A DNA stretch of 64,000 bases from NCBI RefSeq assembly GCF_022669055.1, contig NZ_JAJMLW010000001.1:620001-684000 (forward strand), written 5' to 3'. The notes below the pieces were generated by a model. The model worked only from the letters and a program-made list of their open reading frames with translations, had not been told where the DNA came from and did not search any database. Below are positions 1 to 64,000 of this stretch, one piece after another. This stretch comes from Adlercreutzia faecimuris (GTDB lineage Bacteria; Actinomycetota; Coriobacteriia; Coriobacteriales; Eggerthellaceae). The position numbers and the translations under genes were made by a program. The number at the start of each line of letters is the position of its first letter. The first letter of the stretch is position 1.

Positions 1-139
1 TGGCGGTGTTGCCGACCTTGGGCCGCGGCGGTTTGCCGAGGGAGAGGTCGCGGCGGATGGCCTCGTCGGCGAGGGAGGGGAGGATGCTCTGGTGGAAGTC
101 CTCGAGGAGCATGGCGATGGTGGCGCGTGAGGCGGTCAT
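1..139 (-). CDS. Partial hypothetical protein (N-terminal 46 residues only)
   Basis: Reading leftward from an ATG at 139, a frame stays open to the window edge and gives 46 residues starting MTASRATIAMLLEDFHQSIL. A good ribosome-binding site (AAAGGA) lies just before the ATG, so the start is credible. The visible part is an amphipathic helical N-terminus followed by a basic, Pro-rich stretch. I do not recognise a family. Two AT-rich palindromes (159-177 and 188-212) sit immediately upstream and are natural operator candidates for this gene. Confidence 0.55.
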   Translation of the reverse strand, partial: MTASRATIAMLLEDFHQSILPSLADEAIRRDLSLGKPPRPKVGNTA

Positions 140-158
140 GGTGGGATCCTTTCATGAT

Positions 159-212
159 CTGATAGAAATAGTATCAGTTTTTCGAGAAATCTGTAATTAT
201 TTGTTACAGATT
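159..212. promoter_or_regulatory. Two tandem palindromes in an AT-rich promoter region
   Basis: CTGATA (159-164) pairs with TATCAG (172-177) across a 7-base spacer. AATCTGTAA (188-196) pairs perfectly with TTACAGATT (204-212), also across 7 bases. Both fit the pattern CTGwwA-N7-TwwCAG, so they look like two sites for one dimeric regulator. They lie 20-75 bases upstream of the leftward gene and 160-210 bases upstream of rpoN. The regulator is not identified. Confidence 0.5.
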
Positions 213-372
213 GTGCTCTTGAGAAAGAGGCGGCGGGTTGGGTGGGGTGTCGCAATTTGAGACGGGGGTGGGGCGGGGGTTCCTGATACCATAGGCCTGT
301 TGCCCTCGGCGGCCCTCGGGCGGACGAGGCCGGGGCGCCGGGGTCGGAATGCGCGTGTCAGGGGGGACAGGC

Positions 373-1902
373 ATGCACCAGGGGCTCATCGTCGAGCAAA
401 GCCAGCGGATACAGCTCACCACCGAGGTCCGGCAGGGCATCGCCGTCATGGCGATGTCGGCGCTGGAGCTGCGCGAGTTCGTGCGCAACCGCATGGAGGA
501 GAACCCGTTCCTCGTGCGCGCGGACGAGGCGGACGCTGTCCCGGGCGAGGGCGGGCGCGCGGGCGCCGCGGAGCGCCGTCGGCGCAACGCCGAGCGCTAC
601 GGCGGCGACCCGGCCGACGGCTACGGTGACAGCCCGTGCGCCGGCCGCGCCCGGGGCGACGGCGCCTGGGACGGCTCCGCCGCGCGCGCCCCGCGTGCCG
701 ACGTCGCCGGCGAGGCCGTGTGGGAGCGCGGCGCCGATGCGGCCGACTGGGAGGCCGACCGCTACGGGCTGCCCTCGTCGTTCGCGGCCGACGCCGACCC
801 CGACGGCATCTTCGGCCGCTGCGCGCGCGATGAGGAGTGCCTGGAAGACCAGATCGAGCGCCAGATGGCCATGGAGCTGCGCGATCCGCGCGACCTGCGC
901 ATCGCCGCGCGCCTGCTCGAGGGCCTGGACGAGCGCGGCTACCTGCGCATGGATACCGACATCGTGGCCGACCAGATGGGCGTCACCCCCAATCGGGTGG
1001 AACGCGTGCTCCACGTCATGCAGACCTGCTGCGAGCCGGCGGGCATCGGCGCGCGCAGCCTCCAGGAGTGTCTGGTCGCCCAGCTCCAGGCGCGCGGCGC
1101 CGACGACCCGGCGGTGCTGCTCATCGTCGAGGAGCACCTGGGCGACCTGGCCGCCGGGCGCATGGCGGCGGTGGCCGCCGCGGTGGGCGTGACGCCCGCC
1201 GACGTGCGCCGCGCCCTCGACGTCATCGGCAGCCTCGACCCGCGGCCCGGCAGCCGCTTCGTGCGCGCGGCCCCGGCGGTGCGCCCCGAGGCGGCCATCG
1301 TGGCGGTGCCCGGCGGCGGCTACGAGGCGCGCATGGACGAGGATCTGCTGCCGCGCGTGGTCGTCGACGGCACCTACCGCGACCTCGCCCGCAGCCAGCG
1401 CGCTGACAAGAAGACCCTGCGCCTGCTCGAGGCCATGCTCCACGAGGCCGAGGGCGTCGTGCGCGCGGTCGACCTGCGCAAGGCGTCGGTGCTGGCGCTG
1501 GCCCAGCTCATCGCCGAGGAGGAGGCCGCCTTCTTCGACGAGGGGCTGGCCGCCATGCGCCCGCTCACCATGGCGGAGGCCGCGCGCCAGGTGGGCGTGA
1601 GCGAGGCCACGGTGAGCCGCGTGGTGAACGGCACGTTCCTCGACACGCCGCGCGGCGTGCTGGAGATGCGCTACTTCTTCCACTCGGGCGTGGGCGGCGC
1701 CGAGGGCGAGACGTCCTCGCTCGCCGTCAAGCAGGCCATCCGCGAGCTCGTCGCCGCCGAGGACGCGCGCAGCCCCCTGAGCGACGCCGAGCTGGCCGAT
1801 GCGCTGGAGGGGCGGGGCATGGCCGTGTCGCGCCGGACGGTCAACAAGTACCGCACGGCCCTCGGCATCCCCTCCCAGGCGCACCGCCGCGAGTACCGGT
1901 AA
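373..1902 (+). CDS. rpoN: RNA polymerase sigma-54 factor (RpoN)
   Basis: Alternative sigma factor of 509 residues that directs core RNA polymerase to -24/-12 promoters and needs an AAA+ activator for open-complex formation. The N-terminus has the Gln/Leu-rich activator-contact region I (start MHQGLIVEQSQRIQLT, then the ELREFVRNRMEENPFL helix). It is followed by an acidic/Ala-rich region II (about 50-150), the core-binding region, a helix-turn-helix (MAEAARQVGVSEATVSRVV) and, near residues 486-497, the RpoN box SRRTVNKYRTAL that reads the -24 element. I chose the ATG at 373, preceded by a GGGGGG-type ribosome site, over the in-frame ATG at 349. The cognate activator is the next gene and two sigma-54-like promoters follow within 3 kb. 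Sigma-54 is generally described as missing from Actinobacteria, so its presence is notable if the host assignment is right. Confidence 0.95.
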   Translation: MHQGLIVEQSQRIQLTTEVRQGIAVMAMSALELREFVRNRMEENPFLVRADEADAVPGEGGRAGAAERRRRNAERYGGDPADGYGDSPCAGRARGDGAWDGSAARAPRADVAGEAVWERGADAADWEADRYGLPSSFAADADPDGIFGRCARDEECLEDQIERQMAMELRDPRDLRIAARLLEGLDERGYLRMDTDIVADQMGVTPNRVERVLHVMQTCCEPAGIGARSLQECLVAQLQARGADDPAVLLIVEEHLGDLAAGRMAAVAAAVGVTPADVRRALDVIGSLDPRPGSRFVRAAPAVRPEAAIVAVPGGGYEARMDEDLLPRVVVDGTYRDLARSQRADKKTLRLLEAMLHEAEGVVRAVDLRKASVLALAQLIAEEEAAFFDEGLAAMRPLTMAEAARQVGVSEATVSRVVNGTFLDTPRGVLEMRYFFHSGVGGAEGETSSLAVKQAIRELVAAEDARSPLSDAELADALEGRGMAVSRRTVNKYRTALGIPSQAHRREYR

Positions 1903-1929
1903 CGCCCCGGTGACGCGCCGGCGGCCGCC

Positions 1930-1959
1930 GTCTCAATTTGACGCGTTCTCAAAATGAGA
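1930..1959. promoter_or_regulatory. Candidate enhancer (UAS) for the sigma-54 activator
   Basis: Two adjacent AT-rich sites lie in the rpoN-activator gap: GTCTCAATTTGAC at 1930-1942 and the perfect palindrome TCTCA-AAA-TGAGA at 1947-1959. They end about 65 bases before the -24 element at 2024, a usual place for an upstream activating sequence. The same palindrome type recurs at 4417 and 30665, and TTGAGAC half-sites at 257, 4372, 18913 and 38931. Binding by the neighbouring Fis-HTH activator is inference. Confidence 0.5.
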
Positions 1960-2023
1960 CGGAGAAGGGGTCGCGGAAAGGGAAAAATAGGGTCGGCCAG
2001 CCGGCGGGAGCCCTCCGCGCGGC

Positions 2024-2039
2024 TGGCACGATTCTTTCA
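2024..2039 (+). promoter_or_regulatory. Sigma-54-type -24/-12 promoter of the activator gene
   Basis: TGGCACG (2024-2030), four bases, then TTTCA (2035-2039). The GG doublet and the -12 C are spaced as in the TGGCACG-N4-TTGC consensus; only the -12 G is replaced by T. The same variant, with identical following bases (TTTCAACT), occurs at 4561-4579. It lies about 100 bases before the activator start, so the activator may be autoregulated. Confidence 0.6.
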
Positions 2040-2138
2040 ACTGCCGGTACTGAGGCGCGGTGGCACCGGCGCGGCGGGAGGTTCCGCCACGCCGGCGACG
2101 GGCCGGCCTCATCCGACCCGAGGGCGAAGGGGGGAGCC

Positions 2139-4361
2139 ATGGGCGAGCGGGACTACGAGGTACGGCGCATCTTGGATCCCCGGCAGGGGGGCGCGCCGGC
2201 GATGGGGCGCTCCGCGTGGGAGGCCCTCGCCGAGGCACGCCGCCGCTTCATCGCCGACGGCGTCCTCCTGGCGCCCTGCCCGGCGCTGCGTCCCGAGATA
2301 GCCGAGTCGTGGGACCGCTGCCGCAGCGCCGGCGTCGACCCGGACGCCACCGTGCTGGCCGTGCCGCTCTCCGACGAGGACCGGCGCCAGGTCATGGCCG
2401 TCTACGGGGGCCTGGTGGAGGCGGCGCGCCCGCTCATGGGCATCATTGACGACCTGCACCTGGCCGACGACTACATCTTCGAGCTGGTCGCGCGCAACGG
2501 CGTGACCGTCCTGCAGCTGGGCAACCTCGTGCTCCACGACGTGGTGGCTGACGGCAGCATCATGAACGAGCCCTCCATGGGCACCAACGCCCACACCCTG
2601 TGCATGCGTCAGAAGACGCCGCTTTCGGTGGTGGGGCCCGAGCACTACTGCGCCGCCCTCCACGGGCTGGCGGCCCTGGCTGCGCCCGTCTTCGACAAGC
2701 ACGGCATCGTCATCGCGTCGCTGCTGCTCACCCAGCCGCTGCCCGCCGAGCCCTGGTCGGAGGACTACCAGAAGCTGCTCTCCCACGCCCTGGGGTTCAT
2801 CGCGTCCATCGCGTCGGCCCTCGAGCACCAGCTGGTGTTCCAGGACAGCCTGGCCATGCTGGCGGCCACCGGTGAGAAGCTCGAGGCGGCCACGGAATAC
2901 GGCCAGCGGGCGCGCCACGTGCTCGACATCGCCATGGGGTTCACCAACGAGCCCATCCTGGTGCTCGACGCGGCCGGCGTCGTGCAGCACGCGAGCCCCG
3001 AGGCCATCCACCTGCTGCACCTGACGCTGCCCGACGTGGTGGGGCATCCCGCCGAGGACGTGCTGGGGCTGCCGTGGGCCGGCGTGCTCCAGGCGCTCGG
3101 CGACGGCCAGGGCGGTGAGGTGATCGCCTCGGTCGGCGGCCGCGAGTTCGGCCTGCGCGGCAACGCCGTGCGCAGCGTGGCGGGCGGCGCGCTCGACGGG
3201 CTGGTGCTGGTGCTGTCCGAGGTGAAGAACGCGCGGGGCCGCGCGTCGGGCGCCGGCGAGGAGGCGTCGATCACCTTCGACGACATCCTGGGCAACAGCA
3301 TGGCCATGAACGAGGCGCGCGACCTGGCGCGGCGCTACGCCATGACCGGCGAGAACGTGCTCATCATCGGCGAGAGCGGCACGGGCAAGGAGTACTTCGC
3401 CCAGGCCATCCACAACGCCTCGCGCGCGAAGGGGCCGTTCATGTCGGTGAACTGCGCCGCCATCCCGCCGCGCCTCATCGAGAGCGAGCTCTTCGGCTAC
3501 GAGTCGGGCGCCTTCACCGGCGCCGAGCGCGGCGGCAAGCCGGGCAAGATCGAGCTGGCCGACGGCGGCACGCTGTTCCTGGACGAGATCGGCGACATGC
3601 CGCTGGAGCTGCAGGCGACGCTTCTGCGCGTGTTGGAGAACAAGCGCGTCATGCGCCTGGGCGGCAAGGCCTACCGCCAGGTGGACTTCCGCGTGGTGGC
3701 CGCCACCAACCGCGACCTGGGCGCCATGGTGCGCGAGGGGACGTTCCGCGAGGACCTGCTCTACCGCCTGTCCATCCTCACCGTGCCGCTGCCGCCCCTG
3801 CGGGCGCGCAACGGCGACGTGGTGTTCTTCGCGCACTACTTCCTCAACGAGTGCCGCCGCAAGGCCCACGAGGGGCCGACGGGCTTCACGGCCGAGGCCG
3901 AGCGGCTCATCGCGACGTTCCCGTGGCCGGGCAACGTGCGCCAGATCAAGAACGCGGTGTACTCGGCGTTCTACGCGGCGCCGGGCGAGGACATCGCCGT
4001 GAACGACCTGCCCCAGTACGTGCGCGAGGGGCGCGAGGGGCTGTTCGCGCCCCTGGAGGCGCCGACCGCCGCGGCCGCGGAGGGGGAGGCGGCCAAGCCG
4101 GGCGACGCGCCGACGGCCACGCCCCCGGTGACGGCGCCCGCGGGCATGCCGCTGCCGCCGCGCGGGGAGGAGCCGGGCGCGGCGGATGGCGAGACGGTGT
4201 CGGTGCCCGACGAGCTGCTGTCGCTGCAGGCGGTGGAGGAGTCGGCGATCAAGCTGGCGATGGTCTACGCCGGCGGCAACGTCGCCCGCGCCGCCGAGCT
4301 CCTGGAGATCAGCAAGGCGACGCTCTACCGGAAGATAAAGGAGTACGGCCTGCGGCAGTAG
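2139..4361 (+). CDS. Sigma-54-dependent enhancer-binding regulator (GAF-PAS-AAA+-Fis)
   Basis: A 740-residue AcoR-like activator. A GAF-type sensory region covers about residues 85-240 and a PAS-like segment about 265-365. The AAA+ domain (about 385-620) has Walker A GESGTGK (411-417), the sigma-54 contact loop GAFTGA at 457-462 and Walker B LFLDE (479-483). A long Ala/Pro/Glu-rich linker leads to a C-terminal Fis-type helix-turn-helix (about 703-740). All catalytic motifs are intact. I chose the ATG at 2139, which has an AGGGGGGAG ribosome site; the frame is open further upstream but without support. It lacks a phospho-receiver, so it probably senses a small molecule directly through the GAF domain. 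It sits between rpoN and the molybdoenzyme operon, both sides carrying sigma-54-like promoters. Probable job: substrate-dependent induction of that operon. Confidence 0.92.
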
Positions 4362-4404
4362 GCGTCACAGATTGAGACTTCCCGGGCTCTTAAACGATTT
4401 CACA

Positions 4405-4446
4405 ACGGTCTTTCTCTCTCAATATGAGAAAGGCCGTTTTTCTTTT
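4405..4446 (+). terminator. Intrinsic terminator of the activator gene
   Basis: A 12-bp stem (4405-4416 with 4426-4437, one G-T pair) and a 9-base loop are followed by TTTTTCTTTT. This is the best intrinsic terminator in the window. The loop and inner stem contain the palindrome TCTCA-ATA-TGAGA (4417-4429), which also occurs at 30665 outside any terminator, so the site may have two roles. Confidence 0.88.
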
Positions 4447-4560
4447 CCCAGCGGCAGCCCTGCCGCCGCTGGCCGGCGCGTCGATGCCGTTCCCAGGTAA
4501 CGCCAGGTCAACGGCGATCTTCGAAATTTCTCGAAAAAATTTCCCCGCGGGCGCCGCCGC

Positions 4561-4576
4561 TGGCACGCCTCTTTCA
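4561..4576 (+). promoter_or_regulatory. Sigma-54-type -24/-12 promoter of the molybdoenzyme operon
   Basis: TGGCACG (4561-4567), N4, TTTCA (4572-4576), with the same unusual -12 element as the site at 2024. It is about 95 bases upstream of the first small gene of the operon. A TTGAGAC half-site (4372-4378) and a full palindrome (4417-4429) lie 130-190 bases upstream, a suitable enhancer distance. Confidence 0.62.
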
Positions 4577-4671
4577 ACTACCCCCTCCAGAGCGCGGAGA
4601 ATGCGAAACCCGCCGCGCTCGAGTTCGCGACTTCCGACTGAGCATCGGAATGAATCGAGAGGAGGATGCAG

Positions 4672-4842
4672 ATGGCAGAGGAGAGGAAGGACCTCGACAG
4701 GGATTTCCAGCAGGCCCGCAAGGACGGCAAGATGGTCGATCCGGAGAAGAACAAGCAGGCCTGGCAGCAGAAGGCCCAGGACGCCTCGGGGCGCGATTGG
4801 ACGAAGCCGCGTCGCCCCACGCTCAAAGACGGCGAAGTCTAG
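4672..4842 (+). CDS. Small charged protein, first gene of the sigma-54 operon
   Basis: Encodes 56 residues (start MAEERKDLDRDFQQARKDGK, end KDGEV). It is preceded by a strong GAGAGGAGG ribosome site 6 bases before the ATG and lies 39 bases ahead of the catalytic subunit. The product is highly charged, predicted helical, and lacks Cys, a signal peptide or a membrane segment. I do not recognise a family. Codon use and the ribosome site argue it is translated. Its place at the head of the operon suggests an assembly or accessory factor for the molybdoenzyme, but that is inference. Confidence 0.75.
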   Translation: MAEERKDLDRDFQQARKDGKMVDPEKNKQAWQQKAQDASGRDWTKPRRPTLKDGEV

Positions 4843-4881
4843 GGCATTCCGAATCGGAGAGAGAAGAGAGGTAAACAAGCT

Positions 4882-7221
4882 ATGCTTACCAACGAGCTCG
4901 AGGGCGTCAACAAAGACGTCTACAAAACCGACTGGCAGTGGCAGGAGGGCGAGTACACCGTCACCCGTACCAACATGTGGACGGCCCCCGGCTGCCACAA
5001 TGGCTGCTCCGTTCTGTACTACACCAAGGACGGCAAGGTCGAGAAGATCGAGGGCGACCCGCTGAGCCCCTACAACCAGGGCCGTCTGTGCATGCGCTGC
5101 CTCGACGTCGTCGAGACGTTCTACCATCCCGATCGCCTGAAGTACCCCCTGAAGCGCGTCGGCGAGCGCGGCGAGAACAAGTGGGAGCGCATCACCTGGG
5201 ACGAGGCCTACGATGACATCGTGAAGCACGTCCGCGAGATCCAGGAGGAGTTCGGCCCGGAGGCCATCGTGTCCATGCAGGGCACCGGCCGCAACATCTG
5301 CTGGCAGACCCCCTACCTGAGCTACGCCGGCTTCGGCAGCCCCAACTTCGTGCTGGGCTTCCTGTCGGGCGACGCCTGCTACCTGCCCCGTACCACCATC
5401 GGCCACTGCTTCATGGGCGACTTCTTCGTGGCTGACATGTCGCAGCACCTCGAGAAGCGCTACGCCGATCCCGAGTACGTGTATCCCGAGTACATCCTCA
5501 ACGTGGGCAACAACGCCCTCGTCTCCAACGGCGACGGCTTCTTCGGCCACTGGATCGTCGACGTCATGAAGCAGGGCGGCACGAAGCTCATCGTGCTCGA
5601 CCCCTCCTGCACCTGGCTGGCCTCCAAGGCCGAGTACTGGCTGCAGGTGCGTCCCGGCACCGACGCCGCCGTGGTCATCGCCATGCTGAACACCATCATC
5701 GAGGAGGATCTGTACGATCACGACTTCGTCGAGAACTGGTGCTACGGCTTCGAGGAGCTGGCCGAGCGCTGCAAGGAGTACCCGGCCGAGCTGGCCGCCG
5801 AGATCTCCGGCGTCGACGCCGAGCTGATCCGCCAGGCCGCCCGCGCCTTCGCCGGCGCCAACCCCGGCACCATCCAGTGGGGCCTCAAGGTCGACCAGAC
5901 CGTCTGCGGCATCCCGCTGGCCCAGGCCCTGCTCTCCATGGGCGCCATCTGCGGTGACATCGACGTGCCCGGCGGCATGATGATCCCCCGCTGCGCCTAC
6001 GACATCCCGGACTCCTACGGCTGCGGCATGTGGAACCTGTCCGACGAGATGCTCGGCAAGATGCTCGGCGTCGAGACCTCCCCGCTGCACGCGCTGGGCT
6101 TCGACCCCACCGCCAACGGCGACACCGTGCTCAACGCCATCGAGACCGGCGAGCCCTACCCGATCAAGATGCTGTTCATCCAGTCGACCAACCCCATCGC
6201 CAACATGGCCGCCGACGCGCCCCGCGTGTACCGCGCCATGCGCTCCGTGTCCTACAACGTGGTCGTCGACGTCTTCATGACCCCGACCGCCATCGCCTGC
6301 GCCGACATCGTGCTGCCCTGCGGCATGTCCTCCGAGCGTAACTCCGCCCGCGTGTGGTGGTGGCCGCTGCGCTCCATCGTCAAGGTGGCCGACTACTACG
6401 AGGCCAAGTCCGACGAGCAGATCATCCTCGAGCTCGGCAAGCGCCTCGAGCCGCGGCTGTTCCCCTGGAACACCGACGTCGAGCTGATGACCTGGTGGAT
6501 CCAGTCCGGCAACCGCTTCCACGCCGGTTGGCCGCACAAGACCGACGAGACGTTCCCCGAGCTGGTCGAGAAGGTCATCGACTGGCCGGACGACTGGGCG
6601 TACCGCAAGTACGAGCTCGGCTGGCTCCGCGACGACGGGCAGCCCGGCTTCAACACCAACACCGGCAAGTGCGAGCTGTTCAACACGCTGTTCGACGCGT
6701 GGGGCTTCGACCCGATGCCGTACTACGAGGAGCCGCCTGAGAGCCCCGTGTCCACCCCCGAGCTGTTCGAGGAGTACCCGTACGTGCTCACCACCGGCGC
6801 CCGCACCTGGGAGTACTTCCACTCCGAGGAGCGCCAGGTTCCGCGCCTGCGCGAGTCGCATCCCGATCCGCTGACCGATCTGCATCCCGACACCGCCGCC
6901 AAGATCGGCGTGTGCGCCGGCGACTGGATCTGGGTCGAGAACATGCGCGGCAAGTGCAAGCAGCGCGTCCGCATCAACCCGTCGCTCAAGCCCGACACCG
7001 TGCGCTCCGAGCACGGCTGGTGGTTCCCCGAGACCGAGGGTGCCGAGCCCAACCTGTTCGGCGTGTTCGACTCCAACATCAACAATCTGACGGTTCAGGG
7101 CGTCACCGGCCCGACGCTGTACGGCGCGCCCTACGCGAACCAGATCTGCAAGATCTATCCGGTCACGAAGGAGAACGACTGCTCGCCCAGCGAGATCGTG
7201 ACCCGCAAGGGAGGTTTCTAA
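4882..7221 (+). CDS. Cytoplasmic molybdopterin (bis-MGD) oxidoreductase, catechol-dehydroxylase/acetylene-hydratase-like
   Basis: Catalytic subunit of 779 residues in the DMSO-reductase superfamily. An N-terminal Fe-S region has C38-x3-C42 and C70-x2-C73; the first Cys of the usual C-x2-C-x3-C series is absent, a variant I associate with the acetylene hydratase / pyrogallol transhydroxylase / catechol dehydroxylase branch. The motif GDACYLPRTTIGH (from about residue 163) holds the likely Mo-ligating Cys. The typical MGD-binding C-terminal domain begins near residue 630. There is no Tat or Sec signal, so the enzyme is cytoplasmic. It is followed two bases later by a small ferredoxin and further on by two MFS permeases. 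That layout resembles soluble Eggerthellaceae catechol dehydroxylases. The true substrate (a catechol, another phenol, or something else) cannot be read from sequence. Sigma-54 control would make it inducible. Confidence 0.85.
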   Translation: MLTNELEGVNKDVYKTDWQWQEGEYTVTRTNMWTAPGCHNGCSVLYYTKDGKVEKIEGDPLSPYNQGRLCMRCLDVVETFYHPDRLKYPLKRVGERGENKWERITWDEAYDDIVKHVREIQEEFGPEAIVSMQGTGRNICWQTPYLSYAGFGSPNFVLGFLSGDACYLPRTTIGHCFMGDFFVADMSQHLEKRYADPEYVYPEYILNVGNNALVSNGDGFFGHWIVDVMKQGGTKLIVLDPSCTWLASKAEYWLQVRPGTDAAVVIAMLNTIIEEDLYDHDFVENWCYGFEELAERCKEYPAELAAEISGVDAELIRQAARAFAGANPGTIQWGLKVDQTVCGIPLAQALLSMGAICGDIDVPGGMMIPRCAYDIPDSYGCGMWNLSDEMLGKMLGVETSPLHALGFDPTANGDTVLNAIETGEPYPIKMLFIQSTNPIANMAADAPRVYRAMRSVSYNVVVDVFMTPTAIACADIVLPCGMSSERNSARVWWWPLRSIVKVADYYEAKSDEQIILELGKRLEPRLFPWNTDVELMTWWIQSGNRFHAGWPHKTDETFPELVEKVIDWPDDWAYRKYELGWLRDDGQPGFNTNTGKCELFNTLFDAWGFDPMPYYEEPPESPVSTPELFEEYPYVLTTGARTWEYFHSEERQVPRLRESHPDPLTDLHPDTAAKIGVCAGDWIWVENMRGKCKQRVRINPSLKPDTVRSEHGWWFPETEGAEPNLFGVFDSNINNLTVQGVTGPTLYGAPYANQICKIYPVTKENDCSPSEIVTRKGGF

Positions 7222-7222
7222 G

Positions 7223-7567
7223 ATGGCTGAGAAGTACGGTCTTTTCATCGACTATCAGTGGTGCACCGGCTGCCATTCCTGCGAGATGGCCTGCAAGGTC
7301 GAGCACGGCTGGAAGGCCGGCGAGGCCAACGGCGTCATCCTGTTCGAGGACGGCCCGCGCATGATGGCCAACGGCAAGTACGAGTACAACAACCTGCCCG
7401 TGTTCACGTCGCAGTGCGACCTGTGCGCCGACCGCACCGCCATGGGCAAGCTCCCGACCTGCGTGCATCACTGCCAGGCCGCCTGCATGAAGTACGGCCC
7501 GGTGTCGGAGCTCGCGAAGCTGGCTGAGGCCACCCCGCGCTCCTGGGTGTACGTGCCCGAGCAGTAA
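7223..7567 (+). CDS. 4Fe-4S ferredoxin-type electron-transfer subunit
   Basis: A 114-residue protein beginning one base after the catalytic subunit's stop codon, so it is cotranscribed and probably translationally coupled. The first cluster motif is C14-x2-C17-x2-C20-x3-C24. A second set is CDLC then CVHHCQAAC in the middle third. This is a shortened DmsB/PhsB-type subunit with about half the usual length, without a membrane anchor, matching a soluble two-subunit enzyme. It presumably delivers electrons to the molybdenum site from a cytoplasmic donor. Confidence 0.88.
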   Translation: MAEKYGLFIDYQWCTGCHSCEMACKVEHGWKAGEANGVILFEDGPRMMANGKYEYNNLPVFTSQCDLCADRTAMGKLPTCVHHCQAACMKYGPVSELAKLAEATPRSWVYVPEQ

Positions 7568-7584
7568 GAATCCCCCGACCCAAC

Positions 7585-7618
7585 GCCGGCGCCCCTCCCG
7601 TGCAACCGGGGCGCCGGC
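7585..7618 (+). terminator. GC-rich hairpin inside the operon
   Basis: Perfect 11-bp stem GCCGGCGCCCC (7585-7595) with GGGGCGCCGGC (7608-7618) and a 12-base loop, with no T tract. It lies between the ferredoxin gene and the first zinc-ribbon gene. It may be a partial terminator or an mRNA-stabilising structure that raises enzyme expression over downstream genes. Confidence 0.5.
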
Positions 7619-7654
7619 CCCCCAGGGTCGGCACAGAGCGAGTGAGGAGAAGCT

Positions 7655-7927
7655 ATGTGTTTTAGACCTGCCGCCACGGTGACCATCGTCAAGTGCCTTG
7701 AGTGCGGAACCTTCAACAAGCCCACCGACGCCACCTGCAAGAAGTGCGGCGCCGACCTGGCCGAGTCCAAGAAGGCGGCTGAGGACGCCATCGCGGCCTC
7801 GACCCCCGCGGCCCCGAAGGAGATCTCGCTGACCCCCCAGGGCCTCGACAACGCCCCCACGGCCCCCGGCGCCCCGCCGGCCCCCGGCGCTCCCGCGCCC
7901 AAGGCCCCCGGCGCCCCGAAGGCCTAG
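7655..7927 (+). CDS. Small zinc-ribbon protein with Pro/Ala-rich tail
   Basis: A 90-residue protein with one zinc ribbon (CLECG at about 14-18, CKKCG at about 28-32) and a low-complexity tail of Pro-Gly-Ala repeats. A GAGGAG ribosome site precedes the ATG. It sits between the ferredoxin subunit and a second Cys-rich protein. No catalytic domain is visible. A role in protein-protein contact or metal handling for the molybdoenzyme is a guess from position only. Confidence 0.75.
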   Translation: MCFRPAATVTIVKCLECGTFNKPTDATCKKCGADLAESKKAAEDAIAASTPAAPKEISLTPQGLDNAPTAPGAPPAPGAPAPKAPGAPKA

Positions 7928-7988
7928 GCCCCAGGCCCGTCGCGTGACCGTTAGGTGAGAGGATCGTCCATAAGGAGGGGAGGCCCTC

Positions 7989-8336
7989 ATGCCTAATTGC
8001 AGGACCTGCAGCCCTTGGTGTCAGCGTTGCCATAAGAAGGCTGAGTTCAAGTACCCGGTGCCGTGCCCGCAGTGCGGGTGGTACAACCCCTACGATCGCG
8101 AGGTGTGCGCGAAGTGCGGGGAGGTCCTCGAACACGATGACGCCAAGGCGGTCACGCACCTGAACGCGGAGGTGAAGAAGGCGTGCTTCTTCTGCACGCC
8201 CTTCGAGAGGCCGCTGTGCGGCGATTGCCTCAAGGAGGGGCGCACCAAGATCTGCCCCTCCTGCGGCAGCTACGTCCTGGGGAGCCGGGACACCTGCCGC
8301 CGCTGCGGATACGAGTTCGGGGAGGCGGGCGCCTGA
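7989..8336 (+). CDS. Cys-rich multiple zinc-ribbon protein
   Basis: A 115-residue protein with many CxxC/CxxCG pairs: CRTC and CQRC near the N-terminus, CPQCG and CAKCG in the middle, CFFC and CGDC, then CPSCG and CRRCG at the C-terminus. At least three zinc ribbons are likely. A strong AAGGAGGGG ribosome site precedes the ATG at 7989. It is the second zinc-ribbon gene in a row in the molybdoenzyme operon. No DNA-binding or enzymatic domain is recognisable; an assembly or adaptor role is possible. Confidence 0.78.
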   Translation: MPNCRTCSPWCQRCHKKAEFKYPVPCPQCGWYNPYDREVCAKCGEVLEHDDAKAVTHLNAEVKKACFFCTPFERPLCGDCLKEGRTKICPSCGSYVLGSRDTCRRCGYEFGEAGA

Positions 8337-8453
8337 GACGCCCCGCCGCCCCGCGACGCCGCCGGGGATGCGCCCCGCCGCGGCTCCTCACCCCGCGATC
8401 TCACTGAAACCCTAGTTCTCCTGCATATGAATAGCGGTTGAGAGGGGAAATTC

Positions 8454-9743
8454 ATGACAAGGAAGCAAAAGGCGACCACCACTGCGTGGCTGATAGTCAT
8501 CATCGCCTTCCTCGGGGGCCTGGCCCTGGCCAGCGCCCAGAACAAGGTGCCCCCGGTGATCGACGTGGTCATGGCCGACTTCGGCATCGGCGAGACCGAC
8601 GCCGGCTGGCTGACCTCGGTGTTCACCATCATGGGCATGATCACGGCGCTGCCCGCGTCGTGGCTGCTCCAGCGGCTCGGCGCCAAGAAGATCGGCGTCA
8701 TCTCGCTGGCCTGCTGCGCCATCGGCTGCGCGCTCGGCGCGTTCTGCACCGAGTTCTGGATGCTCTTGGCCACCCGCGTCATCGAGGGCGTGGGCGTCGG
8801 CATGATCGCCGTGGTCGGCCCCGCCATCATATCCATGTGGTTCCCGGCCGAGAAGCGCGGCCTGCCCATGGGCGTGTGGGGATCGTGGATGATGGCGTCC
8901 CAGACCATCCTGTTCTTCTTCGGCGGCGGCCTGGCCGCCAACTGGGGATGGCAGGGCGTGTGGTGGTTCGTGTTCATCCTGTGCGTCATCGCGCTGGTGC
9001 TCTACCAGTGGAAGGTGAAGGAGCCCGACGGCGACATGCCCAACTACGCCGAGGGCGAGGACCCGGAGGAGTTCCACTTCGGCGAGGGCTTCAAGTCCGG
9101 CTCGACGTGGGTGCTCACCGCGTGCGGCCTCATCTTCACGTTCTGCTGCTTCGGCTTCGCCACCTACATCTCGTTGTACTGGGCCCAGGAGTTCTTCGCG
9201 GGCGACATGAACCAGTCCAACTGGTGGGTGTCCGTGATGTACGCCATCGAGGTGCCGGTGGTCATCCTGCTCGGCTGGGTGATGAACCACATCAAGCTGG
9301 GCAACCGCCGCTTCATGGGCGTGATCGGCTTCGCGCTGTACACGTTCATCCTGTTCTTCTGCTTCAGGATGGAGGACCCGGCCCTGCTGCTGCCCTTCAT
9401 CATCATCTACCCGTTCCTGGAGGGCGCCATCCCCACGGCCTACTGGACGATGATCCCGTCGACGGCGAAGAAGCCGGAGTACGCGGGCACGTCCATCGGC
9501 ATCCTCAACGTGGGCCTGAACATCGGCACCCTGCTGGGCCCGCCCATCACCGGGTTCTTCATCGAGAACTACGGCTGGGCGGCGGCCACGGTGCCGCTGG
9601 CCATCGCCTCGGTGGTCGGCGCGGTGCTCTTCGTGTTCGTGAAGACGTACTACCACGGGCACTCCGAGGGGTCGATGACGCCGGAGGAGCAGGCGATCAT
9701 GGACGAGCAGCAGGCGAAGCTGGCGGCCAAGGCGGCCAAGTAA
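8454..9743 (+). CDS. MFS transporter 1 of the sigma-54 locus
   Basis: A 429-residue, 12-helix major facilitator. The loop 2-3 signature region LGAKKIGVISL and the RVIEGVGVGMIAVVGP helix are well preserved. It has no signal peptide and ends in a short charged tail. It is a close paralogue of the next gene: both share QNKV, AGWL, RVIEG and MWFP-KRGLPM blocks, indicating a tandem duplication. Placed after a cytoplasmic dehydroxylase-like enzyme, the pair could import its substrate and export its product. The transported compound is unknown. Confidence 0.88.
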   Translation: MTRKQKATTTAWLIVIIAFLGGLALASAQNKVPPVIDVVMADFGIGETDAGWLTSVFTIMGMITALPASWLLQRLGAKKIGVISLACCAIGCALGAFCTEFWMLLATRVIEGVGVGMIAVVGPAIISMWFPAEKRGLPMGVWGSWMMASQTILFFFGGGLAANWGWQGVWWFVFILCVIALVLYQWKVKEPDGDMPNYAEGEDPEEFHFGEGFKSGSTWVLTACGLIFTFCCFGFATYISLYWAQEFFAGDMNQSNWWVSVMYAIEVPVVILLGWVMNHIKLGNRRFMGVIGFALYTFILFFCFRMEDPALLLPFIIIYPFLEGAIPTAYWTMIPSTAKKPEYAGTSIGILNVGLNIGTLLGPPITGFFIENYGWAAATVPLAIASVVGAVLFVFVKTYYHGHSEGSMTPEEQAIMDEQQAKLAAKAAK

Positions 9744-9768
9744 CCTGTTCGACGGACCTTGAGAACCC

Positions 9769-9801
9769 GGGGGCGCAGCGGTCTGGCACCGCCGCGCCCC
9801 C
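9769..9801 (+). terminator. Strong hairpin between the two MFS genes
   Basis: GGGGGCGC (9769-9776) pairs with GCGCCCCC (9794-9801). Inside it GCGGT (9778-9782) pairs with ACCGC (9788-9792). No T tract follows. It may attenuate transcription between the tandem permease genes or protect the upstream message. Confidence 0.5.
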
Positions 9802-9860
9802 TGGTGCTTGGAGTCCCCGTAAGCAACGGGCCCGCGGGCCCGGAGACGAGGTAGATCTAC

Positions 9861-11084
9861 ATGAATATGAAAAGGGCCTGGACCGTCGCCCTGGTGACCA
9901 TCTTCGCCGGCGTGGCGCTCGCGCTCGTGCAGAACAAGGTGGCGCCGTGCATGGTGACGCTGCAGAACGCCTTCGGCATCGATATGGCATCGGCGGGCTG
10001 GCTGAGCTCGCTGTTCTCGCTGGTGGGCATCATCATGGCCATCCCGGCGTCCATCATCCTGAACAAGCTCGGCCCCAAGAAGAGCGGCATCCTGGCGCTG
10101 GTGTGCGCCATCGCGGGCTCGCTCATCGGCATCTTCGCCGGCAGCGTGGCGCTGCTCATGGCGAGTCGCGTCATCGAGGGCATCGGCGTGGGGCTGATCT
10201 CGGTCATCGGGCCGTCGATCATCGCCATGTGGTTCCCCGAGGCCAAGCGCGGCCTGCCCATGAGCATCTGGGCCGTGTACCAGATGGGCGCCCAGGCGGT
10301 CATGTTCTTCCTGGCGGGCGTGCTGACGACAGCCTTCGGCTGGCAGGGCATGTGGTGGTTCGGCCTGGCGGCCTGCGTGGTGGCGCTCGTGTTCTACGTC
10401 ATCTGCGTGAAGAGCCCGCGCCCCGAGGACAGCTATGCCGACGTCGAGAGCCCCGACGTGTCCATCGCCGAGGGCATGAAGTCGGTGCCCACCTGGATCA
10501 TGGCCCTGGTCACGTTCCTGTTCTGCATGGGCTGCTTCGGCTTCGTCAACTGGATCGCCACCTACTGGGCCACGGTGCCCAGCATCGGCGAGGGCGCCAA
10601 CATGTGGGTCGGCTACTTCTCGCTGGCGGCGGTGGTGGCGGCCATCATCATGGGCACGGCGCTCAACCACATCAAGAACCGCAAGGCCTTCGGCGCCGTG
10701 GCGCTGGTGCTCTACGGCGTGGTGGCGCTGTTCGGCATGACGCTGGACAACCCCACTCCGCTCGTCGTCTTCACCATCGTGTACGGCTTCATGGACGCGG
10801 GCTTCCCCTGCGTGCTGTGGACGATGACGGCCCAGACGGTGCGGAGGCCCGAGCTGGCCGGCGTGGCCACGGGCGTGGTGTGCATCGGCTTCAACGCCGG
10901 CATCCTCGTTGGCCCCCCGCTCATCGGCGCCGTGGCCGAGAGCATGGGCTGGACGGCCGCGGGCTGGGCCATCGCGGCCTGCTGCCTGGCGGCGGCGGTG
11001 CTGCTCATGTTCGTGCGCACCTACAGCGCCGAGGAGCAGGGCGAGCCGGGCGCCGGCGCGCCGGCCGAGGCGGCCACCGAGTAG
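9861..11084 (+). CDS. MFS transporter 2 of the sigma-54 locus
   Basis: A 407-residue major facilitator, paralogous along its whole length to the previous gene. It shows the same LGPKKSGILAL loop and RVIEGIGVGLISVIGP helix, about 12 hydrophobic segments and an Ala/Glu-rich C-terminal tail. The next gene begins four bases after its stop codon, so transcription probably continues into the LRR-VWA-MoxR group. The duplication suggests division of labour such as import versus export; this is inference. Confidence 0.88.
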   Translation: MNMKRAWTVALVTIFAGVALALVQNKVAPCMVTLQNAFGIDMASAGWLSSLFSLVGIIMAIPASIILNKLGPKKSGILALVCAIAGSLIGIFAGSVALLMASRVIEGIGVGLISVIGPSIIAMWFPEAKRGLPMSIWAVYQMGAQAVMFFLAGVLTTAFGWQGMWWFGLAACVVALVFYVICVKSPRPEDSYADVESPDVSIAEGMKSVPTWIMALVTFLFCMGCFGFVNWIATYWATVPSIGEGANMWVGYFSLAAVVAAIIMGTALNHIKNRKAFGAVALVLYGVVALFGMTLDNPTPLVVFTIVYGFMDAGFPCVLWTMTAQTVRRPELAGVATGVVCIGFNAGILVGPPLIGAVAESMGWTAAGWAIAACCLAAAVLLMFVRTYSAEEQGEPGAGAPAEAATE

Positions 11085-11088
11085 GCCC

Positions 11089-13233
11089 ATGGGCGACGGC
11101 TTCGCACAGAGGGAGCGTCTTGAGGGCACGGCCCGCGGGGATGAGAGCCCGCGGGTCCTGCCCTTCGGCGTCGTGATGCGCGACCTGGCCGAGGGACGCC
11201 ACCTGGTGGCGCGCCGGGCCGAGTACGCGGCGGCTGCGCGCGCGGGTGGCGCGGACGCGGAAGGCGCGGACGCGGAGTGCGGCGCGGGCGCGGCGGGTGC
11301 GGCGCGTGCCGCGGATGGCGCGAATGGCGCGGGCGGCGGATGCGCGGCGGATGCGCCGGACGCGGCGGGTGCCGCGGGCGAGCCGGAGCGACCGCTGCCG
11401 TCGGTGCGGCTGAGCCCCGTGGAGCTGCGCAACCTGGAGATGATCGACGATCCCGCCCTGGAGGGGCTGCGCGCGGCGCGCGGAACGGCCGCGCCGGCGC
11501 CGCCGCGGGTGCGGCCCGCGACCGGTGGGGAGGGCGCCGGCGCGGGGCCCGACCCGCGGCGCCTGCAGGGCGGGATCGTCGACCATCTCGTCATCGGGCC
11601 CGAGGTGGAGGTGGTGGAGCCCGGCCCGCACGGGCCGCGGGCGCGCCTGTCGGTGGCGGTCGATCCCGCCAACCCGCGCTTCTCCACCGACGGCCGCGCG
11701 CTGTTCTCCCGGGACGGCCGCGTGCTGGTGGCCCTGATCGTGCCGTGCGCGGCCTATGACGTGCCCGACGGGTGCGTCGAGGTGGGGCCGCGCGCCTTCG
11801 ACTCGCTGGACGGGCTGGAGCGCGTGTCGCTGCCCGAGGGGCTGCGCCGCATCGGCCGGCTCGCCTTCGCCAAGTCGGGGCTCGCCTTCGTCGCGGTGCC
11901 CGGCACGGTGGACGAGGTGGGGGAGAAGGCCTTCTTCGGCTGCGCCGCGCTGCGGGCGTGCCTTCTGGCCGAGGGCGTGCGCGCCGTCGGCGCCGAGGCG
12001 TTCGCCCAGACCGCCCTGGAGCGCATCGCGCTGCCCGCGAGCCTGCGCGAGCTGGGGCGCGGCGCCTTTCGCGCCACCCCGGCCCAGCGCGCGGCCCACG
12101 CCGGCGCCATCACGGTGGACGCGGGCAACCCCGTGCTCGCGGTGGACGCCGACGGCGGCCTGTACCGCGACGGCGCCTTCGCCGAGCTTCTGAGCTGCGT
12201 GCCGGCCTACGCCGTGCGCCCGGGCACGCCCCGGGTGCTCGACGGCGCCTGCCTGCGCAACGCCACGCTGCGCGCGGTGACGCTGCCCGAGGGGCTTGAG
12301 GCCATCGGGGACGACGCCTTCCGCGGCGCGCGGGGGCTGCGCGAGGTGGCGCTGCCCGCCACGGTGCGCTCCATCGGCGACCGCGCGCTCATGGACACGG
12401 CGGTGCGCCGGCTGCGCCTGCCGCGCGACCTGGGCCACCTGGGGGACTCGGCCCTGCTCGTGCAGGGGGAGAACCCGCTGCGGTCGTCTCGGCCGCTCCA
12501 GGACATGGAGCTCGACCCGGCCAACCCGCGCTTCTACGTGGAGAGCGGGCTTCTGTGCGAGCGGGGCGCCGGTGACGGCGGGGCCGACAAGGCGCTCCTG
12601 TACGTGGGGCCCGATTCGCGCGTGCGCATCCCCGACGCGGTGAACCGCCTGGCGCCGGGCGCCTTCCTGGGCGCCACGGGGGTCGACGAGCTCACCGTCC
12701 ACGGGCACCTGCACAGCGTGTGCGCCGGGGCGCTGTCGGTGGCGCGGTCCATCCCGCTTCTGCGGGTGGAGTTCCCGCGGCCCCTCGACGGCTGGGCGGA
12801 CGGCGAGTTCCCCGTGCCGTCGCTGTCGCCGCGCTACCGCACCTACACGCACCTCATCGGCACCGACGCCGAGGGGACGGCCTTCCAGTTCGCCTACTAC
12901 GACTCGTGGGTGTCCCACGCCACGGCCATCGAGGAGCTGGCGCCGGCGGCGCTCGGGCGGCTGCGGCGCCCCGTGCGGCTGGACGGGGAGATGGCGGCCA
13001 TCTACCGCGGCATCCTCGCGCGCAAGCAGGCCGCCGTCTGCCGGCTGTTCGCCCAGCGGGGCGACCTGGAGGCGCTCGAGGACCTGGCGGCGTGGGGCCT
13101 TCTGGGCCGTGACGCCGTCGAGGACGAGCTGCGCGCCGCCACGCGCGCGGGCAACGCCCAGGCGACGGCGACGCTGCTGGAGCTGGGGTGCCGGCGCGGC
13201 TGGGTCGGCGCCGGCCTGGACATGAGCCTGTAG
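11089..13233 (+). CDS. BspA-type leucine-rich-repeat protein with ankyrin-like C-terminus
   Basis: A 714-residue protein with no signal peptide or membrane segment, hence probably cytoplasmic. Residues from about 220 to 560 carry repeated LRR_5 units of the form F-x3-GLExVxLPEGLRxIGxxAF. After a linker, the last 70 residues (for example LRAATRAGNAQATATLLELG) look like degenerate ankyrin repeats. The N-terminal 150 residues are rich in Ala/Gly with several in-frame Met codons, so the start at 11089 is less certain. BspA-type LRRs are usually surface adhesins; here the gene is instead followed 12 bases later by a VWA protein and a MoxR ATPase. It may be their recognition or client-binding subunit. 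Confidence 0.78.
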   Translation: MGDGFAQRERLEGTARGDESPRVLPFGVVMRDLAEGRHLVARRAEYAAAARAGGADAEGADAECGAGAAGAARAADGANGAGGGCAADAPDAAGAAGEPERPLPSVRLSPVELRNLEMIDDPALEGLRAARGTAAPAPPRVRPATGGEGAGAGPDPRRLQGGIVDHLVIGPEVEVVEPGPHGPRARLSVAVDPANPRFSTDGRALFSRDGRVLVALIVPCAAYDVPDGCVEVGPRAFDSLDGLERVSLPEGLRRIGRLAFAKSGLAFVAVPGTVDEVGEKAFFGCAALRACLLAEGVRAVGAEAFAQTALERIALPASLRELGRGAFRATPAQRAAHAGAITVDAGNPVLAVDADGGLYRDGAFAELLSCVPAYAVRPGTPRVLDGACLRNATLRAVTLPEGLEAIGDDAFRGARGLREVALPATVRSIGDRALMDTAVRRLRLPRDLGHLGDSALLVQGENPLRSSRPLQDMELDPANPRFYVESGLLCERGAGDGGADKALLYVGPDSRVRIPDAVNRLAPGAFLGATGVDELTVHGHLHSVCAGALSVARSIPLLRVEFPRPLDGWADGEFPVPSLSPRYRTYTHLIGTDAEGTAFQFAYYDSWVSHATAIEELAPAALGRLRRPVRLDGEMAAIYRGILARKQAAVCRLFAQRGDLEALEDLAAWGLLGRDAVEDELRAATRAGNAQATATLLELGCRRGWVGAGLDMSL

Positions 13234-13245
13234 GGAGGTGAGGGG

Positions 13246-15021
13246 ATGGCCCTGAGAGACGAGACGCCCATCGCGGAGGGGGACGTGGCGCTGCTGGCCC
13301 GCGCCGCGCGCGAGCGCCTGGCGGCGGACGGCCGCGCCGACGGCGACGGCGAGCGCGTGAGCCTGGCGACCGAGGAGCGCATGGCGCGCCGCCGCGCGCG
13401 CTTCGAGGCGTGCGCGCCCGTGGCCGCGGCCATCCTGGAGGAGGCGCGCACCACGCTGGCCGTGCGCTTCCGCTTCCTCGACCGGGCGCTGTGGCGCATG
13501 CCGCTCGTGCCGCTGTTCGAGCTCTACGGCATCTCGAGCGACGGGCGCAGCCTGGTCTACGACCCGGTCTACGTGGTCGACCGCTTCCGCCTGGGGCAGG
13601 CCGAGGTGGTACGCGACGTGGCGCACTGCCTGTTCCACTGCATCTTCCGCCATCCGTTTCTGCTGTACTCGGTGCTGCGCAAGCCGTGGGACGTGGCCTG
13701 CGACATCGCCATCGAGGCGCTCATCCTGGACCTCATGGGCGACGACTTCCCGTCCAACATGGACCGGCGCGCCCGCCAGTCGCTGCGCCTTCTGCGCGCG
13801 CAGGTGGACGGCGTCATCACGGCCGAGCGGCTCTACCACCTGTTCTCCAACGAGGGCAACAAGGTGGACCTGGCCTCGCTCGCCCCGCTGTTCTGCCACG
13901 ACTCCCACGCGCTGTGGTACGCCGACGCCGAGGATCCGGCGCCCGCGGGCGGCGCCGAGGCGGCGGACGCGGGGCAGGGGCGGCCCGAGGGCGGCGCCCG
14001 CACGGCGCAGGGGAGCGACGTCGAGGCGCTCGACGAGGTGGCCGAGGGGCCCGTGGAGGTGCCGCGCCCCGACGGGGGCGCCGCCGCGGACGACGCCGGG
14101 GACGAGGCCGCCGCGGCCTCTGGCGACGCGGGGCGGGACGCGCCCGACGACGCGGCGGCGTCCGGCGAGGGCGCGGGCGGCGCCGACGGGGCGCCCGAGG
14201 CTCCCGGGGCCGCCGCGCGCGAGGAGCTGGCGCGCGCCTGGGAGGACGTGGGGCGCCAGATGCAGGTGGAGCTGGAGACGCGCCTCATCCGCCAGGGCGA
14301 GGGCGCGGGCAGCCTGGCGGTGGCCCTGCGCGCCGTCAACCGCGAGACGGGCGACTACGGCGCCTTCCTGCGCCGCTTCGCCGCACTCCACGAGGCGCTC
14401 GGCGTCAACGACGACGAGTTCGACTACATCTACTACACCTACGGGCTCGCCCGCTACGGCAACCTGCCGCTCATCGAGCCGCTCGAGTACCGCGAGGATC
14501 GCCGCATCCGCGACTTCGTCATCGCCGTGGACACGTCCGAGTCGTGCTCGGGCGCGGTCGTCCAGGCGTTCATGCGCAAGACCTACACGCTGCTCAAGCA
14601 GTCCGAGAGCTTCCACGACCGGGTGTGCGTCCACGTCATCCAGTGCGACGCCCGGGTGCAGGAGGACACGGTCATCACGTCGCTCGAGGCGCTCGAGCTG
14701 TACCTGGACGGCCTCGAGCTCAAGGGGTTCGGCGGCACCGACTTCCGCCCCGTGTTCGACCACGTGGCCCGGCTCCAGGAGCGCGGCGAGCTGCGCGACC
14801 TGCGCGGGCTCATCTACTTCACGGACGGCGAGGGGACCTACCCCCGCAAGCCGCCGCCGTACGACGCGGCCTTCGTCTTCCTGGACGACGGCTACTCCGA
14901 CCCGCAGGTGCCCCCGTGGGCGCTCAAGGTCATCATGGACGAGAGGGAGCTGGGGGTGGGCTCCGTCACGGTGGCGGAACCCCGGCGCGATAGGGAAGGC
15001 GAGGGCCGGCCATGGACATAG
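13246..15021 (+). CDS. VWA-domain protein with metallopeptidase-like N-domain (DUF2201-like)
   Basis: A 591-residue protein. The N-terminal half has a helix VRDVAHCLFHCIFRHPF at about residues 120-136, resembling the zinc-binding helix of DUF2201-type putative metallopeptidases. It reads HCLFH rather than HExxH, so catalysis is doubtful. A long Ala/Asp/Glu-rich linker (about 220-330) follows. The C-terminal VWA domain (from about 420) has an intact MIDAS start, DTSES, and the later GTDFRP and FTDGEG elements. A GGGAGGTGAGGGG ribosome site precedes the ATG. Its end overlaps the MoxR gene by 10 bases. VWA-MoxR pairs work as chaperone-like remodelling machines, so this should be the substrate adaptor of the ATPase. 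Confidence 0.85.
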   Translation: MALRDETPIAEGDVALLARAARERLAADGRADGDGERVSLATEERMARRRARFEACAPVAAAILEEARTTLAVRFRFLDRALWRMPLVPLFELYGISSDGRSLVYDPVYVVDRFRLGQAEVVRDVAHCLFHCIFRHPFLLYSVLRKPWDVACDIAIEALILDLMGDDFPSNMDRRARQSLRLLRAQVDGVITAERLYHLFSNEGNKVDLASLAPLFCHDSHALWYADAEDPAPAGGAEAADAGQGRPEGGARTAQGSDVEALDEVAEGPVEVPRPDGGAAADDAGDEAAAASGDAGRDAPDDAAASGEGAGGADGAPEAPGAAAREELARAWEDVGRQMQVELETRLIRQGEGAGSLAVALRAVNRETGDYGAFLRRFAALHEALGVNDDEFDYIYYTYGLARYGNLPLIEPLEYREDRRIRDFVIAVDTSESCSGAVVQAFMRKTYTLLKQSESFHDRVCVHVIQCDARVQEDTVITSLEALELYLDGLELKGFGGTDFRPVFDHVARLQERGELRDLRGLIYFTDGEGTYPRKPPPYDAAFVFLDDGYSDPQVPPWALKVIMDERELGVGSVTVAEPRRDREGEGRPWT

Positions 15022-16514
15022 CCAAGGCGAAGCAGCAGGTGAGAGACACGATCGAGGCCTACCTGGCCCGCGACGAGCACGGCGAGCCGCTGCTCGCGCC
15101 CAGCCAGCAGCGCCCCATCTTCCTGGTGGGGGCGCCCGGCATCGGCAAGACGGCCATCATGGCCCAGATAGCCGACGAGCTGGGCCTGGGCCTGGTGTCG
15201 TACTCCATGACGCACCACACGCGCCAGAGCGCGCTGGGCCTGCCGGTCATCGTGCGGCGCGAGTACGGCGGGCGCGAGTACGACGCGTCCGAGTACACCA
15301 TGAGCGAGATCATCGCGAGCGTCTACGACTGCATGCGCGAGAGCGGGCGGGAGCAGGGCATCCTGTTTTTGGACGAGATCAACTGCGTGTCCGAGACGCT
15401 CTACCCGTCGATGCTCCAGTTCCTCCAGTTCAAGACGTTCGGGCGCCACGCGGTGCCCGAGGGCTGGATCGTGGTGACGGCGGGCAACCCGCCCGAGTAC
15501 AACCGGTCGGTCCACGAGTTCGACGTGGTGACGCTCGACCGCGTGAAGCGGGTGGCGGTGGAGCCCGACTACGCCGCGTGGCGCGCCTACGCCGCCGACA
15601 AGGGCGTGCATCCGGCCGTGCTCACGTTCCTGGACGTGAAGAAGGACCGCTTCTACGTGATGGAGTCGACGCTGGACGGCAAGGCGTTCGTCACGGCGCG
15701 CGGCTGGGACGACCTGTCCGACATGATCGGCGCCTACGAGCGGCTCGGCAAGTCGGTCGACCGCGAGCTGGTCGCCCACTACGTGCAGAACGAGCGCGTG
15801 GCGGGCGAGTTCGCCGCCTACTACGAGCTGTTCGGCAAGTACCGCGACGACTACCGCGTCGACGACATCCTGGCCGGCGCCGCGCCAGAGGGCGTGGTGG
15901 AGCGCGCCCGCGAGGCGCCCTTCGACGAGCGGCTTTCGCTGGTGGGGCTACTATTGGACGCGCTGGACGGCGAGCACCGCGCGATCATGGGGCGCGTCGA
16001 CGTGCTGACGGCCGTGCGCGACGACCTGCGCGGCGTGCGGGCCGCGGTGGACGCGGGCGCCGAGGTGCGCGCGGCCCTCGACGAGGTGATGGCGCGGCGC
16101 GAGCGCGACCGCGCGGCGCTGGCGGCGTCGGGCGGCTCGTCGGCGGCGCGGCGGCGCCAGGCGGCCGACGAGCGCGCGCTTCTGGAGGAGGTGGCCCGCG
16201 AGGCCGCCCCGGGCGCGGGCGAGGGGGCCGGCGCGTTCGCCCGCGTGGAGGCCGCCTTCGCGGCCCGCGCCGACCTCGCGCCGGCCGCCGCGGCCGCCGA
16301 GGCGCGTCTGGCCGCCGCCTTCGCCTTCCTGGAGGAGGCCTTCGGCGACGCCCAGGAGATGCTCGTCTTCGTGACCGAGCTCACCCAGCGCACGCCCTCG
16401 GCCCGCTTCATCGCCCAGTTCGGCAGCCCGTCGTACTATGGGCACAACCAGCCGATGATCCTGTCCGACCGCCAGCGCCGCCTGCGCGAGATGGTAGAGG
16501 AGCTGGACGTGTAG
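15012..16514 (+). CDS. MoxR-family AAA+ ATPase
   Basis: A 500-residue ATPase. Walker A GAPGIGKT lies at about residues 40-47 and Walker B ILFLDEIN at about 116-123, followed by a sensor-1-type VTAGNPPEYN motif. The C-terminal 170 residues are Ala/Arg/Glu-rich and helical, probably coiled coil. The ATG overlaps the end of the VWA gene by 10 bases, indicating translational coupling and a shared complex. MoxR proteins assist metal insertion or maturation of enzymes. A link to the upstream molybdoenzyme is plausible but unproven. Confidence 0.9.
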   Translation: MDIAKAKQQVRDTIEAYLARDEHGEPLLAPSQQRPIFLVGAPGIGKTAIMAQIADELGLGLVSYSMTHHTRQSALGLPVIVRREYGGREYDASEYTMSEIIASVYDCMRESGREQGILFLDEINCVSETLYPSMLQFLQFKTFGRHAVPEGWIVVTAGNPPEYNRSVHEFDVVTLDRVKRVAVEPDYAAWRAYAADKGVHPAVLTFLDVKKDRFYVMESTLDGKAFVTARGWDDLSDMIGAYERLGKSVDRELVAHYVQNERVAGEFAAYYELFGKYRDDYRVDDILAGAAPEGVVERAREAPFDERLSLVGLLLDALDGEHRAIMGRVDVLTAVRDDLRGVRAAVDAGAEVRAALDEVMARRERDRAALAASGGSSAARRRQAADERALLEEVAREAAPGAGEGAGAFARVEAAFAARADLAPAAAAAEARLAAAFAFLEEAFGDAQEMLVFVTELTQRTPSARFIAQFGSPSYYGHNQPMILSDRQRRLREMVEELDV

Positions 16515-16575
16515 CGGCGGGCGCCGCGCGGCAAATCTCTTCCCCGGTATCACTTCCCTCGAGAAAGGAACGAAC

Positions 16576-17415
16576 ATGAGCACCTACACCCTGACCTCCT
16601 ACGAGCCCGTCGAGTTGGAGCTCCCCAAGCCCCAGGTGCCGCCTACCCTGGTGGACGCGCAGATCGCGAAGATGCTGGAGCCGATGGCCGAGTACCACGA
16701 GGTGGCCGACGACCGCGGCGTGCTGCCCGGCGACTTCCTCGTGGTCACCACCCACGACCCGGCGCTCGACGGCAACCCCGCGCGCAACTTCCAGATGGAG
16801 CACTCCGTCTACCACGTGGGCGCTGGCGAGATGCCCAAGACCTTCGACGACGAGCTGATCGGCGCGAAGGCGGGCGAGACGCGGCAGGTGGAGGCCGCCA
16901 TCAAGATGCCGCTGGCGGCGCAGGGGAGCGCGTCGGCGCTGACCATGGGCGTGGACGTCGAGAAGATCCTGTACTGCGTGACGCCGGAGCTCACCGACGA
17001 GCTGGTGGCCGAGCACTTCGCGCCGGCCACGACGGTCGAGGAGTTCCGCGAGGGCGTGGCCCGGCAGTTCGGCCTGCCCGACATGGCCAAGGACGACCCG
17101 AGCTTCCCCGATCTGGTGCTCGATGAGCTGGCCAAGCGCCTGGTGGAGGAGCCCGACCCGGCCGACGCCCTGCCCGGCATGCCCGCCGACGCCCTGCGCA
17201 TCACCTGCGCCATCGACGCTCTGGCCGACCACCTGGGAATCGAGCTGGACGACGACGCCATCATCGCCCAGATGCCCGGCGACGACCTCGAGCAGCGCAT
17301 CAAGATCTACGAGCAGCTGAAGGACCAGGGCATGACCGCCGAGGCTGAGGTCTTCGCTCGCCGCGAGGCCGCCCTCTCCTGGCTGGTGAACCACTCCAAG
17401 GTGTCCTACCGCTAG
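16576..17415 (+). CDS. Trigger-factor-like peptidyl-prolyl isomerase lacking the ribosome-binding domain
   Basis: A 279-residue protein beginning MSTYTLTSYEPVELELPKPQ with a GAGAAAGGA ribosome site. Residues about 50-145 resemble the FKBP-type domain of trigger factor (GEMPKTFDDELIGAKAGE). The rest matches the trigger-factor helical arms (ELTDELVAEHFAPATTVEEF and onward). The N-terminal ribosome-binding domain with its signature loop is missing, so it is not the housekeeping Tig. It may be a dedicated chaperone for proteins of this locus. It lies 61 bases after the MoxR gene on the same strand, and a very GC-rich hairpin follows its stop. Confidence 0.68.
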   Translation: MSTYTLTSYEPVELELPKPQVPPTLVDAQIAKMLEPMAEYHEVADDRGVLPGDFLVVTTHDPALDGNPARNFQMEHSVYHVGAGEMPKTFDDELIGAKAGETRQVEAAIKMPLAAQGSASALTMGVDVEKILYCVTPELTDELVAEHFAPATTVEEFREGVARQFGLPDMAKDDPSFPDLVLDELAKRLVEEPDPADALPGMPADALRITCAIDALADHLGIELDDDAIIAQMPGDDLEQRIKIYEQLKDQGMTAEAEVFARREAALSWLVNHSKVSYR

Positions 17416-17420
17416 CGCTG

Positions 17421-17455
17421 GCGGGGGGGGGTGAGGCTTCGCCGCCCCCCCCCGC
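17421..17455 (+). terminator. Hairpin with G9/C9 homopolymer arms
   Basis: A run of nine G (17423-17431) pairs with nine C (17445-17453), flanked by GC on each side. The loop holds an inner GGC-TTC-GCC hairpin. It begins just after the trigger-factor-like stop codon and has no T tract. Homopolymer runs this long are prone to slippage in sequencing and replication, so the base count deserves caution. The following 170 bases to 17626 are low-complexity GC-rich DNA with no gene. Confidence 0.6.
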
Positions 17456-17626
17456 GCGGCGGGTGTGGCGCGCCCACAGCGCACGCCGTGCACCGCCGTG
17501 TGCAAGCACGCCCGCCGGCGCTCGCCGTGCGCACCGCACTCGCCACATGCAGGTGCGCCCGCTGCGCTCGCAACGCCTGCCGCGTGCCACGCCCGCCCGT
17601 GGCGGATTCTCCTCGAAAGGCCCTTT

Positions 17627-18412
17627 ATGCTCACTGGCTCGCAGATCACCGACTACCTCGCGCGCATCGGCGTCGAGGGGCGTCCCGCGCCGACGGCCGC
17701 CAACCTGGCGATGCTGATGGAGCGCCACCTCACGAGCGTCCCCTTCGAGACGGTGGGGCTCTGCCGTGCCGGGCGCGCGCCCGACCTGCGCCTCTCCGCG
17801 CTCTTCGACAAGATGGTGCGCCGGCGCCGCGGCGGCTACTGCTTCGAGCTCAACAAGCTCTTCGAGGCGCTGCTCATGGCGCTCGGTTACGATGCGCGCC
17901 CGTGCCTCAGCCGTTCGGCCGACGTGCCCGGCCAGCGCGACCCGATCAACCACCGGGGGCTGTTGGTGGCGCTGGACGGCGACCTGCTCCTGGCCGACGT
18001 CGGCTATGGCGGCCCTGCGCCGGCCGCCCCGCTGCGCCTGGCGCCCGTGGGCCCGCAGCTCGCGGCGGGCGCGTGGTTCGAGGCCGTACCGCTCGACGCG
18101 TGCTGGTGGCGCGTCGACCGCTTCCGCCCGGACGCCGCGGGGGAGGAGCCCGGCGAGCGCCTGGGGGTGCTGGAGCTGTGCGTCGCGCGCGTGGAGGACG
18201 CCGACTTCGAGGCGCTTAGCCTGGCGTGCTCGCAGCCGGGGACGGAGTTCCGCGACCAGGAGATGGCGAACCTGCGCACCGCGTCGGGCCACGTGTCCCT
18301 CACGGGCGACCGCCTCGTCATCCGCGAGGGCGCGACGCGTCGCCAGCTCGATCTGGCCGATGCCGATCGCGCCGCCGCCCTGCGCGACTTCTTCGGCCTC
18401 GTCTACGACTAG
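17627..18412 (+). CDS. nat: Arylamine N-acetyltransferase
   Basis: A 261-residue enzyme that transfers acetyl groups from acetyl-CoA to arylamines, arylhydrazines or related aromatic amines in the cytosol. The catalytic Cys is in RRGGYCFELN (about residue 71). The His is in INHRGLLV and the Asp in ADVGYGG, completing the Cys-His-Asp triad. Length and the C-terminal domain fit the family. The ATG at 17627 follows CGAAAGG; the frame is open upstream but without a ribosome site. The gene is monocistronic and convergent with the small gene at 18577, with a shared terminator between. Gut bacterial NATs can acetylate drugs such as 5-aminosalicylate; substrate range here is unknown. Confidence 0.93.
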   Translation: MLTGSQITDYLARIGVEGRPAPTAANLAMLMERHLTSVPFETVGLCRAGRAPDLRLSALFDKMVRRRRGGYCFELNKLFEALLMALGYDARPCLSRSADVPGQRDPINHRGLLVALDGDLLLADVGYGGPAPAAPLRLAPVGPQLAAGAWFEAVPLDACWWRVDRFRPDAAGEEPGERLGVLELCVARVEDADFEALSLACSQPGTEFRDQEMANLRTASGHVSLTGDRLVIREGATRRQLDLADADRAAALRDFFGLVYD

Positions 18413-18516
18413 GGCCAGAAGCGGCTGCGGCGCGCTGGCGGCGCTTGGCGCGGGTGTCGGGCGAGGTGCCTGGCATCCGCGCCGTACGTCCCGTCGCAGC
18501 CAGCATCAGGGCGCCA

Positions 18517-18563
18517 GACGCGAGGGGCCCGGCGGACGATAGCCGCGCCGGGCCCCTCGCGTC
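18517..18563. terminator. Bidirectional hairpin between convergent genes
   Basis: A perfect 18-bp stem (18517-18534 with 18546-18563) and an 11-base loop lie between the convergent nat gene and the small leftward gene. No T tract is visible on either strand, but the position is that of a shared terminator. Confidence 0.7.
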
Positions 18564-18576
18564 GTGCCGCTCGTGC

Positions 18577-18732
18577 CTAGTGCATCTCGGAGGCGGTGCG
18601 GTCGAACTCACCGACGCGCACCTCGCCGCCCTCGCCCTCAACGGCCTTCTGCGCCGCCGCGGCGGCCTTCTCGTCGGCGGCGGCCATCTCGGCGTCGATA
18701 CGCTCCTGAGCCTTCTTCGCTGCTTCGTCCAT
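18577..18732 (-). CDS. Small Ala/Glu-rich helical protein
   Basis: Encodes 51 residues starting MDEAAKKAQERIDAEMAAAD and ending FDRTASEMH. It is preceded on the minus strand by an AGGAAG ribosome site, which decides the start; a longer frame to 18927 has no such signal. The product is a single charged amphipathic helix, perhaps coiled coil, with no Cys, signal or membrane segment. No family is recognised. It is flanked by strong structures on the 3' side and AT-rich DNA on the 5' side. Confidence 0.6.
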   Translation of the reverse strand: MDEAAKKAQERIDAEMAAADEKAAAAAQKAVEGEGGEVRVGEFDRTASEMH

Positions 18733-18974
18733 GATCCTGTATCTTCCTGTGCCTGCGCCGGGTGGCGCGTGGGATGTTCCGTGGCGGCCGGGCCCTGGCC
18801 GCGCAACCCATTCTAGGGTGGGATCCGCATGCGAAGAGGGTGCTACCGCGGTTGTTCCCCAGGGGCACCCGCCGGGTGAATCATCTGTAACATACGAGGT
18901 CAGAGCCTCTTTTTGAGACACTATCATGGCGATTCGCCTTCAGCGGCACGCCGGGCTTCTTCATTTTGAGAAAG

Positions 18975-19020
18975 ACGCCTTGCTGTCCTGCATTCATCCC
19001 ACGCAGGCGTTTTTCTTTCT
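18975..19020 (+). terminator. Terminator-like hairpin upstream of the polymerase gene
   Basis: ACGCCTTGC (18975-18983) pairs with GCAGGCGT (19003-19010) with one bulge, followed by TTTTTCTTTCTT. No gene on the plus strand immediately precedes it, so it may insulate the SOS promoter from read-through. The stretch 18733-19083 otherwise holds TTGAGAC-type motifs at 18913 and 18962 and the LexA box. Confidence 0.6.
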
Positions 19021-19027
19021 TATTCAC

Positions 19028-19039
19028 GAACTTATGTTC
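19028..19039. promoter_or_regulatory. LexA (SOS) box
   Basis: GAAC-TTAT-GTTC, a perfect match to the Gram-positive GAAC-N4-GTTC operator, lies 32 bases before the -10 element and 56 bases before the polymerase start. A second, imperfect box (GAAC-ATAT-GTGT, 19097-19108) overlaps the first codons. Confidence 0.85.
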
Positions 19040-19070
19040 TTATGCGATGCCTTTCCATCCCATGCCGTGG

Positions 19071-19076
19071 TATAGT
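19071..19076 (+). promoter_or_regulatory. -10 element of a leaderless promoter
   Basis: TATAGT lies seven bases before the ATG at 19084, so transcription should start at or next to the start codon. No ribosome-binding site is present. The same spacing is seen at 23749. Confidence 0.6.
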
Positions 19077-19083
19077 AGCCCAC

Positions 19084-20448
19084 ATGACGAAGCAACGAAC
19101 ATATGTGTGCATCGATCTGAAGAGCTTCTACGCCTCGGTGGAGTGCGTCGACCGTGGGCTCGACCCCCTGACCGAGAACCTGGTGGTGGCCGACCCGGAG
19201 CGCTCGGGCACCACCATCTGCCTGGCCATCACGCCGGCGATGAAGGCGCTCGGCATCCCCAACCGCTGTCGCCTCCACGAGATCCCGCCGGGAGTCAAGT
19301 ACGAGGTGGCCGTGCCGCGCATGCGCACCTATATGAAGGTGTCGGCTGACATCTACGGCATCTACCTGCGTTACGTGTCGCCCGATGACGTGCACGTCTA
19401 CTCCATCGACGAGTGCTTCATCGACGCCACGCCCTATCTGACGCTCTACCATATGACCGCGCGCGAGTTCGCCGTCACGCTGATGGAGGCCGTGCGCGCC
19501 GAGACGGGTATCCTCGCCACCGCCGGCATCGGCACCAACCTGTTCCTCGCCAAGGTGGCGCTCGACGTGACGGCCAAGCACGCCGACGACTTCATCGGCT
19601 TTCTGGATGAGGACGAGTTCCGCCGCCTCATCTGGCGCCATCGCCCCATCACCGACATCTGGAACATCGGCCCCGGCATCGCCCGGCGCCTGGCCAAGTA
19701 CCGCGTGTTCGATCTCAAGGGCGTCACCGAGATGGATCCCGACGTGCTCTACAAGGAGTTCGGCGTCAACGCCGAGTACCTCATCGACCACGCCTGGGGC
19801 CTCGAGCCGTGCACCATCGCCGAGATCAAGGCCTACCGCCCCGAGAGCGCCTCGATCATGAACGGGCAGATCCTCCCCGGCGCCTACTCCTATGACGAAG
19901 CGCGCATCGTCCTGCGCGAGATGGTGGATGCCTCGGTGCTCGACCTGGTGGAGAAGCGCCTGGTCACCAACCACATCTCGCTCATGGTGGGCTACGGGTC
20001 GGCGCCTCGCGGCAAGGGAGGGGCGCCCGACGTGCCCGGCGAGCCCGGCGCTGCGGGCGCGGTCGAGGTATTCGTCGGCGAGCACGGCGCGCGTCCGGTC
20101 GGCGGCCGCTGGGGCGCCGCCGCCCACGCCACCCGCAAGATTCCCGAGCGCACCAGCTCGCTGCGCAAGCTCCAGGGCTACGTGGACGCGCTCTACGAGG
20201 AGATCGTCGATCCCTCCAAGGCCATCCGCCGCATCAGCCTGGGTTTCGGCAACCTCGTGGACGAGGACATGGCCACCTACGACCTGCTTACCGATTGGGA
20301 GGCCGAGGGCCGCGAGCGCCGCATGCAGGAGGCCGTCCTGGCCGTGAAGCAGAAGTTCGGCAAGAACGCCCTCCTCAAGGGCACCAGCTTCCAGGAAAAG
20401 GCCACCGCCCGAGAGCGAAACACCATGGTAGGAGGCCACCGTGCCTAA
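19084..20448 (+). CDS. Y-family DNA polymerase (UvrX/DinB-type translesion polymerase)
   Basis: A 454-residue error-prone polymerase that copies past DNA lesions. Catalytic motifs are present: CIDLKSFYASVEC near residue 9 and YSIDECFIDA near residue 105, followed by the thumb helix-hairpin-helix (WNIGPGIARRLAKY). The little-finger region follows, with an Ala/Gly insertion near 310-345. The upstream LexA box shows SOS control. The start at 19084 fits a leaderless transcript; an in-frame ATG at 19042 lies between the LexA box and the -10 and is unlikely. Its end overlaps the YolD-like gene by 8 bases, the usual partner arrangement in Gram-positive bacteria. Confidence 0.93.
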   Translation: MTKQRTYVCIDLKSFYASVECVDRGLDPLTENLVVADPERSGTTICLAITPAMKALGIPNRCRLHEIPPGVKYEVAVPRMRTYMKVSADIYGIYLRYVSPDDVHVYSIDECFIDATPYLTLYHMTAREFAVTLMEAVRAETGILATAGIGTNLFLAKVALDVTAKHADDFIGFLDEDEFRRLIWRHRPITDIWNIGPGIARRLAKYRVFDLKGVTEMDPDVLYKEFGVNAEYLIDHAWGLEPCTIAEIKAYRPESASIMNGQILPGAYSYDEARIVLREMVDASVLDLVEKRLVTNHISLMVGYGSAPRGKGGAPDVPGEPGAAGAVEVFVGEHGARPVGGRWGAAAHATRKIPERTSSLRKLQGYVDALYEEIVDPSKAIRRISLGFGNLVDEDMATYDLLTDWEAEGRERRMQEAVLAVKQKFGKNALLKGTSFQEKATARERNTMVGGHRA

Positions 20449-21160
20449 CGCTCCCATTCCGCCAGCCCGCGCTACCGCCCCGGTTGTCGCATCCGCCGCG
20501 TCCGCGCGACCCGCCGCGCCTGCGGCCGACGCCCATGCCCCGCGCTCCGCCGTGCCAGTCTGCTCCGCGCCCTCATGCGCTGGCGCGGGCGCGACTGATG
20601 CTCTTTCCGCGACGGGTGCGATTGGCGCCTCTATTCCGCACGCCGCCGCGGTTGTCCCCACTGATGCGGCTGGGGTTTGCGCGTCCACTCCCATGCCTGC
20701 GCGTGCCAACGCGCCTGCCGGCGTCGGCATGCCCGATGCCCCCGTCTTACGTCCAGTCGCTGTTGTCCCCACCGATGCGGGTGCGGATGAGTTTGAGGCG
20801 GGGGAGTGGGGATTCCCCGATGAGGACGTCGCGGCGCCGCGGGTTCTCGGCCGGCCGCACCCCGACCGTGCGCGCCAGTTCGTCCCCTTCGCGGCGCTGC
20901 GGGGCTACTACGACCTCGTGCACGAGCGAGAGCGCATCCCCGCGCCCCGCCGCGAGCTCTCCGAGGACGAGGCCCGCGAGCTCAACGCCGTCCTCGCCCA
21001 AGCGGATCGCGGTTCCCTGGTGAGCGTCACCTATTACGACGGCGAGGCCTACGTCACCTGCGAGGGTCGCGTCAGCCAGAAGGACGAGATCTACCACGAC
21101 CTCTGGGTCATCCGAACCCGCATCCCCTTCGCCGCCATCTCCGCCCTCCGCTTCCTCTAG
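20441..21160 (+). CDS. YolD-like protein with disordered N-terminus
   Basis: A 239-residue protein. The C-terminal ~100 residues form a YolD-like domain (RARQFVPFAALRGYYDLVHE, then RRELSEDEARELN). The first ~120 residues are an Ala/Pro/Val-rich disordered extension not typical of the family. It overlaps the Y-family polymerase gene by 8 bases, so both are SOS-induced together. YolD-like proteins accompany UvrX-type polymerases and are thought to modulate them. Confidence 0.88.
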   Translation: MPNAPIPPARATAPVVASAASARPAAPAADAHAPRSAVPVCSAPSCAGAGATDALSATGAIGASIPHAAAVVPTDAAGVCASTPMPARANAPAGVGMPDAPVLRPVAVVPTDAGADEFEAGEWGFPDEDVAAPRVLGRPHPDRARQFVPFAALRGYYDLVHERERIPAPRRELSEDEARELNAVLAQADRGSLVSVTYYDGEAYVTCEGRVSQKDEIYHDLWVIRTRIPFAAISALRFL

Positions 21161-21360
21161 CCTGCCCGCCTACGCCTCGCCCGGCCCCCCGCCTCGTCGC
21201 GCGCTTCTGCCGTGCATCTCGCCCGGCGCACACGTCGCCGTGCGCACACCTCGCCCGGCGCACACCTCGCCGTGCGCTTCGCTTGATGCCCTTTTTGCTT
21301 TATCTCTCATTTGCTTTTGGCCCATCGTGCCCTCTTTCGGCTATCGCACGGGCGCAAAAA

Positions 21361-21376
21361 TGTTTCACGTGAAACA
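21361..21376. other. parS site 1
   Basis: TGTTTCACGTGAAACA, an exact match to the ParB/Spo0J consensus TGTTNCACGTGAAACA, extended to a 20-bp perfect palindrome by flanking AA/TT. It is the first of three in a 505-base non-coding gap (21161-21665). The left part of the gap is short repeats of CGCACACCTCGCC type and holds no gene. Confidence 0.93.
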
Positions 21377-21435
21377 TTCGTTCCCTCGTTTCCATTCCCC
21401 TCGCCCCCCCCCCTCCATTTCTGCCGAATGCTGGA

Positions 21436-21451
21436 TGTTTCACGTGAAACG
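21436..21451. other. parS site 2
   Basis: TGTTTCACGTGAAACG differs from the consensus only at the last base. It begins 75 bases after the start of site 1. Confidence 0.88.
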
Positions 21452-21579
21452 TTTCGGCTCCATCTGTGTCCGCACCCCGCACCCCTTCTCCTTGTTCGCC
21501 GCGCATTCTGGTTCCGATGTTGTGCGGGGCTGCCGTGCGGGGCGGGTGCTGGCGGAGTTGGAGCGAAGCGGCGCGAAAA

Positions 21580-21595
21580 TGTTTCACGTGAAACA
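21580..21595. other. parS site 3
   Basis: TGTTTCACGTGAAACA, an exact consensus match with the same extended 20-bp palindrome as site 1, 144 bases after site 2. Three sites in 235 bases indicate a chromosome partition centre. Confidence 0.93.
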
Positions 21596-21616
21596 TTTGT
21601 TTGGATGATTTCCCAC

Positions 21617-21652
21617 TTGCAGTCATATACTATGTAATATATAGTATATGAC
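21617..21652 (+). promoter_or_regulatory. PadR-type promoter with overlapping operator
   Basis: -35 TTGCAG (21617-21622), a 17-base spacer and -10 TATAGT (21640-21645). A perfect inverted repeat, GTCATATACTAT (21622-21633) and ATAGTATATGAC (21641-21652), covers the spacer and -10, so a bound repressor would block RNA polymerase. Autorepression by the following PadR protein is the natural reading. Confidence 0.82.
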
Positions 21653-21665
21653 GAAGGGAGGTATT

Positions 21666-22238
21666 ATGGATGCTCAGATGAAGCGGGGGTTCCTTGAGGC
21701 GTGTGTGTTGGCGACGCTGCGGCGGCGCGAGTCGTACGGCTATCAGATCATCAAGGACGTGCCCGCTAGCCTGGGGCTGACCGAGTCGTCGCTGTATCCG
21801 CTGCTCAAGCGGCTGGAGGGCAACGGGATGGTCGCCGAGCGCTCGGCCGAGCACAACGGACGCCTCCGCAAGTACTACCGCATCACCGCGGCGGGGCAGG
21901 ACAGGCTGCGCGCCTTCCTGGCCGAGCAGGACGAGGTGCGCGGCCTCTACCGCTACGTCGAGGAGTCGATACTCGCGCCGGAGCCGGCGTGCGACGAAGC
22001 GACGGACGCGGCAGGTGCCCGCACGGCAGCAGCGCCCGCATTGGAGACGGCGGGCGACGGCGGATCGAAGGCGCCTTCCGCCTTGGCGGCATGCGGTGGA
22101 TCGGAGGAGCTCGCGCCGCCGTCGGCTTCCGCACCAGCGAGGGCGTCCCGCGGAGCCGGCCCCTCGGGCGCGTCGGCGCGCCAGAGCGCGGCGGGAACAG
22201 CCCGATCGGGCGCCATGCTGCGCCCGCAGGGCGCCTAG
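21666..22238 (+). CDS. PadR-family transcriptional repressor
   Basis: A 190-residue regulator. Residues 1-95 are the PadR winged helix (FLEACVLATLRRRESYGYQI, then SSLYPLLKRLEGNGMV and RKYYRITAAGQDRL). The remaining ~90 residues are Ala/Ser/Pro-rich and look disordered. The ATG at 21666 follows GGGAGG. It is probably autoregulated through the palindrome at 21622-21652. Next on the same strand are a HAAS/DUF1700 membrane protein and a small membrane protein, the classic PadR-associated set for cell-envelope stress or antibiotic response. The ligand is unknown. Confidence 0.9.
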   Translation: MDAQMKRGFLEACVLATLRRRESYGYQIIKDVPASLGLTESSLYPLLKRLEGNGMVAERSAEHNGRLRKYYRITAAGQDRLRAFLAEQDEVRGLYRYVEESILAPEPACDEATDAAGARTAAAPALETAGDGGSKAPSALAACGGSEELAPPSASAPARASRGAGPSGASARQSAAGTARSGAMLRPQGA

Positions 22239-22409
22239 GAGCGCGAGCGACGGGGTCGCACGCCGTCATCGCTTGCGAGCCATCGCGCTCACGCATGGCG
22301 GGTTCCCCGGCGCGGACGCCAACGTAGCAGTGACGCTGACTGCGCGGATGCCGGCGCGGCATCCCGGCGCCATGAAGCGTGAAAGATTTGACGGACGAGG
22401 AGGTATCTC

Positions 22410-23033
22410 GTGGATAAGCAGGAGTTTCTCGATCGGCTGGGCACGCTGCTCGCGTGCCTGCCGGCGGCGCGCGTGGCCGAGTGGCGCGCGTTCTACGCCG
22501 AGGCCATCGACGATCGCATGGAGGAGGGCATGACCGAGGAGCAGGCCGTCGCGGCGCTCGGGTCGCCTGGTGCCGTGGCCGATGCCGTCCTCGACGAGAT
22601 GCCGCCGGTGCCCCGCGCGATGGCGAAGACGCGCCGGCACAGCCGCGTGCTGCTCTGGGTGGCGCTCATCCTGGGCTCGCCCGTGTGGCTGACGCTGCTG
22701 CTGGCCTTCGCCGCGGTGGCGCTGGCGGGCTACCTGTGCATCTGGCTGCTCGCCGCGACGCTGTGGCTGATCGCGGGCGCGGGCGTGCTGGCCTGTCCGA
22801 TCGCCCTGGTCATCGCGCTGGCGGGAGCCCTGACCGGCAACATCCCCTTCGCGCTTGCCTACGCGGGGGAGGGCCTGCTGGCGGCTGCCCTCGGGCTCGC
22901 GTGCCTGAGCGCGGCGCTCGCGTCCAGCCGTCGCCTGGCGAGCCTCTCGCGGGCGTGGGCGCGCAAGGCGCTCTCGCCCTTCCGCCGCGAGCGGCCGGCG
23001 GCCCCCGAGGTCATGGCCGTGGCCGTGGCGTGA
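22410..23033 (+). CDS. HAAS-domain (DUF1700-like) membrane protein
   Basis: A 207-residue protein. The N-terminal ~65 residues form the HAAS helical module (start MDKQEFLDRLGTLLACLPAA, with MTEEQAVAALGSPGAVADAV) typical of PadR-linked proteins. It is followed by four or so hydrophobic segments (about 80-175) and a basic tail. It lies 171 bases after the padR gene. HAAS proteins are thought to transmit or control PadR responses at the membrane; the exact function is not known. Confidence 0.85.
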   Translation: MDKQEFLDRLGTLLACLPAARVAEWRAFYAEAIDDRMEEGMTEEQAVAALGSPGAVADAVLDEMPPVPRAMAKTRRHSRVLLWVALILGSPVWLTLLLAFAAVALAGYLCIWLLAATLWLIAGAGVLACPIALVIALAGALTGNIPFALAYAGEGLLAAALGLACLSAALASSRRLASLSRAWARKALSPFRRERPAAPEVMAVAVA

Positions 23034-23251
23034 GGGCGCCCGCTGCGCGCCGAGCGGCGCATGGCGGGCGGCGCGTCGCTCCCGGGGCGCCGGGGGCCGG
23101 CGGCTCCCGGGCTATGGCTGCGGCGTGGCCGCAGCGCGGGAGGCGCCCTGAGCGCGTCGATTGATGGGTTGCGCTCGGAGTGCGTGGTTGATTCGGTTTG
23201 GCGATGTGATGCGACGCGTCCCGTGGTAAGCGGGCGCTTAAGGAGGAGAAG

Positions 23252-23545
23252 ATGGAGAAGGCGCAGAAGATGATGGGCCACGTGGCCGCCATCTTGGCGG
23301 CGCTGGGGATTACGCTGATGGCGGCTGGGTTCGCGCTGTCGGGGCTCGATTGGCGCGTGTTCTCGGCGTCCGTCGACCGCGGTGCGGTCACGCTCGGCGG
23401 CGTGGAGGTGGAGGATCCGGAAGACGTGCCCCTGCTGGGGCTGCTGGCGACGATGGGGAAGGTGGAGGTCAACGTCCCCGCTGCGCCCGAAGCACCCGTC
23501 GCACCCGCCGCGCCAGTCGCGCCCGAGGCACCCGCCGCGCTCTAG
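23252..23545 (+). CDS. Small membrane protein, N-terminal remnant of a DUF4097-like protein
   Basis: A 97-residue protein with an AAGGAGGAG ribosome site. One transmembrane segment (about 10-30) is followed by LDWRVFSASVDRGAVTLGGVE, which resembles the start of DUF4097 adhesin-like proteins found with PadR/HAAS pairs. The body of that domain is absent. The protein ends in an Ala/Pro/Val repeat tail. After the stop, a second run of the same coding-like repeat ends in an almost identical CTAGACGACCGC (23544 and 23624), suggesting repeat expansion and truncation. Confidence 0.6.
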   Translation: MEKAQKMMGHVAAILAALGITLMAAGFALSGLDWRVFSASVDRGAVTLGGVEVEDPEDVPLLGLLATMGKVEVNVPAAPEAPVAPAAPVAPEAPAAL

Positions 23546-23748
23546 ACGACCGCAGCGTCCGCTGCGCCAGTCGCGCCCGCCGCGCCCGCGGCACCTGTCG
23601 CGCCCACGGCGTCCGTCGCGTCCTAGACGACCGCGCTTGCCGAGGCTCGCGGTTAGGGCTACGTCGGGGAGGCGCCGAGAGGGATGCCGCGAGCGCGGGT
23701 TCGCGGTAAGGAGGTCGTGGATATCCTGTGCGTGGCAGCGGGCTATGC

Positions 23749-23754
23749 TATAGT
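23749..23754 (+). promoter_or_regulatory. -10 element of a leaderless promoter
   Basis: TATAGT lies seven bases before the ATG at 23762, the same geometry as at 19071. No ribosome-binding site precedes the start codon. Confidence 0.55.
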
Positions 23755-23761
23755 GTGAACC

Positions 23762-24253
23762 ATGGTTAACAATACTGACACTTCCCGAGATTCCTCCTCT
23801 GCCGGCGGCGAGCACGCCCCCGGCGCCGCCTGCCGCGCGTCGTCGGGCGCCCCGGCTATCGCCTCCTGTGCGTCCGTCCCGACCTCGGGCGCTCGCCGCG
23901 CATCCGCATCTGCCGATTCCGAGGCCGTCGCCCGGCGCCGTGAGCGCGAGAAGCGCACCATATCGCAGATGGTGGCCATCTACTGCGCCGGCAGCCACGA
24001 TGCCGCTGTGCGCACCGAGCGCGCCTACTGCGGCGAGCCGGTGTGCCCGGAATGCAAGGCCGTGGACGACTACGCCATCTTGCGCACCGACCGCTGCCGC
24101 CAGATGCACACGAAGACCTCCTGCGAGCAGTGCCCCTACCACTGCTATCGCCCCCAAGAACGCGAGCAGATCCGCCAGGTCATGCGCTACGCCGGTCCGC
24201 GCATGATGACCAAGCACCCCATCGCCGCCATCCGCCACCTGCTGGGCAGGTAG
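23762..24253 (+). CDS. Nitrous-oxide-stimulated promoter (NOSP) family protein
   Basis: A 163-residue protein. After a ~65-residue Ala/Ser-rich N-terminus comes the conserved Cys-rich domain: KRTISQMVAIYCAGSH, GEPVCPECKAVDDYA, then CRQMHTKTSCEQCPYHCY and QVMRYAGPRMMTKHPI. Cysteine spacing suggests a small metal-binding fold. Despite the family name, no function is established. It appears to be expressed from a leaderless promoter and is monocistronic. Confidence 0.8.
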   Translation: MVNNTDTSRDSSSAGGEHAPGAACRASSGAPAIASCASVPTSGARRASASADSEAVARRREREKRTISQMVAIYCAGSHDAAVRTERAYCGEPVCPECKAVDDYAILRTDRCRQMHTKTSCEQCPYHCYRPQEREQIRQVMRYAGPRMMTKHPIAAIRHLLGR

Positions 24254-24291
24254 CGCCGGCCACGTGCCTGCCCGCTGGGGCCTCCCGCTGC

Positions 24292-24517
24292 GCCTTGGAC
24301 ACTTTTCCATCGCGCGGTGGCAAAAGAAGGAGGTTTGGCATACTGGCGGCTGCCGGGTACGCCGCATTTTCTCGTGTTGACCACGACGAGGGTGTTGTTT
24401 GCCCAGGTCGCGGCTTGGTGAGGATCGGGGCATTCTTGCAGCGCAAGGACGAGGCGGCCTTCTTTGTATGCCAAACCTCGATAGATTGCCAGCACGCGGT
24501 GGAAAAGTGTCCAAGGC
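24292..24517. repeat. MITE-like element with nested inverted repeats (family D)
   Basis: A 226-base element bounded by perfect 18-bp inverted repeats, GCCTTGGACACTTTTCCA (24292-24309) and its complement (24500-24517). A second perfect pair lies inside: GAGGTTTGGCATAC (24330-24343) with its complement (24466-24479). No gene is inside. It fills most of the 439-base gap between 24253 and 24693. No second copy was seen in this window. It could be a non-autonomous mobile element or a large structured RNA. Confidence 0.7.
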
Positions 24518-24692
24518 CACCTGTTGGGGAGGTGGCGCTCGTCCGGCTTCGGTGCGCGGCGCCTTCTTGCCGGGTGGGCAACGCTTGGCCTGGGTTTTCG
24601 TGCCGTGAGCGCGGCGCGGGACGGCGGGCGCGGCGTGTTGTGGTATACCCGCAGGGTCATCTTTTGCCCTCGAGATCCCCGAAGGAAGCGCC

Positions 24693-26327
24693 ATGGAAGC
24701 AGGTCAGAGCAGCAACGCGGCAGGTTGTCCCGCGCAGGCGACGGGTCGCCCCGAGCAGGCGGCGCTCGCAGGGGATGCCCGCGCGGCATCGGCCCCCGCG
24801 CAGAGCGGTACGTCAGCGCCCCGCGCGGCGAGCTACGTCGACGAGGCGTCGCCCCTCACTTGCGAGTACCTCGACGTCATCGCCGAGCTCGGCGGGGACG
24901 AGGCCGGGCGTCGCGCGGCGTGGCGGCGCATGGGCGAGGGCACCGCGTGGTACCACGGCGCGCCCGTCGCCCTCAACTACGTGCCCCGCGTCTACGGGCC
25001 GCGCACCCGCGCCTACCTCGACGCCATCGCGACCAGCATCTACGGCATCCTCGCCAAGGTCATCGAACGCTACCAGGCCGACCCGGCCTTCCGCCGCGAG
25101 TTCCGGCTCGACCCGCGCGTGGAGGAGCTCGCGCTGCTGCCCCGCGGCTATGCCGAGCCACTGCCGATGGCGCGCGTCGATCTCATGTTCGACGAGGTCA
25201 CGGGCGACTTCCGCTTCTGCGAGTTCAACACCGACTCGTCGAGCGGCATGAACGAGACGCGCGAGGCCCTGGCCGCCATCCGCGAGGGCGAGGCGTACCG
25301 CCGCTTCGCCGCGCGCCACCAGCTGGAAGACGACGTGGAGCGCCAGTTCGACGGCTGGGTGCGCACGTTCGCCCGCATCTGGGAGTCGCGCGCCGCAGCC
25401 GCCCCGGCCGTTCCCGCCGCGCCCTCCGCATCCGCGTCGCCCGCCCCCGCTGGACACGCGGCCGGCGCGCCGGATGCCGCCGCATCCGCCGCGCCCGTTC
25501 CCGCCGCCCCCGCCCACCCGCAGGTCGCCATCGTCGCGTGCCTTGACGGCCCGGATCCCGACGCGCGCGAGCTCGAGCGGTTCATCCCCTTGTTCGAACG
25601 CGCCGGCTTCGCCTGCTCGGTGTTCGACGTGCGCGAGCTCTCCTTCGACGGCAGCCGCCTCCACGGCAACGCGGCGCTGGCGGGCGAGGGCGATGTCGAC
25701 ATCGACGTCATCTGGCGCTTTTGCATCGTGGTCGACCTGCTCCAGCACTGGGACGAGGTGCAGCCGCTCATCGACGCGCTGCGCCAGCGCAAGGTGGAGA
25801 TGATCGGCAGCTTCGCCACGCAGATCGCCCACGACAAGCAGCTGTTCGCCGTGCTGCGGCGCCCGGCCGCCCAGGCCCTGCTCACGTCCGCCGAGCGTGC
25901 CTTCGTCGAGGCGCACATCCCCCGCACGGCGTTTCTCGACGACCCGGACCTCGACCTGGGCGCCGTGCGCGCCCACCCCGGGCGCTGGGTGCTCAAGCCG
26001 ACCGACTGGTACGCGAGCAAGAACGTCCAGGCCGGCGCCGAGCACACGCCCGAGGAATGGTCGCGCCTGATCGACGCCGCGCTCGCCCAGGAGGGCGGCT
26101 CGCCGTGGATCGTGCAGGAGTTCTTCGCGCCCCAGGCCACGCCGGCCATCCCGCTCTACGGCCGCCCCGGCGACTTCACGGCCGCGCCGCGCCCCTTCGG
26201 CAACCTGCTCGGGCTCTACCTGCACGCCGGCCGCTTCGCCGGCTGCTACCTGCGTCAGGGGCCGCACGACGTCATCGGCAGCGCCCGAGACGGCCTGGTC
26301 ACGCCGGTGCTCTGGACGGAGGCCTAG
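24693..26327 (+). CDS. Glutathionylspermidine-synthase-like ATP-grasp protein
   Basis: A 544-residue protein related to the preATP-grasp/ATP-grasp region of glutathionylspermidine synthases. Recognisable segments are VDLMFDEVTGDFRFCEFNTDSSSGM (acid-rich pre-grasp motif, here cited from its first residues), the middle domain with CLDGPDPDARELERFIPL, and the grasp portion WVLKPTDWYASKNV and PWIVQEFF. A 40-residue Ala/Pro/Ser insert sits near residue 230-270. The family ligates amines to carboxylates with ATP; the bacterial substrate is unknown, and glutathionylspermidine itself is unlikely in this lineage. The ribosome site GAAGGAAG precedes the ATG. After the stop, four short GCGATGCGGC repeats follow. 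Confidence 0.78.
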   Translation: MEAGQSSNAAGCPAQATGRPEQAALAGDARAASAPAQSGTSAPRAASYVDEASPLTCEYLDVIAELGGDEAGRRAAWRRMGEGTAWYHGAPVALNYVPRVYGPRTRAYLDAIATSIYGILAKVIERYQADPAFRREFRLDPRVEELALLPRGYAEPLPMARVDLMFDEVTGDFRFCEFNTDSSSGMNETREALAAIREGEAYRRFAARHQLEDDVERQFDGWVRTFARIWESRAAAAPAVPAAPSASASPAPAGHAAGAPDAAASAAPVPAAPAHPQVAIVACLDGPDPDARELERFIPLFERAGFACSVFDVRELSFDGSRLHGNAALAGEGDVDIDVIWRFCIVVDLLQHWDEVQPLIDALRQRKVEMIGSFATQIAHDKQLFAVLRRPAAQALLTSAERAFVEAHIPRTAFLDDPDLDLGAVRAHPGRWVLKPTDWYASKNVQAGAEHTPEEWSRLIDAALAQEGGSPWIVQEFFAPQATPAIPLYGRPGDFTAAPRPFGNLLGLYLHAGRFAGCYLRQGPHDVIGSARDGLVTPVLWTEA

Positions 26328-26408
26328 GCCGTCGCGCCGCCCGGCCTGCGATGCGGCCGCCGCCCGCGATGCGGCGCCCGGCCCGCGATGCGGCGGCCGC
26401 CCGCTGCC

Positions 26409-27524
26409 CTAGGCCGCGGGGTCGTCCCGCACGAAGGTGGAGACGAAGATGCTGGCCACCCCGCACAGCAGGCCGCCGATGACCCACGCCATCCAGAAGT
26501 ACGGCGTCTGGTACCCGGGCACCAGTAGCATCACGATGCCGGCGACGGTGGCCAGGATCATGATGATGCCGCACAGCCCGCCGGACAGCTGGCTCTTGCG
26601 GTGGCGCCGCTCCAGGCGCGCCCGGGCACGTGCGATCTCGACGTCGGAGGCGTCCGGGATGCCCAGGATCTCGCAGATCTGCTCGTCAGTGTACACGCCG
26701 CGCAGCTCGGCCGCGCTGGCCTCGCGCACGTACTTCCACGTGTCGCTCTCGGCCAGGGCCTGCTCGCGGCTCGCATTGTAGTTGGCGACGTTCAGCCGCG
26801 CGAGCAGCATGCCCGAGCGGATGATCAGCCACGCCGCCGCGGCCACGAGCGCCACGAGGAACCCGCCGGCGATGCCCTCGGCGAAGTCGCCGTGCCCGTC
26901 GGCGGGGATCGAGGCCACCACGCCGATGAAGATGAGGGAGATGCCGATGACGATGCTCGCGGTGAGCGAGCGCTGGGCCGCGCGGCGGTCGCCTTCGCTG
27001 TAGAAGTCCTGGATGTAGGGATGGCTGCGCTGGAACTCGGTGTGCTGGAACGAGCCGGAGAGGATGAGCCCGACGCCGATGACGATGCCGGCGAACAGCG
27101 GGATGAGCCCGAGCGCCTCGAGGCTCGGATCGAAGCGCTCGGCGGCCGTGCCCGTGAAGATGAGCAGCGACACGCCCAGGAGGATGGCGGCGACGCCCGT
27201 GGCGATCTTCCGGGCGAAGGCGCGCATGTGCTCGTCGTAGCCGCACACGTCCTGGGGTGGCGCGGCGGCGCTCTCGCGCAGGGCGGCGGCCACGGCCTGG
27301 CCGCGCGGGGTGGGGGAGGTGGCGGTCAGGTCGCCCTGCACCAGGTCGTCGAGGGTGCAGTCGAATATCTGGCAGAGCTTGAGCAGCTTGTCCATCTCGG
27401 GGTAGGCGCGCTCGGCCTCCCACTTGGTGACGGACTGGCGGCTGACGCCGAGCATCAGCGCCAGCTGCTCCTGGGTCATGGAGTGGGTGGCGCGCAGGTG
27501 CTGCAGGTTATCGCGAAAGCTCAT
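26409..27524 (-). CDS. Membrane-anchored XRE-family regulator
   Basis: A 371-residue protein. The N-terminal XRE helix-turn-helix (MSFRDNLQHLRATHSMTQEQ, then LMLGVSRQSVTKWE) is followed by a linker and about six hydrophobic segments between residues 105 and 365. A soluble loop near 250-310 interrupts them. The start at 27524 is fixed by an AAAGGA ribosome site. DNA-binding domains fused to membrane regions suggest direct sensing of envelope state. It shares a strand with the methionine aminopeptidase gene upstream, 282 bases away. That gap holds two copies of GCGACGGCCCCTCCTGCC (27694, 27784). Confidence 0.87.
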   Translation of the reverse strand: MSFRDNLQHLRATHSMTQEQLALMLGVSRQSVTKWEAERAYPEMDKLLKLCQIFDCTLDDLVQGDLTATSPTPRGQAVAAALRESAAAPPQDVCGYDEHMRAFARKIATGVAAILLGVSLLIFTGTAAERFDPSLEALGLIPLFAGIVIGVGLILSGSFQHTEFQRSHPYIQDFYSEGDRRAAQRSLTASIVIGISLIFIGVVASIPADGHGDFAEGIAGGFLVALVAAAAWLIIRSGMLLARLNVANYNASREQALAESDTWKYVREASAAELRGVYTDEQICEILGIPDASDVEIARARARLERRHRKSQLSGGLCGIIMILATVAGIVMLLVPGYQTPYFWMAWVIGGLLCGVASIFVSTFVRDDPAA

Positions 27525-27806
27525 GGCGAGTCCTTTCGGGTGATCGGCGGTTGGAAGAGGTTGTCGACGCACCTCACTCTACGGTAGCCGACGCCTCCGA
27601 TCTACCAACTTGCGGCATCATTTTCAGGCGCCCCGTGGTTGCCAACCCCAGGTCGGGAGCTTATTGCGCGAAAAACCTGGCGGATGCGCCGCGGCGACGG
27701 CCCCTCCTGCCCGAACCACCCGGCGCGGCTCGCGAGGGGGGGTGGGAGGTTGCCAGGGGCGGCGCCAGAGGGCCGGCGGAAGCGCGACGGCCCCTCCTGC
27801 CTGCGC

Positions 27807-28691
27807 CTACCAGCTCAGCAGGTCGTAGCCGTCCTCGGTTATCACCAGCTGAACCTCCCACTGGGCGGTGGGCAGGCCGTCGGCGGTGCGGACGGTCCAG
27901 CCGTTGGGGTCGCTCATGTCGATGTCAGGCTTGCCCAGGTTGATCATGGGCTCGATGGTGAACATCAGCCCCGGCGCCAGCACCGGGCCGGTGCCCGGCT
28001 CGGTCACGAAGCTGACGAACGGGTCCTCGTGGAACTCGATCCCGATGCCGTGGCCGCCGAACTCGCGCACCACGCTGTAGCCGTGGGCCTGGGCGTAGGC
28101 GTTCACCGCGGCGCCGATGTCGCCGAGATGCCCCCACGGCTTGACGGCCTTGAGCCCCTCCTCGACGGCCTCCTTCGTCACGCGCACCAGGTCGGCCTTC
28201 TCGGGCGGCACGTCGCCGATGCAGAACATGCGCGAGGAATCGGAGTAGTAGCCGTCCAGGATGGTGGAGCAGTCGACGTTGATGATGTCGCCCTCCTTGA
28301 GCACCTCGTCCTCGCGGGGGATGCCGTGGCAGACCACCTCGTCGACCGACGTGCAGACGCTCTTGGGGAAGCCCTCGTAGTCGAGCGGCGCGGGGATGGC
28401 GCCGTGCTCGACGGTGTAGTCGTGCACCCATCGGTCGATGTCGGCGGTGGTGACGCCGGGCCCGATGCGCTCGGCCACGTAGTCGAGCGCACCGATGTTC
28501 ACGGCGGCGCTGCGGCGGACGCCCTCGATGTCGGCGGCGGTCTTCAGCAGGCTGCGCTGGGGCACCTCCTCGCCGGCCTCGTAGAGGGCCTGCAGGCGCT
28601 CGTCGATGTCGTGGTGGCACTTCTTGTACTTGCGTCCGCTGCCGCACCAGCACTCGTCGTTGCGGCCAGGTTGCGGTTGTCCGTCGTACAT
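27807..28691 (-). CDS. map: Methionine aminopeptidase type I with SEC-C zinc motif
   Basis: A 294-residue metallopeptidase that removes the initiator Met from nascent proteins. The N-terminal SEC-C motif (NDECWCGSGRKYKKCHH) is an extra zinc-binding, ribosome-associating module. The catalytic part has the metal ligands in INVDCSTILDGYYSDSS, GGHGIGIEFHEDP, FTIEPM and WEVQL. All five expected ligands (two Asp, one His, two Glu) are visible. It is divergent from the GntR gene. SEC-C-bearing MetAPs are common in anaerobic Gram-positive bacteria, often as a second copy beside a short housekeeping enzyme. Confidence 0.95.
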   Translation of the reverse strand: MYDGQPQPGRNDECWCGSGRKYKKCHHDIDERLQALYEAGEEVPQRSLLKTAADIEGVRRSAAVNIGALDYVAERIGPGVTTADIDRWVHDYTVEHGAIPAPLDYEGFPKSVCTSVDEVVCHGIPREDEVLKEGDIINVDCSTILDGYYSDSSRMFCIGDVPPEKADLVRVTKEAVEEGLKAVKPWGHLGDIGAAVNAYAQAHGYSVVREFGGHGIGIEFHEDPFVSFVTEPGTGPVLAPGLMFTIEPMINLGKPDIDMSDPNGWTVRTADGLPTAQWEVQLVITEDGYDLLSW

Positions 28692-28894
28692 GGTTCCTCG
28701 AATCTGCCCCTGCGGGCGTTGGTGACGTGGGGCGCCCCGGCGCGGGGGCGCGAATGGCCGACTGCCATACTACCGCAAGTCGAAAGCGAGGGCCCCGTTC
28801 CGCCGCCGTCCGGTTGCCTTCCGGACGCGCCGGCGCGCGGCAGGGGAGGGAGGAAGGGGAGGAAGGGAAGCGGCACGCTTGCCGGGGCTCAGTG

Positions 28895-28913
28895 TTATAC
28901 TGATGCTATAACA
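28895..28913. promoter_or_regulatory. Candidate GntR operator
   Basis: GTTATA (28895-28900) and TATAAC (28908-28913) form a perfect inverted repeat across a 7-base spacer, 30 bases before the GntR start. It overlaps possible -10 sequences (TATACT, TATAAC), fitting autorepression. Confidence 0.65.
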
Positions 28914-28944
28914 GGTAGAACAGATTCGTGAGAGGGTGGCGGAC

Positions 28945-29493
28945 ATGATCCTTCGCATCGATCAGGATTCGCCGGATCCGTTGTACGTGCAGGTGCGCAA
29001 CCAGGTGGTGGGGGCTATCGCCCGCGGCGAGCTCCTGCCCGGCGACCGCCTGCCGGGGGTGCGTGCCCTCGCGTCTGACCTGGGCATCAACCTGCATACG
29101 GTGAACAAGGCCTACGCGGTGCTACGCGACGAGGGCTACCTGCTCATGCGCGGCCGCAGCGGCGCCTTCGTGGCGGACACCGCCCAGGCGGCCTCGGCGG
29201 CGCGCCGGGCCGACGCCGAGGCGCACACGGCCGAGGCGCTCCAGGCCCTCGCCCTGGAGTGGCGCGCCCGCGGCGGCGACGAGCCCGCCTTCGTCGCGCT
29301 GGCCGCGGCCCAGGCGGCCGCCGTCTTCGGCGACCCGGGCGTCAGCGGCCCGCGTCGCGACGTGGGCGTCCTCGGCCTGGACGCCCGGGGCGATCGTCTC
29401 GCTCCTGCCGAGTGCGCCGCCGACGCCGATGCCCCCGCCGGCGCCCCGCTCGCCCCGTCCGACCTCGCCGCGCCCGCCGCGGCCCGCGCCTAG
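28945..29493 (+). CDS. GntR-family (YtrA-type) transcriptional regulator
   Basis: A 182-residue regulator. The winged helix occupies residues 1-75 (SPDPLYVQVRNQVVGAIARG, then PGVRALASDLGINLHTVNKA). The rest is a short Ala-rich helical tail rather than a full effector domain, as in YtrA-type repressors. I prefer the ATG at 28945, which has an AGAGGG ribosome site at proper distance, over the GTG at 28936. It is followed 9 bases later by a DUF1648/DUF5808 membrane protein, a standard partner. Confidence 0.88.
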   Translation: MILRIDQDSPDPLYVQVRNQVVGAIARGELLPGDRLPGVRALASDLGINLHTVNKAYAVLRDEGYLLMRGRSGAFVADTAQAASAARRADAEAHTAEALQALALEWRARGGDEPAFVALAAAQAAAVFGDPGVSGPRRDVGVLGLDARGDRLAPAECAADADAPAGAPLAPSDLAAPAAARA

Positions 29494-29502
29494 GAGGCTC
29501 CC

Positions 29503-30645
29503 GTGGAGCTCGTCTTCGTCCTCACCCTCGTCGCCTGCATCGTGGCGACCGGCGGCCTTCTGGCCGCCACCCCCTGGCTCATGCGCAAGGACGAGTGCTT
29601 CGCGGTCACCGTGCCCGAGGGCGCGCGTCGCGACCCGCGCCTCGTCGCCTTCCGCCGCCGCTACGCCGCGGTCGTGGCCGCCGTCACGGCGGCGAGCGTC
29701 GCGGGCTTCTGCGCCGCCCTGGCCGTCTTTCCGGGCGTCTTCGGCAGCGAGCTCGGGCTGGTGGCGCTCGTCACCTTGCCCACCTTCGCGCCCGTCGCCG
29801 TGTCCTTCGCGCTCATGCTGCACTTCCGCCGCCGCGTCCAGGCCGTCAAGCGGGCCGAGGGCTGGTCGGCGCCGCGCGCTCAAGCCGTCGCCGTGGTGGC
29901 CGAGGATGACCTCCCGCGCGCCCTGCCGCTCGCGTGGAACCTGCTCTACGTACCGGTGGTGCTGGGCACCGTCGCCCTGGGCGTGGCGCTGTGGCCGTCC
30001 ATCCCCGACATGGTGCCCATGCACGCCGACTTCGCCGGCAACGTCAACCGCTGGGAGCCGAAGAGCGTCGGCAGCGTGTTCTTCCCCGTGCTGGTCCAGC
30101 TGTTCATGATCGCGTGCCTCGTGTTCTGCCACTGGTCCATCCTGCGGTCCAAGCGGCCGGCCAGCCCGGGCGCGCCGGTGACCTCCGCGCTGGCCTACGG
30201 GCTGTTCGCCCGCGCCGAGAGCGTGCTTCTGCTGGTATCGGGCCTGATCATCACCGTGGCTCTGGGCGTGTCGTTCATGCTTTCGGCCGTCGGGGCCATC
30301 ACCTTGGGCGGCGCGGCGGTCGTCATCGTGGTGGCGGTGGCGCCCATCCTGGTGGGCTCGGTGGCCATCTCGGTCGTCTACGGCCAGGCCGGCTCGCGCC
30401 TGTTCCGCCGCATGGAGGACGCCGGCGCCGCGGGGCCGGGCGCCGTCATGCCCGCGGACGACGACGCGCACTGGAAGCTCGGCATCTTCTACGTGAACCG
30501 CGACGACGCGAGCCTGTTCGTCCCCGAGCGCTTCGGCATCGGCTGGACGCTCAACCTGGGCCGCCCCGGCGCCTGGGCCGTCATCGCCGGCTTCGTCGCC
30601 GTGACGGCGCTGTTCCTCGTCCTCGTCTTCGTCGCCGTGGGGTAA
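29503..30645 (+). CDS. DUF1648/DUF5808 multi-pass membrane protein
   Basis: A 380-residue protein with about eight hydrophobic segments. The DUF1648 core is marked by WPSIPDMVPMHADFAGNVNR. The C-terminal DUF5808 motif is DAHWKLGIFYVNRDDASLFV followed by a last transmembrane helix. SdpI-like proteins of this class are linked to envelope immunity or signalling. It is cotranscribed with the GntR gene. Function is unknown. Confidence 0.85.
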   Translation: MELVFVLTLVACIVATGGLLAATPWLMRKDECFAVTVPEGARRDPRLVAFRRRYAAVVAAVTAASVAGFCAALAVFPGVFGSELGLVALVTLPTFAPVAVSFALMLHFRRRVQAVKRAEGWSAPRAQAVAVVAEDDLPRALPLAWNLLYVPVVLGTVALGVALWPSIPDMVPMHADFAGNVNRWEPKSVGSVFFPVLVQLFMIACLVFCHWSILRSKRPASPGAPVTSALAYGLFARAESVLLLVSGLIITVALGVSFMLSAVGAITLGGAAVVIVVAVAPILVGSVAISVVYGQAGSRLFRRMEDAGAAGPGAVMPADDDAHWKLGIFYVNRDDASLFVPERFGIGWTLNLGRPGAWAVIAGFVAVTALFLVLVFVAVG

Positions 30646-30664
30646 GGGGAAGGCGTCGCGTCGC

Positions 30665-30677
30665 TCTCAATATGAGA
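30665..30677. promoter_or_regulatory. TCTCA-N3-TGAGA palindrome
   Basis: TCTCAATATGAGA, identical to 4417-4429 and nearly identical to 1947-1959. It lies 50 bases before the -10 of the MFS gene at 30742 and is not part of a terminator, so it is likely a protein-binding site. Confidence 0.5.
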
Positions 30678-30691
30678 ACCCGGCAACGGCC

Positions 30692-30716
30692 GGCGGCGCG
30701 GGGCTGCCGCGCCGCC
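30692..30716 (+). terminator. GC hairpin after the DUF1648 gene
   Basis: GGCGGCGCGG (30692-30701) pairs with CCGCGCCGCC (30707-30716) around a five-base loop. No T tract. It separates the GntR operon from the next promoter. Confidence 0.5.
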
Positions 30717-30726
30717 GCCGAACCCC

Positions 30727-30732
30727 TATAAT
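30727..30732 (+). promoter_or_regulatory. -10 element, leaderless promoter
   Basis: A consensus TATAAT ends nine bases before the ATG at 30742, and no ribosome-binding site is present, so the mRNA should begin at or within a few bases of the start codon. Confidence 0.6.
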
Positions 30733-30741
30733 CACTAGGCT

Positions 30742-32034
30742 ATGACCAAGAAATTCGACCCCGGGGTATACCGCGCCATCCTGCGCGTCCGCCAGGCCTA
30801 CGCCTTTGACGTGGGCGGCTTCCTCATGCGCTTCTACTCCTACATGATGAACATCGGCACCATCACCATGATCACGCTGGCGGGCCGGTCGTTCCTCATC
30901 GCGGGGCTCGTGTCGTCGACCATCGCGCTGGCGACGTTCCTCATCTCGCCGCGCATATCCAAGCTCGTCGACGAGCGCGGCCAGCACCGCGTCGTGCCGG
31001 CGGCCGCCGCCATCACGCTGGCCGGCTGGGCGGTCATGCTGGCCACCGTCGCCGCGGGCGGGCCCGATGGGCTGCTGTTCGCGGCGGCGGTACTCATGGG
31101 CTTCGTGCCCAACCCCCAGGCGCTCACCCGCGCGCGCTGGACCTACCTCATCCGCACCGGCCGCCTGGGCGATGCCGCGCCCGATTTGCGCACCATGTTC
31201 TCCTACGAGGGCGTGCTCGACGACGTCGGCTTCATGTTCAGCCCGTCCATATCCATCGCGCTGGCCACGGCGCTGTTCCCGACGGCGGGCCTCCTGGTCG
31301 GCGGCATCAGCTTCGCCATCGGCGTGACGGTGCTCACGCTCTCGCGCTCGACCGAGCCCGAGCCCGGCTGGGGCGCCCCCGCCCGCCCCGAGGGCGCCGG
31401 CCGCCCCAAGAGCGTCTTCCGCACGTCGGCGGTGGTGCGCGTGCTGTTCCTGCTCATGCTGTTCTTCGGCGCGTTCTTCGGCATCTTCGACACGGCCACG
31501 GTGGCCCTGGCCGAGGAGCTGGGCGACCCCACCATCGCCAGCGTCATCCTGGTCATCGCGTCGTTCATGTCGATGATCATGGGGTTTGTGTTCGGGATGA
31601 TCCGCCTGCGCGCGCCGCAGTACCTCCAGCTGGTGGGCGTCGGCGTGCTCATCGGCTGCGCCTACGGGTCCATGGCGCTCATCGACTCGGTGCAGTCGCT
31701 GTTCGTGGTGTCGACGATCGGCGCGCTGTTCTACGGGCCGTTCCTCATCGTGTGCAACGCCGCCTGCGAGCGCTCCGTCCCCGGCGACCGCCTGACCGAG
31801 GCCATCACCTGGATGAACGCCGGCAGCACCTGCGGCATGGCCTTCGGGCCGTCGCTCGGCGGCATCGTCATCGACGAGATGGGCGCCGTGGCGTCCTTCG
31901 ACCTGGGCGCCGTGCTGGCGCTCGCCATCCCCGTGACGCTCGCGCTGTTCTGCCGCCTGCTCAAGCGCGGCATCCGCGAGGACTCCTACACCGAGGTGCT
32001 CCGCAAGCCCGCGGGAAAGGCAGGGGAGGAATAG
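30742..32034 (+). CDS. MFS transporter, likely efflux type
   Basis: A 430-residue protein with 12 predicted helices and a central cytoplasmic loop (RSTEPEPGWGAPARPEGAGR). It differs from the two MFS proteins at 8.4-11 kb and resembles drug or metabolite efflux members. The transcript appears leaderless. An upstream TCTCA-ATA-TGAGA palindrome may control it. Substrate unknown. Confidence 0.82.
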   Translation: MTKKFDPGVYRAILRVRQAYAFDVGGFLMRFYSYMMNIGTITMITLAGRSFLIAGLVSSTIALATFLISPRISKLVDERGQHRVVPAAAAITLAGWAVMLATVAAGGPDGLLFAAAVLMGFVPNPQALTRARWTYLIRTGRLGDAAPDLRTMFSYEGVLDDVGFMFSPSISIALATALFPTAGLLVGGISFAIGVTVLTLSRSTEPEPGWGAPARPEGAGRPKSVFRTSAVVRVLFLLMLFFGAFFGIFDTATVALAEELGDPTIASVILVIASFMSMIMGFVFGMIRLRAPQYLQLVGVGVLIGCAYGSMALIDSVQSLFVVSTIGALFYGPFLIVCNAACERSVPGDRLTEAITWMNAGSTCGMAFGPSLGGIVIDEMGAVASFDLGAVLALAIPVTLALFCRLLKRGIREDSYTEVLRKPAGKAGEE

Positions 32035-32048
32035 GGAAGGGGGGCGGC

Positions 32049-32119
32049 GCTCACCAGCCGGAAGCCCAGGTGCGCGCGACACCCTGCCCGCACCGGCACG
32101 TCCTCGGCGCGCTTCCGAG
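32049..32119 (-). repeat. Dispersed repeat family C, copy 1
   Basis: The minus strand reads CTCGGAAGCGCGCC followed by a region aligned to the 78-base repeats at 50907 and 51042, including GTCGCGCGCACC and GGTGAGC at the far end. It starts 14 bases after the MFS stop codon. The rest of this 325-base gap contains only the promoter at 32230. Confidence 0.65.
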
Positions 32120-32229
32120 GGAGGGCGGGCGACGCGTTCCCACGCGGCGAGCGCCCGCAGGCGGCGGCACCCCCCCCCTTGCGCGCCCGGCCTCGTCCTC
32201 CGGCGCTTCCGTCACCAGGTAGCTCATAC

Positions 32230-32260
32230 TTGACCTCTTCGCTCATCCTGTTGCTATAAT
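32230..32260 (+). promoter_or_regulatory. Promoter of the M60 peptidase operon
   Basis: TTGACC (32230-32235) and TATAAT (32255-32260) are separated by 19 bases, about 100 bases before the GTG start. The spacing is slightly long, which may mean a weak or activated promoter. Confidence 0.55.
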
Positions 32261-32359
32261 GTTGCCGATGCCGGGCTCGGCTTGGGTTCGTGCACCTCTG
32301 GGGGAGGCGGCGGCCGGGCGGCCCGGGAAGCACCTTGCAAATGAGAGAGAGGTTGGGAA

Positions 32360-35300
32360 GTGAGACGGGTGACCGCATGCGTCACCGCGCTCTGCCTGGG
32401 GTTCTCGCTGTTCGGCGCGCCGGCCATCGCCGTCGCCGAGCCGCAGGACCAGGGCAGCCCGCAGGCGCAGCAGACCGAAACGCAGCTGGAAACGAACAAC
32501 GATGATCTTGCCGCCGGAAACCTGGAAGACCAACTGACCCCCGCCGACGCCGCGTCCGCCGCGGCCGCCGCGCCGGGGCCCGACGACGCCGCGGGGGCAG
32601 GCTCCCTCGAGGGCGCCGTCGTCGACGTGGAGCTCACGTCGTTCGTTCCGCGGGCCGCGCTGGCGGCCGACCTGACAGCACAACTGAATACCGAGGACGG
32701 CGCTCCCGTGGGGGAGCCGGTCGCCTTCGCGCCCAAGGCGTCGGCGGCCGCGACCGTCGCCGCGCTCGAGGCCGAGCAGGCCGCGCCCGTGTCCGCCGAC
32801 GCGCCGGCCGACCGCGTGACGGGCGCCTGCCCGTTCTTCGCGCACCTCGGCACGGTGCCCGCCGGCACCTACGTGCTCACCGTGCGCGGCGACGGCTTCG
32901 GCACGTTCAGCCAGCGCCTGGACCTGGCCGACGGCGACCGCGCCGTCCTCAAGCTGGTCGACAGCCTGATGGGCGGCCTGGACGCCGAGGCGGCCGGCGT
33001 GGGTCTGGCGCCCTACGGCGACTTCAACGGCAACGGCGAGGTGGGCTCCGGCGACGCAGGCCTGCTGGCCCGGGCCGTCGCGGCCGCGGCCGCCGGCCGC
33101 GACGCCGAGGCGCGCTTCGACGTGACCGGCGACGGCGCCGTCGACCTGGCCGACGTGCAGGCGCTCGCCGCCACGCTCGGGGCCGCCCGCGAGGGCGCCG
33201 GCGTCCAGGCGGCCGTGCGCCTGACCAAGGACGGCACCCAGATGGCCCCGGCCCTGGCCGCGGGCACCGCGCTGGCCGGCGACGCCGACCTGGCCAGCCT
33301 CTTCATCGACGACGGCGCCACGGTGGCGCTCGTCCCGGCTGACGGCCAGGAGATATCCGGCGCCGCGCCCGTCGAGGTGACGGTGGAGCCCAAGGGCGCC
33401 GAGCTGGCGGGCCTCACCATCCAGGCCCCCGTCGATGCCGAGGGCGCCCCGCGCGCCGGCAGCGTCATCGTCGAGCTGGCCGACGGCACCGGCCAGGAGA
33501 TCCCCTTCGCGGCCGAGGGCGTCCACGTCCTGCGCACGAGCGGCCTGGACGCCACGGGCACGGTCGAGGCCGAAAGCGGCCTGGTGGTCATCGACTTCGG
33601 CACGCGCGTGGCGGTGAAGAAGATCACCATCCGCATCACGGCCACCGCGTCCAACAAGCTGGCCGAGATCGCCACGGTCGAGTTCCTCAACGGCATGGAG
33701 GACCGCATCGCGCCGCCCGACCTCAACATCCCCCGCAACCTCGCGGCCACGGCCGGCGACAAGCGCTTCTCGCTGTCGTGGGACCCGCAGGTCAACGTCA
33801 CCGGCTACGAGGTGGAGGTGTCCCAGGGCGACGCGTCCGAGGTGCGCCCCTGCGTGCTGCCCATGCTGGAGGTGACCTCGCTTTCCACCGGGAAGCTGGC
33901 CAACGAGACCGACTACCAGGTGCGTGTGCGCTCCGTCAACGGCGACTGGCGCAGCCCCTGGGGCGACGCCGCCACCGTCACGCCCCGCGCGAGCAAGGCG
34001 CCGGCGGCCCCCGAGTACGTGAAGGTGGAGGGCGGCTACGGCGAGATCGCCGTGTCGTGGCGCCAGGCCGAAGACGCCGCGCGCTACACCCTGTACTACA
34101 AGGCCGAGGACGAGCCCTCGTTCCACTCCGTCGACGGCATCACCGACACCCGCTACACCGTGGGCGGCCTGCGCAACCGCACCCGCTACCTCGTGTACCT
34201 GACCGCCAGCAACGACTGCGGCACGTCCGGCCCGTCCACCCAGTACAGCGGCACCACCATCGACCGCACGGCGAAAGTGCCCTGGTACCGCCTCATCAAC
34301 CGCACCGTGCAGGACAGCTCCCTCGCGTCGCACATCGTCGACGTGACGGCTGCGCCGCACGACGCGTCCCGCGTGCCCGACTTCGAGCCGCGTCATCTGG
34401 TGGACGGCGACTACGACACCTACTTCTACTCCGCGCGCCACAACGACGGCTGGGGCAACGTGTCGGTCACCTTCGACGACGTCTACCGCATGAGCAGCCT
34501 GGCGCTGACCACCTACCTGGGCAACGGCTACTGCTCGATGCACGAGATTCGCGTGACGGTGGACGACGGCGCGGGCAACCGGGCCACCTATTCCTCGGCC
34601 AACGGCCTGACCTGGGCCGGTATCCCCGACACCCCGAACTCCGTCATGGTGAGCTTCCCCGCCTCGGACGCGAAGACCGTCGAGGTGACCTACTGCCGCG
34701 CCTACTGGGCGCCGGTCACCATCGCCGAGCTGGCCTTCTACGAGCACGACACCCTGGCCGACGACATCGCGGCGCTGTGGGCCGACGACCTGCACACCGT
34801 GCTGGCCGACGGCGCGACCCCCGAGGCCATCGCCAACCTGCGGGCCCGCGTCGAGGCGCCCGACCCCGCCTGCGGCGAGCTGCACCCGCGCCACGACCTG
34901 CTCGCGGCCGAGCTCGACAACGCCCAGGCCGTCCTCGAGGAGCGCGGGCTGCGCGCGCCAGTGGCCGTCGACCCGTCCGTCCGCGCCGCCGTCAACGCCA
35001 ACGTGGGCGGCCTCAACGCCTGGCAGCCGCTGGGCGTGGCCGCGAAGGCGGGCGACGAGGTGGCCGTCTACGTGGGCGGCGCCGGGGCCGCCGCCGGCTC
35101 CGCGACGCCGCTGCGCCTCATCGCCACCCAGTACCACTCCGAGGTGAACGCCTGGCAGAAGACGGTCGTCGGCACGCTCAAGGTGGGCATGAACACCGTC
35201 ACCATCCCCTCGCTCGTGTCGCTGGACGTGGAGAAGGGCGGCGCGCTCTACGTCGAGTACGTGTCGTCTGGCGCGCCGCGCTCCTACGCCGTGCGCGTGG

Positions 35301-37609
35301 TGGGCGGCGCCGACATCCCCGTGCTCGACCTGCACGGGGTGGGCGACGAGGCCGAGCGCCTCGCACGCTGCGCCGACTACGTGCGCGACCTGGACGAGGC
35401 CGTGGCCGCCCTGGAGGCGACCCACGCCGAGGCCGGGCACGCCTACGGCTACGACCCGCGCAACTGCATCGCCAACGCCACCGACGTGGTGGGCGACACC
35501 CTCATGTTCTCCGTCCCCGCCAGCCAGGTGCTGGCCGGCCTGGGGTCGGGTACCGTGGAGGAGCGCGCGGCCAAGGTGAGCCACGCGCTGGCCGAGGCCG
35601 ACGAGATGATGCACCTGTTCTACCAGCACAAGGGCCTGGGGAACCTCACCGCGGCCGAGCAGGAGCGCTTCGGCACGCGCAACGGGCTGCCCACGGCGCG
35701 GCAGAACATCCGCTACATGCGCATGTTCACCGGCGCGTTCATGTACGCCGGCGGCCTGCACATCGGCGTGGAGTGGGGCTCGACGGCCGGCCTGTGCAGC
35801 ACCCAGGGCGTCGCCTTCGATGATGAGGGCCGCTACCAGTCGGGCCACTACTACGGCTGGGGCATCTCCCACGAGATCGGCCACGAGATCAACCAGGGCG
35901 CCTACGCCATCGCCGAGGTGACGAACAACTACTACGCCCAGCTGGCCCAGGGGCAGGACACCAACGCCTCGGCGCGCTGGACCTACCCGGCGCTGTACCG
36001 GCGCGTGACCTCCGGCGTGAAGGGCGCGCCGGCGGGCAAGACGGGCATCGGCATCTACTGGCAGCTGCACCTGGCCTACGACCGGGGCTACAACTTCAAG
36101 ACCTACGACACCTACACCGAGCAGTTCGAGAACCTGTTCTTCGCCCGCGTCGACGCCTACGCCCGCAACCAGGCCATCGCGCCGAAGGCGGCGGAGGGCG
36201 GCGTGGCGCTCACCCTGGCCGGCGCGGACAAGGACAACGCGCTCATGCGGCTGGCCTGTGCGGCGGCCGAGCGCGACCTCATGGCGTACTTCGAGGCGTG
36301 GGGCCTCGCGCCCGACGCGGCCACGCGCGCCTATGCGGCGCAGTTCCCGGCCGAGGAGCGTCCCATCCAGTACATCAGCGACGACGCCCGCGCCTACCAG
36401 CTGGCCGGCGGCCGCTCCACGGCGGCGGCCACCACGGTGCGCGCGTCCGCGAGCCGCGAGCCGAACTCGCCCGACGTGGTGATAGCCCTCGCAGCCGAGG
36501 GCGCCGGCGAGGGGCTGCTGGGCTACGAGATCAGGCGCAACGGCGTGCCGGTGGCCTTCGTCGAGGCCGGTGAGGGCTCCTACACCGACACCATCGCCAC
36601 GGTGAACAACCGCGTCTTCACCTACGAGGTGTGTGGCGTAGACAAGCACCTCAACCGCACGCGGACGGTCACGCTGCCCGCGATGAAGGTGTCCCATGAC
36701 GGCACGCTCGACAAAGCCGGCTGGACGGCGACCACCACGCTGCGCGCGGCCGACGACGCCGTCGAGGCCGAACCGGACGGCGACTCCTGCGGGCTGCCCG
36801 CGTCGTCCGCCGTGGCCCGCGCCATCGACGGCGACGCGTCCACGGCGTTCGCGGGCGCGCTGCCTGCGGGGAGCGCGGAGCCCGCGTCGGTGACCGTCGG
36901 GTTCGGCGAGGAGCTGGCCGTGTGCGCGCTGCGCTACCGCGCCGGCTCGGCCGACGCCATCCGCGACTTCAAGGTGGAGGTGAGCAGCGACGGGGTGCGC
37001 TGGGCCTGCGTGCAGGAGGGCGCCTTCGAGCTGGACGCCGACGGTTGCGCCACCGTGTGGTTCAACCGCGAGGGCGACGGCTGGCTCTACACCTTCGACG
37101 CCTCCTACCTGCGCCTGACGGCGGTGGGGCAGGACGCGGCGTCGGTGGCCGAGCTGGACGTGCTCGGGCCGACGGGCGACGACGTGGACCTGCTGTCCAA
37201 CGGCGTGGGGCGCCTCGGTAGCGACCTGCGCATCGCCGAGGGCGACGTGGTGCCGGCCGGCTCGATGGTCGTCACCGGGTCGTACAAGGGCAACCCCGCC
37301 TACAACGCGCTCAAGCTCTACGACGGCGAGGGCGCGCTCATCCCCGGCACGCAGGTGTTCTTCGCCGACGTGCCCGCGCAGGGCGACCTGGGCGAGACGG
37401 CCGAGGGCCGTTGGCTGTACTACCTGACGCCCGACGAGCTGGCCCAGGTGAGGCAGCCCGCGTCGGTGCGGGCCGAGCTGTACCGCGTCGACGACGCGCA
37501 CAGCCTGGAAGGCGAGCGCCTGGTGGCCGACACACTGCCGGTGGAGGTGCCCGCCGCGCTGCCGACGGTGCAGTTCAACTTCGATCGCGTGACGATGAGG
37601 GAGGCATGA
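32360..37609 (+). CDS. Secreted M60-family metallopeptidase with dockerin, FN3 and F5/8C domains
   Basis: A 1749-residue exported protein. A signal peptide covers residues 1-27 (MRRVTACVTALCLGFSLFGA). After a disordered stretch and a small beta domain comes a type-I dockerin (about 221-278) with two complete calcium loops, DFNGNGEVGSGD (221-232) and DVTGDGAVDLAD (254-265). Two fibronectin-III domains lie at about 457-546 and 548-638 and an F5/8C-like domain at about 655-790. The M60 catalytic region carries HEIGHE at 1171-1176. A second F5/8C-like domain is near 1480-1610. M60 enzymes cleave mucin-type glycoproteins, with F5/8C-type modules binding glycans. There is no anchor motif, so display would depend on the dockerin. 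The GTG at 32360 follows GAGAGG. The stop overlaps the next start (ATGA), coupling it to a cohesin-like partner. Confidence 0.9.
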   Translation: MRRVTACVTALCLGFSLFGAPAIAVAEPQDQGSPQAQQTETQLETNNDDLAAGNLEDQLTPADAASAAAAAPGPDDAAGAGSLEGAVVDVELTSFVPRAALAADLTAQLNTEDGAPVGEPVAFAPKASAAATVAALEAEQAAPVSADAPADRVTGACPFFAHLGTVPAGTYVLTVRGDGFGTFSQRLDLADGDRAVLKLVDSLMGGLDAEAAGVGLAPYGDFNGNGEVGSGDAGLLARAVAAAAAGRDAEARFDVTGDGAVDLADVQALAATLGAAREGAGVQAAVRLTKDGTQMAPALAAGTALAGDADLASLFIDDGATVALVPADGQEISGAAPVEVTVEPKGAELAGLTIQAPVDAEGAPRAGSVIVELADGTGQEIPFAAEGVHVLRTSGLDATGTVEAESGLVVIDFGTRVAVKKITIRITATASNKLAEIATVEFLNGMEDRIAPPDLNIPRNLAATAGDKRFSLSWDPQVNVTGYEVEVSQGDASEVRPCVLPMLEVTSLSTGKLANETDYQVRVRSVNGDWRSPWGDAATVTPRASKAPAAPEYVKVEGGYGEIAVSWRQAEDAARYTLYYKAEDEPSFHSVDGITDTRYTVGGLRNRTRYLVYLTASNDCGTSGPSTQYSGTTIDRTAKVPWYRLINRTVQDSSLASHIVDVTAAPHDASRVPDFEPRHLVDGDYDTYFYSARHNDGWGNVSVTFDDVYRMSSLALTTYLGNGYCSMHEIRVTVDDGAGNRATYSSANGLTWAGIPDTPNSVMVSFPASDAKTVEVTYCRAYWAPVTIAELAFYEHDTLADDIAALWADDLHTVLADGATPEAIANLRARVEAPDPACGELHPRHDLLAAELDNAQAVLEERGLRAPVAVDPSVRAAVNANVGGLNAWQPLGVAAKAGDEVAVYVGGAGAAAGSATPLRLIATQYHSEVNAWQKTVVGTLKVGMNTVTIPSLVSLDVEKGGALYVEYVSSGAPRSYAVRVVGGADIPVLDLHGVGDEAERLARCADYVRDLDEAVAALEATHAEAGHAYGYDPRNCIANATDVVGDTLMFSVPASQVLAGLGSGTVEERAAKVSHALAEADEMMHLFYQHKGLGNLTAAEQERFGTRNGLPTARQNIRYMRMFTGAFMYAGGLHIGVEWGSTAGLCSTQGVAFDDEGRYQSGHYYGWGISHEIGHEINQGAYAIAEVTNNYYAQLAQGQDTNASARWTYPALYRRVTSGVKGAPAGKTGIGIYWQLHLAYDRGYNFKTYDTYTEQFENLFFARVDAYARNQAIAPKAAEGGVALTLAGADKDNALMRLACAAAERDLMAYFEAWGLAPDAATRAYAAQFPAEERPIQYISDDARAYQLAGGRSTAAATTVRASASREPNSPDVVIALAAEGAGEGLLGYEIRRNGVPVAFVEAGEGSYTDTIATVNNRVFTYEVCGVDKHLNRTRTVTLPAMKVSHDGTLDKAGWTATTTLRAADDAVEAEPDGDSCGLPASSAVARAIDGDASTAFAGALPAGSAEPASVTVGFGEELAVCALRYRAGSADAIRDFKVEVSSDGVRWACVQEGAFELDADGCATVWFNREGDGWLYTFDASYLRLTAVGQDAASVAELDVLGPTGDDVDLLSNGVGRLGSDLRIAEGDVVPAGSMVVTGSYKGNPAYNALKLYDGEGALIPGTQVFFADVPAQGDLGETAEGRWLYYLTPDELAQVRQPASVRAELYRVDDAHSLEGERLVADTLPVEVPAALPTVQFNFDRVTMREA

Positions 37610-38538
37610 TGAGAGGGCTTCATCAGACGAGGCGCGCGGGCCGCGCGGGCCTGGCCGGGCGGATGCTGGCGGCGGCGCTGCTGGCGACGCTGCTGCTGAC
37701 GCCGTGCGAGGCGTGGGCCGCGCCGGAGGACGGCGCCCGGGACGGCGGCGCGGCGGCTGCGGCCGGCGCAGGTGGCGCGACTGGCGCGGATGGCGGCGCT
37801 GGCGCGGACGCGGACGCCGGCGCGGGCGCCGGGTCGACGGCGGCGAGTGCGGGCGCGCCCTTGGGCGTGGCGTCGCTGGCCGTGGTCGACGGCGGCATCC
37901 CCGTCACGGTGACCGGGGCGGCGGGCGAGCGCTCGCTGCTGGTGCGCGTGGCGATCGAGGGCGCGGACGGCACCGAGGTGCGCGGGGCGGACTTCGCCTT
38001 CGACGACGCGCTCGAGGGCCGCGCCGTGGTGGCCGAGGCCGTCTACGAGGACGGCGTGATGACGCTGGTCGTGTCCGGGGGCGATGAGCCCCTGGCCGCG
38101 GCCGATGGCGACGGCGTGGTGCCCCTGGGCGTGCTGCGCGTCGAGTGCGCCGGCGCGTCGTCGCAGGTGGCCGTGACGGTCGAGCGCGTGGAGGCCGTGG
38201 ACGGCCGCTTCGCCGCGCGCGCGACGCCGGCCGGCGCCGTGGCGGGCCCCGTGACGCTGGCCGTGGCCGGCGAAGCGGCGCCCGGCGCAGGCGGCGGGGC
38301 CGGTGGAGCCGGCGGCGCGGGCGGGGGCTCGGGCGCCGTCGGCGGCGCCCCGGGTGGCGCGGACGGCGGGGCGTCGGCGGGCGCTGGCGCCGACGCGCCG
38401 GGCGCCTCCGATGGGGCCCCGGCGGCGGGGACGCTGCTCGCCCCGACCGGCGACGCGGCCCCACTGCTGGCCATCGCGATGTGCGTCGTGGTGCTGGCCG
38501 CCGTGGTGGTGCTGGTCATAGCCTGGCGCCGCCGGTAG
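37606..38538 (+). CDS. LAPTG-anchored surface protein with cohesin-like domain
   Basis: A 310-residue protein. A signal peptide (about 1-39, ending AWA) is followed by a Gly/Ala-rich spacer. One beta-rich domain at about 85-220 follows the cohesin pattern: extracellular beta strands, EVRGADFAFDDALEG where cohesins have LxGxxFxLxYD, and a late DGDGVVPLGVLRVE strand. A second Gly/Ala linker leads to LAPTGD, a hydrophobic helix and RRR, a class-E sortase (LAxTG) signal. The ATG overlaps the peptidase stop codon. The combination suggests a one-cohesin wall anchor for the dockerin peptidase. The cohesin call is by pattern only and must be tested by structure prediction. Confidence 0.68.
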   Translation: MMRGLHQTRRAGRAGLAGRMLAAALLATLLLTPCEAWAAPEDGARDGGAAAAAGAGGATGADGGAGADADAGAGAGSTAASAGAPLGVASLAVVDGGIPVTVTGAAGERSLLVRVAIEGADGTEVRGADFAFDDALEGRAVVAEAVYEDGVMTLVVSGGDEPLAAADGDGVVPLGVLRVECAGASSQVAVTVERVEAVDGRFAARATPAGAVAGPVTLAVAGEAAPGAGGGAGGAGGAGGGSGAVGGAPGGADGGASAGAGADAPGASDGAPAAGTLLAPTGDAAPLLAIAMCVVVLAAVVVLVIAWRRR

Positions 38539-38550
38539 GGAAGTATGTGA

Positions 38551-38572
38551 GGGAGGGCCTGCCGGCCCTCCC
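38551..38572 (+). terminator. Terminator hairpin of the M60 operon
   Basis: GGGAGGGCC (38551-38559) and GGCCCTCCC (38564-38572) form a perfect 9-bp stem with a TGCC loop, 12 bases after the stop codon. Only a short TTT follows. Confidence 0.65.
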
Positions 38573-38616
38573 CGCGTTTATGGGCGGGCGTACCCCCACT
38601 CCGAGGTTCTTCGGCT

Positions 38617-38663
38617 ACGCGCGACAACCCTCCCATCACGCAAGCGCCCGGCGCGCTTCCGAG
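38617..38663 (-). repeat. Dispersed repeat family C, copy 2 (partial)
   Basis: The minus strand reads CTCGGAAGCGCGCC then a GCTTGCGTG-like segment and GTCGCGCG, matching the left 47 bases of the 78-base family. A further CGCTTCCGAGTAGGGG copy follows at 38668. The rest of the 437-base gap to 38976 is low-complexity G/C runs plus a possible promoter (TTGATA 38893, TATACT near 38918) and a TTGAGAC motif at 38931. Confidence 0.6.
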
Positions 38664-38975
38664 TAGGGGGATCGCTCGCTTCCGAGTAGGGGCGGCATCC
38701 CCCCCCCTCGTTTCGTGCGTTTTCGCGTAGAGGGGTGGCGCACCCCCCCATTCCGCGCGCCGAGTGCTTTGCGCGTTGGGGGGGGGAGCCGCCCGCGCGT
38801 GAGCACGACGCCTCGCCGGTGGCAGAAACGCCCTCTCCGCCTCTCTTCCTAGATGACGCTTTCGCTTCCTTTTATGGGCTGATCGTGTGGGCTTGATAAC
38901 CTGGTTCATAGGACTACTATACTTCCTAGCTTGAGACACCGAGCACGAAGCGCACGAGAGGGATTCGCCCGCATC

Positions 38976-40907
38976 ATGGCTGACGCCACGCACCACAACG
39001 AAGAGCCGCGCCCGATGGGACGCGCGTCCTCCTCCGAGGGCGGCGTCCCATCGGCTTCTTCAGCACCGGCTGCGCGCCCGCGTGCCCGGGCGGCCGCGTC
39101 CCGGCCCGGCACCCGCCGGCCCCCGCGCGGCGCCCGCCCCCGTACTGCGGCCGACGGGTCCGCCCAGCCCACCCGGCGGCTCGCCGCCGACGCGCCCTCC
39201 CGCCGCGCCTCCGCCGATGACGCGTCCGCCCAGCCCACCCGGCGCCTTCCCGACGACGGCCGCACGCGGCCCCTCGCGGCCGACGCCTCGCGCCCCCGCG
39301 TCTCGCGCGAGCGCGCCCGCGCCGCCGTCCCCGCCGATTCCCCGCGCCCCCGCGCCGCCCGCGGCGCGGAGCAGGACGTCGTCTCCGCCGATGCCCGCGC
39401 CCGAAGCGCGCACGCCGGCGCGCCCGGCGCTCCCCAGACCCCGCGCGGCCAGCGCCCGCCGCGGCAGAACCCCATCGCGCGCCTGGTCAACCAGTGGTTC
39501 GACCGCGTGATGGGCGCCATATCCGACGGTGGCCTCTCCGGCCAGGAAGAGCACTACGCTGCGCATCGCACCACCCGCGACTTCATCTGGAACACGGTGG
39601 GCGTCGGCGCGTGGGGCATGGTGTTCCCCCTGCTCACGATGATCGCCACCCAGCTCATGGGCGTCGAGCAGGCCGGCATGCTCTCCATGGCCTTCGTCAC
39701 CGGTTCGCTTCTGATGATCCTGGCCAACTTCGGCGTGCGCACCTACCAGATATCCGACGTCGAGGAGACGCATTCCTTCGCAGACTACCAGGTCAACCGC
39801 TGGATCACCTGCGTGCTGATGGTGCTGGTGGGCGTCGCCTACTGCTCCATCCGTGGCTACGAGAGCGAGATGTTCTACATCTCCATCGGCATCTACCTCT
39901 ATCGCATGGTGGACGGCCTGGCCGACGTGTACGAGGGCCGCCTCCAGCAGGTGGACAAGCTCTACCTGGCCGGCGCGTCCCAGGCCATCCGCTCGGTGCT
40001 GGCGCTGGTGGTGTTCGCCATCGCGCTGTTCGTGACGCGCAACATGGTGGTGGCCGCCTTCGCCATGGCCATCGCCGCCGCGGCCACCTTCGTGGTGGTC
40101 ACCTACCCGCTCACGCTGCTCGAGACGCCCAAGTCGCGCAAGGCCAGCCCGGCCAGCGTGCTCGCGCTGTTCAAGAACACGGCGCCGCTGTTCGTGGCGC
40201 TGTTCCTGTACGCGGTCATCGACAACATGCCGAAGTTCGTGATGGAGGGCCAGCTCTCCTACGACAACCAGCTGTACTTCAACGCGCTGTACTTTCCGGC
40301 CCAGGGCATCCTCATCACGGCCCAGCTGGTGTACAAGCCGCTGCTCGTGCGCATGGCGGGCGTGTGGCAGGACGCGGGGAAGCGGCGCCAGTTCGACCTG
40401 ATCATGGTGGGGATCCTGCTGGTGATCGTCGGCATCACCGTCGCCAACGTGGCGGTGATGGCGTGGATCGGCGTGCCGGTGATGAGCTTCCTCTACGGCG
40501 TCGACTTCGAGCAGTTCCGCGGCCTCATGCTCATCATGCTGGCGGCGGGCGGCGTGACGGCGGCCATCGACTTTCTGTACCAGACCATCACCGTCATGCG
40601 GCGCCAGAAGGACGTGACCACGCTGTACCTGGTCACCTTCGGGTTCTCGCTGTTCGTGCCCATCCTGCTGGTCACGTTCACGGGGCTGCCCGGCGCCGTG
40701 CTGAGCTACCTCATCGTGATGAGCATCCTGTTCGTGCTGCTGGTGTGGGAGTACTTCCGCATCCGCGCCGACCTGTCCCGCCGCCCGCAGGCGCCGGGCG
40801 CCCCCGTGGCGCCGGCGGCCGTCGCGGGGACGGGAGCTGGCGTGGGCCCCGCTGCGGCATCCGATCTCGCGACCATAGAGCCTGAGGCTCTCGACAAGAA
40901 GGAGTAG
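38976..40907 (+). CDS. Polysaccharide flippase (MOP superfamily) with long disordered N-terminus
   Basis: A 643-residue protein. The first ~190 residues are Arg/Ala/Pro-rich and disordered, an unusual cytoplasmic extension. About 12-14 hydrophobic segments follow from TTRDFIWNTVGVGAWG onward, in the style of Wzx/MATE-type lipid-linked sugar exporters. The C-terminal tail is Ala/Pro-rich. I chose the ATG at 38976. It is followed three bases later by a DUF4013 gene. No glycosyltransferase lies nearby, so the translocated saccharide is unknown. Confidence 0.8.
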   Translation: MADATHHNEEPRPMGRASSSEGGVPSASSAPAARPRARAAASRPGTRRPPRGARPRTAADGSAQPTRRLAADAPSRRASADDASAQPTRRLPDDGRTRPLAADASRPRVSRERARAAVPADSPRPRAARGAEQDVVSADARARSAHAGAPGAPQTPRGQRPPRQNPIARLVNQWFDRVMGAISDGGLSGQEEHYAAHRTTRDFIWNTVGVGAWGMVFPLLTMIATQLMGVEQAGMLSMAFVTGSLLMILANFGVRTYQISDVEETHSFADYQVNRWITCVLMVLVGVAYCSIRGYESEMFYISIGIYLYRMVDGLADVYEGRLQQVDKLYLAGASQAIRSVLALVVFAIALFVTRNMVVAAFAMAIAAAATFVVVTYPLTLLETPKSRKASPASVLALFKNTAPLFVALFLYAVIDNMPKFVMEGQLSYDNQLYFNALYFPAQGILITAQLVYKPLLVRMAGVWQDAGKRRQFDLIMVGILLVIVGITVANVAVMAWIGVPVMSFLYGVDFEQFRGLMLIMLAAGGVTAAIDFLYQTITVMRRQKDVTTLYLVTFGFSLFVPILLVTFTGLPGAVLSYLIVMSILFVLLVWEYFRIRADLSRRPQAPGAPVAPAAVAGTGAGVGPAAASDLATIEPEALDKKE

Positions 40908-40909
40908 AT

Positions 40910-41974
40910 ATGACCGACCACAACGATCCCGCCCAGCAGGGCGCGCCCGCGCCCCAGCCCGAGGGCGCGCCGGCCGCGCAGCCCGGCGCCGCGCAGCAGC
41001 CGGCGCCCGCGGCGCAGCCCCAGGGCGTCCCGGCCGGCGCCGCGGCGATCCCGCCGCAGGGCGCCTACCAGCAGCCCGGCTACCAGGCCCAGCCCGGCCC
41101 GGGCGCTGCCCCGGGCGGCCCCGGCGCCCCGGTGCCGCCGCAGCCGCAGTCGCCCTACGGCGCCGCGCCCGTGCCGCCGCAGCCCCAGCCCGTCGAGCCG
41201 CGCCCGGTCTACGCCGAGGGCTGCGTGAAGGCGGCGCTGAACGACCTCACCACGTCGGAGGGCTGGAAGGGCCGCATGGTGCTGCTCGGCCTCATCGGCT
41301 GCGTGCCCATCCTTAACTTCGTCGTGTACGGCTACGGCCTCAACTGGTCGCGCGAGGTGCCCTTCGGCGCCAAGACCCCGATGCCGCGCCAGATGGTGAG
41401 CGGCCGCAACTTCGAGATCGGCTTCTACTACTTCGTGATCGCGCTCGTCGTGGGGCTGGTCGTCGGCATCGCGTCGGCCATCGTGGGCTGGGTGCCGCTG
41501 CTCGGCTGGGCGGCCGCCCTGGCGTTGATGCTGTTCTCGGCCATGTTCACCCTGCTGCTGGGCACGCGCATGGCCATGATGGGATCCCTCGGCGAGGGCT
41601 TCCAGGTCGGTCGCGCCTGGGACGTGCTCAAGCGCAACTGGACGGGCCTGCTGGCCGCCGGCGTGCTGCCCGACCTGGTCGTCGGCCTCGTGCTGCTGGT
41701 GGTGGGCGTCCTGTTCATGGGCATCGGCTTCGCCGGGATGATCGGGCCGCTGATGGCCCTGAGCAGCGGCGCCACCGCCGGCTCGGCGGCCATGGCCGTG
41801 GGGTCGATGGGGATCATCGGCTTTGTGCTCGTGCTGGTGTGGTACGTGCTGTGCGCCGCCGGCTCGGCCATGGCGACGATCGTCTCGCTGCGCGCCGTCG
41901 CGCACTGGGTGGGCCGCTACGCCCCCGAGTGGGCCGCCGACGCCTGGCGCGCCGTCCAGACGCCCCGCTACTAG
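40910..41974 (+). CDS. DUF4013-family membrane protein
   Basis: A 354-residue protein. The N-terminal ~100 residues are Pro/Gln/Ala-rich and disordered. The rest has about six hydrophobic segments with the DUF4013-like blocks YGYGLNWSREVPFGAKTPMP and AWDVLKRNWTGLLAAG. An AAGGAG ribosome site overlaps the end of the flippase gene. Function unknown; operon position suggests a link to envelope transport. Confidence 0.8.
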   Translation: MTDHNDPAQQGAPAPQPEGAPAAQPGAAQQPAPAAQPQGVPAGAAAIPPQGAYQQPGYQAQPGPGAAPGGPGAPVPPQPQSPYGAAPVPPQPQPVEPRPVYAEGCVKAALNDLTTSEGWKGRMVLLGLIGCVPILNFVVYGYGLNWSREVPFGAKTPMPRQMVSGRNFEIGFYYFVIALVVGLVVGIASAIVGWVPLLGWAAALALMLFSAMFTLLLGTRMAMMGSLGEGFQVGRAWDVLKRNWTGLLAAGVLPDLVVGLVLLVVGVLFMGIGFAGMIGPLMALSSGATAGSAAMAVGSMGIIGFVLVLVWYVLCAAGSAMATIVSLRAVAHWVGRYAPEWAADAWRAVQTPRY

Positions 41975-42192
41975 GCGCAAGCGCCCCGCCCGCGCCGGTC
42001 GCGAAGAGCGCGTGGGCGCGAGGCGCGCAACGTGAGGCGCGAAGTGCGCAATGCGAAGCGCGAAGGCACAAAGGCGCTCTGTCCGCGAGGCGCGAATGCG
42101 CGAAGGCGGGCGGGCCGCGAAGAGCGCGCAACGTGCAACGCGAAGACGCGTGAGCGCGAAGGCGCGAGGGCGCAAACGCCAAGAACCTGAAA

Positions 42193-42219
42193 GGGGCTGC
42201 CTGCGGGCGGCCCCTTTTT
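42193..42219 (+). terminator. Intrinsic terminator
   Basis: GGGGCTGCC (42193-42201) pairs with GGCGGCCCC (42206-42214) around a TGCG loop and is followed by five T. It ends the flippase-DUF4013 operon. The 215 bases before it are degenerate tandem GCGCGAAG-type repeats without a gene. Confidence 0.85.
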
Positions 42220-42275
42220 CGCACCCCACCCCTTCCGCCTCGCATTCCCTCCACCCTCCCTACTAGTCCATGTCC

Positions 42276-42281
42276 TATAAT
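42276..42281 (+). promoter_or_regulatory. -10 element of the DUF5714 gene
   Basis: A consensus TATAAT lies 39 bases before the ATG at 42321, leaving a short leader with a GGGGAGAGGAG ribosome site. No clear -35 was seen. Confidence 0.55.
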
Positions 42282-42320
42282 GGCACCCGCCAATTAAACC
42301 CCAGGGGAGAGGAGCGCGGG

Positions 42321-43034
42321 ATGGCGAGGAGCTTGGGCGTGTGCCTGGTGTGCGGCGAGCCGCTGCGGTACTTCGAGGAGGCGCAGGAGGTCACCTGCGA
42401 GGAGTGCGGCCGCGTCGAGACGGGGCATGCCGTTTGCCAGGCGGGCCACTACGTGTGCGACGCCTGCCACCGCGCCCGCGGCGTCGATCACGTGATGGCC
42501 GTCTGCTCCGTCAGCGACGAGCGCGACCCCATCGCGCTGGCCCAGCAGATCATGGCCGACGACGCCATCTACCCCAACGGCCCCGAGCATCACACCCTGG
42601 TCGGCGCCGTCCTGCTGACGGCGTACCGCAATGCCGGAGGCGACCTCGACCTGGGTGCGGCGCTGGCCGAGCTGCGCCGCCGCTCGCTCGCGGTGCCCGG
42701 CGGCACCTGCGGCTACTGGGGCTGCTGCGGCGCGGCCATCAGCGCGGGGATGTACCTGTCCATCGTCTTGGGCGCAACGCCGATGACGCCCGAGCCGTGG
42801 GGGCAGGCCGCGCGTCTGACCTCGCGCATCCTCGGCCGCCTGGCCGATGTGGGCGGCCCGCGCTGCTGCAAGCGCACCGGCTTCATCGCGCTGGAGGAGG
42901 CCGCGGCCTACACGGCCGAGGAGCTCGGCGTCGCCATGGACCTGCCCGCGCGCACCACCTGCTCCTTCATGGCTCGCAACGCCGAGTGCCTGCGCACCGC
43001 CTGCCCCTTCTTCCCCCAGCACCCGAGCGTGTAG
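42321..43034 (+). CDS. DUF5714-family Cys-rich protein
   Basis: A 237-residue protein. An N-terminal zinc-ribbon-like region (CLVCGEPLRY, then CEECGRVETGHAVCQAGHYVCDACH) is followed by the DUF5714 body with GGTCGYWGCCGAAISAGMYL and a Cys-rich end (CCKRTGF, CSFMARNAECLRTACPFFP). The many Cys residues suggest Fe-S or metal binding. The family is poorly characterised. Downstream lies an ArsM-like gene after a 516-base gap, then a molybdoenzyme operon. The start at 42321 is fixed by its ribosome site. Confidence 0.8.
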   Translation: MARSLGVCLVCGEPLRYFEEAQEVTCEECGRVETGHAVCQAGHYVCDACHRARGVDHVMAVCSVSDERDPIALAQQIMADDAIYPNGPEHHTLVGAVLLTAYRNAGGDLDLGAALAELRRRSLAVPGGTCGYWGCCGAAISAGMYLSIVLGATPMTPEPWGQAARLTSRILGRLADVGGPRCCKRTGFIALEEAAAYTAEELGVAMDLPARTTCSFMARNAECLRTACPFFPQHPSV

Positions 43035-43144
43035 CCCACCTACGCCCACGTCCCGGCGCGCCAGCCCGCGTGTCCCATGCGGTGGCCCCGTGCTTCGCGT
43101 CTGGCACGCCGCCTCGCGCTCGGGCACGCCAGTCCGCGCGCTAG

Positions 43145-43353
43145 GGGCGCCCTTGCACCGAAAATCGCGTTTCATATCCATTTTGGCGAGTTTCCCGAGG
43201 CAAGCGCCGCCCCCGCGGCGCGCGCCGAGGACGTTTCCCCAGGTCGGCAAAAATCGGAGGCGGCGCGACGGCGCGATACGCCCGTTTTCGGGCCTCCGAA
43301 CCTCGGAAAACTCGCCAAAATGGATATGAAACGCCCATTCGGGTGTTTTTCGC
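43145..43353. repeat. Invertible-type repeat element, copy A1
   Basis: A ~209-base unit with 34-bp terminal inverted repeats at 43167-43200 and 43301-43334 (one mismatch), each containing CATATCCATTTTGGCGAG. The outer flanks match copy A2 (50571-50773) in the same orientation, but the ~100-base core is reverse-complemented relative to A2. The element contains no gene. Confidence 0.85.
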
Positions 43354-43400
43354 CACGTTTGCAGCCACTTCCCGCCAAGGGCCTTCCCTTATCTTCTCAC

Positions 43401-43470
43401 TAGTAATATTATCAATCTGCTATTGGACATAATCTAATACAAGTAAATATCCAGTAGCAGTGCGTTACTA
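43401..43470. promoter_or_regulatory. AT-rich island with nested inverted repeats
   Basis: TAGTAA (43401-43406) pairs with TTACTA (43465-43470). Inside, CTGCTATTGGACAT (43417-43430) pairs 12 of 14 with ATATCCAGTAGCAG (43447-43460). The island is sharply AT-rich against a GC-rich background and lies 80 bases before the ArsM-like start. It could be an operator pair or a structured leader. Confidence 0.55.
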
Positions 43471-43550
43471 ATAGGGGGAGGAGCGCGCGTCGCAGCGCCG
43501 CCGGCATCCCTCCGCCGGCGGCGAACCCGAGGGAGAGGAAGGAACCAACC

Positions 43551-44276
43551 ATGAGCGAAGAGATGATCGCGTGCATCGAGGCGCTTGGCGCAGGCCCGCT
43601 GCCGCCGATGACCGACGGCTTCCGCGTGCTCGACTTGGGGCTTGCCGTCGACCGCGGCCTCGCCCGCGTCGACGCGGCGGCCCTGGCCGGCGCGCCCGCC
43701 GACTCGGCTGACGTGCTGGTGGGCACCGGCATCGTCAGCGCCGCGGCGGACAAGGAGGCCCTGCTGGCCGACGCGTTCCGCGTGCTGGCCTACGGCGGCG
43801 AGCTGTACGTCACCGACGTGTTCTGCGACCGCCGCCTGAGCGCCGCACAGAAGGCCGACCCGGCGCTGGCCGGCACCCTGGCCGGCGCCGCCTACTACGA
43901 GGACTTCCGCCGCCTCATGCGCGCGGCCGGCTGGGAGGACTTCCGCACCGTTGCGAGCCAGCCGCTGCCGCTCGACGCCGCCGAGGCGGCCGTCGCGGGT
44001 GACGCCGGCTTCACGGTGCGCACCATCCGCGCCGTCAAGGCCCCCGACAAGATCGAGGACATCTGCGAGCAGTACGGCCAGCAGGCCACCTACCTGGGCA
44101 CCATCGAGGGGCTGCCTGACTACTTCGACCTGGACGCGGGGCACCGCTTCGTCACCGGCGAGCCGCTGGCCGTGTGCGGTAACTCCTGCGCCATGGTGCA
44201 GGATACCCGCTTCGGCGCGCACTTCAAGGTGGACGGCGACCGCTCCGTCCACTACGGCCCCTTCGCCGGCTGCTAG
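43551..44276 (+). CDS. ArsM-like protein lacking the SAM-binding core
   Basis: A 241-residue protein. From about residue 55 it matches arsenite methyltransferases: ADVLVGTGIVSAAADKEALL, then FRVLAYGGELYVTDVFCDRR, and a C-terminal part with LAVCGNSCAMVQDTRFGAHF and HYGPFAGC. The N-terminal GxGxG SAM-binding segment is missing: RVLDLG runs straight into an unrelated short link, and no frameshifted remnant is visible upstream. It therefore probably does not methylate; it may bind or sense arsenic or another ligand through its C-terminal Cys residues. It precedes an ArrA-like operon. Confidence 0.68.
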   Translation: MSEEMIACIEALGAGPLPPMTDGFRVLDLGLAVDRGLARVDAAALAGAPADSADVLVGTGIVSAAADKEALLADAFRVLAYGGELYVTDVFCDRRLSAAQKADPALAGTLAGAAYYEDFRRLMRAAGWEDFRTVASQPLPLDAAEAAVAGDAGFTVRTIRAVKAPDKIEDICEQYGQQATYLGTIEGLPDYFDLDAGHRFVTGEPLAVCGNSCAMVQDTRFGAHFKVDGDRSVHYGPFAGC

Positions 44277-44387
44277 CGCCCTAGGCCGGCCCCGCCGATC
44301 AGGCGCCACCTGGCGCACATCGCGGCCCGCTCGCGTCTCCGCCGACCCGGCGCGCCCTGAGCGCCCAGCCGCCGGTTCCGTCGCCCC

Positions 44388-44465
44388 GGCGCCCGCCAGC
44401 ACGCGTCGCCCGGCCCCGCCGACCCGGCGCCCGCCGCCTGCCGGGCGCCCGCCAGCACGCGTCGC
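44388..44465. repeat. Short tandem repeat in the arsM-like/molybdoenzyme gap
   Basis: A 22-base unit (GGCGCCCGCCAGCACGCGTC plus GC) occurs at 44388-44409 and 44444-44465, 56 bases apart, with CCGCCGACCCGGCG segments between. The 271-base gap (44277-44547) otherwise holds only the ribosome site GAGAGGAGGGGAG of the next gene. Confidence 0.6.
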
Positions 44466-44547
44466 GCGTCCCCGCCGACCCGGCGTACGCCGGCGCATCA
44501 CCCCCGAGATCACACCCCGACAACGAGAGGAGGGGAGAGCACCACCC

Positions 44548-47241
44548 ATGAGACCAACCGATCAACCAATAGACCGCCGGTCGTTCCTGAGGATCGGCGC
44601 CGCCGCCGGCGCCGCGGCCGTCCTGGCCGCCCAGCCGCTGACCGCGTTCGCCGACGAGCCGGCCGACCCGGGCGCCGTCGAGGCGCCCGACGACAAGGCC
44701 GCCAGCGCGGGCAAGTGGGTCATGTCCAGCTGCCAGGGCTGCACGTCCAACTGCGCAGTGCGCGTGCGCGTCGAGCACGGTCGCGCCGTCAAGGTGGAGG
44801 GCAACCCCAACGCCAAGGGCAACCACGGCTGCGTCTGCCCCAACGCCATGCTGGCGCTCCAGCAGCTCTACGACCCCGACCGCGTGAAGTACCCCATGCG
44901 CCGCACCAACCCCGAGAAGGGCCGCGGCATCGACCCCGGCTTCGTCCCCATCAGCTGGGACGAGGCCCTCGGCGAGATAGCCGACAAGATGCTCGAGCTG
45001 CGCAACGCCGGCGAGGCCTACAAGCTCGCCATGGCCAAGGGCCGCTCCACCGGCATCGCCGACGTGTTCCACAAGGCCCTGCCCGAGATCTACGGCAGCC
45101 CCAACCGGTTCTCGCACGCGGCCATCTGCGCCGAGGCCGAGAAGCTGGCCACGGGCGCGCTGTGCGGCTACTGGGACTACCACGACTACGACCTGCTGCA
45201 CGCCAAGTACCTCATCCTGTGGGGCACCGACCCCATCTCGTCCAACCGCCAGATATCCAACGCCATCAGCCAGTTCGGCAAGATGCGGGCCAACGCCAAG
45301 GTCATCGTGGTCGACCCGCGGCTGTCGGCCACGGCGGCCAAGGCCGACAAGTGGCTGCCCATCATCCCCGGCACCGACGGCGCGCTGGCCAGCGCCATCG
45401 CCCACGTCATCCTGGCCGAGGGCCTGTGGAACCGCGAGTTCGTCGGCGACTTCACCGACGGCACCAACTACTTCGCCTATGGCAAGCCGCTCGACGAGTC
45501 GCTGTGGCAGCAGTACGGGAAGTACCGCGGCGGCAACCAGGTGTACCCCGGCGGCCCCAGCAGCGGCGACGAGTACTGGTTCGACGAGAAGAAGACCTAC
45601 GGCATCTGCCGCTGGTGGAACCTCGAGCTGCACGACAAGACGCCCGAGTGGGCCGCCGAGATCTGCGGCATCGACGCCGACGACATCTACCAGATAGCCC
45701 GCGACTTCGCCACGCAGAAGGCCAAGGCGGTGTCATGGATATCGCCCGGCGTCACCATGACGCCGCGCGGCGGCTACACGGGCATGGCCTGCTTCGCGCT
45801 CAACGGGCTGGCGGGCTCCTACGAGACCGAGGGCGGCATCCTGCGCAGCCCGTCGGCGCCCACGGGGCACCTGGCCGACCTGTACGCCTACAAGGACTCC
45901 AAGGCGAAGAAGGCGCTCAAGAAGCCCAAGGCCGACCAGCGCCAGTACTTCGAGTTCGTGTCCATCGAGAAGGCCCAGGCCAGCCACAACCAGAACACCA
46001 ACCGCATCGCCGACGCCATCCTGGCCGAGGAGCCCTACGGGCTCAAGATGATGATCGCCTACTGGAACAACTGGGTGTTTTCCTGCACGGGCACGGCCCG
46101 CTGGGAGGAGGCGCTGGCCAAGCTGCCCTACCTGGTGCACATCACCACCAACCCCTCGGAGATGAGCCAGTTCGCCGACATCGTCCTGCCGGCCAAGCAC
46201 CATATGTTCGAGGCCTGGGGCTTCGTCAAGAACAAGATGAACCTCTACGCCTACCTGTCCGTCGAGCAGCCCTGCGTCGAGACGCTCTTCGAGGCGCGCA
46301 ACGACGAGACCGAGATAGCCTGGGACCTGGCGCAGAAGCTGGCCGAGAAGGGCTGGCCCAACCTGGCCGACTACTACCGCATCGAGTGCCGCGACCCCTA
46401 CACCGGCAACCAGCCGACCAACGCCGAGGAGTTCGGCGAGTCGGTGGTGAAGATATTCACCCAGCCCGCGTGGGACCCGGCCTTCGCCGCCGGCGGGGAC
46501 GACCTGAAGAAGTGGGCCGACTTCCTCAAGAACGGGGTGTGGAACTCCGACCGCATGACCTACAAGAAGCACTACTCGGACTTCGGCACCAAGACGGGCA
46601 AGTTCGAGTTCTACAGCGAGACGCTCAAGGAGGTGCTCCAGGGCCACGTCGACCGCTACAAGCGCTCGGTCAACGAGCTGATGGAGGCCTGCAACTACCA
46701 GGCCCGCGACGGGCGGGCCTTCGTCCCGCACTACGAGGAGCCCTACCGCAACGGCGACCCCGACGAGTTTCCCCTCATCTTCAGCGAGCACCGCTCCCGC
46801 CTCAACCGCGAGGGCCGCTCGGCCAACACCACCTGGTACCAGGACTTCAAGGACGCCGACCCGGGCGATGAGCCCTGGGACGACGTGCTCAAGGTGAACC
46901 CCCGCGACATGGCCGCCCTGGGGCTGGCCGACGGCGACGAGGTGGACGTCGTGTCGCCCACCGGGTCCATCCGCGTGCGGGCGCGCGCCTGGGAGGGCAC
47001 CCGCCCCGGCGTGGTGGTCAAGTGCTACGGCCAGGGCCACTGGGCCTACGGGCACGTGGCGGCCGCGGACTACGAGCGCGCCATCCCCCGCGGCGGTAAC
47101 AACAACGACCTTCTGGTGGCGGAATGGGAGCACCTGAGCTCGTCCACCGCGCGCCACGGCGGCAACACCCGCGTGCGCGTCGAGCGCGTCCGGAGCGCTG
47201 GGGGCGCCGGAGGCGGCCAGACGGAAGGCGAGGTGAGGTAG
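44548..47241 (+). CDS. Tat-exported molybdopterin oxidoreductase, ArrA-like
   Basis: An 897-residue catalytic subunit. The Tat signal is RRSFLRIGAAAGAAAVLA (from residue 10), so it works outside the membrane. The Fe-S motif is CQGCTSNC with a distal CVC. The sequence follows the arsenate-reductase ArrA group of the DMSO-reductase family: FGSPN-type segment YGSPNRFSHAAICAEAEK, GTDPISSNRQ, VDPRLSATAAKADKWLP, LWNREFVGDF and WWNLELHDKTPEWAA. It is followed by an ArrB-like Fe-S protein and a TorD-type chaperone, and preceded by an ArsM-like gene. Arsenate is therefore the leading substrate idea; polysulfide, thiosulfate, selenate or an organic acceptor are alternatives. There is no membrane anchor gene, so electron entry from menaquinone is unresolved. 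Confidence 0.82.
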   Translation: MRPTDQPIDRRSFLRIGAAAGAAAVLAAQPLTAFADEPADPGAVEAPDDKAASAGKWVMSSCQGCTSNCAVRVRVEHGRAVKVEGNPNAKGNHGCVCPNAMLALQQLYDPDRVKYPMRRTNPEKGRGIDPGFVPISWDEALGEIADKMLELRNAGEAYKLAMAKGRSTGIADVFHKALPEIYGSPNRFSHAAICAEAEKLATGALCGYWDYHDYDLLHAKYLILWGTDPISSNRQISNAISQFGKMRANAKVIVVDPRLSATAAKADKWLPIIPGTDGALASAIAHVILAEGLWNREFVGDFTDGTNYFAYGKPLDESLWQQYGKYRGGNQVYPGGPSSGDEYWFDEKKTYGICRWWNLELHDKTPEWAAEICGIDADDIYQIARDFATQKAKAVSWISPGVTMTPRGGYTGMACFALNGLAGSYETEGGILRSPSAPTGHLADLYAYKDSKAKKALKKPKADQRQYFEFVSIEKAQASHNQNTNRIADAILAEEPYGLKMMIAYWNNWVFSCTGTARWEEALAKLPYLVHITTNPSEMSQFADIVLPAKHHMFEAWGFVKNKMNLYAYLSVEQPCVETLFEARNDETEIAWDLAQKLAEKGWPNLADYYRIECRDPYTGNQPTNAEEFGESVVKIFTQPAWDPAFAAGGDDLKKWADFLKNGVWNSDRMTYKKHYSDFGTKTGKFEFYSETLKEVLQGHVDRYKRSVNELMEACNYQARDGRAFVPHYEEPYRNGDPDEFPLIFSEHRSRLNREGRSANTTWYQDFKDADPGDEPWDDVLKVNPRDMAALGLADGDEVDVVSPTGSIRVRARAWEGTRPGVVVKCYGQGHWAYGHVAAADYERAIPRGGNNNDLLVAEWEHLSSSTARHGGNTRVRVERVRSAGGAGGGQTEGEVR

Positions 47242-47244
47242 CTC

Positions 47245-47931
47245 ATGACGAGGTACACGATGGTCATCGACCTGGGAAGGTGCGTGGGCTGCAGCGCCTG
47301 CCAGATAGCCTGCAAGCTAGAGAACACAGTGGGGGAGGATTCGTTCCTGTCGTACCACGAGGTGGTCACCACGGGCGAGTTCCCCCAGGTCAGCTACAAG
47401 TACATCCCCACGATGTGCAACCATTGCGCCGACGCGCCCTGCGTGGCCGCCTGCCCGGTGGGCGCCCTGTACAAGCGCGACGGCCTCACCCTGCACGACC
47501 CCGAGCGCTGCATCGGCTGCGGCGCCTGCGTGGCCGCCTGCCCCTACGGCATGGTGACGCTGCGCGACGCCGCGGGCTACGCCGCCTTCGACGCCACCTC
47601 GGCCATCATCCCCGGCGGCACCGCCACCGGGCGCGAGGTGGCCCAGGCCAGCGGGGCGCTCGTGCCCTACGGCAACCACGGCGCCCAGACGGCGCTCACC
47701 TACGCCGAGGAGCATAAGGCCCAGAAGTGCTGCTTCTGCATCCACCGGGTGGAGAAGGGCGAGGCGCCCTACTGCGCCGAGATGTGCGCCGCCGGCGCGC
47801 GGCTGTGGGGCGACGCCGACGACCCGGAATCCGACGTGGCGAAGGCCCTGGCCGCGGGCGCGGTCGAGGTGAGCCACCCGGACTACGGCACGCGCCCCTC
47901 GGTGAGCTACGTGGGAACCTTCGGAAGGTAG
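47245..47931 (+). CDS. Four-cluster 4Fe-4S subunit, ArrB-like
   Basis: A 228-residue iron-sulfur protein with four Cys groups: CVGCSACQIAC, CNHCADAPCVAAC, CIGCGACVAAC and CCFCIHRVEKGEAPYC. This is the usual electron-transfer partner of Tat-exported molybdoenzymes and is co-exported with the catalytic subunit. It starts three bases after the catalytic gene. Length is near that of ArrB-type subunits. Confidence 0.92.
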   Translation: MTRYTMVIDLGRCVGCSACQIACKLENTVGEDSFLSYHEVVTTGEFPQVSYKYIPTMCNHCADAPCVAACPVGALYKRDGLTLHDPERCIGCGACVAACPYGMVTLRDAAGYAAFDATSAIIPGGTATGREVAQASGALVPYGNHGAQTALTYAEEHKAQKCCFCIHRVEKGEAPYCAEMCAAGARLWGDADDPESDVAKALAAGAVEVSHPDYGTRPSVSYVGTFGR

Positions 47932-47938
47932 GCGCCCC

Positions 47939-48541
47939 GTGAACCGCGACGAGATGACGTTCCAGGCGCTGGTGTACCAGCAGGCGGCGGCGCTCATGCG
48001 CTACCCGGAGGGCCTGCGGGCCCCGGCCGGCGCCGTGGCCGGCCTGCGGCCGCTCTACGCCGACGGCTCGCCCGAGGCGGACGGGCTGGACGCGATGGCC
48101 CGCGCGCTCGAGGGCGCCGACCTGCTCGACGTGCAGCGCGACTACACGGCGCTGTTCATCGGCGCGTGGAAGATGCTCGCGCCGCCCTACGCCTCCTACC
48201 ACCTGGACGGCGCCCGCCAGCTGGGCGGCCCCTCCACCGTGGCGGTGGAGGACGCCTACCGCGCCCGCGGCCTGGTGCTGAGCCAAGAGCGGCGCAAGCC
48301 GGGCGACCACCTGTCGGTGATGCTGGAGTTCCTGTTCGTGCTCCTGCGCGACGGGGCTGGCGGCGCCGACGGGGCGGACGCGCAGGCGGCCGCCTTCTTC
48401 CGCCGTTTCGTGGCGCCGTGGGTCCCTGCCTGGGGGCGCTCGGTGGCCGACCAGGCCAAGACCGGCTTCTACGCCGCCTGGGGCGCGCTGGCGCCCCTCA
48501 TCCTCATAGACGACTCGCTGCTCGACGAGCCTCGACTTTAG
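47939..48541 (+). CDS. TorD/DmsD-family molybdoenzyme chaperone
   Basis: A 200-residue all-helical cytoplasmic chaperone that binds the Tat leader of the catalytic subunit and holds it until the cofactor is inserted. Diagnostic segments are DVQRDYTALFIGAW, MLAPPYASYHLDG and RRKPGDHLSVMLEFLFVLL. The GTG start at 47939 lies 8 bases after the Fe-S gene. It completes an A-B-D operon order like that of arrABD. Confidence 0.88.
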   Translation: MNRDEMTFQALVYQQAAALMRYPEGLRAPAGAVAGLRPLYADGSPEADGLDAMARALEGADLLDVQRDYTALFIGAWKMLAPPYASYHLDGARQLGGPSTVAVEDAYRARGLVLSQERRKPGDHLSVMLEFLFVLLRDGAGGADGADAQAAAFFRRFVAPWVPAWGRSVADQAKTGFYAAWGALAPLILIDDSLLDEPRL

Positions 48542-48555
48542 TGAAAGGTACTGCA

Positions 48556-49443
48556 TTGAAGAACAAGAACCTGAGACTCTTCACCGGAGAGTTCATCGGC
48601 ACCTTCATGATGTGCTTCTTCGGCATCGGCGCCGTGGCTACCACGTCGCTGTTCGGCGCCATGACCGGCCCCTTCCAGGTGGGCATGATCTGGGGCGTCT
48701 CCATCGCCATCGCCATCTACGTGACGCGCCACCTGTCCGGCGCGCACTTCAACCCGGCCGTGTCGGTGGCCATGGTGTGCGCCCGGCGCATGCGGGCCGT
48801 CGAGCTGGTGCCCTACCTGCTCGGCCAGTTCGCGGGCGCCTTCTGCGCGGCGCTGGCCCTGTGGGGCCTTCTGGCCGACTCGGTCATGAAGTGGCTCGGC
48901 GACGCTGGCGTCACCATGATGGCCAAGTCCGCCGCGTCCGGCATCTGGTGCGAGGTGTTCCCCAACACCAGCGCCGCCATCGTGTCCAACGTGGTGGGCG
49001 CCTTCGCCGAAGGGCTGGGCGTGTTCATCCTGGTCATCGTCATCTTCTCGCTGACCTCCACCGAGAACACGGGCCGGCCCAACTCGCATCTGGCGCCGCT
49101 GTTCATCGGCCTGACCATCACCGTCATCATCGGCCTGGTGGGCCCGCTGACCAACGCCGGCCTCAACCCGGCCCGCGACCTAGGCCCGCGCCTGGTGGGC
49201 TACATGGTGGGCTTCGGTAACCTGGCGTTTTCGTGGGACGTCATCCTGGTGTACACCGTGGGCCCGCTGGTGGGCGGCGTCCTGGCGGCGCTCGTCTACA
49301 CGAAGGTCATCGCGCCGATGCACACCCACTGCATCAACGTGAACCCCGACGAGCCGTGCACCGTGGGCGCCGAGCAGTGCGGCGAGGAGAGCTGCGACCG
49401 TCGCGCCAACGCCGTCATCGAGACGCTCGAGCGGGAGTACTAG
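48556..49443 (+). CDS. Aquaglyceroporin (MIP family)
   Basis: A 295-residue channel with six membrane helices. Both pore motifs are present: HFNPAVS in the first half and LNPARD in the second. A C-terminal soluble tail has several Cys (CINVNPDEPCTVGAEQCGEE), unusual for the family and possibly metal-binding. The start is a TTG at 48556 with GAAAGG seven bases upstream. Aquaglyceroporins pass glycerol and also uncharged arsenite or antimonite. Placed in an ArrA-like operon, it may export arsenite formed by reduction. Confidence 0.85.
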   Translation: MKNKNLRLFTGEFIGTFMMCFFGIGAVATTSLFGAMTGPFQVGMIWGVSIAIAIYVTRHLSGAHFNPAVSVAMVCARRMRAVELVPYLLGQFAGAFCAALALWGLLADSVMKWLGDAGVTMMAKSAASGIWCEVFPNTSAAIVSNVVGAFAEGLGVFILVIVIFSLTSTENTGRPNSHLAPLFIGLTITVIIGLVGPLTNAGLNPARDLGPRLVGYMVGFGNLAFSWDVILVYTVGPLVGGVLAALVYTKVIAPMHTHCINVNPDEPCTVGAEQCGEESCDRRANAVIETLEREY

Positions 49444-50499
49444 GTGGCTGACGTGGAGGGCCGCGCGGCAGGGAGGAGGCCGCTGCGCGTGCCCGCGGCC
49501 GCCGCGGCGGCGGTCGCCCTGCTGGTGGCGCTGGCGCTGGGGGTGGCGGCCTGCGCGAGCGCGTCGGCCGCCGCCGGCTCGGGCGCGGGCGGCGTGATGC
49601 CGGGCGCGCCGGGGCCGGTGCCGGGGTGGCGGCTTGCGAAGGCGGCCATCTCGGACTGCTCGGCGTCTTCGGAGGCCGACTCGGCCGTCGCCACGGCCGA
49701 TGAGCTGCTGGAGGGGCTGTCCTTCGCGGCGGGCAACCCCTTCTTCCTCAACGTGCGCGCCGCGTTGGAGAGCCCGGTGCGCCTGCCGCTGCCCACCGAC
49801 CAGTGGGTGGAGAAGGCCGAGTGGACCTACGACGACGCCGGCCGCGTGAAGACGGCCAAGCTGTACAAGAGCAGTAACGACCTGTCGGCGGTAACGCTGT
49901 CCTACGACGGGCACGGGTCGGTGTCGAAGGTGGTGGGCGCCGTGACGGCCGACCGCGGCGACGGGGCCGGCGCCACGCAGCGCGACTTCGAGGCGTCTTT
50001 CGTCAACGAGGCGCTGGGGTCGGGCGTCTACGGGGCCAACAAGGCGACCGTGGTGCACGACGACGTGACGGCCAACGACACGGTGCTGTTCACCTACGAC
50101 AAGGACAAGAACCTGGTGAGCGTGGCGTCGTCGGGCGCGCATCCGTGGAACGTGGCGGTGGAGTACGTCACCGCGTTCAAGGTGCCGCGGCTGATCCGGC
50201 TGTCGCGGGACGGCGAGGACGGCGGCGTGCTGCTGGCGCCCACCTATGACGGCTCGCAGCGCCTGGTGGCGCTGGCCACGGGTACGTGGTCGGGCGGCGA
50301 GACGACGCTGGACGGCCCCGTGTACGAGGTGCAGTACGCGGGCGGCCGCGTGTCGCGCGTGCGCTGCTACCAGGACGACCAGCAGGTGAGCTACCGCGAC
50401 TTCGCCTACGACGAGGCCGGCAACCTGACGAGCATCCGCGCCTACCGCAACGGCGGCGTCCAGCTCTACCATATAGCCTTCACCTGGGAGAGGGCCTAG
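49444..50499 (+). CDS. Lipoprotein with YD-like repeats
   Basis: A 351-residue protein beginning at a GTG directly after the aquaporin stop codon. An N-terminal hydrophobic helix ends in the lipobox LGVAAC (about residues 31-36). The mature part has repeated segments of the type WTYDDAGRVKTAKLY, LSYDGHGSVSKVV and FAYDEAGNLTSIRAY, which resemble RHS/YD repeats. No enzymatic domain is recognised. It is the last gene of the ArrA-like operon. Confidence 0.75.
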   Translation: MADVEGRAAGRRPLRVPAAAAAAVALLVALALGVAACASASAAAGSGAGGVMPGAPGPVPGWRLAKAAISDCSASSEADSAVATADELLEGLSFAAGNPFFLNVRAALESPVRLPLPTDQWVEKAEWTYDDAGRVKTAKLYKSSNDLSAVTLSYDGHGSVSKVVGAVTADRGDGAGATQRDFEASFVNEALGSGVYGANKATVVHDDVTANDTVLFTYDKDKNLVSVASSGAHPWNVAVEYVTAFKVPRLIRLSRDGEDGGVLLAPTYDGSQRLVALATGTWSGGETTLDGPVYEVQYAGGRVSRVRCYQDDQQVSYRDFAYDEAGNLTSIRAYRNGGVQLYHIAFTWERA

Positions 50500-50570
50500 G
50501 CGCGCCGGGCTGGGGTTGCTGGGCGCCGCCCCGTGCCCGCGCGCCTCGCGTGCCCGCTCGCCAAGGGCAC

Positions 50571-50773
50571 CCTTGCACCGAAAATCGCGTTTCATATCCA
50601 TTTTGGCGAGTTTTCCGAGCCTCGGAGGCCCGAAATCGGGCGCATCGCGCCGTCACGCCGCCTCCGATTTTTGCCGACCTGGGGAAACGTCCTCGGCGCG
50701 CGCCGCAGGGGCGGCGCTTGCCTCGGAAAACTCGCCAAAATGGATATGAAACGCCCATTCGGGTGTTTTTCGC
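50571..50773. repeat. Invertible-type repeat element, copy A2
   Basis: Terminal inverted repeats lie at 50587-50619 and 50722-50754. The span from TIR to TIR is 168 bases, exactly as in copy A1. Outer flanks (CCCTTGCACCGAAAATC on the left, CCATTCGGGTGTTTTTCGC on the right) are in the same orientation as A1, while the core is inverted. Confidence 0.85.
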
Positions 50774-50793
50774 TGTGCTTGAGGGCGCTCTCC

Positions 50794-50811
50794 CTCTCGG
50801 AAGCGCGCCGC
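50794..50811 (+). repeat. Dispersed repeat family C, fragment
   Basis: CTCTCGGAAGCGCGCCGC, the conserved left end of the 78-base repeat, without the rest of the unit. Confidence 0.5.
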
Positions 50812-50906
50812 TCGCCCTCCGTTGCCCGCCGTACCTGAAAGCGCGTCGTGTCCCCCGGAAGTGCGCTGCGCTCCGAAAACGTCCCTCGCTGCCCGCGCTT
50901 TCTCCC

Positions 50907-50984
50907 CTCTCGAAAGCGCGCCGAGGACTTGCGTGTTGAGGGGGTGGTCGCGCGCACCAGGTGGGCTTTCGTTGCCGGGTGAGC
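50907..50984 (+). repeat. Dispersed repeat family C, full copy
   Basis: A 78-base unit from CTCTCGAAAGCGCGCC through CTTGCGTGTTG and GTGGTCGCGCGCACCAGG to CCGGGTGAGC. Its twin begins at 51042, 135 bases away, in the same orientation with only a few differences. The 736-base gap 50500-51235 holds these repeats and no gene. Confidence 0.8.
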
Positions 50985-51041
50985 TTCCTGCGTCGCGACC
51001 CTCGTCCCGCTCCTTCCTGCCGGTTGTGTCTCCCTCCTCCT

Positions 51042-51119
51042 CTCTCGGAAGCGCGCCGGGGGCTTGCGTGTTGGGGGAGTGGTCGCGCGCACCAGGTGGG
51101 CTTTCATTGCCGGGTGAGC
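51042..51119 (+). repeat. Dispersed repeat family C, full copy
   Basis: Second 78-base direct repeat in this gap. A TACAAT -10-like element at 51169-51174 follows and probably drives the next gene. Confidence 0.8.
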
Positions 51120-51235
51120 CTCCCCTGCGCTGCACCCCTTCCTTCTGGCGCTTTGGGGCGGTCGTGGGTACAATAGAGCCAGCACCAACCCCGCCGCGGT
51201 GCGCCCCGGCGGGTGCCTGAGGAGAGGAAACCCCC

Positions 51236-52999
51236 ATGGTTCGTTCCCACGACGACGCGCCTGACGCCGACGAGCGCGCGTCTGCCGCCCCCGACGCCTC
51301 CGACCTGGAGGGCGTCGCTCCCGCCGAATCCGCCGATCTAGCCGGAAGCCCCGCCGAGACCCCCGCCGCCGCGAAGCCCGCTGCGCCTGAGTCCGCCGAG
51401 GCCGAGGCTGCCTCCGACGAGTCCGAGCCCGTTGACGCGGCGACCGCCGCGGCAGCCGAGTCCGAGGCCGCCGAGCCTGCCGCTGATGCAGCGCCCGCTG
51501 CGGCGGCCGACCTCGCGGTCGACCTGCCGCCCGCCGCTGCCGAGCCCGAGGTCCCCGCCGCCGACGAGGCGTCGCTCGACCCGCTCGCGGCGGCCGCGGC
51601 CGCGGCCCGGCGCGAGGCCGAGCGCGTGCGTGCCGCCGAGAAGGCCCGCGCGTCCGAGCCCGTATCTCCCGAGGTCGCCGCCGAGACGGCGGCGCTCCCC
51701 GCCGACGCCGACCCTGCGTCTGCCGACGTCGACGCCGAGCCCGCCGATCGTCCGCGTCCCGCCGCGGTCCCGGCGGCCACGGCCGCGATGCCCCGCGTCC
51801 AGGAGCCCCGCGTGCGCCCGGCCGCGCCCGCGTCCCGCTCGGCCCGGCCCGCCGCAGCCTACGGCACCGTCGAGCCCGCCCGCTCGCGCACGTCGCGCGG
51901 CGGCCGCCGTGGCATCGCCGTGGCCCTCGTCGTCATCCTGCTGTTCGCGGCCGCAGGCGTTGGCGTGTACTGGTTCTTCTTCGCCGATCGCGGCGGCGAC
52001 GCGCCGCTTTCCGCCGACCGCGGCCAGCGCGTCGCGCTCACGCTCCCGCGCGCCCAGCAGGTGCTCGAGGCCGCCGGCATGGAGGCGCCCGACGCCTCCC
52101 AGTTCCACTACGTGCCCACCGACAACCTCGTGGGCCCGAAGTTCGAAAACGTGGCCGTCGGCGACGTGGTCGAGCGACCCGACGGCAGCGGCGTCATCAT
52201 CACGCGCCAGGTCACGGCCGACGCGCTGTTCCGCAACAAGGGCATGCTGCTGACGGTGCCCGTGACGCTCACCTTCGCCTACGACGAGGCCGGCGAGACG
52301 TGGCGCGAGGGCGACCTGGAGCTGGGCACGATGACGGCCCAGCCGCTCGCAGCGCCCAACGCGGCCCTCATCACCGACGACCTCGATTCGCTGCTGACCG
52401 CCTACGACCCGGCCGTGGGCACCCTGTTCGCTGGCGTCGAGCCCAAGAGCTCGTCGCGCCTGACCACCGGCGGCGGCACCATCACCGTCACCATGGCTAA
52501 GGACGAGCAGGTGGCCGAGTCTGACGCCGAGGGCCGTGAGCACCAGCTGCTCAAGCGCCACAACTGCACCGCGCAGATCGCCGTCACCTGGTCGGACACC
52601 GAGGGCTGGGTGGCGAAGGTCGACCGCCTGAACGACGAGGTGACCGTCGAGGACCTCACCGTGGCGCAGCCCGGCGAAGGCGAGGGGGAAGGCGAGGGCG
52701 AGGAAGGCGAGACCGGCCCCATCGGCCAGGAGGGCGGCCGGCCCGAGTACGGGCTGAAGTGCTCGACCGGCGACCTCGTGGAGCTGGGCGGCACCGTGAC
52801 GGGCACCCCGGGCTCGCTCACGTTCAAGCCCGACGGCGGCCTGCGCCTCACCCTGGACGGCAGCCAGCGCGACGTGTGGGCGATGGGCCTGAAGGTGGGC
52901 GACGGCATCGACGCGAGCGCGCTCGTCGGCCGCCACGTCACCGTCGTGGGCACCATCAGCTCCGCCGGCCTCAACGCCGAGGAGGTGACGGTCGGCTAG
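51236..52999 (+). CDS. Bitopic membrane protein with acidic disordered cytoplasmic half
   Basis: A 587-residue protein. Residues 1-225 are Ala/Glu/Asp/Pro-rich and disordered. A single transmembrane helix (about 227-250: GIAVALVVILLFAAAGVGVY) leads to an extracellular domain with two parts. Near 480-505 is a Gly/Glu repeat linker. The end (about 515-587) looks like a small beta-barrel (GLKCSTGDLVELGGTVTGTP, TVVGTISSAGLNAEEV). No family is recognised with confidence. It is monocistronic with a GAGGAGAGGA ribosome site. Confidence 0.68.
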   Translation: MVRSHDDAPDADERASAAPDASDLEGVAPAESADLAGSPAETPAAAKPAAPESAEAEAASDESEPVDAATAAAAESEAAEPAADAAPAAAADLAVDLPPAAAEPEVPAADEASLDPLAAAAAAARREAERVRAAEKARASEPVSPEVAAETAALPADADPASADVDAEPADRPRPAAVPAATAAMPRVQEPRVRPAAPASRSARPAAAYGTVEPARSRTSRGGRRGIAVALVVILLFAAAGVGVYWFFFADRGGDAPLSADRGQRVALTLPRAQQVLEAAGMEAPDASQFHYVPTDNLVGPKFENVAVGDVVERPDGSGVIITRQVTADALFRNKGMLLTVPVTLTFAYDEAGETWREGDLELGTMTAQPLAAPNAALITDDLDSLLTAYDPAVGTLFAGVEPKSSSRLTTGGGTITVTMAKDEQVAESDAEGREHQLLKRHNCTAQIAVTWSDTEGWVAKVDRLNDEVTVEDLTVAQPGEGEGEGEGEEGETGPIGQEGGRPEYGLKCSTGDLVELGGTVTGTPGSLTFKPDGGLRLTLDGSQRDVWAMGLKVGDGIDASALVGRHVTVVGTISSAGLNAEEVTVG

Positions 53000-53086
53000 C
53001 CCTGCCGCCCGCGGTGCGCGCCCGCCGCGCCCCGCATCCGCATCCAGCGCACGCCCGAAGGCCTCGCCCACCGCGGGGCCTTCGTC

Positions 53087-53219
53087 TTCCCGGGCGCCAT
53101 CTCGCCACGGGCTGCCGTCTTCCCGGACGCCATCCCACCGCGGGGTCTCCGCCTTCCCGGGTACCATCTCGCCGCGAGGCTGCCGTCTTCCTGGGTGCCA
53201 TCCCGCCGTGGGCTGCCAG
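53087..53219. repeat. Tandem repeat, four units of 33-34 bases
   Basis: Four units beginning TTCCCGG or TTCCTGG at 53087, 53120, 53154 and 53188, each containing a CCAT-C-C-GCCG core. It runs into the inverted-repeat element at 53214. No coding role is apparent. Confidence 0.7.
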
Positions 53220-53384
53220 AAAACGCGACTTATCACATCGCCCTGCCAGAAAATGGGACTTATCACGCGAGATTTCGCCTCAATTCGCGTCGCTGTCTTT
53301 CGCGACCTGGGAAAACGTGCGATAGGGGGCGCCGGTTCTGCGAATCGAGCCCCGAATCGGTGTGATAAGTCGCATTTTCTGGCA
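53214..53384. repeat. Inverted-repeat element, family B
   Basis: A 171-base element bounded by TGCCAGAAAACGCGACTTAT (53214 onward, 24 bases) and its near-perfect complement at 53361-53384. A second copy of the left end lies at 53244-53266. The interior has a GACCTGGGAAAACGT segment resembling the core of family A. No gene inside. Confidence 0.75.
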
Positions 53385-53434
53385 AGGTGGCAATAGCCGG
53401 TGCCTCTTCTCCTTCTCATACCGAGTGGTACAAT

Positions 53435-53640
53435 GGCGGGCATTGGCATTGATGGTCGCGCCGGCAGGCGCGGGCGGGCCGCAAGGGGCGGCCAGCCTGG
53501 GGGAATGCGGGTGGGAATCCCGCGCTATACCAGTAACCGTAAACGCCGGTGGCGCCACCCGCCCTGCGGGGTCGCGGGCACGCGACGCGCCGCCCATCAG
53601 GCAAAGTCGGAACACCCGTCCATCGCGTACAAGCCCTGGA
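53435..53640 (+). ncRNA. Cobalamin riboswitch-like leader
   Basis: The leader between a TACAAT -10-like site (53429) and the gene at 53657 carries the hallmarks of a B12 riboswitch: a GGGAATGCGGGTGGGAATCC core with CCAGTAACCGTAA after it, several GC hairpins, and near the 3' end AAGTCGGAACACCCGTCC, a variant of the B12 box. The downstream genes encode an intrinsic-factor-like protein and an ECF transporter, which fits cobalamin control. The B12 box departs from consensus at a few positions, so a covariance-model search is needed. Confidence 0.72.
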
Positions 53641-53656
53641 AAGCGAGGTTCCGACT

Positions 53657-55903
53657 ATGGTTGGAAGCACTTCCGCGCCCTCATCGGGCGCAACACCCCT
53701 GAAGAAACTGCTCATGATGGTGATGGCGGCGGCCCTCTGCCTGGGCCTGGCTCCCGTCGCCCCCGCCAGCGCCGCCGAGCCGGCAGCCGAGAAGCAGACG
53801 GTCACCGAGGAACTCGGTGCGAACGATCCTCAGCCTGGGAAGGGGGAGGCGTCTTCTCAGAAAGAGGATGCAAAGAACGCCTCGGCGAAGGCTCCCGCGG
53901 CTCAGCTTCAGGCTGCCAGCGCGGCTGTCGATGCCCAGCCGATGACGCAGCTGAGGACGAAGGCGGCCCCGTCGGCCGTGACGGTGGCTCCCACCGTCGT
54001 TGACGGGAAGCTGAGCATTCCCGATCCGCTGCCTGCGGCCAAGTTCTCCGTCGCCCTGACGGTGGTAGATGCCACCGACGGTAACAAGGTGGTCTACAAC
54101 GGCGCCGTCGAGAACATGGCCCCCGGCAGCACCGTGCTCGACATGCTGAAGGCGGCCGGCTTCACCGAGGTGGCCGACCTGGCGGAGACGGCCGGAAACG
54201 ACCGGGCGTTCTGCCTCACCTACGACTCGCCCTACTTCCTGGGCAAGGGCTACGACCCGGCCACCGGCGCCTTCTGGACCACCATGGCCGACGGGTCGTC
54301 CGACAACTACGACGACGCCATGGCCTCCTCGCCGCTGAAGGCGGGCGGCAGCTACCAGTACGTCTACGGCACCGCGACCAGCTTCGCCTACAGCGATGCT
54401 ATTCCCGACCCCCTGGCGAAGGCCTCGTTCCCGGCGGCCCTCACCGTGTTCGACGCTGTGGACGGCAAGGTGGTCTACAACGGCGCCGTCGAGAACATGG
54501 CCCCCGGCAGCACCGTGCTCGACATGCTGAAGGCGGCCGGCTTCACCGAGGTGGCCGACCTGGCGGAGACGGCCGGAAACGACCGGGCGTTCTGCCTCAC
54601 CTACGACTCGCCCTACTTCCTGGGCAAGGGCTACGACCCGGCCACCGGCGCCTTCTGGACCACCATGGCCGACGGGTCGTCCGACAACTACGACGACGCC
54701 ATGGCCTCCTCGCCGCTGAAGGCGGGCGGCAGCTACCAGTACGTCTACGGCACCGAGACCGCCTTCGCCTACGGTGTCCAGGGGGTCGCGGCTCCCGATC
54801 CCAAGCCGGACGACTCGGCCTATGCCACCTGCAAGTACGACGCGGCCAAGGCGGCCTCGCTCCAACAGAACCTGGCGGCGCGCTTCTCCCGGGGCGGCGC
54901 CGAGGCGGCTATCGACAACACCACGGCCTTCGCGGCCATAGCCCTGAATGACCTCGGCTTGGGCGCGAGCATCGACGGAAGCGCCATTCTGGCTAGCCTC
55001 GCCGATTACGAGAAGGCCAACGGCGCTCCCATTCGCGCAGGCGCCCTGGCGAAGTACATCCTGGCGCTCACGGCTGCCGGCGTAGACTGCACGAGGGCGC
55101 CGATGGGGGGCGCCACGCACAATCTGGTCGCCGAGATGGAGGCCCTGATATCCGAGGACGCGATGAGCGTCTACGATGCCGTCATGATCCTGCCCGTCTA
55201 CGGCGACGCGGGCTACGAGCAGGGCTCGTGCGCGATGTCGGTGCAGGATCTCGTCGACTACCTTGTCGCAAGCCAGCAGGATAACGGTCTGTTCACGGTT
55301 TCTAGCCCTGATTCGCAGACTGCCTCGCAGGCCATCCTGGCGCTCATTCCCTATCGTTCCCAGCCTGCCGTGTCGAAGGTCATTGACAAGACCGTGGCAA
55401 CCGTCAGGGCCATGCAGCTTCCCGATGGCAGCTTCGCCTACAATCCGGGGGATACGCAGGGCAACTTGGACGCCACAGCTAACGTTGTGGTGGCCCTCGC
55501 GGCCCTGGGCGTCGACCCCCTCTCCCTGGTGACGGACAACGGATCCTCTCCGCTGGGATTCGCGATCGCCCTGGCTGACGACGACCTTGCGGGCTATGCG
55601 AGGGCCCTCGACGAGGATCTGATCGGCAACGAGACGATGGCCTCTGCCACGGTGCTGCTGGCCCTGGCGGCGAACCAGGGCTATCAGAAGGCGGGAGGCG
55701 CCTATGATGCCTACGACCTGACCGCCGTCACCCCGCCGGCTCAGGGGGAGCCGGGGGATGAGGGCGCGGCGAAGGCGCCGGCTGCGGGGACGGCGCTGGC
55801 GCCGACGGGCGACGACGGGCTGGGCGCCGCGGGCGCCGTGGCCGCGCTGGCCCTGGGCGCCGCCGCCTGCGTGGCCACGGCGCGCCGTCGCGAGGCCGCG
55901 TAG
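53657..55903 (+). CDS. LAPTG-anchored intrinsic-factor-like (cobalamin-binding?) surface protein
   Basis: A 748-residue exported protein. A signal peptide (about 1-40) and disordered segment are followed by two DUF4430 (transcobalamin C-terminal-like) domains at about 128-245 and 255-375. An alpha/alpha-barrel of prenyltransferase-like repeats follows (about 392-700, with YLVASQQDNGLFTV and AMQLPDGSFAYNPGD). DUF4430 plus an alpha-barrel is the domain pairing of eukaryotic intrinsic factor and transcobalamin. The C-terminus is LAPTGDD, a hydrophobic helix and RRR, a class-E sortase signal like that at 37606-38538. A B12-riboswitch-like leader and ECF transporter genes support cobalamin capture. 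The DUF4430 coding repeats share 289 identical bases. Confidence 0.85.
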   Translation: MVGSTSAPSSGATPLKKLLMMVMAAALCLGLAPVAPASAAEPAAEKQTVTEELGANDPQPGKGEASSQKEDAKNASAKAPAAQLQAASAAVDAQPMTQLRTKAAPSAVTVAPTVVDGKLSIPDPLPAAKFSVALTVVDATDGNKVVYNGAVENMAPGSTVLDMLKAAGFTEVADLAETAGNDRAFCLTYDSPYFLGKGYDPATGAFWTTMADGSSDNYDDAMASSPLKAGGSYQYVYGTATSFAYSDAIPDPLAKASFPAALTVFDAVDGKVVYNGAVENMAPGSTVLDMLKAAGFTEVADLAETAGNDRAFCLTYDSPYFLGKGYDPATGAFWTTMADGSSDNYDDAMASSPLKAGGSYQYVYGTETAFAYGVQGVAAPDPKPDDSAYATCKYDAAKAASLQQNLAARFSRGGAEAAIDNTTAFAAIALNDLGLGASIDGSAILASLADYEKANGAPIRAGALAKYILALTAAGVDCTRAPMGGATHNLVAEMEALISEDAMSVYDAVMILPVYGDAGYEQGSCAMSVQDLVDYLVASQQDNGLFTVSSPDSQTASQAILALIPYRSQPAVSKVIDKTVATVRAMQLPDGSFAYNPGDTQGNLDATANVVVALAALGVDPLSLVTDNGSSPLGFAIALADDDLAGYARALDEDLIGNETMASATVLLALAANQGYQKAGGAYDAYDLTAVTPPAQGEPGDEGAAKAPAAGTALAPTGDDGLGAAGAVAALALGAAACVATARRREAA
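54086..54374 (+). repeat. Perfect intragenic direct repeat, copy 1
   Basis: These 289 bases are identical to 54467-54755 (offset 381). They encode most of a DUF4430 domain. Identity at silent sites shows recent duplication or gene conversion. Confidence 0.95.
54467..54755 (+). repeat. Perfect intragenic direct repeat, copy 2
   Basis: Second identical 289-base copy. The sequence between the copies (54375-54466) and on both sides differs, so the identity is confined to the domain core. Confidence 0.95.
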
Positions 55904-55986
55904 GCGCGCGACCCTGCCTGCCCGCTGCGCCGCCAGCCGGCCGCGCGGCGGGTGCTCGCGTAACCGCGTACGGAACGAAGGAGCCG

Positions 55987-56913
55987 ATGATGACGGTGGA
56001 TAGCAAGCCGGGGGCGGACGAGCGCGTCGTCCCCGAGAGGATACGGGAGGGCGCTGCGGGCGGCGCGGCTGCGGGCGGCGCAGCCCCCGCGACCCCCGCG
56101 GCGGCCGACGACGGGGGGCCGGTCACCCCGGCCCCGCGGCGCTCGCGCGTGCCGGTGGTGGTGGCCTCGGCGTGCGCGGCGTGCGTGATAGTCTTCGCGG
56201 CGGGCGGCGTCGCCCTGGGGGCGTTCTCGCAGGAGGGCGCGACGGTCGACCCCTGGGCCTCCACGACGGTGCCCGTCAGGGAGGTGGGCGTGGCGGCCGT
56301 CCTCGACGACTACCTGGACGAGGCGCCCGAGGAGCCCCTGGCCGAGGAGCCGCCCGCCGCGACCGAGGGCGACGCCCCCGCCGCCGAGGAGCCGCAGGCC
56401 CCGGCTGCCGGCTCGGCCGAGACGCCCCCGGTTTCGGGCTCGGCCCCCTCGGGCGGCTCGCAGCCCCCGGCCTCCTCGGGCGGCACGGCTGCCCAGCCCC
56501 CCGCCTCTTCCGGCGGCTCGTCGGGCGGCTCGGGCGGGTCTTCCGGCGACACGGCGGAGAAGCCGGCCGAGACTCCGCCGCCGGCCCCGTCCACCATCAC
56601 CGTCACCGTGTCGGTCGACGGGTCCAAGGCCAAGCCCTCGGGCTACTCGGTGGGCGCCGCCGCGCGCTCGGTGACCCTGCCGGCGGGCGCGACGGCCTAT
56701 GACGCGCTGGTCGCCACGGGGCTGTCGGTCAACATGTCCGGCGGCTACGTGCGCTCCATCGGCGGCCTGGCCGAGTTCTCCTGCGGCGCGGGCAGCGGGT
56801 GGATGTACGGCGTCAACGGGACGTATCCCAAGAAGTCGTGCACCGCCTACAAGCTGTCTGCTGGCGATACCGTGCGCTGGGTGTACACCCTGGACAACGG
56901 CAATGACCTCTAG
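55987..56913 (+). CDS. Membrane-anchored DUF4430 protein
   Basis: A 308-residue protein. A short cytoplasmic N-terminus is followed by one transmembrane helix (about 57-80), a Pro/Ser/Gly-rich stalk (about 110-200) and a C-terminal DUF4430 domain (about 203-308; GATAYDALVATGLSVNM, CGAGSGWMYGVNGTYPKK). It probably holds cobalamin near the membrane and passes it from the wall-anchored protein to the ECF transporter. Its stop overlaps the EcfT start by 11 bases. Confidence 0.82.
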   Translation: MMTVDSKPGADERVVPERIREGAAGGAAAGGAAPATPAAADDGGPVTPAPRRSRVPVVVASACAACVIVFAAGGVALGAFSQEGATVDPWASTTVPVREVGVAAVLDDYLDEAPEEPLAEEPPAATEGDAPAAEEPQAPAAGSAETPPVSGSAPSGGSQPPASSGGTAAQPPASSGGSSGGSGGSSGDTAEKPAETPPPAPSTITVTVSVDGSKAKPSGYSVGAAARSVTLPAGATAYDALVATGLSVNMSGGYVRSIGGLAEFSCGAGSGWMYGVNGTYPKKSCTAYKLSAGDTVRWVYTLDNGNDL

Positions 56914-57943
56914 CGCTCCCGCGGCGGGCGCGGCAGAGGCGGGGAGGGCGGGCGGCCGCGTGGCCCCGGACGCCGGCGCCCGCGCGACTGCGCCTGGCGC
57001 CCAGCGCCCACGCGGCGCTCGCACCCGCTGCGACGACGCGTCCGGAACGTCCGCCGTCCCCGCCCCCGCAGCGCCCCCGGCGGGCGCGGCCGTCCTCGAC
57101 GCGGTGCACCCGGCGGTGCCGCTCGCGTTCTTCGCGGCGGCGCTCGCGCTCACCATGGCGGCCTTCCAGCCGGTGCTCATCGGCCTGTCGCTGGCCGGGG
57201 CGCTCGCCTGCGGCGCGCTGCTGCGCGGGCCCCGCGCCGTGGCCCGCGAGCTGCGCTGGCAGGTGCCGCTCTTCCTGGTCATCGCCGTGGCGAACCCGCT
57301 GTTCGCGGCCCAGGGATCCACCGAGCTCGCCCGCGTGGGCACCTTCGCCCTCTACGGCGAGAGTCTGGCCTACGGGGCGGCCATGGGCGCGCTGCTCATG
57401 GCGACGCTGCTGTGGTTCGCGGCCGCGTCGGCGGTGCTGTCGGCCGACCGCGTGATGACGGCGCTCGGCGGCCGCGCGCCGGCGCTGGCGCTCATGCTGT
57501 CCATGGCGCTGCGCCTGGTACCGCGGTTCAGCCGCTGCGGCCGCGCTATCGCCGATGCCCAGGCGGCCTGCTCGAAGGCGGCGCCCCGCGGCCGCCGCGC
57601 CGCGCTGTCGTCCGGCCTGCGCCAGATGTCGGTGCTCGTCGGCTGGTCGATGGAGGACAGCCTGGAGACGGCCGACTCCATGCGCGCCCGCGGCTGGGCC
57701 TCCGGCGCGCGCCGCACCACCTACCAGCGCCAGCGCTTCCGCGGCCGCGACGCCGCGCTCATGGCGGCGGTGCTGGGCCTGGCCGCCCTGTCCGCGGCCG
57801 TGGCCGTGGCGGCGGTGGGGTCGTTCCGCTTCTACCCGACGCTGACGCCGCTTTCCTGGTGGTGGGGCTACGGGCCCTACGCCCTGTTCTTCTTCCTGCC
57901 CTGTGCCCTGATTGGAGGCGAGCGCCTGCGATGGACGCGCTGA
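56903..57943 (+). CDS. ECF transporter transmembrane subunit (EcfT/CbiQ-like)
   Basis: A 346-residue protein. The first ~70 residues are a disordered Ala/Arg-rich leader. Five to six membrane helices follow. The cytoplasmic coupling region has the two Ala-Arg-Gly-type motifs that contact the ATPases, seen as DSMRARGWASGARRT near residues 250-270. The start overlaps the DUF4430 gene and the end overlaps the ATPase gene, so this is one tightly coupled operon. Confidence 0.87.
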   Translation: MTSSAPAAGAAEAGRAGGRVAPDAGARATAPGAQRPRGARTRCDDASGTSAVPAPAAPPAGAAVLDAVHPAVPLAFFAAALALTMAAFQPVLIGLSLAGALACGALLRGPRAVARELRWQVPLFLVIAVANPLFAAQGSTELARVGTFALYGESLAYGAAMGALLMATLLWFAAASAVLSADRVMTALGGRAPALALMLSMALRLVPRFSRCGRAIADAQAACSKAAPRGRRAALSSGLRQMSVLVGWSMEDSLETADSMRARGWASGARRTTYQRQRFRGRDAALMAAVLGLAALSAAVAVAAVGSFRFYPTLTPLSWWWGYGPYALFFFLPCALIGGERLRWTR

Positions 57944-59661
57944 CCTACCACGGATTCACCTTCGCCTACCCCCACGGCTCCCCTGTGCTGGCCGACGTCG
58001 ACTGGTCGGTGCCGGCCGGCGCCTTCGCCGTGCTGGTGGGCGCCACCGGGTCGGGCAAGACGACGCTTCTGCGCTGCGCCAAGCCCGAGCTGGCCCCCGT
58101 GGGCGAGCGGGCGGGCGCGGTGCTGCTGGGAGGCGAGCCCCTCGCCGCGGGCGGCCGCGAGCCGCGCATCGGCTACGTGTCCCAAGATGCGGACAACCAG
58201 ATAGTCTGCGACAAGGTGTGGCACGAGCTGGCCTTCGGCCTGGAGAACCTGGGGACGCCGCCGGACGACATGCGCCGGCGCGTGGCCGAGGTGGCGCACT
58301 TCTTCGGCATGGAGCCGTGGTTCCGCCGCAGCGCCGAGGAGCTCTCCGGCGGCCAGAAGGCGCTCGTGTGCCTGGCGTCGGTGCTGGTCATGCAGCCGTC
58401 GGTGCTGCTCTTAGACGAGCCGACCGCCCAGCTGGACCCGGTGGCGCAGAAGAGCTTCCTCCACGCGCTGTTCCGCCTCAACCGCGAGCTGGGGCTCACG
58501 GTGGTCGTGGCCACGCACAGCCCCGAGACCATGGTCGACTACGCCACCATGGCCGCGCGCGTCGTCGGCGGCCGCGTGGCGCCGGCCTCGCTCGACGAGT
58601 TCCGCTATGGGCGCGGGAAAATAGCGGGGGAGGGAAGGGAAGGCGCGGAAGGCGGGTGCGCGGCGGGCGCGGCCAGCGAGCGCGCGGCGGCCGCGAGCGC
58701 GGCGGCACCGGGCGGGCCCGGCGCGCTGCCGGGCGTGTCGGGCGGGCGCGGCGTGCTGGCGGGTGCGGCCGCGGGCGTGCCGGGCGGACGCGCGGCCGGC
58801 GCCCCGGCCCCCGAGGGCGCCCCGGCGCTGCGCTTCTCCGACGCGTGGTTCCGCTACGACCGCGCCGCCGACTGGGTGCTGCGCGGCCTCGACCTCACGC
58901 TGGGCGAGGGACGCATCCACGCCATCGTCGGCGGCAACGGCTGCGGCAAGTCGACGCTCCTGCGCGCCGCCGCCGGCACCCTGCGCCTCGAGCGCGGCAA
59001 GCTGGCCAACGCCCTGCGCGCCGACCAGGCCCTCCTGCCGCAGAACCCCAAGATGCTGCTCGTGTGCGACACGGTGGCCGAGGAGCTGGCCGAGTGGGCC
59101 GACGCCGGCGGCTACGGGCCCGACGCCATCGCGCGCGTCGCGGGCCAGCTCGGCCTCGCGGGGCTTGACGACCGGCACCCCTACGACCTGTCCGGCGGCC
59201 AGCAGCAGAAGCTGGCGCTGGCGAAGCTGCTCCTGGTCGAGCCGCGGCTGCTGCTGATGGACGAGCCCACTAAGGGGCTCGACGCGCCCTCGCGCCTGGA
59301 GATCGCGCGCATCCTGCGCCACCTGCGCGCCGAGGGGCGCACCATCGTGCTGGTCACCCACGACGTGGCCTTCGCCTCGCGCGTGGCCGACACTATGACG
59401 ATGCTCTTCGACGGTGAGGTGGCCTGCACCCAGCCTCCCGCCGAGTTCTGCGAGCGCAACCTCTTCTACCGCCCCCAGCCCGATGGCTTCACCATCCTAT
59501 GGGATGCTCAGGAGGAGAAGGAGGGGGCGCGGAAGCGGGCCTCCGCGCTCGCGGGGGAGGGGAGCCAGCTCGACGGCCCGACAGCCTCGCGGGACGCGCA
59601 GGATGCGGGGTGGCCCGACGGCCCGGCGGCCCCGCGGGGTGAGCGGGGGGCGGGCCGATGA
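57931..59661 (+). CDS. ECF transporter ATPase with two fused ABC domains (EcfA-EcfA')
   Basis: A 576-residue protein with two complete nucleotide-binding domains. Domain 1 has Walker A GATGSGKT, signature ELSGGQKAL and Walker B VLLLDEPT. Domain 2 has Walker A GGNGCGKS, signature DLSGGQQQK and Walker B LLMDEPT. A Gly/Ala-rich linker joins them (about 235-290). ECF transporters normally use two separate ATPases; here they are fused. The ATG at 57931 overlaps the EcfT stop. Confidence 0.93.
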   Translation: MDALTYHGFTFAYPHGSPVLADVDWSVPAGAFAVLVGATGSGKTTLLRCAKPELAPVGERAGAVLLGGEPLAAGGREPRIGYVSQDADNQIVCDKVWHELAFGLENLGTPPDDMRRRVAEVAHFFGMEPWFRRSAEELSGGQKALVCLASVLVMQPSVLLLDEPTAQLDPVAQKSFLHALFRLNRELGLTVVVATHSPETMVDYATMAARVVGGRVAPASLDEFRYGRGKIAGEGREGAEGGCAAGAASERAAAASAAAPGGPGALPGVSGGRGVLAGAAAGVPGGRAAGAPAPEGAPALRFSDAWFRYDRAADWVLRGLDLTLGEGRIHAIVGGNGCGKSTLLRAAAGTLRLERGKLANALRADQALLPQNPKMLLVCDTVAEELAEWADAGGYGPDAIARVAGQLGLAGLDDRHPYDLSGGQQQKLALAKLLLVEPRLLLMDEPTKGLDAPSRLEIARILRHLRAEGRTIVLVTHDVAFASRVADTMTMLFDGEVACTQPPAEFCERNLFYRPQPDGFTILWDAQEEKEGARKRASALAGEGSQLDGPTASRDAQDAGWPDGPAAPRGERGAGR

Positions 59662-60365
59662 CGGCGCGCGACGAGGGGGCCGCCGGCCGCCGCTTCCCCG
59701 CCGCCCTGGAGGCCCTCGTGCTGCTGGCGGTGCCGGTGGCGCTCGTGGTGTGCGGGTGGTTCCAGTTCGACCAGACGGCGCTGCTCACCTTCGCGGTGGC
59801 CGCCGGCGCGCTCGGGCTGTTCTTCGCCGGCTTCGAGCGTAGCAGGCCGGCCCTGCGCCAGGTGGTGCCCACGGCGGTGCTGGGGGCGCTCGCCGCGGCG
59901 GGGCGCATCCTGTTCGCGGCGACGCCGGACGTGAAGCCCGTCAGCGCCGTGTGCATCCTGGCCGGCGCCGTGTTCGGCCGGCGCTGTGGCTTCATGGTGG
60001 GCGCGCTCGCGGCCGTCGTGTCCAACTTCTTCTTCGGCCAGGGGCCCTGGACGCCCTGGCAGATGTACGCCTGGGGCCTGGTGGGCTACCTGGCCGGGGT
60101 GCTGGCCGACGCCGGCCTTCTCGAGCGCCGCGGCGTGCTCATGGCCTACGGGTTCGCGTCGGGACTGCTGTTCGGCCTGCTCATGAACTCGTGGACCCTC
60201 GTCGGCTTCACGCACCCCATCACCTGGCAGACGGCGCTTCTGGTCTACGGCGCGGGGCTGCCCTTCGACCTGGTCCACGCCGTGTCGACCGTCGTGTTCC
60301 TGCTGGTCATCTACGTGCCCTGGCGGCGCAAGCTCCTGCGCGTGCGCGACAAGTTCGCCCTCTGA
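59658..60365 (+). CDS. ECF transporter substrate-binding (S) component, probable cobalamin
   Basis: A 235-residue membrane protein with about six helices and the helix-1-like region needed for EcfT contact. Conserved blocks include TPDVKPVSAVCILAGAVFG and NFFFGQGPWTPWQMYAWG, of the S-component class found with DUF4430 proteins in B12-riboswitch operons. It overlaps the ATPase gene by four bases (ATGA). Specificity for cobalamin is inferred from context. Confidence 0.82.
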   Translation: MTARDEGAAGRRFPAALEALVLLAVPVALVVCGWFQFDQTALLTFAVAAGALGLFFAGFERSRPALRQVVPTAVLGALAAAGRILFAATPDVKPVSAVCILAGAVFGRRCGFMVGALAAVVSNFFFGQGPWTPWQMYAWGLVGYLAGVLADAGLLERRGVLMAYGFASGLLFGLLMNSWTLVGFTHPITWQTALLVYGAGLPFDLVHAVSTVVFLLVIYVPWRRKLLRVRDKFAL

Positions 60366-60473
60366 GGACGATGCCCGCGCCCGCTGGGCGCCCTTCTCGC
60401 CCCCACGGGTCGAGGGCCTGGCCGTCCGCGGCGGCTATACTCGGGCGACCTGTCCCCGCCCGAAGGAGCCGCC

Positions 60474-61106
60474 GTGAAGAACAACAAGGTCTACCTGCCC
60501 GCCGACGCCCTCTCTCGCCACGATGACTTCGACATCCTCTTCGAGGACGGCACGCCGCTCTACCACGTGCGCGGCGACTGGTCGAGCGAGCGCGGGAAAG
60601 TGCGCTTCATCGGCCGCATGGGCGGCGAGAACTGCGTCATCAAGCCCGACGCGCAGACGCTGTCGTACTACATCCAGCTCGAGCGCCACGAGCACGCCCT
60701 GCGCACGTTCCGCCTGTTCGACCACTACTACCTGGAGGGGCGCCTGTGGCAGATCCGCGGGTCGCTCACCACGTGCCCGCTCGACTTCGTGAACGAGAAG
60801 ACGGGCCGCAAGGAGGTGCACGTCAGCCGCCGCCTGTTCCGGGGGATGGGGGACGCCTACGAGGTGCGCGTGACCGACGTGGCCAAGCTGCGCATCGCCG
60901 CGGCCGCCGTGGTGGCGCTGGCGAAGAAGGAGGAGTGGCGCGGGAAGAGCGAGGGCGAGAAGAGCCCGGAGGGTTCGAGGCTGGCGCGCCTTAGGGAGTG
61001 GGCCCTCGGCGGCCGCGGCAAGACCTACGAGGAGCTGCTCGCCACCGACCCCGCCTACGCCCAGCAAGAAGCCGCCCGCCTCGCCCGCCTAGGGGAAGCG
61101 CGCTAG
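60474..61106 (+). CDS. Uncharacterised protein, possibly LURP-one/tubby-like
   Basis: A 210-residue soluble protein with no signal or membrane segment. Residues 15-140 form a beta-rich pattern (FDILFEDGTPLYHVRGDW, VRFIGRMGGENCVIKP, HALRTFRLFDHYYLEGRLW) reminiscent of LURP-one-related tubby-like folds. The C-terminal part is helical and charged. The GTG at 60474 follows CGAAGGAG. A TATACT -10 at 60436 indicates its own promoter. Function unknown. Confidence 0.6.
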   Translation: MKNNKVYLPADALSRHDDFDILFEDGTPLYHVRGDWSSERGKVRFIGRMGGENCVIKPDAQTLSYYIQLERHEHALRTFRLFDHYYLEGRLWQIRGSLTTCPLDFVNEKTGRKEVHVSRRLFRGMGDAYEVRVTDVAKLRIAAAAVVALAKKEEWRGKSEGEKSPEGSRLARLREWALGGRGKTYEELLATDPAYAQQEAARLARLGEAR

Positions 61107-61135
61107 GGGAGCGCCCAGCGCCGCCAGCGCTACCG

Positions 61136-61184
61136 CTGCGCGCGGTAGCTCTCCCAACGCGCCCGCCAACGGCGCGCTTCCGAG
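61136..61184 (-). repeat. Dispersed repeat family C, inverted pair, left arm
   Basis: The minus strand reads CTCGGAAGCGCGCCGTTGGC and onward to the GCGCGC end. It faces copy 61256-61305, together forming a large inverted repeat in the 292-base gap between 61106 and 61399. Confidence 0.65.
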
Positions 61185-61255
61185 GAGAGAGAGGGGGGGG
61201 GAGACGCGCCCCGAGGAGGGGAGGGCGCCTCCCCGGCAGCGCGCTGCCCCCCCGT

Positions 61256-61305
61256 CTCGGAAGCGCGCCGTTGGCGGGCGCCTGGCGTTGGGCTGTCGCG
61301 CGCAC
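61256..61305 (+). repeat. Dispersed repeat family C, inverted pair, right arm
   Basis: TCTCGGAAGCGCGCCGTTGG through GTCGCGCGCAC, complementary to 61136-61184 over at least 25 bases of perfect pairing at the inner ends. Confidence 0.65.
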
Positions 61306-61357
61306 GTGGGGGAGGGGTGCCTGGCGAGGACTTCTGCTCTTCCCTGCCTTCCATCTG

Positions 61358-61377
61358 TTATCCTTATCCGAGGATAA
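61358..61377. promoter_or_regulatory. Palindrome before the NTPase gene
   Basis: TTATCC (61358-61363) and GGATAA (61372-61377) around an 8-base spacer that itself repeats TTATCC. It overlaps a GATAAT -10-like site about 20 bases before the GTG at 61399. Confidence 0.5.
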
Positions 61378-61398
61378 TCTTGCGAGAAGGGATGCGCG

Positions 61399-62016
61399 GT
61401 GCTGTTCGTACTGACGGGGCGGATCCAGGTGGGGAAGACGCGGTGGCTTGAGGGGCTGGCGGGCGACCTCGTTGCGGCGGGGGTTCCCGTGCGCGGGGTG
61501 TTGGCGCCGGGGGACTGGGTGGCCTCGGACGGGCCGCGCGCCGACGCCCACGGCTTCGAGAAGCGCGGCATCGACCAGGTGCTCCTGCCCCAGGGCGAGC
61601 GCATCCCCTTCGCGCGCCGGCGCGACCTGGCCGAGGCTGCGGGCATCGCCGATGCTGCCAGCCAGAGCGCCCAGGCGCAGCTGGGCTGGGCCATCGACGA
61701 CGCGGCCCTCGCCCACGTGAACGCCCACCTGGCGTCCCTCGCCCCGCTGGCCGACGCGTCGGGCGTCGCCCCCGGCTTGCTCGTGGTCGACGAGCTCGGG
61801 CGCCTGGAGCTGGAATGCGGCGGCGGCCTCGTCGAGGCGCTGGCCCTGTTGGATCGCGGCCCGCGCCCCGCGTGGCCCCACGCGCTGGCGGTGGCGCGCG
61901 ACCGCCTGGCCGACCGCGCGGCCGAGCGCCTCGGCGCCGCCTGGGGCGGCGCGCGGGCCATCGCCCCCGACGAGGCCTCCCGCAGCGCCGTCCTCGCCGC
62001 CTTCAGTCTCGCCTAG
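61399..62016 (+). CDS. THEP1-type nucleoside-triphosphatase
   Basis: A 205-residue P-loop protein with Walker A TGRIQVGKTR near the N-terminus and a Walker-B-like LLVVDELGRLE at about 130-140. This is the NTPase (THEP1-like) family, whose members often sit beside metal or cofactor transporters. The start is a GTG at 61399 with GAGAAGGG upstream. A FecCD-type importer follows, and both promoters hold AT-rich palindromes, so coregulation is likely. Substrate unknown. Confidence 0.75.
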   Translation: MLFVLTGRIQVGKTRWLEGLAGDLVAAGVPVRGVLAPGDWVASDGPRADAHGFEKRGIDQVLLPQGERIPFARRRDLAEAAGIADAASQSAQAQLGWAIDDAALAHVNAHLASLAPLADASGVAPGLLVVDELGRLELECGGGLVEALALLDRGPRPAWPHALAVARDRLADRAAERLGAAWGGARAIAPDEASRSAVLAAFSLA

Positions 62017-62083
62017 CTCCCAACCCGCTGCCGCTGGCTGCCAGGATATCGCCGCCCGTCGCTCATCAATACGCCTCCTCATC

Positions 62084-62156
62084 ATTATTCTCATTGAAAA
62101 ATAATCAAAGGCGTTATATTATCCTCACTAAAGATTATTCATAAATAAGAATAATC
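62084..62156. promoter_or_regulatory. AT-rich operator region of the FecCD importer
   Basis: Two palindromes stand in sharp AT-rich contrast: ATTATT...AATAAT at 62084-62105, and a perfect GATTATTC (62133-62140) with GAATAATC (62149-62156). A CGTTATATT segment lies between. The pattern resembles Fur-, DtxR- or ModE-type metal-responsive operators. Confidence 0.6.
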
Positions 62157-62178
62157 ATAACGAGGGAAGGGGGACGCC

Positions 62179-63297
62179 ATGGGGGAGGAAACGCGCCCAG
62201 CGCCAGGCACCGGGGTCGCCGCGTCGCCCGCCGCGCCGGGTACCGAGGCCGCTGCGTCGCCCGGCGGCTGCGGCTGCCCGCGGGCATCCCGCGCCGCGCG
62301 CCGCGGCCGCCTCGTCATCGTCGGGCTCGCCGTGTTCGCGGTGCTGGCCGCCGGCGCCTCCCTCCTGCTGGGGCGCTACCCCATCGACCCCTCCCAAGCC
62401 GTCGCCCTGCTGGTCGACCAGGTCGTCCCCCTCCCGCAGACCTGGACCGACCAGCAGGCGACCCTCTTCTTCAACGTGCGCCTGCCGCGCATCCTGCTCG
62501 CGCTCATGGTGGGCTGCTGCCTGGCCGTGGCCGGCGCCGCCTACCAGGGCACCTTCCAGAACCCGCTCGTGTCTCCGGACATTCTCGGCGCCAGCCAGGG
62601 CGCCGCGTTCGGCGCGGCCGTCGCCATCCTGCTGGGCCTCGGATCGGTGGGCGTGTCGCTGCTCGCCTTCGCCATGGCGCTCTTCACCGTGCTTCTCGTG
62701 CTGCTCATCAGCGCACGGGCCAAGGGCAACCACATGATGGTGGTGGTGCTGGCAGGCGTGATGGTCAGCTCGCTGTTCCAGGCGGGCGTGTCCTACGCCA
62801 AGCTGGTGGCCGACCCCACCGACGAGCTGGCCGACATCACCTACTGGCTCATGGGCAGCCTCACCGGCGCCAAGATGGCCTCGGTGGCCGCGGTCTTTCC
62901 CCTCATGCTGGCGGGGTGCGCCGTGCTCTTCGCCCTGCGCTGGCGCATCAACGTCCTCACCATGGGAGACGACGAGGCCGCCACCCTGGGCGTCAACGCC
63001 CGCCTCATCCGCGTTGTGGTCATCGTGGCGGCCACCGTCGTCACGGCCGCCAGCGTCTGCGTCACGGGCATGATCGGCTGGGTGGGCCTGGTCATCCCGC
63101 ACCTGTGCCGCATGATGGTGGGCGCCGACTACCGCCGCCTCATCCCGGCGTCCATGCTGATGGGCGCGGGGTTCCTGCTGGTGGTCGACGACGTGGCGCG
63201 CCTGGCCACCACCGCCGAGATCCCCATCGGCATCCTCACGGCCTTCGTGGGGGCGCCGTTCTTCCTGTTCCTCATCACGCGGAGGAAGAAGCTATGA
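62179..63297 (+). CDS. FecCD-family ABC permease
   Basis: A 372-residue inner-membrane permease with a ~45-residue disordered N-terminus and about ten helices. Family blocks include LFFNVRLPRILLALMVGCCL, QNPLVSPDILGASQGAAFGA, LGVNARLIRVVVI and MIGWVGLVIPHLCRMMVG. Such permeases import ferric siderophores, haem, cobalamin or, in MolBC-type systems, molybdate or tungstate. Its stop overlaps the ATPase start (ATGA). Confidence 0.9.
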   Translation: MGEETRPAPGTGVAASPAAPGTEAAASPGGCGCPRASRAARRGRLVIVGLAVFAVLAAGASLLLGRYPIDPSQAVALLVDQVVPLPQTWTDQQATLFFNVRLPRILLALMVGCCLAVAGAAYQGTFQNPLVSPDILGASQGAAFGAAVAILLGLGSVGVSLLAFAMALFTVLLVLLISARAKGNHMMVVVLAGVMVSSLFQAGVSYAKLVADPTDELADITYWLMGSLTGAKMASVAAVFPLMLAGCAVLFALRWRINVLTMGDDEAATLGVNARLIRVVVIVAATVVTAASVCVTGMIGWVGLVIPHLCRMMVGADYRRLIPASMLMGAGFLLVVDDVARLATTAEIPIGILTAFVGAPFFLFLITRRKKL

Positions 63298-64000
63298 GCA
63301 TCGAGGTTCGCAACCTGAGCTTCGCCTACGGCAGCCACGAGGTGCTGCGCGACGTGAGCTTCGCCGTCCCCGACGCCGCGCTCGTGGGAGTGCTGGGGCC
63401 CAACGGCGTGGGCAAGTCCACCCTGTTCCGCTGCATCCTGGGGCTCAACCAGGGCTATCGGGGTACCATCCTGGTCAACGGCCAGGACCTGCGCCGGCTG
63501 TCGGTGCGCGAGCGGGCGCGCGAGGTGTCCTACATCCCGCAGTCCCACGCGCCGGTGTACGACTACGAGGTGCTCGATGTGGTGCTCATGGCCACCGGCA
63601 GCGACCTCAAGATGCTCAGCAACCCGGGGAAGGCGCAGGTCAAGCGCGCCTACGCGGCCCTCGAGCGCATCGGCATCGAACGGCTGGCCCACCGCGCCTA
63701 CACCCAGATATCCGGCGGCGAGCAGCAGCTGGTGCTCATCGCCCGCGCCATCGCCCAGCAGGCCCAGACCATCATCATGGACGAGCCCACCAGCGCGCTC
63801 GACTACGGCAACACCGTGCGCGTGCTGTCCTGCGTGCGCCAGCTCGCGCGCGAGGGGCTCTCCATCATCCAGTCCACGCACAACCCCGACCAGGCGTTCC
63901 TCTACTCCGACAAGACGCTCGTCATCGACGGCGGCCGCGTCCGCGCCTTCGGCAGCCCCCACGACACCATCACCTCCGAGCTCATCAGCGACCTCTACGC
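63294..64000 (+). CDS. ABC transporter ATPase of the FecCD importer (3' end outside window)
   Basis: At least 235 residues, open to the window end. It has Walker A GPNGVGKST, signature QISGGEQQLV, Walker B TIIMDEPTSALD and the switch His in STHNPDQAF. It is a BtuD/FecE-type ATPase, translationally coupled to the permease. A binding-protein gene would be expected just beyond the window and would help identify the substrate. Confidence 0.93.
   Translation, partial: MSIEVRNLSFAYGSHEVLRDVSFAVPDAALVGVLGPNGVGKSTLFRCILGLNQGYRGTILVNGQDLRRLSVRERAREVSYIPQSHAPVYDYEVLDVVLMATGSDLKMLSNPGKAQVKRAYAALERIGIERLAHRAYTQISGGEQQLVLIARAIAQQAQTIIMDEPTSALDYGNTVRVLSCVRQLAREGLSIIQSTHNPDQAFLYSDKTLVIDGGRVRAFGSPHDTITSELISDLY

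Follow-up and report, generated by a model that had tools for sequence, protein, structure and literature searches.

The window analysed here is a stretch of 64,000 nucleotides from Adlercreutzia faecimuris (Eggerthellaceae, Coriobacteriia, Actinomycetota), in which two adjacent plus-strand genes encode a secreted M60-family peptidase bearing a dockerin (gene 1) and a small surface protein with a beta domain and a sortase-type signal (gene 2). An earlier note on this DNA had given the exact span of the two genes and had reported their ATGA overlap, which we confirm. The features are as follows, in window positions.

32360-37609, plus strand: M60-family peptidase gene (gene 1); GTG start; 1749 aa with an N-terminal signal peptide and without a C-terminal anchor
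32597-32974, plus strand: X-like beta domain immediately N-terminal to the dockerin (residues about 80-205); sub-threshold CarboxypepD_reg match
33005-33190, plus strand: type I dockerin (residues about 216-277); PF00404 match, calcium loops at 33020-33055 and 33119-33154
33731-34255, plus strand: two fibronectin type III (FN3) domains (Pfam)
35711-36304, plus strand: Peptidase_M60 domain (Pfam); zinc motif HEIGH at 35870-35884, residue 1171
36812-37153, plus strand: F5/8 type C (CBM32-like) domain (Pfam)
37606-38538, plus strand: anchor gene (gene 2); 310 aa, ATG start, its start codon shares ATGA (37606-37609) with the stop codon of the peptidase gene
37870-38268, plus strand: cohesin-like beta domain (residues about 89-221), from AlphaFold and Foldseek; 49-member family alignment
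38437-38451, plus strand: LAPTG sortase-type signal (residues 278-282); a membrane segment and the RRR tail follow, up to 38535

Gene 1 is assigned to the M60 family by a PF13402 match of 38.2 bits (cut-off 25.8) together with its HExxH zinc motif, and the closest solved structures to its M60 region are F5/8-type-C-domain and Zmp glycopeptidase entries, known from C. perfringens. The product is a probable O-glycopeptidase of the mucin-cutting type; the earlier proposal of host glycoprotein cleavage is based on M60 homology with the Zmp glycopeptidases of C. perfringens. The nearest named relative among the matches is Enterorhabdus sp. P55, with a peptidase about 77-78% identical. An antisense open reading frame of 1752 aa (window 32243-37501, minus strand) overlaps the peptidase gene and is most likely an artefact of the high G+C content.

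The dockerin of gene 1 matches Dockerin_1 (PF00404) at residues 219-272 with 30.4 bits against a curated cut-off of 22.9, carries duplicated calcium-binding loops, and can be aligned to the C. thermocellum xylanase dockerin (PDB 2ccl/1ohz). Loop 1, DFNGNGEVGSGD, is canonical; the earlier description of two perfect loops is slightly generous because position 3 of loop 2, DVTGDGAVDLAD, is Thr. The genome-wide search for further dockerins that the note had proposed finds none besides this one. The X-like region before the dockerin keeps its position in homologues and matches CarboxypepD_reg below the curated cut-off; it may form an X-Doc arrangement, an X-type module followed by a dockerin. The peptidase, listed as locus L121, lacks a hydrophobic anchor at its C-terminus.

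The gene 2 protein begins with a signal peptide and a Gly/Ala-rich linker; the beta domain comes next, and another linker separates it from LAPTG, the membrane segment and the RRR tail. LAPTG has Ala where Pro is usual; the motif, the membrane segment, the basic tail and the genome's three sortase-family matches, of which one carries an internal stop codon, together mark a predicted sortase-anchored wall protein, as the note had read it.

Predicted fold of the beta domain

Sequence searches do not identify the beta domain as a cohesin. The gene 2 protein has no Pfam match, the cohesin profile PF00963 included, and only one of 49 members of the beta-domain family is matched by PF00963 at all, at a non-significant E of 0.073; NCBIfam and PDB sequence searches, the latter with single sequence and profile, likewise gave no cohesin call. 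Profile-profile comparison goes a little further: hhalign aligns the family with 30 canonical cohesins over 108 columns, at low probability (9%, E 0.0035 with alignment A4) but above the best of the decoys tried (E 0.0033 vs 0.043 with alignment A3; 0.0035 vs 0.017 with A4) and above the reversed profiles tried. This match weakly supports a relationship to cohesins and is not significant alone.

Structure prediction, the check that the earlier note had suggested, gives a clearer answer. An AlphaFold2 model from the 49-sequence alignment (pLDDT 87.2, pTM 0.82) was compared with the PDB by Foldseek, and cohesins fill ranks 1-13; among the 19 hits at E ≤ 1e-3, 17 are cohesins, with pilin and collagen-binding folds also present lower in the list. 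The outcome that the note had named as refuting, a predicted fold other than a cohesin, did not occur. The best match is the cohesin-like module 2jh2 of C. perfringens (E 9.3e-6, probability 1.00, TM 0.49-0.54). A previous model, built from 20 sequences, placed cohesins at ranks 1-25 with weaker E-values (best 2e-3), and these improved when the 49-sequence family alignment (A4) replaced the smaller one. We therefore regard a cohesin fold as supported by the model, not proven, because the TM-scores are only about 0.5; the pattern guessed by eye in the note thus finds backing in predicted fold and, weakly, in profile-profile comparison, but not in Pfam or PDB sequence searches.

Neither Pfam nor the beta-domain family profile finds another cohesin in the genome; the family profile detects exactly one cohesin-like domain, adjoining the dockerin-M60 gene. 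With one dockerin and one cohesin-like domain, the genome departs from a cellulosome or mucinolysome, where a multi-cohesin scaffoldin serves many dockerin enzymes.

Gene pairing and anchors across genomes

At Eggerthellaceae dockerin-M60 loci that can be read past their 3' end, the beta-domain gene comes next, and where a genome has two M60 copies, as in two cases, each copy has a separate partner. A less circular test used the beta-domain profile alone against 640 Bacillota genomes, 397 from Lachnospiraceae, the family of Blautia parvula, and 243 from the family of a rabbit-gut Clostridia MAG. The profile finds 44 places, 42 of them outside the loci that built it. At each of the 44, an M60 peptidase of the gene 1 family lies immediately upstream or is fused to the beta domain, and the dockerin is present wherever the contig includes the N-terminal part of the peptidase. 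The plug-and-socket gene pair recurs in dozens of gut bacteria of the Actinomycetota and Bacillota and, beyond the Coriobacteriia in which the note had considered it, is present in many Bacillota. This coupling, a strict one-to-one adjacency, is the strongest evidence obtained. Distances between cohesin-like domains also remain correlated with those between dockerins once the M60 distance is removed (partial rank r 0.29, n = 50 pairs, permutation p 0.0005), a weak supporting sign, as the partial Mantel test permutes related sequences.

At L018/L033 the M60 gene is split over two frames, and at L110 it is reduced to remnants, each beside an intact partner gene. Separately, three Eggerthellaceae genomes (G113, G034, G091; loci L104-L109) encode dockerin proteins, mostly with a C-terminal dockerin, that have no link to M60, and the family profile does not find the cohesin-like domain of gene 2 in these genomes.

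M60 peptidases that lack a dockerin serve as the control. We scanned 299 genomes of the window's own order with PF13402, of which 29 matched, and obtained 18 M60 loci in which the dockerin profile finds nothing; the fetched region around each of the 18 is also free of the beta-domain gene. Seventeen of these peptidases have their own C-terminal membrane segment and basic tail, the eighteenth (L086) being cut by a contig end, and an LPXTG-like motif precedes the segment in 15 of the 17: 13 match the pattern, and two, LTQTG in L096 and LTATG in L102, were recognised by eye. By contrast, Kyte-Doolittle analysis of the last 60 residues detects a C-terminal hydrophobic segment in no dockerin-M60 examined, the highest averages being 1.26 and 1.14 in two sets, compared with 1.68-2.89 in the anchored controls; the note's unanchored peptidase is thus borne out for gene 1 and its homologues alike. 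Since dockerin-M60s have no cis anchor and dockerin-less M60s bring their own, the dockerin and the neighbouring gene seem to take the place of a cis anchor.

A surface-display reading and its alternatives

We put at roughly 0.8 the probability that genes 1 and 2 form a dedicated cohesin-dockerin module for surface display, with one enzyme and one anchor, and we infer for it physical binding, calcium dependence, wall attachment and a substrate. The M60 peptidase would be exported free of any anchor, and its N-terminal X-like/dockerin region would dock, probably in a calcium-dependent manner, onto the cohesin-like domain of gene 2, itself held on the cell wall by sortase, presumably covalently, or by its membrane segment. 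The displayed enzyme would then cut O-glycosylated host proteins such as mucins, as its homology suggests. That a dockerin enzyme and a cohesin anchor make up the simplest display pair was the central proposal of the earlier note, and it draws support from the one-to-one adjacency, the cis anchors of dockerin-less M60s, and natural fusions.

The attachment ends of the partner proteins vary. Our list holds 67 partners, some of them the same gene fetched twice. A hydrophobic segment closes 49 of these, in most cases followed by a basic tail; the rest comprise three fused forms that end in a dockerin and others of further types. The L250 partner has choline-binding repeats (Pfam), which an automatic choline-binding pattern missed, and those of L251 and L255 resemble it by eye; several partners have a C-terminus without a recognised anchor. 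A loose automatic sortase-motif pattern was not used for motif counts. An anchoring adaptor would be expected to combine one socket domain with differing attachment ends in this way. We consider a broader proposal to be somewhat better than an even bet: that this is an undescribed, noncellulosomal, Pfam-invisible cohesin family dedicated to M60 glycopeptidases in two phyla and acting as an exchangeable adaptor, in which the enzyme keeps one dockerin and the partner carries whatever attachment the lineage uses, be it a sortase signal, a membrane segment, choline-binding repeats, or a second dockerin, which may even be part of a fusion with the enzyme. At two loci (L013:7369-9085 and L016:13431-15126) the partner ends right after PKTGM, without a membrane segment, and the next gene is sortase-like.

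The fused forms bring in the best-surviving alternative, an unlikely one. In three loci (L245:938-7027, L257:1550-6706, L259:4915-11208) the peptidase, the cohesin-like domain and a second, canonical-looking C-terminal dockerin form one chain, which ends there without a wall anchor; L245 and L259 hold the X-like/dockerin region, M60 and the cohesin-like domain together, and L257 is alike but cut at its 5' end. In such proteins the cohesin would not be needed as a separate anchor, and therefore the binding may serve another purpose: the N-terminal X-Doc and a C-terminal or separate cohesin could act as a clasp that draws the enzyme together, in a compact or ring-shaped complex, and so stabilises or regulates it, with anchoring as a secondary use. 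Pairing that is always one-to-one also speaks for such a clasp, but the 49 of 67 listed partners (some duplicates) with a terminal membrane segment fit a tether, and dockerin-less M60s bear their own anchor instead.

Less probable still is that gene 2 encodes an unrelated wall-anchored beta-sandwich accessory, for instance a substrate- or mucin-binding protein, that leaves the dockerin to serve another cohesin. The lack of a significant sequence match to cohesins and the pilin and collagen-binding folds further down the Foldseek list speak for such a protein, but cohesins occupy the first 13 ranks, the genome offers the dockerin no other cohesin by Pfam or family profile, and gene 2 homologues are found only with a dockerin-bearing M60. 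That two independent surface-protein genes are neighbours by chance is effectively refuted by the pairing counts: 44 of 44 places found by the beta domain alone, the Eggerthellaceae pairs, the two-copy genomes with their own partners, and the fusions.

Relation to described systems

Isolated dockerins and cohesins outside cellulosomes have so far mostly lacked a known partner or role, and the present pair, with one enzyme and one socket encoded by adjacent genes of gut commensals, is a simple testable case. It suggests how Eggerthellaceae and Lachnospiraceae keep a mucinase-type enzyme at their surface, and the family as a whole supplies small cohesin-dockerin pairs that may be orthogonal.

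The type II cohesin-XDockerin complexes of C. thermocellum, Acetivibrio and Ruminococcus flavefaciens resemble the proposed module in having a beta module immediately before the dockerin and a surface-anchored cohesin that holds it. In cellulosomes this interaction typically holds a scaffoldin, not a single enzyme, and the X-like module of gene 1 differs in being only a sub-threshold match. In the noncellulosomal cohesin (X82)-dockerin system of C. perfringens (structures 2jh2, 2vo8 and 2o4e; PMC12997984), single cohesins and dockerins are carried by secreted enzymes that act on host glycans. Among solved structures, the cohesin-like module of this system comes nearest to the gene 2 model, and among solved M60 proteins its Zmp-type glycopeptidases are nearest to gene 1. 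Its cohesins, however, sit on glycoside hydrolases and join enzymes together, whereas gene 2 encodes a small anchored protein dedicated to one neighbouring peptidase. The Limousia mucinolysome, a cohesin-dockerin assembly proposed for mucin degradation (PMC12997984, 2026), also has dockerin-bearing peptidases and one LPxTG-anchored cohesin protein, cSca5, but relies on multi-cohesin scaffoldins and many dockerin proteins where the genome of the window has one dockerin and one cohesin-like domain; the present pair occurs in Actinomycetota as well as Bacillota, and Pfam does not recognise its cohesin-like family.

For the peptidases themselves, the survey of M60-like/PF13402 proteins by Nakjang et al. 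2012 (PMC3267712) describes the same combination of an HExxH M60 domain with CBM32/FN3, counts two dockerin-bearing members among 415, lists an Eggerthella lenta member, and draws Clostridium members with a question mark for the anchor; unlike the present analysis, it describes neither a partner protein nor the exchange of a cis anchor for a dockerin, and the word cohesin is absent. Text searches of the open-access literature, with subscription papers mostly outside their scope, returned no paper on a cohesin-dockerin M60 pair, and a one-to-one, Pfam-invisible cohesin with exchangeable anchors appears to be new. The M60 family also includes three homologues that have lost HExxH (L113:4362-10106, L115:5942-11536, L246:4446-9791) but retain the dockerin and a partner gene of their own, with an intact M60 copy elsewhere in the same genome (G109, G032, G923); these could be binding proteins.
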